17,943 nucleotides of DNA from Aureococcus anophagefferens (taxonomy: Eukaryota; Sar; Pelagophyceae; Pelagomonadales; Pelagomonadaceae), in assembly GCF_000186865.1 (NCBI RefSeq), contig NW_008705589.1, positions 432,204 to 450,146 of the forward strand, written 5' to 3'. This document shows positions 1 to 17,943 of this stretch, one piece after another. A model generated the notes under the pieces. It did no database searches. It had not been told where the DNA came from and worked only from the letters and a program-made list of their open reading frames with translations. The first letter of the stretch is position 1. The number at the start of each line of letters is the position of its first letter. Both the position numbers and the translations under genes were made by a program.

Positions 1-591
1 CCCCGACGGCAGTACGTCACCGTCCGCGAGGGCGGCGACGGAGCGCTGCTCCTCGACGCGTCCGCGGACGCGGCGCTCGACGCGCTCGCCTTCGAGCTCG
101 CGCCCTGCGCGGCGCCCGGCGGCGCCCCGACCCACCCGCTCGGCGGCCGCACGTTCAAGCTCCTCAACGTCTACGACGCCGGCGCCGGGCCCGAGAACGC
201 GTTCGTCGGCCGCGCGGCGGACGGCGGGCGCCTCCGCGCCGCGTACCACGAGGGAGACGCGATGCCGCTGACCCTCCTTCCCGTCGAGGGGCGGCCCCAT
301 GAGTACGTGCTCCGCGGCGGCGCGCCCGCCGCGTACGTCTCCTTCGCCGACGACGGCGGCTGGCTCCACGCGCGCTACGAGCGGCGGCGCGACGCCATGA
401 GCGTCAGGCTCCACCTACGCACGTCGAACAACGCCGGGACGTGCCGCGGCGACCAGTTCCTCCTCTCGAACGAGTTCAAGCCGTCCAAGTACGCCGGCAA
501 GTGGATATCGTTCTCGTCCAACGGGAACTGGCTCCGGTGCACCTACGACCGCGAGAGCGACGCCATGTCCGTGATGCTCTTCCCCGCGTAG
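1..591 (+). CDS. 3' part of an internally repeated protein of unknown function (partial)
   Basis: Reading frame 1 is open from the first base of the window to a TAG at 589-591, giving 196 residues of a protein whose start lies upstream. I do not recognise the family. The visible part consists of four diverged copies of one unit, with cores near residues 5-35, 68-94, 112-139 and 168-195. The shared pattern is an aromatic residue and V/I, a small polar turn rich in D, G or N, then W/R-L, a Tyr, charged residues and D-A-M followed by alternating hydrophobics. Copies 3 and 4 both carry YVSF or WISF, GGWL or GNWL, and DAMSV. Short alternating beta-like units of this size would suit a beta-trefoil or beta-propeller-like binding protein, but that is inference only. 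No signal peptide or membrane segment is visible in this part. Coding confidence is high because of the internal repeat and clean frame; function is unknown. Confidence 0.75.
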   Translation, partial: PRRQYVTVREGGDGALLLDASADAALDALAFELAPCAAPGGAPTHPLGGRTFKLLNVYDAGAGPENAFVGRAADGGRLRAAYHEGDAMPLTLLPVEGRPHEYVLRGGAPAAYVSFADDGGWLHARYERRRDAMSVRLHLRTSNNAGTCRGDQFLLSNEFKPSKYAGKWISFSSNGNWLRCTYDRESDAMSVMLFPA

Positions 592-1282
592 GACGATGTC
601 CAAGAGGGCGCGGAGAACGTGGAGAGATACAGTTTCCATTTCCCATAGCAGCACACAGTTCTAGCGAGTCCGAAGCTTGGTCATTGTCTCATTGTCTTCA
701 CAGGCAGTATTACTTGTGCCCCCCCTCTCTCTCAAGAGGGGGAATCGCAGGGCCTAGGTTCCATCGCCTTAGATGGATTCTTCTTTCTGTCATTGGACCT
801 CGTGACTTTCTCTTTCCTGTCCGGAAGTCGATCAGACTGTCAAAGTTCTTCGCCTTGCCCGGCACTCAGGCTGGGTTCCGTCATACGATGAATAACGTGA
901 TTCCCGGTACAATTTCAGGGCTGCGCTCGGCCAAGATATGCCAGAGCCCGGCCGCTTGATACCTAGCCACGTCTTGTAGGGGTTAGTTCAAAAAGCTGGG
1001 CTAAAACATTCCCAGGTCCATGGGCACAAGTGCACGTGATTAGCCTAGTGACTCCCTCTTCATGGGCATGGCTAGGCCCGCTGGCGAGCGTCATATTTCA
1101 CCCGCCGGCGACTCGGGCCCATGACATATAGGAAATGAGCCGTAGTGATTATAATTGCCCAACGTATATATCATAAACGATGCGAGCCATTCGTTTTAAA
1201 GTTTGCATCTTCTTCAATATTGGCTGCGCACTCACAGCCATTCATATCCCAAAGTTCATCGAGCCCAGTGAAGTTTATTCCG
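592..1282. other. Intergenic region between two convergent genes, with two small hairpins
   Basis: No convincing gene is seen. Base composition is visibly more AT-rich than the flanking genes. Two perfect short inverted repeats occur close together: 721-742 (8-bp arms CCCCCTCT and AGAGGGGG, 6-base loop) and 760-777 (6-bp arms TCCATC and GATGGA, 6-base loop). They could be transcript 3'-end structures of the upstream gene. An open frame across 441-959 is only a shadow that starts inside the upstream gene. Confidence 0.5.
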
Positions 1283-2443
1283 TCAAGGGTTAGTTTTGCT
1301 TATGAGGGGCTCCGCCGCGGGCTTCGGGCTCGGCGCGGCGTCGGTCTCCTCGGGCTCGGGTACGACCACCCAGAGCCCGTAGTAGATAACAGCTCCGAGG
1401 ACGAGGGCGAAGAGGGCCGCGAGCTGGCACCACGAGTCCGGCGTTGTCCAGGAGACGCCGAAGAAGGCGTCAAAAGCGTAGTGCGCGACGAGCTCCGTGA
1501 GCCAGAGGAGTGGGATGAGCGCGACGCCAGAGATGGCGGTCCAGATTGCGCCCATATCCTTGACGAGGAGCGTCTCGAGGCTGTACCAGAGCAGCTTGGA
1601 TGCGACGAAGGCCGGGAAGAGCGCGGCCATGCCCGGCGTGCCTCGTATCGCGCCGAGCCACGCCCACCCGGAGTCGAGCACGCCGGCCGCGCCGAGCGCC
1701 GGGTAGGCGACGCCCGTGAGGAGGAGGAAACACGAGGCGCACACGACGCCGTTGAGGGCCAGCGCGGGGACCGCGTCGCCCCGCGCGGTGAGGACGCGCT
1801 CGTAGAGCACGTTCGTCCCCGCGTAGAGCGCGCCCATGGCGAAGGCGGCGCCGACGCCGATCGACGCGTCGGCCGAGAGCGACGCGAGGGCGCCGTCGTC
1901 GTCGCCGCCGCCGAGCGCCTCCTCCGCGCCGCCGACGACGAGCAGCGCGCCCGCGATGAGGCCGAGGCCCGCGAGCTCGTTCCGCGTCGGCGCCGCCCCG
2001 AGGTATGCGGCGCTCAGGGCCGCGCTCCAGAGCACCATGGACGCCGACGAGTCCAGCGCGACGACCGTCGCGGAGACTAAGAGCAGCGCGCAGCCCTGGA
2101 GCAACATATAACCCAGGTAGAGAGCGACGAACGGCGGCGCCTCGGACGTCGCGGGCCCGAGCCGCGCGAGGACGCCCCGGGTCGATGCACCGCAGCACAG
2201 CTCGACGACGAGGCTCAAGGACGCGCCGAGGCTCGTCGCCCACGTCGTGAACAGGGCGATCTCGACCGTCGACGCCACGCTCGTCCCCAGCGACCGCTTC
2301 AGCTCCAGGACCACCGCCGCCGTCGTCGTCCAGGACACGGCCCCGAACACCGTCGCCAAAAAAAATAAGGGCCAGCCGTAGCGCCGCCCCGCCCCCCCCT
2401 CCTCAATTGGCCGCTCGTCGTCGTCGTCGTCGTCGTCGTCCAT
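1283..2443 (-). CDS. Multi-pass transporter of the drug/metabolite transporter (EamA / SLC35F-like) type
   Basis: A single-exon 386-residue protein read from ATG at 2443. It opens with a run of eight Asp residues, encoded by a GTC-type trinucleotide repeat at about 2416-2442, followed by about ten hydrophobic segments. Clear ones are around residues 24-47, 61-83, 103-128, 136-150, 157-172, 195-215, 228-250, 265-285, 300-318 and 345-362. Ten helices with a short charged tail is the classical size and layout of DMT-superfamily carriers, and the stretch SSASMVLWSAAL followed by ELAGLGLIAGALLVV resembles the conserved fourth and fifth helices of SLC35F/EamA proteins. The substrate cannot be named. 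The protein probably sits in an endomembrane or plastid envelope, but no clear targeting peptide precedes the acidic start. Upstream DNA (2444-2500) is strongly AT-rich, consistent with a promoter. Confidence 0.8.
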   Translation of the reverse strand: MDDDDDDDDERPIEEGGAGRRYGWPLFFLATVFGAVSWTTTAAVVLELKRSLGTSVASTVEIALFTTWATSLGASLSLVVELCCGASTRGVLARLGPATSEAPPFVALYLGYMLLQGCALLLVSATVVALDSSASMVLWSAALSAAYLGAAPTRNELAGLGLIAGALLVVGGAEEALGGGDDDGALASLSADASIGVGAAFAMGALYAGTNVLYERVLTARGDAVPALALNGVVCASCFLLLTGVAYPALGAAGVLDSGWAWLGAIRGTPGMAALFPAFVASKLLWYSLETLLVKDMGAIWTAISGVALIPLLWLTELVAHYAFDAFFGVSWTTPDSWCQLAALFALVLGAVIYYGLWVVVPEPEETDAAPSPKPAAEPLISKTNP

Positions 2444-3089
2444 TTAGATCTATATTATTACATTATTATTGCTCGATATAATATCTAAACAACCATAGGG
2501 CTAGAGCGCCCCATAGAAGTATTTATTTATTCTTTCTGGCCGCCGGCCGTAGTATGTCATAGAGGTCCTCCGTCGACCGCGCGCGCGTGGGTCGACCACC
2601 GGACGGAAATCGTGGCAAAATTGTTGAATTATGTCCCCGGCCAAGCCGGCCCATCGGGATAGCGCGCTAATCGTATCGATTGAGAGATTTCAAGGGTGTG
2701 GGGTCGCCGGTTTGGGTCGGAAGTCGTAATTAAATGTTCAACAAAACGCTGACTTGAAGGGAAATATCACCCCAGAGTATTCGTTTTCAGATTTTGTTTT
2801 CGGCCTTGTACAACGGCCGCCCGCTCATGTCTTCCGCACGCCCACGCCCCGCGCGTCGCCGTGTCCTCGACCGCCGAGACCGAGACGCATGCTGCACCTC
2901 GCTGCTGACAGTCGCCCAATCAGGATAGCCTCACGTAATTCATTTGTTCATAGAAGCCACGACGATTCGCTACAGCTCGGCTGGAAATAACAGTCAACTG
3001 GATTTTTGTCGGCGAGGCAACGCTCGCTGTCACGCCCCCCAGGACCACCTTCCCCGAGTTAGAGACCGGCGGCCACATATGCAAGCAAC
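2444..3089. other. Intergenic region: promoter side of the transporter and 3' side of the oxygenase
   Basis: No gene is supported here. The first 70 bases are AT-rich with TATA-like words and an imperfect palindrome whose ends read TAGAT and ATCTA, immediately before the transporter start codon. Around 2574-2598 an inverted repeat (GTCGACC and GGTCGAC flanking a CG-alternating stretch) is visible. The rest is unremarkable mixed sequence. Confidence 0.4.
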
Positions 3090-4049
3090 CTACAGACAGA
3101 CGACGTTGAAGACGACGGCCGTCCGGCCGTCCGCGTCCACGGGCGGGACCCAGTGCCGGAGCCAGCCGACGGGCGCGAGGATGAGGTCGCCCGTCTGCGG
3201 CTCGACGTGGTGGCGCGTCTCCGCGAGCGGCCCGACGAGCGCCGGGTCGTAGGTTTCCCAGCGCTCGCGCGCGGGCGTCCCGAGCGAGTCGTCGTAGCAG
3301 AAGCGCGTCCCCTCCGGCGCGTCGACGTAGAAGATCGCGCCGTAGAAGTCGTCGTCGTGGACGTGCGGGTTCGTCCACGCGCCGCGGTCCTGGACGTTCG
3401 CGAAGAGCTCCTGAACGACGCAGGACCGCCGCGCCTCTCCCAGGCTCGGCAACACGACGTCCGCGATCGCGGCCGTCACCTCGCGCGCGAGGCGGCAGAG
3501 CGCGTTGCCGTCGCTCGCGCCGAGGTCGCCGGGCAGCATGCTCTGGGCCGCGCCCGCGAGCCAGCGCGGCGCGAGGAGGCGCCGCTGCGACGGGCAGGGC
3601 AGGTACGTCTTCGACGTCCGCGTCCGCGGCGCGTCGCCGTCGTCGCAGGTCCCGAAGTAGACGCACCACTCGTTCGCGCGAAAGTCCAGCGCCGCGACGG
3701 CCGTGCGCGCGTCCTCGACGAACTCCGGCAGCCGCCGCCGGAACAGCAAACCGTCCGCGACCGCCGCGCCGTCAGGTCCGTCGACGAAGTCTGCCCGCGG
3801 CCCGCAGTCGCCGCTCGACGGATTCGATGGCGGGGCGGGCAGCGTCGTCGCGTTCCTGTCGCGGCCCAAGGGCGGCAACGGCGGCACCAAGGCCGCCGCA
3901 TCCGCACCGAGGACGCCGCTCGACGGATTCGACGGCGCTGAGGTCGCGTTCGTGCCGCGACCAGGACTCAAACCCGGCGACGGCGGCGCCAAGGCCGCCG
4001 CACCCGCGCCGAGGACGAGTGCAGCGGCGATTGCGACCATGCGTCGCAT
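3090..4049 (-). CDS. Secreted or lumenal 2-oxoglutarate/Fe(II)-dependent oxygenase
   Basis: A single-exon 319-residue protein. Residues 1-21 form a typical signal peptide (two Arg, then an Ala/Leu core). Residues 22-85 are a Pro/Ser-rich linker. The C-terminal part (about 205-319) matches the putative 2OG-Fe(II) oxygenase family of the 2OG-FeII_Oxy_5 type. It has NPHVHDDDFYGAIFYVDAP, with candidate metal ligands His229, His231 and Asp232. It also has GWLRHWVPP, giving the distal His299, and RTAVVFNV, where Arg309 is placed to bind 2-oxoglutarate. These enzymes hydroxylate or otherwise oxidise an unassigned substrate using O2 and 2-oxoglutarate. The signal peptide and two N-glycosylation sequons (Asn-Ala-Thr at 34 and 66) suggest secretory-pathway residence. 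Several Cys residues in the catalytic part fit that. The gene is divergent from the VPS9 gene. Confidence 0.82.
   Translation of the reverse strand: MRRMVAIAAALVLGAGAAALAPPSPGLSPGRGTNATSAPSNPSSGVLGADAAALVPPLPPLGRDRNATTLPAPPSNPSSGDCGPRADFVDGPDGAAVADGLLFRRRLPEFVEDARTAVAALDFRANEWCVYFGTCDDGDAPRTRTSKTYLPCPSQRRLLAPRWLAGAAQSMLPGDLGASDGNALCRLAREVTAAIADVVLPSLGEARRSCVVQELFANVQDRGAWTNPHVHDDDFYGAIFYVDAPEGTRFCYDDSLGTPARERWETYDPALVGPLAETRHHVEPQTGDLILAPVGWLRHWVPPVDADGRTAVVFNVVCL
3810..4013 (-). repeat. 102-bp in-frame tandem duplication in the oxygenase linker
   Basis: Residues 13-45 and 47-80 of the oxygenase are two diverged copies of a 34-residue unit: LGA, G or D, AAAL, PP, a Pro-rich stretch, GR, NAT, then NPSSG. 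Each copy brings one Asn-Ala-Thr glycosylation sequon. Length and phase (102 bp) keep the frame open. The first copy overlaps the signal peptide hydrophobic core, so the duplication also copied part of the targeting signal. Confidence 0.8.
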
Positions 4050-4265
4050 TGCAAGCGAGAGCCCGCACGCGTCGGCGTCGAGCTCAGTGTTCTTGAGGTG
4101 GGCTGAGGTGTCGAAATTCTTCGGTAATTACATGTAAGTAATCTTAAGTACTGGGCTGCACGGCGCGGCGGGCTCCACGGGCGCCTCGGCGCCGCCCTCC
4201 ACTGGCCCTCCATCAACTGGCGGCACGAGCTGCTGGCGTTCGGCACCGAGGGGGGAGTTCGTGGT

Positions 4266-4337
4266 GGGTGGGCCTTGAGGCTCACTCTACCTACCCTTTA
4301 TGCCAATTATTATCTTGATTGACTAGAAAGCTACTTT
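4266..4337. repeat. 72-bp direct repeat, copy A
   Basis: This stretch is identical base for base to 4551-4622, with a period of 285 bp. It is AT-richer than the nearby genes. Both copies lie in the divergent region between the oxygenase and VPS9 genes. Confidence 0.9.
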
Positions 4338-4550
4338 GTACAGGTAATCTTCGATTAGCCAGGAAAGTAGCGCCCAAAGGAGAGAGAGAGAATGAGCTGC
4401 TATTTATTATTGCAGCCCAGTCGATACTCGCTCCTTATGCTCCTATCTGGCCGGCGTTGCTGAAGCTGCCCGCCGGCGGAATTCTTTCTCCCCGTGGCCA
4501 GCCGAACCTATTTTAGAGAGAGGGAGTTTAGGTAGTAAACTAGGGTAGTG

Positions 4551-4622
4551 GGGTGGGCCTTGAGGCTCACTCTACCTACCCTTTATGCCAATTATTATCT
4601 TGATTGACTAGAAAGCTACTTT
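4551..4622. repeat. 72-bp direct repeat, copy B
   Basis: Exact copy of 4266-4337, ending 74 bp before the VPS9 start codon. AGGGTAG at 4542-4548 and CTACCCT at 4576-4582 form an inverted pair across the left edge of this copy. The 213 bp between the copies (4338-4550) carries no convincing gene. Confidence 0.9.
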
Positions 4623-4696
4623 TCCGGGCTGGTGTATGCCTGGTGGTGGCCCCCTCTGGTTCGGCAGCCCACACAGGAGATGGCAGACCGCGTCTC

Positions 4697-7600
4697 ATGG
4701 AGTTCCTGAGCGATTGGCTCGGCGGCCGGCAGCGACGCCTCGAGTACGAGTCGGAGGAGCTGCTCTTTCTCTACATCCTGCGGACGCAGCATGCGTCGGT
4801 GTGGCGGGAGGCCCTGAGGCGCGGGTGCGTCGTCGTCGCGCCGCGGTCCGCGAGCCTCAACGCGGAGCGCGCCGTGAGCGGCTTCGAGGCGGGGGCACAC
4901 GTGCTCGTGCCGCGGGGCGCCGTCGACGGGCGCGGTGGCGGGGACGGCGGGTCCTTCGTGCCGCTCTGCGGCGACGCGCGCTCAGACGTGTCCGTCGTCG
5001 GGGTGGACGGGGTGATTCAGGTTCGCTTCCACTCGAGACCTCTCCGCGCACGTGTTCCAGAAAAAGGATCCACGCTTCGAGAGGGCGTCGAGCGCGCGAT
5101 CGCTCGTCCAAACACGAGGCGACGCGAGCGGACGCCGACCGAGATCGGAGCCTCGGACGTCGGGACGTTCTCGCCCTTTCCGTCTCCAGGTCCGTCGTCG
5201 GGTCCGAGCTCGTCGCGTCGGGCCCGGCCTACGGGCCGGCGCCCCGGCGCGTCCGCATCGTCGGCGTGGAGGACGTGGCCATCCCCGCGCCGCGCGGCGG
5301 CGCCGCGGCCACGGCGCCGCGCGGCCCGATGCGCGTGATCCGCGCGTCGATGCCCCTCGTCGGCGGCATCGCGGCCCCCGACGAGGCCGACGAGCTCTCC
5401 GGCGCGCACGTGAGCCGGCTCGTCGCGCTCCTGCGCTGCGAGCCCGAGCTCGAGGGCTGCTTCCGCGAGCTCGACGCGTTCGCCGCGGACGTGGCGCTCG
5501 CGCGCGGCCGCGCCCGACGCGCCGAGCCGGCGCGGACGTCCGGCCGGGACCGCGCTCGACCGCGCGCCGTGCGTCGCGCAGGTCGCCGACGCGCGGCCCG
5601 ACGGCGGCCTCGAGGCCATCTCGCCGTCGCTGGAGGCCGCGACCTTCGCCATGTGGCGCCGCGGCCGCGACGGCCTCCTCGCGGCCGGCGCGGGACGCGC
5701 GCTCGGCGTTGACGGCGAGACGGCCGCGCCGCGCCGCGCGGACACCGGATGTTCTCGAAAAGACTTGAACATGAGAATGCCCGAGCTCGTCGACCAGGCC
5801 TTTCGGCTCTCCTTCGAGAGCTCGACGAGAGAACACAACTCGTCCAAAAAGCAGCCGAAACGACGTCGACGTGACGGCGTTTGAGAGTTTCAAAGTTTGG
5901 TCAGCACCCCCCGAACCACTGATTCCTTTCACACAGGCGCTGCGGGTGTCGCAGGTCGTCGAGACCTACCTCCTCCGCGCGCTCCACGACGTCGTTTACC
6001 CCTGGCTCCTGCGGCGCTGCGCGCGTGACGAGCAGCGGCTCCTGGGCGCGCTCATGCGCCGAAAACGACCGGTGAGCTGGGAATTCCTGGCCAGACTTCG
6101 AACCTCTCTTATCTCCGTCGAATCGAAGTCGTTTCGGCTGACTTTTGGACGCGTCGTCTTTTCTCGTCGAGTTCTCGACGGACAGCGAAACGCGGTCGTC
6201 GAGCCGGTTCGAATCATCTCACAGTGAAGTCGAGTTGAATTCTTTTTGGCTCAGGCGCGCTCCGCGACGCGCGGACGGGCCGGCGGCGCGCCGCGCCGGA
6301 CGCGGCCGGCGAGTCGGACCCGCTCGGCCGACCATACCATCGGACCGCTCGACCTCGGTCGCCGAGGTCGCGGCCAACGCGCGTACGAGTCTCTCGTCGC
6401 GCGCTCGAGCGCCCACCCCCCTGTCACGCCCTTCGGCGAGGTCGCGCCCGGCGCAGGCGGCGCGACGTCCGCGTGCCGCGCTACGCGTGCGACCTCGACG
6501 CGGCGACGCGCGCGGCCGCCGAGGGCCTCCGCGCCGCCTCGTCGCCCCTCGACAAGCTCCTCGGCATGAAGCGGGTCACGGCCTGTGTGCAAATCAACCT
6601 CTGGTTTGGGACGTCCCGACCAAACTTCAAAATTCTCCAGCTCGGTCAAATCGAAGTCTTTTTGGCTGATTTTTGGACGAATCGTTGGCTCTTGTCGAGC
6701 TCTCGAAGCACAGCAGAAGTTATCGTGTCGAAACTGTCGAATGAGATCACATCGAATTCGGGTTGCAGATCTGATTTGCACACAGATCACGGCCGAGCTC
6801 ACGCGCGACGTCGAGCGCACCTACGAGCGCCGCCTCCGCCTCCGGGACGCGGGTGCGCCCGCGCCCGCGCCGCCGGAGCTCGCGACTGACGACCTCATCG
6901 ACCTCATCGTCCACCTGCTGGTGCACCGCGCCGTCCGAAGCGCCGACGCCGCCGGGTCCCGGGGGCGGCAGCGGCGCGCGCGCGCGGGGGGGGTGGCTGG
7001 CGGCTGCGCGGCGGCTCCTCCGCGCCGCCGGCGCGAGGCCCCGGGCCCCGGCGCAGGTCTCGCACCGCGACGCGTCGTCCGTGCCGCGCGGCCCCGCGCC
7101 CGAGCCGCGCGGCCCGCGCACGCGCCGCGCGCAGGAACCTCCCCACGGACCTCAAGTACGTCCAGATGTTCCACTTCGTCGAGGTCTCGACGAGCGCGCT
7201 CCCGGGCCAAACTTAAACGACGTTCGAGCCGACCTCAATGCGCGCGTATTCGAACGAGTTCGACAACTGTTCTTCGCGGTCCGTCACGAGCTCGACGAAA
7301 GAAACGACTCGAAAAATCGGTCGAAGCGACTTCGATTTGACCGAGATGGAGACGCTTAAAGGTTGGCCGGACGCCCCCAGCTCACTGGTCGTTCTTGGCG
7401 CAGGCGCGCTCGGCTTCTTCCTCTCCAACTTCGAGGTGGCCAATGACTTTCTCCTCGACCGGGGCCGCGACGAGCCGCGGCCCCCGGCGAAGCTCCTCGC
7501 GCCCGACCGCGCGGCGCCCCTCGCGCCGCCGCTCTCCGCGGAGGAGGGCGTGGATCGCATCCTTGCCGCTTCGACGCGGTCGTTCGAGGACGCCGAGGCC

Positions 7601-7744
7601 CTCCTCGACCGGGCCAGGCGGACGCCCCCCGCCTCGCCGCAGCGGGCCGGCGCGCGCAAGCAGAGCCCGCTCCTCCGCGCCCAGAACCTCGTCTCGGACG
7701 CCATTGAGTTGCCGCCACGGCTTCCCGAGATCATAGACCTCTAG
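4697..7744 (+). CDS. VPS9-domain Rab5-type guanine nucleotide exchange factor (ANKRD27/VARP-like N-terminus), multi-exon
   Basis: Proposed exons: 4697-4989, 5190-5490, 5582-5725, 5937-6045, 6255-6282, 6457-6574, 6786-6955, 7135-7193 and 7404-7744, giving about 520 residues. All phases agree. The N-terminus (WREALRRGCVVVAPRSASL, then HVLVPRG) resembles the start of ANKRD27/VARP and other VPS9 proteins. The VPS9 core is rebuilt by splicing: SPLDKLLGMKRITAEL (about 322-337), ELATDDLIDLIVHLLVH (about 354-370), NLPTDLKYVQMF and SALGFFLSNFEVANDFL (about 388-425). VPS9 proteins load GTP on Rab5/Rab21-like GTPases on endosomes. From memory of Rabex-5, the catalytic Asp is kept (TDDL), while the usual Pro, Tyr and Thr appear as Asp, Phe and Ser. 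No ankyrin repeats follow. The 5491-5581 intron is inferred from a frame change; the 6956-7134 intron is less certain than the introner-type ones. Confidence 0.8.
4990..5189 (+). mobile_element. Introner-type intron 1 of the VPS9 gene (reverse orientation, GT-AG)
   Basis: 200 bp, phase 2. The left target copy GTCCGTCG (4990-4997) supplies the GT donor and is repeated exactly after the AG at 5190; identity continues for 12 bases (GTCCGTCGTCGG). Splicing reads DVSVVGSELVASGPAYG without a break. The core word CTCGTCCAAA near 5103 is the reverse complement of the family core seen in other introns here. Confidence 0.85.
5491..5581 (+). other. Proposed 91-bp intron (or a frameshift) in the VPS9 gene
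   Basis: Coding sense switches from frame 1 (FRELDAFAAD) to frame 2 (VADARPDGGLEAISPSLEAA) between about 5490 and 5582. A GT at 5491 and CAG at 5579-5581 remove 91 bp and join the frames. No matching 8-bp target duplication is seen, so this is not clearly an introner. A sequencing or assembly frameshift anywhere in 5490-5560 would explain the same observation. Confidence 0.5.
5726..5936 (+). mobile_element. Introner-type intron of the VPS9 gene (reverse orientation, GC-AG)
   Basis: 211 bp, phase 0. The left copy GCGCCGCG and right copy GCGCTGCG (5937-5944) match at 7 of 8 positions; the GC donor is in the left copy. Splicing gives DGETAALRVSQVVETYLL. The element contains CCTTCGAGAGCTCG at 5811-5824, whose reverse complement recurs in the CAPZA intron and, for 13 bases, in the intron at 6575. 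Confidence 0.82.
6046..6254 (+). mobile_element. Introner-type intron of the VPS9 gene (forward orientation, GC-AG)
   Basis: 209 bp, phase 1. An exact 8-bp duplication GCGCGCTC stands at 6046-6053 and again at 6255-6262. The forward family core TTTCGGCTGACTTTTGGACG is at about 6131-6150. Splicing gives LLGALRDARTGR. Confidence 0.88.
6283..6456 (+). mobile_element. Introner-type intron of the VPS9 gene (GC-rich variant, forward, GC-AG)
   Basis: 174 bp, phase 2. An exact duplication GCGGCGCG occurs at 6283-6290 and 6457-6464. Inside it the ends are inverted repeats: CCGCGCCGGACGCGGCC on the left against CTGCGCCGGGCGCGACC as the reverse complement of the right end (14 of 17). The core is recognisable but GC-shifted (TCGGCCGA, then GGACCGCTCG). 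Only 28 bp of exon separate it from the preceding introner. Confidence 0.85.
6575..6785 (+). mobile_element. Introner-type intron of the VPS9 gene (forward orientation, GT-AG)
   Basis: 211 bp, phase 0. Target copies GTCACGGC (6575-6582) and ATCACGGC (6786-6793) differ at one base. Terminal inverted repeats are perfect over 14 bases: CTGTGTGCAAATCA at 6583-6596 and its reverse complement ending at 6785. The family core and the word CGAGCTCTCGAAG (6696-6708) are present. Splicing gives LDKLLGMKRITAELTRDVE. Confidence 0.9.
6956..7134 (+). other. Proposed 179-bp GC-rich intron of the VPS9 gene
   Basis: A frame change inside the VPS9 domain requires an intron. GT at 6956 and CAG at 7132-7134 join HRAVRSADAAG to NLPTDLKYVQMF, which restores the domain. 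No convincing 8-bp duplication is visible (3 of 8), so whether it belongs to the introner family is open. A donor elsewhere in 6917-6956 is possible. Confidence 0.6.
7194..7403 (+). mobile_element. Introner-type intron of the VPS9 gene (reverse orientation, GC-AG)
   Basis: 210 bp, phase 1. An exact duplication GCGCGCTC at 7194-7201 and 7404-7411 uses the same 8-mer as the introner at 6046, although the two elements are independent and oppositely oriented. Splicing gives FVEVSTSALGFFLSNFEVA. Confidence 0.88.
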
Positions 7745-8151
7745 ACCGTCATGTCCTCAGCTTCCCAGTAGCCTCGGACTTACTAGACAGAACACCGAGA
7801 ATCGCCGACAGCTGCGATAGTTCGTCACGGCCCGACCGTCCGACAGCCCGGCAGTGGCAGCGGCCGGCCATTCTTTACACGCAATGTCCAGTCAGCACAC
7901 GATGATTCGACGGACAGGGGGGCAATACGATCCAAGCCCAACTTTGGAACGGCTCTTTGTCCGAACTTGAATGGCTCCGCGGCCCGGGTTTGATGATGGC
8001 GGTTTGATATCCGTGGCTATGCGGGGCCCGCTGATAATAATGGTGAAACAAAAGTGCCGCAACAAAAACCGGCCCGTCGACGAGCGATTCGACACAGTGC
8101 GAACCCGCACCCCAACGGGTGTTGCCCACCGTCCGAGCTTCGCCGGCGGTT
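7745..8151. other. Intergenic region between convergent VPS9 and methyltransferase genes
   Basis: 407 bp with no supported gene. Open frames here are short or read through from neighbours. Composition is intermediate, with no notable repeat or strong hairpin seen by eye. Confidence 0.4.
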
Positions 8152-9033
8152 TTAACGGCCCGTGAAAGCCACGGCACCTGAGTTTGAGTTTGCCCTCGTC
8201 ACCTGGATGATCGCGACGCATTCCGTCGGGTTCGCGCGCGACGCGGCGAGCTGGGCGACGGGCACGCCCGCGCGGGTCGCGGCGCCCACGACGAGCTCGA
8301 AGATAGACTCGGGGGTGAAGGTGTGGAGGTGGAGGCCCGGCGCGGCGGGCGTCGCGAGGAAGGCCGCGGCCTGGTCCCGCGTCATCCGCGCGCCGGGCAG
8401 GCCGGCCGCCTCCTTGACGTGCGGCTCCATGGCGTGCTCCAGGAAGCTCCGCGCGACGCGCGCCGGGTCGCCGAGATCGGCGAGGTGGTGCGCGAGCGGG
8501 GTCGGTCCGGCGCGGTCTTTGTCGAACGTGTGGCGCATGCTCGGGATCGCCGCGAAGATGATGCCACCGGGCTTGAGCACGCGCGCCCAGGCCGCGAGCG
8601 CGCAGAGCGCGCAGGGCAGGTGCTCGAGCACGTGGTTTGCGATGACGAAGTCGAGCGAGGAGTTGGCGAACTTGCGGAGCGCCGCGCCGTCGTCGACGAC
8701 GTCGACGTGGAGCCGCTCGCGCCCCGCTGGCGCGGCGCCGAACTGCGCCGCGAGGCCCGCGTCGTCCTTGTGGTCGACGTAGATGACGCGGTTGCCGCGC
8801 CGGTCCACGGGCAGCGGCGTGTGCTTGGCGCCGATCTCGACGCCGACGCCGCGGATGTACTTGCCGGACAGCTGCTTCCGGCGCACGGACTGCGCGCCGC
8901 AGATCCGCAGGTCGGCCTCGCTCTGCACGGGCTTCAGGCCGTACGTGGGGGCGGCCTCCGACGTGCTCGGCGGGATCTCTACCTCCAGGGCGACGGCGAC
9001 GGCGACGAGCAGGGCCCCGGCGACGTGTCCCAT
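8152..9033 (-). CDS. Class I SAM-dependent methyltransferase (Methyltransf_11-like)
   Basis: Single exon, 293 residues from ATG at 9033. I chose this start because the frame upstream has no ATG and because it begins a hydrophobic leader (MGHVAGALLVAVAVALEVE) that could be a signal peptide or anchor. The fold markers are in order. Motif I is GVGVEIGAKHTP (62-73) and the motif II region is VIYVDHKD (83-90). These are followed by SLDFVIANHVLEHLP (126-140), the typical acidic/His loop, and ARVLKPGGIIFAAIPS (150-165). A later HTFDKDRAGPTPLAHHLAD (168-186) resembles a block found in bacterial-like methyltransferases of polysaccharide or small-molecule pathways. Substrate unknown. The absence of introns contrasts with the neighbouring VPS9 gene and would fit a bacterial-type origin, but this is weak evidence. 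Confidence 0.82.
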   Translation of the reverse strand: MGHVAGALLVAVAVALEVEIPPSTSEAAPTYGLKPVQSEADLRICGAQSVRRKQLSGKYIRGVGVEIGAKHTPLPVDRRGNRVIYVDHKDDAGLAAQFGAAPAGRERLHVDVVDDGAALRKFANSSLDFVIANHVLEHLPCALCALAAWARVLKPGGIIFAAIPSMRHTFDKDRAGPTPLAHHLADLGDPARVARSFLEHAMEPHVKEAAGLPGARMTRDQAAAFLATPAAPGLHLHTFTPESIFELVVGAATRAGVPVAQLAASRANPTECVAIIQVTRANSNSGAVAFTGR

Positions 9034-9137
9034 GCCAGGGCTGCCCCAGCAGGCCGGAACCAAGAGGCCGGCCCACGACTGCCCACGACACCAAGCACCA
9101 CTAATCTCCGGGGGGCTGCCCAAGAGCGAGCGGCGCA
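9034..9137. promoter_or_regulatory. Short bidirectional promoter region
   Basis: 104 bp between the divergent ATGs of the methyltransferase and the downstream basic ORF. It must contain both 5' ends if both genes are real. No TATA-like element is evident. Confidence 0.45.
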
Positions 9138-9659
9138 ATGGTGCAGATCGACAACGTCGAGCTCGTTACAGGCGAGCGGCCCTCGACGCGGCGACGCCCC
9201 TTCGCCATGGACCTCGACACGCGGCGCGGCACGAAGGGCGGCGACCTCCCGATCCCCGAGGGCTCGGCGCCAGTGGCGTCGGGCCTGAGCGACGACGGCT
9301 ACCCTTCTTCGCGCCAGAACACGATCTCGCGGCCTCGGAGCGCGCCGCCGGCGGACAAGATGACCTCCCACGACGGGGCGGCGCTCCGGAGCAAGTCGGC
9401 GCGCGCGCGCAAGCATCGGCGGGGCGACGCGTCCCGCGCGCGGGGAGACCTGGAGCGGGCCCGGCGGGCCTTCGTCGAGCCCCGGCCGAACGCGGCGCTC
9501 GCCACCCCCGACGCGAGCGGCGCCGCGGCCGACCCGCCGAGGCCCAGGACCGCGCCCCGCCGCGACGGCCTCTCGCCGTCAAATCCTCGCAGGCGCGAGG
9601 ACGCGGTCCTGTCCGAGCTCGGCCTCGGCCTCCTCTACCTGTGCTTCGTCCACGTTTAG
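9138..9659 (+). CDS. Uncharacterised basic, probably disordered protein
   Basis: An open frame of 173 residues begins with ATG immediately after the divergent promoter and ends at TAG 9657-9659. I do not recognise it. The N-terminus (MVQIDNVELVTGE) looks protein-like. The middle is rich in Arg, Ser, Pro and Ala with little predicted structure (DKMTSHDGAALRSKSARARKHRRGD). The last residues (ELGLGLLYLCFVHV) are hydrophobic. Regular spacing from the methyltransferase favours a real gene. High GC makes long chance frames common, and a CAG at about 9592-9594 could be a 3' splice site, so the C-terminus is uncertain. Confidence 0.45.
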   Translation: MVQIDNVELVTGERPSTRRRPFAMDLDTRRGTKGGDLPIPEGSAPVASGLSDDGYPSSRQNTISRPRSAPPADKMTSHDGAALRSKSARARKHRRGDASRARGDLERARRAFVEPRPNAALATPDASGAAADPPRPRTAPRRDGLSPSNPRRREDAVLSELGLGLLYLCFVHV

Positions 9660-9781
9660 CACGCAAAAGACATCGGGGTGCTATTTCAAAAAAAATTCCG
9701 GGCCATCACAAGACAAATCAGAGGGTGCGCTAGTTCCATTCGGACCGTGACGAAGCTACCGCCGACGGACAGGTGTCTTGA

Positions 9782-9840
9782 CCTTGGGTGTCCGGTGGTC
9801 GGGATGCGTGGCCTTGGGTGTCCCATGGTCGGGATGTGTG
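9782..9840. repeat. Two tandem copies of a 30-bp unit
   Basis: Units 9782-9811 and 9812-9840 share CCTTGGGTGTCC, GGTCGGGATG and GTG with a few substitutions. The repeat lies in non-coding sequence downstream of the basic ORF. Confidence 0.8.
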
Positions 9841-9936
9841 CCGCGGCCTCGACGGGCGACGACGTCGGGGGGCTCGGCGGCGGCGAGAGAGGCATCGAGG
9901 CCGCTGGAGCTGGACAAGGGGGCTCCAACGTTCTGA

Positions 9937-10006
9937 CATGAGTATCATGAGTATGTATTCTAAGTATGTATGAGTAATGAGTAGTATGAGTATGTGAGTG
10001 TGAGTA
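9937..10006. repeat. Degenerate ATGAGT/GAGTAT microsatellite
   Basis: About 70 bp of interrupted GAGTATGTAT/ATGAGT words, strand-asymmetric (purine-T rich). It is a low-complexity tract with no coding potential. Confidence 0.8.
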
Positions 10007-10429
10007 GCCCTTTACGGGAAGGCGAGTCAATCTGCCGACGCCGATGTCCCTGCGAAATACCAACGTTCCCCCAGCCGGGACGTTTCACCTGACTTGCAGT
10101 CAGGCATTTTCGCGCTACAGAGAGCGTTTAGCGCACAGGAGATGGTAACATTTCCCAACCACCTAGGAGGCGGTTCACTGGGTTAGTTGTCGGGGTTGTT
10201 TAAAATTTCAAGTACCCATTTTAGTGAAGGGTAGCCTAGCTAAATCCGAGTCCCTTTACAGCGTACAAGCCTGTGGCCACCGCGCGCCACCATCAATGGC
10301 GCCGGATACGCCCCTTGGTTTTGGGCGCGAGGTGGGTGTGACGGCTGGAGAACGCGGTTTTCCGGCGGTATGATGTACCACGCCGCCGCGCACGCAGAGG
10401 GGCCCCTGCGCGACGGTGCGTGCCGCGGT
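10007..10429. other. Non-coding stretch with two adjacent hairpins
   Basis: No gene is supported. Perfect inverted repeats occur at 10088-10104 (CCTGAC, loop TTGCA, GTCAGG) and 10112-10134 (GCGCTA and TAGCGC with an 11-base loop), separated by 7 bases. They might be part of a small structured RNA or a transcript end, but nothing identifies a known family. Confidence 0.4.
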
Positions 10430-10640
10430 CCCCGGCCACGTCCCCGGCCCGTGCCCGGGCCGTGCCCGGGGCCCCGTGCCGGGCCCGTGCCGGGCCTCCC
10501 CGGCCCGTGCCCGGCCCGTGCCCGGGGCCCGTGCCGAGTGCCGGGCCCGTGCCGGGCCGCGTGGCCCGTGCCCGGCCCGTGCCCGGGGGCCCGTGCCGAG
10601 TGCCGTGCCGCGTGCCGGGCCCGTGCCGGGCCGCGTGCCC
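10430..10640. repeat. GC-rich satellite built from degenerate GCCCGTGCCGG units
   Basis: About 210 bp made almost only of permutations of GCCCGTGCC and CGGG. A higher-order duplication of about 65-75 bp is visible: the order CCCGGCCCGTGCCCGGGG, GCCCGTGCCGAGTGCCG, GCCGGGCCGCGTG appears twice, in about 10506-10563 and 10566-10640. The tract sits where the C-terminal half of the kinase gene would be expected. Long open frames on both strands across it are artefacts of composition. Confidence 0.85.
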
Positions 10641-10649
10641 TGAGCGCAT

Positions 10650-11690
10650 TTACCGTGCCGGAACCCCCGTGCCCGCCGTCCCCGCCCCCCGTCCCGGGGC
10701 CGGACCGTCGCGCAGGGGCCCGTACGCAGCGGTGCCGCGGGCGCCGCTGGCAGAAACACCGCCCGCGTAGAGCGCGCCCGACCCGGCGAGCGCGGCGCCG
10801 AGGTCGCAGCCGCGGACGAGCTCCATGGCGATGAGCATGCCGCCGGCCGTCGACGGCACGCTCGCGAGCTTCGGGAGCAGGTAGAGCACGCCGACGAGCT
10901 GCGGGTGCGTCCCGAGGCTGATGGACAGCGCGGCTTCCGTCGTGAGCCGGCGCTCGAGCGCGCGGCGCCGCGCGGGCGCGAGGTCCGCCGCGCGGACGGC
11001 CTTGAGCGCGAAGTCGCGCCGGCGGCCGCAGCGCGGCGGGCCCGCCGCGCGGTAGACCGCGCCGAAGGAGCCCGCGCCGAGGCATTCGCGGACCGTGCAC
11101 TTGAGGCGGCCCGCGACGACGACGTCGAAGCCGGGCGCGTAGGCGTCGTCGCCGCCGCCGGCCGCGGCGACCCCGCCGTCCGTGGCGGCCGTGAGGCAGC
11201 CGCGCTCGCTCGCCGCGTCGAGCGCGTAGCGGCCGCCGTCGAAGCGGCTCACGTGCGTCCGCGCGAGCACGACGGCCGACGCCGCGCCCGCCGCGAAGGA
11301 CGCCGCGCCGCCGCCGGCGTTTCGCGGCAGGGGCGGCAGGCTGTGCGCCGCGCCGGCGCCGCCCGCGCGGACCTCGAGGTCGTCGACGGCCGCCGCGGCG
11401 ACGACGTCGTCCTCGCCGATCGTCGACATGCCCACGCAGACGTCGTCGTCGTTGGCGACGCGGCAGCGCCGGCTCCGCCGGTTCCGCTTCGGAGGCCTCC
11501 CATAGCGCACGGGCATGCGCCGCGGGTCCAGCGGCAGGACGGTCCACGTGGCGCCCGCCGGCGCGCGCGCCGCGCCGAAGGAACCTGCGCCGAGGTGGGC
11601 AGCCCGGCAACACCAGGGGCAAGCTTCTCCGAAGCGCTCGCTTCCCATTGGCTCCCACCTCTCGGGCGTCGCTGACAGGACCGCCGCCAT
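10650..11690 (-). pseudogene. Truncated protein kinase: N-lobe present, catalytic C-lobe missing
   Basis: A 346-codon frame from ATG at 11690 to a stop at 10650. A kinase N-lobe is plain at about residues 198-305. It has the glycine loop CLGAGSFGAVYRAAG, DFALKAV with the ATP-binding Lys, LTTEAALSISLGTHPQLVGVLYLL with a candidate helix-C Glu, and MLIAMELVRGCDLGAAL as the hinge. The frame then passes into glycine/alanine-rich sequence bordering the GC satellite and stops. No HRD or DFG motif is found there or in the 1 kb beyond. A glycine-loop-like stretch (LGAGSFGAARAPAG, about residues 33-46) also occurs near the N-terminus, perhaps a relic of a duplicated segment. Alternatives to a pseudogene are an assembly collapse across the satellite or distant exons outside the window. 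Start codon is uncertain. Confidence 0.65.
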
Positions 11691-11753
11691 CGTCGAGTCC
11701 GAGGAGTTCCACCAAGGACACCACGTCGAGCAGGTGCTCGTGAGTCGAGAGCC
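11691..11753. promoter_or_regulatory. Very short divergent promoter of kinase and helicase
   Basis: Only 63 bp separate the two head-to-head ATGs. If both starts are right, the promoters and 5' UTRs must overlap. The sequence shows no obvious TATA-like element. The helicase is expected to be highly expressed, so this may be mainly its promoter. Confidence 0.4.
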
Positions 11754-14245
<2,492 letters not shown>

Positions 14246-14600
14246 CTAGTTACTGCACGCGCGCCGTACGAGAACATCCTCCCCCACACGCGTCTTGATA
14301 ACGAGTTTCGGATGGGTGGCCATGAGCGCGTCGACGGCGGCACGCGTGAAGAGTGCCTGCGATTCGCTCGCGTCGAAATACAAATGCTCCAGCTTTTTGC
14401 AGCCACGACCGAGCGCATAGAGTGCCTCATCTGTGAGGATGCAATTTGGTGCGGCGACATGCAGGAACGGAGTGGGGTCGGGGCCGCGGAAAAAAAAAAG
14501 TCCGAATTTCGACTTGGAGAGTTGGTGCACGTTTCCATAGGTCCGTCAGCGATGATCCACCGTAGTCCGTCGAAGTAATAGCTTCCGAATTGGGCTTTGC
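14246..14600 (-). pseudogene. Leucine-rich-repeat (F-box/LRR-like) 3' remnant with a homopolymer frameshift
   Basis: A 94-codon frame at 14530-14246 contains ILTDEALYALGRGCKKLEHLYFDAS and AAVDALMATHPKLVIKT. This is two repeats of the cysteine-containing LRR type found in F-box/LRR (AMN1-like) proteins. Upstream sequence in another frame reads ITSTDYGGSSLTDLWKRAPTLQVEI, also LRR-like. The switch falls at a run of ten A on the plus strand (about 14490-14499). The simplest reading is one LRR protein end broken by a length change in the run, or a sequencing error there. No start or F-box is visible between this and the PH gene stop 30 bp upstream, so it is a remnant or a 3' exon of something rearranged. 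Confidence 0.5.
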
Positions 14601-14632
14601 CGCTACTCGGAGCCCGGGCACAAGAAAGCGGC

Positions 14633-15660
14633 TCACGCGCGCACGACCCGAGACGCGGCGTCGAGGTCGTCGGCGCTCGCCTGGGCCGGAGCCGCGCGCG
14701 ACGCCTTCGGCTTGAGCCGCTCCTTCGCCTCGGCGACGATGAGCGCGAGGCCGTCGGCGAACATCTGGCACCGCTGCTCCGTCTCGAAGCCGACGACGAG
14801 GCGCCGCGCCGCGCAGTGGATCGTGAGGACCTGGGCGGGCCACGTGTCCACGTCGATGTCTCGCGCGCGGATCGCCGGACCGGTTCGACGGACGACGGCG
14901 GCGCTCCGCCGAGGCCCCGACGGGAGCGCCCGAGCCGTCCAAACATCGGCCGGAACGCGCGTCGATCCGGCGGAGCTCGCGGCGTCCGGCGGTCGGCCGC
15001 GCGAGCCCGGCTCGCGTCGGGCGCGGGTCGAGGACGCGCTTGGCCTCGTCGCCCTGGAGGAGCCGGCTCGCGCGCGCCTCGCAGCCGCGCGACACGTCCT
15101 CGATGTCGACGAGGAGGAGCGCGTCGAACCTGCGGCGCGCGCGCGTCCGCAGCGCCGCCGGTGGCCGCGCGCTCCCCCCCCCCCCAGCGCGCGGCCGTCA
15201 CGGCGCCGGGGGCGGACTTGTCGCCGTTGACGACTTTGGCGGTCTTCTTCGTCTTCCACTGGACCTGCGGCGGCGCGCGGCGGCGTCGCGCGGGGCGTCG
15301 CGTCGCCCGGCCCGCGCCGCGCCGCGCCATCTGCTCGTTCGTGTCCAGGAGGAAGATGCGCGGCGCGGACCGCCCGTTGCGGTTGTACTTGAAGCCCGCG
15401 AACCCCCGCTCGCGCATCGTCTGCTTGAACTCGCGGACGAAGAGGTCCGCGGACTCGGTCACTCGCGCGGCGTCGTTGACGCGCGCGGTCCGGATGTCCC
15501 CGCTGCGGTCGTTGTGCTTCCGCACCTTCTCGATGGCCTTGTCGTCGACGGCGTCGCCGCCGCCGCAGAGCCAGAGCGAGCTGAAGAAGCCCTGGTCCAC
15601 GTCCGCCCGGAGCACGTCCCGCTTTGCCGCCGGCTCCTCCTTCGATGGCGTCGCGCCCAT
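14633..15660 (-). CDS. PH-domain protein with N-myristoylation signal, four exons
   Basis: Proposed exons on the minus strand: 15660-15328, 15264-15218, 15129-15036 and 14830-14633. They give 223 residues with all phases consistent. The start MGATPSKEE is a textbook N-myristoylation signal (Gly2, Ser6). A pleckstrin homology domain of the phospholipase C type is rebuilt across all four exons: IFLLDTNEQM + VQWKTKKTAKVVNGDK + FDALLLVDIEDVSRG + VLTIHCAARRLVVGFETEQRCQMFADGLALIV. The run from DTNEQ to DVSRG matches the order of strands in PLC-delta PH domains. No catalytic PLC domain follows, so it is a small membrane-targeted phosphoinositide or protein binder. The first intron (63 bp, GC-AG) and the second (88 bp, GT-AG, holding a run of C/G) are inferred from domain continuity. 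The gene is divergent from COMMD7. Confidence 0.78.
14831..15035 (-). mobile_element. Introner-type intron of the PH-domain gene (forward orientation, GT-AG)
   Basis: 205 bp, phase 0. In transcript sense the left copy GTCCTCGA and the right copy GTCCTCAC match at 6 of 8. The right end reads CCCGCCCAG like the helicase introner. The internal core CGGCCGATGTTTGGACGGCTCG is clearly related to the family. Splicing joins LLQGDEAKR to VLTIHCAARR and completes the PH domain. Confidence 0.82.
15130..15217 (-). other. Proposed 88-bp intron of the PH-domain gene
   Basis: GT-AG, phase 2, joining VVNGDK to FDALLLVDIEDV. The flanks GTCCGCCC and GTTCGACG agree at 5 of 8, too weak to call a target duplication. 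It contains a long C run on the plus strand near 15174-15185. Confidence 0.65.
15265..15327 (-). other. Proposed 63-bp GC-AG intron of the PH-domain gene
   Basis: Removing 15265-15327 joins NEQM to VQWKTKK. The segment is in frame and has no stop, so it could instead be read as an Arg/Ala-rich insertion. Removal is preferred because the inserted residues would break a PH beta hairpin. Confidence 0.55.
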
Positions 15661-15846
15661 GCCGCCGCACCGAGGTCTCCTCCGGACGGCGCGGCCGGAC
15701 GCGCGCGACGCGACGATGACCGACCCTCCCCGCGACGCCGGGTCACACCACCATGGAACGGCTCCAGGGGCAGCCCCTGGTAGCCCCGGGGCCGTGGATA
15801 AGCGCGTCCGCCGCGGCGCCGGGGGCCGTGGGTCTCTTGGGGTACG
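15661..15846. promoter_or_regulatory. Bidirectional promoter region of PH-domain gene and COMMD7
   Basis: 186 bp between divergent ATGs, GC-rich. A palindromic word CAGGGGCAGCCCCTG-like cluster lies near 15766-15780. No TATA-like element is evident. Confidence 0.5.
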
Positions 15847-16563
15847 ATGTCACTCGCCGCGGCCTTCTCAGAGGCGGTCGGCGCCCAGCTGAAGGACGAC
15901 CTCGGAGCCTTGGGCGAGTTCCCGAGGCAGTCCTTCGCGGACCTCGTCGAGCTCGTGCTGCGGCTCGTCATCAACCCCACCGACGGCGTCAAATCCGCCG
16001 CCGTCGCGACGGAGCTCAAGCAGTTCGCCGCGGCGACGAAGATCACGAACATGGCGGTCCTCCAGGCCGGCGCGCGCGGCCTCGTGGCGCGGCCGCCCCG
16101 CGTCCAGCCGCCGCGCGGACGCGCGCGCGCGACGGCGCGGCGCCCGCAGGCGGTGCTCCAGCTTGCGGCGCGGCGCGGCAGCTCGGGTCGCGAGGTCCGC
16201 GAGGCCTCGGGCGCGCTGGGTCTCGACGGCTCGCGCGCAGAGGCCCTCGGGCGGCTCTGGGAGGGCGCCGTCGCCCCGCCGGGGGCGGGCCCCGGCGTCG
16301 GCGACGACGACGAGCTCCTCCCGGACGTAGAGACGCTCCGGCGGCTCGTCGACCTCGAGTGGAAGTTCGGCGTCACGGCGGCATCGTCCGAGTCCGGCGC
16401 CGGCACCGTCGGGAGGACGTTCCTCCAGCTCGAGCTCGTCCTCGACGCGCCCGGCGGGGGCCTCGAGCGCGTCTACCTCGAGCTGACCCTGAATCAGTTC
16501 TACGAGTTCCTCGCCCACATGGAACGCGCGAAGGCCGCCCTCGCTAGCATCGTCGCGCGCTGA
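15847..16563 (+). CDS. COMMD7: COMM domain-containing protein 7 (Commander complex subunit)
   Basis: An open frame of 238 codons; about 216 residues after removal of a likely 66-bp intron. The C-terminal COMM domain is very close to COMMD7: LVDLEWKFGVTAASSES, GRTFLQLELVLD and VYLELTLNQFYEFLAHMERAK. The N-terminal helical part (FADLVELVLRLVINPTD to ALGLDGSRAEALGRLWEGA) matches the family's helical domain. COMMD proteins form a ten-subunit ring in the Commander complex, which recycles membrane cargo from endosomes with CCDC22/CCDC93 and Retriever. The gene overlaps nothing; its stop lies only 34 bp from the stop of the convergent CAPZA gene. No introner is present. Confidence 0.92.
   Translation: MSLAAAFSEAVGAQLKDDLGALGEFPRQSFADLVELVLRLVINPTDGVKSAAVATELKQFAAATKITNMAVLQAGARGLVARPPRVQPPRGRARATARRPQAVLQLAARRGSSGREVREASGALGLDGSRAEALGRLWEGAVAPPGAGPGVGDDDELLPDVETLRRLVDLEWKFGVTAASSESGAGTVGRTFLQLELVLDAPGGGLERVYLELTLNQFYEFLAHMERAKAALASIVAR
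16084..16149 (+). other. Likely short intron (63-66 bp) of COMMD7
   Basis: The stretch between ITNMAVLQAGARGL and AVLQLAARRGSSGREV encodes only Arg/Pro/Ala and is absent from the family. GT at 16084 (or GC at 16087) and CAG at 16147-16149 remove it in phase 0. The frame stays open if it is retained. Confidence 0.6.
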
Positions 16564-16597
16564 GAGATATGGGCGCGTCGGGAGGTATGGGCGCGAT

Positions 16598-17700
16598 CTA
16601 CTTTCGGAGGTTTTTGTTGAGGGAAATCTCGTGGATGTTCCACTTCATCTTCGTGCGGGTGATGGGCATGACGCGCCTCATGGCCTTGAACGTCTCCGCG
16701 GACATGTTGTCGTACATCTCCTGGAGGCCGTTCTGGAGGTCGGTCTCGGCGGCCTCGACAAACGCGGCGACGGCCGCGCCGAGGTCCGCGGGCGACGCCG
16801 CCGCGACGGTCGCCTCGCCGCACGTCTTCGACGTCTGGAGCTGGACGTTGCCGTCCTCGAAGTAGTGCGCGCGGACCTTGACGGCCCCGCTCACGAGCGC
16901 CTCGCCGTCGCCGAGGACGACGGTCCACTCGGACCGCCAGTTGCCGGACCAGAAGTTGCGCAAGTTCACGGACTCGCCCGAGATGACGACGGCGAGCTCG
17001 GACGCGTCGTCGGACTCGTAGACCGCGCCGCACTTGCACTCGGCGCCGTAGCGCGCGCCGACGTAGGCCCCGACGGCGGCGGCGACGGCATCGCGCTCCG
17101 CCGCGAAGGCCCCCGGTGCCGCCGGGCCGCCGCCGGCCTCGGCCTCCGCGGTGAGCGCGACGTGGTCGACGCCTGCGCGGCGCCCGGTCGGCGGTCTCTG
17201 GGGTCCCCGGCGGACCCGGAGCGCCCGGGCTCGGCCGCGGCGGCGCCGTCTTCGTCGGCCTTCGGACGGGCGAGCGTCCCCCGGCGAGCTCTCGAAGGGA
17301 CCGGTCGACGGCGTTCGAACGGTCCTCGCGTGGAGCGCGGCGCGAAGCTCCGGGTGCCGCGCGGGTCGACGCGGTACGCGCCGGAGCCCGGGACCGCGTA
17401 GAGCGTCGGCTCGAGCTCGCCGCGCTCCGAGAGGAGCACGAGGGTGCCGTCCGCCGCCCGGGCGCAGCGCAGGTTCGCGTTGTTGTAGGCGCGGGCGATG
17501 CCCGCGAGCATGGGCCGGCTCACGAGGTCGCCGGGCACGAGCGCCATGGCGTCGCTCAAAACGTCGTCGAACTCGCCGGGCGGCGACGAGAGCAGCAGGT
17601 GCTGGACGATCTGCAGCTTCTCCTCCGGAGACGCCTGCTCCTCCTCCTCCTCCTCCTCCTCCTGCTCGCCGTCGTTCGTCGCCTCCTCGAAGTCCGCCAT
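16598..17700 (-). CDS. CAPZA: F-actin-capping protein subunit alpha, two exons
   Basis: Exons on the minus strand 17700-17349 and 17172-16598 give 308 residues, slightly longer than the usual 280-290. ATG at 17700 is chosen because no in-frame ATG precedes it. After an acidic N-terminus with a Glu run (a CTC-type trinucleotide tract at about 17638-17663) come ASPEEKLQIVQHLLLSSPPGEFDDVLSD, the family's opening motif, and later FWSGNWRSEW, HYFEDGNVQLQTSK and ETFKAMRRVMPITRTKMKWN, all diagnostic. The protein pairs with the beta subunit to cap the barbed ends of actin filaments; the C-terminal tentacle is present (ISLNKNLRK). The intron separates DPRGTR from VDHVAL, in line with DPRN...FDHLR of animal proteins. 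Convergent with COMMD7. Confidence 0.93.
17173..17348 (-). mobile_element. Introner-type intron of CAPZA (reverse orientation, GC-AG)
   Basis: 176 bp, phase 1. The donor GC at 17348 and acceptor CAG ending at 17173 restore the capping-protein sequence. Target copies GCTTCGCG and GCGTCGAC agree at 5 of 8, so it is older or the donor is slightly misplaced. Family membership is shown by CGAGCTCTCGAAGG at 17285-17298, identical (14 of 14) to the reverse complement of the VPS9 intron word at 5811-5824. The core TCGGCCTTCGGACG is next to it. Confidence 0.78.
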
Positions 17701-17943
17701 AGCCACAGCTTTTTATGTATGATATTGACGAGATTCTTCTGTCCGAGGCTTCAAACAAAAAATATATCCGAAATAAATATGCTTCGTTTTTCCACCCCCG
17801 GGGCGTTTTATGGGCCCTCAGCGACCCCCCCACCCCCCGTCCCCCGGCCCCCCGGCGGCCTGGACGCGTACTGGGGCGCTGTTTCCAGGAGGTTGTCGCG
17901 TCCGGGCCGAGCGAAAGTCGGACCCCCCCCCCACCCCCGTCAA
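17701..17943. promoter_or_regulatory. Upstream region of CAPZA, ending in C-rich low-complexity DNA
   Basis: About 17710-17790 is AT-rich (ATATATCC, AAATAAATATGC) directly upstream of the CAPZA start and is the likely promoter. From about 17796 to the window end the sequence is dominated by runs of C, with no gene seen. Confidence 0.5.

Follow-up and report, generated by a model that had tools for sequence, protein, structure and literature searches.

No source of sudden intron gain is better documented than introners, yet the step by which a transposon becomes an intron is rarely visible. The introners of Aureococcus anophagefferens, reportedly treated by Huff, Zilberman and Roy in Nature in 2016, are said to be introns of about 210 bp with terminal inverted repeats and direct repeats, one splice site reportedly coming from the element and the other one from the duplicated target.

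Passages of a further paper describe the direct repeats of A. anophagefferens introners as always present and their terminal inverted repeats as constant in length (PMC7789003). Gozashti et al. 2022, in the sections of that paper that bear on the matter, report families with duplications and terminal repeats in which the 5' splice site derives from the duplicate and the 3' splice site from the element, found by a search that allowed both insertion orientations; the Aureococcus sp. introner shown in their Fig. 2F has both splice sites within the element, and its transcript is 12 bp longer (PMC9860276). GC-AG introns amounted to 39.6% in A. anophagefferens in 2011 and were termed, in the excerpted text, not easily explained (PMC3033335). 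Among DNA transposons, extracts from the literature give the pattern [T/C]AGNGNNG for the ends of plant hAT elements (PMC6027215), and 8-bp duplications with CAG(G/A)GG ends for the Mar MITE (PMC3517528).

We analysed a window of 17,943 bp (the whole stretch under study, G000:C29:432204-450146), which closes a 450-kb contig of the A. anophagefferens genome (49.05 Mb, 86 contigs). Ten introns of this window had been interpreted, in a sequence-only reading, as introners of one family. The introner interpretation is supported, in a species in which introners have already been described; the phenomenon itself is already known, and what the window displays is ordinary for A. anophagefferens. The copies resemble those reportedly described in 2016 in species, in the size of about 210 bp, in their repeats and in the sharing of splice sites between element and target. 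Described here are two kinds of ends (A and B) on one core, a one-base lock on the direction of type B, and non-intron relatives with symmetric ends, for none of which priority is claimed. The window copies restore the empty site, unlike the Aureococcus sp. example in the excerpted Fig. 2F (PMC9860276).

Ten introns of the window

All ten introns carry the direct 8-bp repeat (Table 1), and the earlier tally of matches (five exact repeats, two with 7/8, one with 6/8 and two with 5/8) was reproduced at the boundaries then used. One of these boundaries, 17348 in the capping protein gene, was wrong: moving the intron start 24 bases earlier on the minus strand, to 17372, gives an 8/8 duplicate and removes eight extra residues that are absent in the orthologues P0003, P0007 and P0010. 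With this correction the number of exact duplicates rises to six, and one is left at 5/8, next to two at 7/8 and one at 6/8. With the corrected junction the protein matches CapZ alpha; the best of its 164 matches are the A. anophagefferens proteins AURANDRAFT_13582 (95% in the search, 99% in the multiple alignment) and JL722_4068 (81% and 88%, respectively), the gaps against these matches being due to differing gene models.

Table 1. Introns of the window and non-intron relatives found elsewhere in the genome. Positions without a contig name refer to the window; z is the similarity of an intron to the A/B family consensuses relative to 300 shuffles of the same intron.
Feature	Position	Strand	Duplicate	Splice sites	z	Profile match and remarks
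Introner type B, core antisense	4990..5189	+	GTCCGTCG, 8/8	GT-AG	23.6	B, 5180-5010, E 2.7e-28; 192-bp element
Introner type A, core antisense	5726..5936	+	GCGCCGCG/GCGCTGCG, 7/8	GC-AG	22.0	A, 5936-5761, E 3.3e-30
Introner type A, core sense	6046..6254	+	GCGCGCTC, 8/8	GC-AG	22.2	A, 6061-6240, E 1.2e-33
Probable decayed introner, 174 bp	6283..6456	+	GCGGCGCG, 8/8	GC-AG	3.5	membership by sequence weak
Introner type A, core sense, best-preserved window copy	6575..6785	+	GTCACGGC/ATCACGGC, 7/8	GT-AG	39	A, E 7.5e-65
203-bp element inside intron 6575-6785	6583..6785	+				terminal inverted repeats CTGTGTGCAAATC...GATTTGCACACAG
Introner type A, core antisense	7194..7403	+	GCGCGCTC, 8/8	GC-AG	22.7	A, 7393-7223, E 5.5e-27
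Introner type B, core sense, DEAD-box helicase gene	12622..12820	+	GTCGCAGA, 8/8	GT-AG	41	B, 12631-12820, E 7.4e-59
Older introner nearest A, core antisense, 80% GC	13466..13670	+	GCCGGCCG/GATGGTCG, 5/8	GC-AG	8.7	A, E 0.019; junction fits DBP2
Older introner nearest A, core sense, 79% GC	14831..15035	-	GTCCTCGA/GTCCTCAC, 6/8	GT-AG	8.5	A, 14977-14912, E 0.0026
Probable decayed introner, F-actin capping protein alpha gene	17173..17372	-	GCGTCGAC/GCGTCGAC, 8/8	GC-AG	4.0	B, 17261-17297, E 0.25 only; type unclear
479-bp non-intron element	C1:618576-619054		none			CAGGGCAGCAAAAGGGCG at both ends
502-bp relative of the 479-bp element	C32:77547-78048		CGCGCGAC, exact			

The core said to be common to all ten is clearly recognizable in eight (six with z of 22-41, two above 8) and only weakly so in the introns at 6283 and 17173, which belong to the set mainly by their splice ends and exact 8-mer. 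The consensus score of intron 6283-6456 is 52 against a maximum of 50 among 300 shuffles, and searching it with the A and B profiles gave no match at E 10. By type, four introns fit A well, two are B, two are decayed and nearest to A, and the two weak ones complete the set; by best score five cores lie in sense and five in antisense, an assignment that is unreliable for the weak pair. In a GC-matched genomic control (300 draws) the scores of seven introns were equalled in 0-5 draws each, those of introns 5726, 6046 and 7194 in 27, 21 and 21, respectively; since the control pool includes four introner copies, it is contaminated for AT-richer introns. An eleventh intron, in the VPS9 gene, has neither an 8-mer repeat of at least 6/8 nor, at an approximate boundary, similarity to the A/B consensuses.

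The host genes, claimed to be four unrelated ones, are distinct by domain in three cases: a Rab GEF with a VPS9 domain (PF02204, 33.2 bits against a cut-off of 27), a DBP2/DDX5-type DEAD-box helicase and the capping protein; the fourth, labelled as a PH protein, gave no match in a Pfam search. Without its two introns, the helicase gene yields a gap-free match to DBP2 that spans both junctions. The set had also been called dense, and with six profile matches in the 17.9-kb window versus four in five arbitrary 10-kb stretches the window does look dense, from small numbers.

Two types of terminal repeats and their copy number

Instead of one family, two types of terminal repeats were found on one core. 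The type A consensus is 203 bp with CTGTGTG ends (CTGTGTGSAAATCAA on both sides) and that of type B is 192 bp with C[A/T]GGGCAG ends, i.e. C[A/T]GGGCAGSAAAAG; aligned end to end, the two have 117 identical and 52 different columns. The copies behind these consensuses were gathered with the window introns, the end patterns and the arbitrary stretches. Profile searches yielded 111 different copies (71 A and 40 B) from 83 loci and the window, many similar introns lie in unrelated genes, and exact ends occur more than 2,700 times in the genome: the A end CTGTGTGNAAATC was found 567+549 times (1,116; reversed control 0 and 0) and the B end pattern 833+825 times (1,658; controls 1 and 0). The first 100 ends listed per type include 32 (A) and 33 (B) complete pairs, which extrapolates roughly to at least about 870 A and about 1,260 B copies, a lower bound because decayed copies lack exact ends. 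When 29 A copies were chosen by both ends, with no fitting of boundaries, the 8-bp duplication was exact in 23 and the length 203 bp in 26. On viral contigs, 75 and 20 stretches carry one exact end each, in no case paired with another end and a duplicate that matches; these single ends are taken as chance occurrences, and viruses as carriers of introners were rejected.

Insertion into coding sequences and the supply of splice sites

Enough flanking sequence was available for 109 of the 111 copies, 102 of which match in six or more of the eight duplicate positions and in three or more of the four end letters; for most copies the placement of the ends relied in part on the duplicate match, which inflates the duplication counts among fitted copies. 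Coding context was assessed by a codon model for which the helicase and capping genes, followed by confident stretches, served as training data (GC of the three codon positions 0.71, 0.50 and 0.98). The model recovered the correct frame in 10 of 12 training pieces, the cut in the capping piece being slightly off the junction at that time. When the empty sites were reconstructed, the frames on the two sides agreed in 95/102 insertions (chance 1/6; p 6e-65), and 92/102 score as coding against 1,222 of 1,836 arbitrary positions, which are non-independent, being taken 25 bp apart in five stretches. Among the ten insertions that score as non-coding, at least three have a low score on one side, perhaps near other introns.

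We propose that a transposase would insert the element at an 8-bp target and thereby duplicate it; the left target copy, when it starts with GT or GC, would become the 5' splice site, and the 3' splice site would come from the outermost base pairs of the terminal inverted repeat (...CACAG in A, ...GCCCAG in B), so that the removal of duplicate plus element would restore the empty site exactly. In the 92 coding copies the gene-sense 5' dinucleotide is GC in 49, GT in 38 and another one in five, and the 3' end is AG in 88, the target duplication thus supplying one splice site (GC/GT in 87/92) and the element the other. At the fitted ends, four of the 92 have no AG; these, the five without GT/GC and the two weakly consensus-like introns of the window are at odds with the proposed scheme.

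The duplicate begins with GY in 85/92 copies, and its half that is not used in splicing ends with RC in 39/92, exons in the vicinity having 22% (p 8e-6). Both sides of the target are thus subject to preference, GY....RC, which makes a donor available in either direction and leaves the rest to splicing selection. Together with the 49/92 GC donors, this preference is a possible cause of the 39.6% GC-AG introns of the species. Phases 0, 1 and 2 are represented by 38, 27 and 27 copies, phase 1 being favoured by GC donors (24/49) and avoided by GT donors (1/38). Close to half of the copies have their core in antisense to the gene, which the sequence-only reading had missed: 40 cores are sense and 52 antisense (type A, 22 versus 35, p 0.11; type B, 18 and 17). 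The coding share, the GC/GT donor counts and the terminal-repeat AG were not found in the open-licence papers searched.

With a recurrent family, target duplications, terminal repeats, a coding context, restored frames and both orientations, the ten introns are almost certainly insertions of short non-autonomous DNA transposons, the introners of A. anophagefferens, each with an 8-bp duplicated target, and such an origin by transposition may have involved a hAT-like transposase. An RNA route, in which introns spread by reverse splicing or are transposed out of spliced RNA, has been proposed for fungal introners, and both the near-exclusive placement in coding sequence and the fact that the copied unit is exactly one intron would suit it; yet DNA transposons are marked by target duplications of 8 bp, by terminal inverted repeats and by a target preference on both sides, all of which are present, and reverse splicing of sense RNA predicts one orientation while cores are found both ways, which leaves this route very improbable here. 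Still more remote, to the point of being negligible, is that the introns are alike through gene duplication or gene conversion, or are ordinary introns of similar base composition. Two of the ten do stand barely above their shuffles, but the z scores of the other eight and the more than 2,700 exact ends genome-wide speak against this reading, as do three hosts unrelated by domain; the boundaries of the sequence similarity, which stops at the duplicates, already contradict it.

Probable use of the acceptor and decay of the copies

If the copies are spliced in the cell, of which the frame agreement and the protein matches are indirect signs, the acceptor end should be constrained relative to its mirror position. 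In type A the second base is altered at 14/57 non-acceptor and 2/57 acceptor ends (p 0.002); counted over all 15 bp of the repeat, the two ends have changed equally often (59 and 64 changes, 55 copies). The asymmetry at the second base would indicate that the acceptor is used. Where the two copies of a duplicate differ as AT versus GC, the G/C is in the intron copy 13 times and in the exon copy once. GC content rises as identity to the consensus falls (Spearman -0.59 in A and in B), and duplicate mismatches increase with falling identity in A (p 0.003), the trend not being significant in B (p 0.27). The GC-rich introns of the window, at 78-80% GC, match the old end of this series, which does not support the view that the set is partly very young. 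Six window copies were recovered by profile. Counted from the most diverged copy, they hold ranks 1, 3, 4 and 15 among the 71 A copies and ranks 1 and 13 among the 40 B copies, in a sample that favours young copies; they are among the more diverged of the sample.

The orientation lock of type B

Type A has the AG-making base at both ends. In type B, the second base of which was left free in the end pattern, all 33 complete pairs of introner length (first 100 ends listed, all on contig C1) have CT at one end and CA (28) or CG (5) at the other. The acceptor end of coding B copies carries the correct base in 18/18 with a sense core and 16/17 with an antisense core, and T never occurs at the gene-sense 5' end of 34 copies (A 22, C 7, G 5). 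The outer bases are thus asymmetric in either core orientation, which locks type B to one direction and suggests that a single letter in the element end decides the direction in which it acts as an intron. When 26 of the 40 B copies were placed in a tree (18 end bases excluded; 1 of 23 branches starred for support), those of the antisense class did not form one clade (AU p 0.0047); the first base, or more, of one core haplotype is present in 7/10 antisense copies, and the antisense copies L014, L150 and L008 carry a sense-class core. We infer that the B core was inverted between the terminal repeats more than once.

A different account of the asymmetry, somewhat less likely than not, would replace one acceptor-making change and core inversion by repeated point changes selected after each insertion. 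The copies with T to the left of the core and the complement of A to its right are not one clade, the same AU test implying more than one switch, as this account expects; each switch by substitution, however, would need two coordinated changes, and T is missing from the gene-sense 5' end in 34/34 copies, where no splice selection is evident. Single-base intermediates of introner length (CTGGG...CCCAG or CAGGG...CCCTG) were not found among the 33 B pairs.

Symmetric relatives and a possible one-base origin

The 479- and 502-bp elements (Table 1) have about 150 bp in common at each end (95 and 98% identity) and differ in their middles; both bear the 18-bp ends of type B, in the CAGGG form on both sides and with no AG-making end. 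Used as queries, they found only each other. Similarity of their interiors to the introner core was not above that of shuffles, and they were rejected as the source of the core, only the 18-bp ends being common. Neither the B orientation lock nor the symmetric relatives were found in a literature search confined to open-licence papers; no claim is made that they are unpublished.

Like hAT transposons and MITEs, the introners have an 8-bp target duplication, and CAGGGCAG, present at the non-acceptor end of B and at both ends of the 479- and 502-bp elements, fits [T/C]AGNGNNG and resembles the Mar ends as given in the extracts cited above. Unlike them, the acceptor-making ends CTGGGCAG and CTGTGTGG depart from the pattern by the second base, and both A ends miss it too. 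The hAT domains PF05699 and PF04937 and the KDZ transposase domain PF18758 had no match in the genome, nor in the control genomes, so that these negatives do not demonstrate absence. A candidate autonomous partner, delimited by A ends at C1:357296 and C1:361782 (a distance of 4.5 kb), proved to be two neighbouring introners. Descent of type A from a CAGTG-ended ancestor was also rejected: among 92 A-like ends whose second base is not T, only 12 have A there (counted by eye), a signal indistinguishable from decay, so a hAT-like ancestor is supported for B and not for A.

Since type B has one AG-making end and its symmetric relatives have CAGGG at both, one base change may have made the intron. 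We tentatively propose, with a confidence that stops just short of calling it probable, that introners arose from hAT-like MITEs when the second base changed from A to T, turning ...CTG into ...CAG at the far end and thus creating a 3' splice site; in B this would concern one end and one direction, with the core flipped more than once, and in A both ends and either direction, the two-sided GY....RC targets providing the donors and possibly many of the GC-AG introns. The CAGGG form presumably came first. The CAGGG (wild-type-like) and CTGGG (intron-making) ends occur on the same elements, and symmetric non-intron relatives persist in the same genome; with both end forms and the relatives surviving, the proposed one-base step is open to a bench test. 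A ends with altered inner bases were found in introner copies only (12/12 loci). The CAGGGCAGCAAAAGGGCG pattern occurs at four places, two in introners and two at the ends of the 479-bp element.

Shortened copies and B-type relatives

The two short copies of the type A introner (203 bp, CTGTGTG ends), found elsewhere in the genome, are internal deletion derivatives. Two elements that are not introns carry type B ends and have flanks of ~150 bp in common; their middles are unrelated. Both are possibly deletion derivatives of an autonomous element, itself unseen.

Features by position (C, contigs; L, loci pulled from the genome)
Feature	Position	Size	Character
Short A copy	L039:1501-1647	147 bp	ends intact
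Short A copy	C2:537951-538113	163 bp	ends intact
Non-intron element 1	L142:1501-1979 = C1:618576-619054		18-bp B-type ends, symmetric CAGGG form
Non-intron element 2	L159:98-599 = C32:77547-78048		18-bp B-type ends, symmetric CAGGG form
Eleventh intron, VPS9 gene	window ~6932-7132	~200 bp	89% GC; between ...HRAVR and NLPTDLKY...

Host genes and neighbouring sequence

Since the public capping proteins P0002, P0005, P0006 and P0040 read into or around the introner in the alignment, the existing gene models look wrong at this site. At the end of the window (17780-17943), an AT-rich region upstream of the capping gene gives way to C-rich runs, in which both the window and contig C29 terminate.

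The VPS9 gene has an additional intron, absent from the ten of the sequence-only reading; at its approximate boundaries no 8-mer repeat was found, nor any similarity to the introner consensuses.

Between the helicase and the next gene (window ~13900-14600), GC is apparently lower than on either side, and a run of A lies near 14490.
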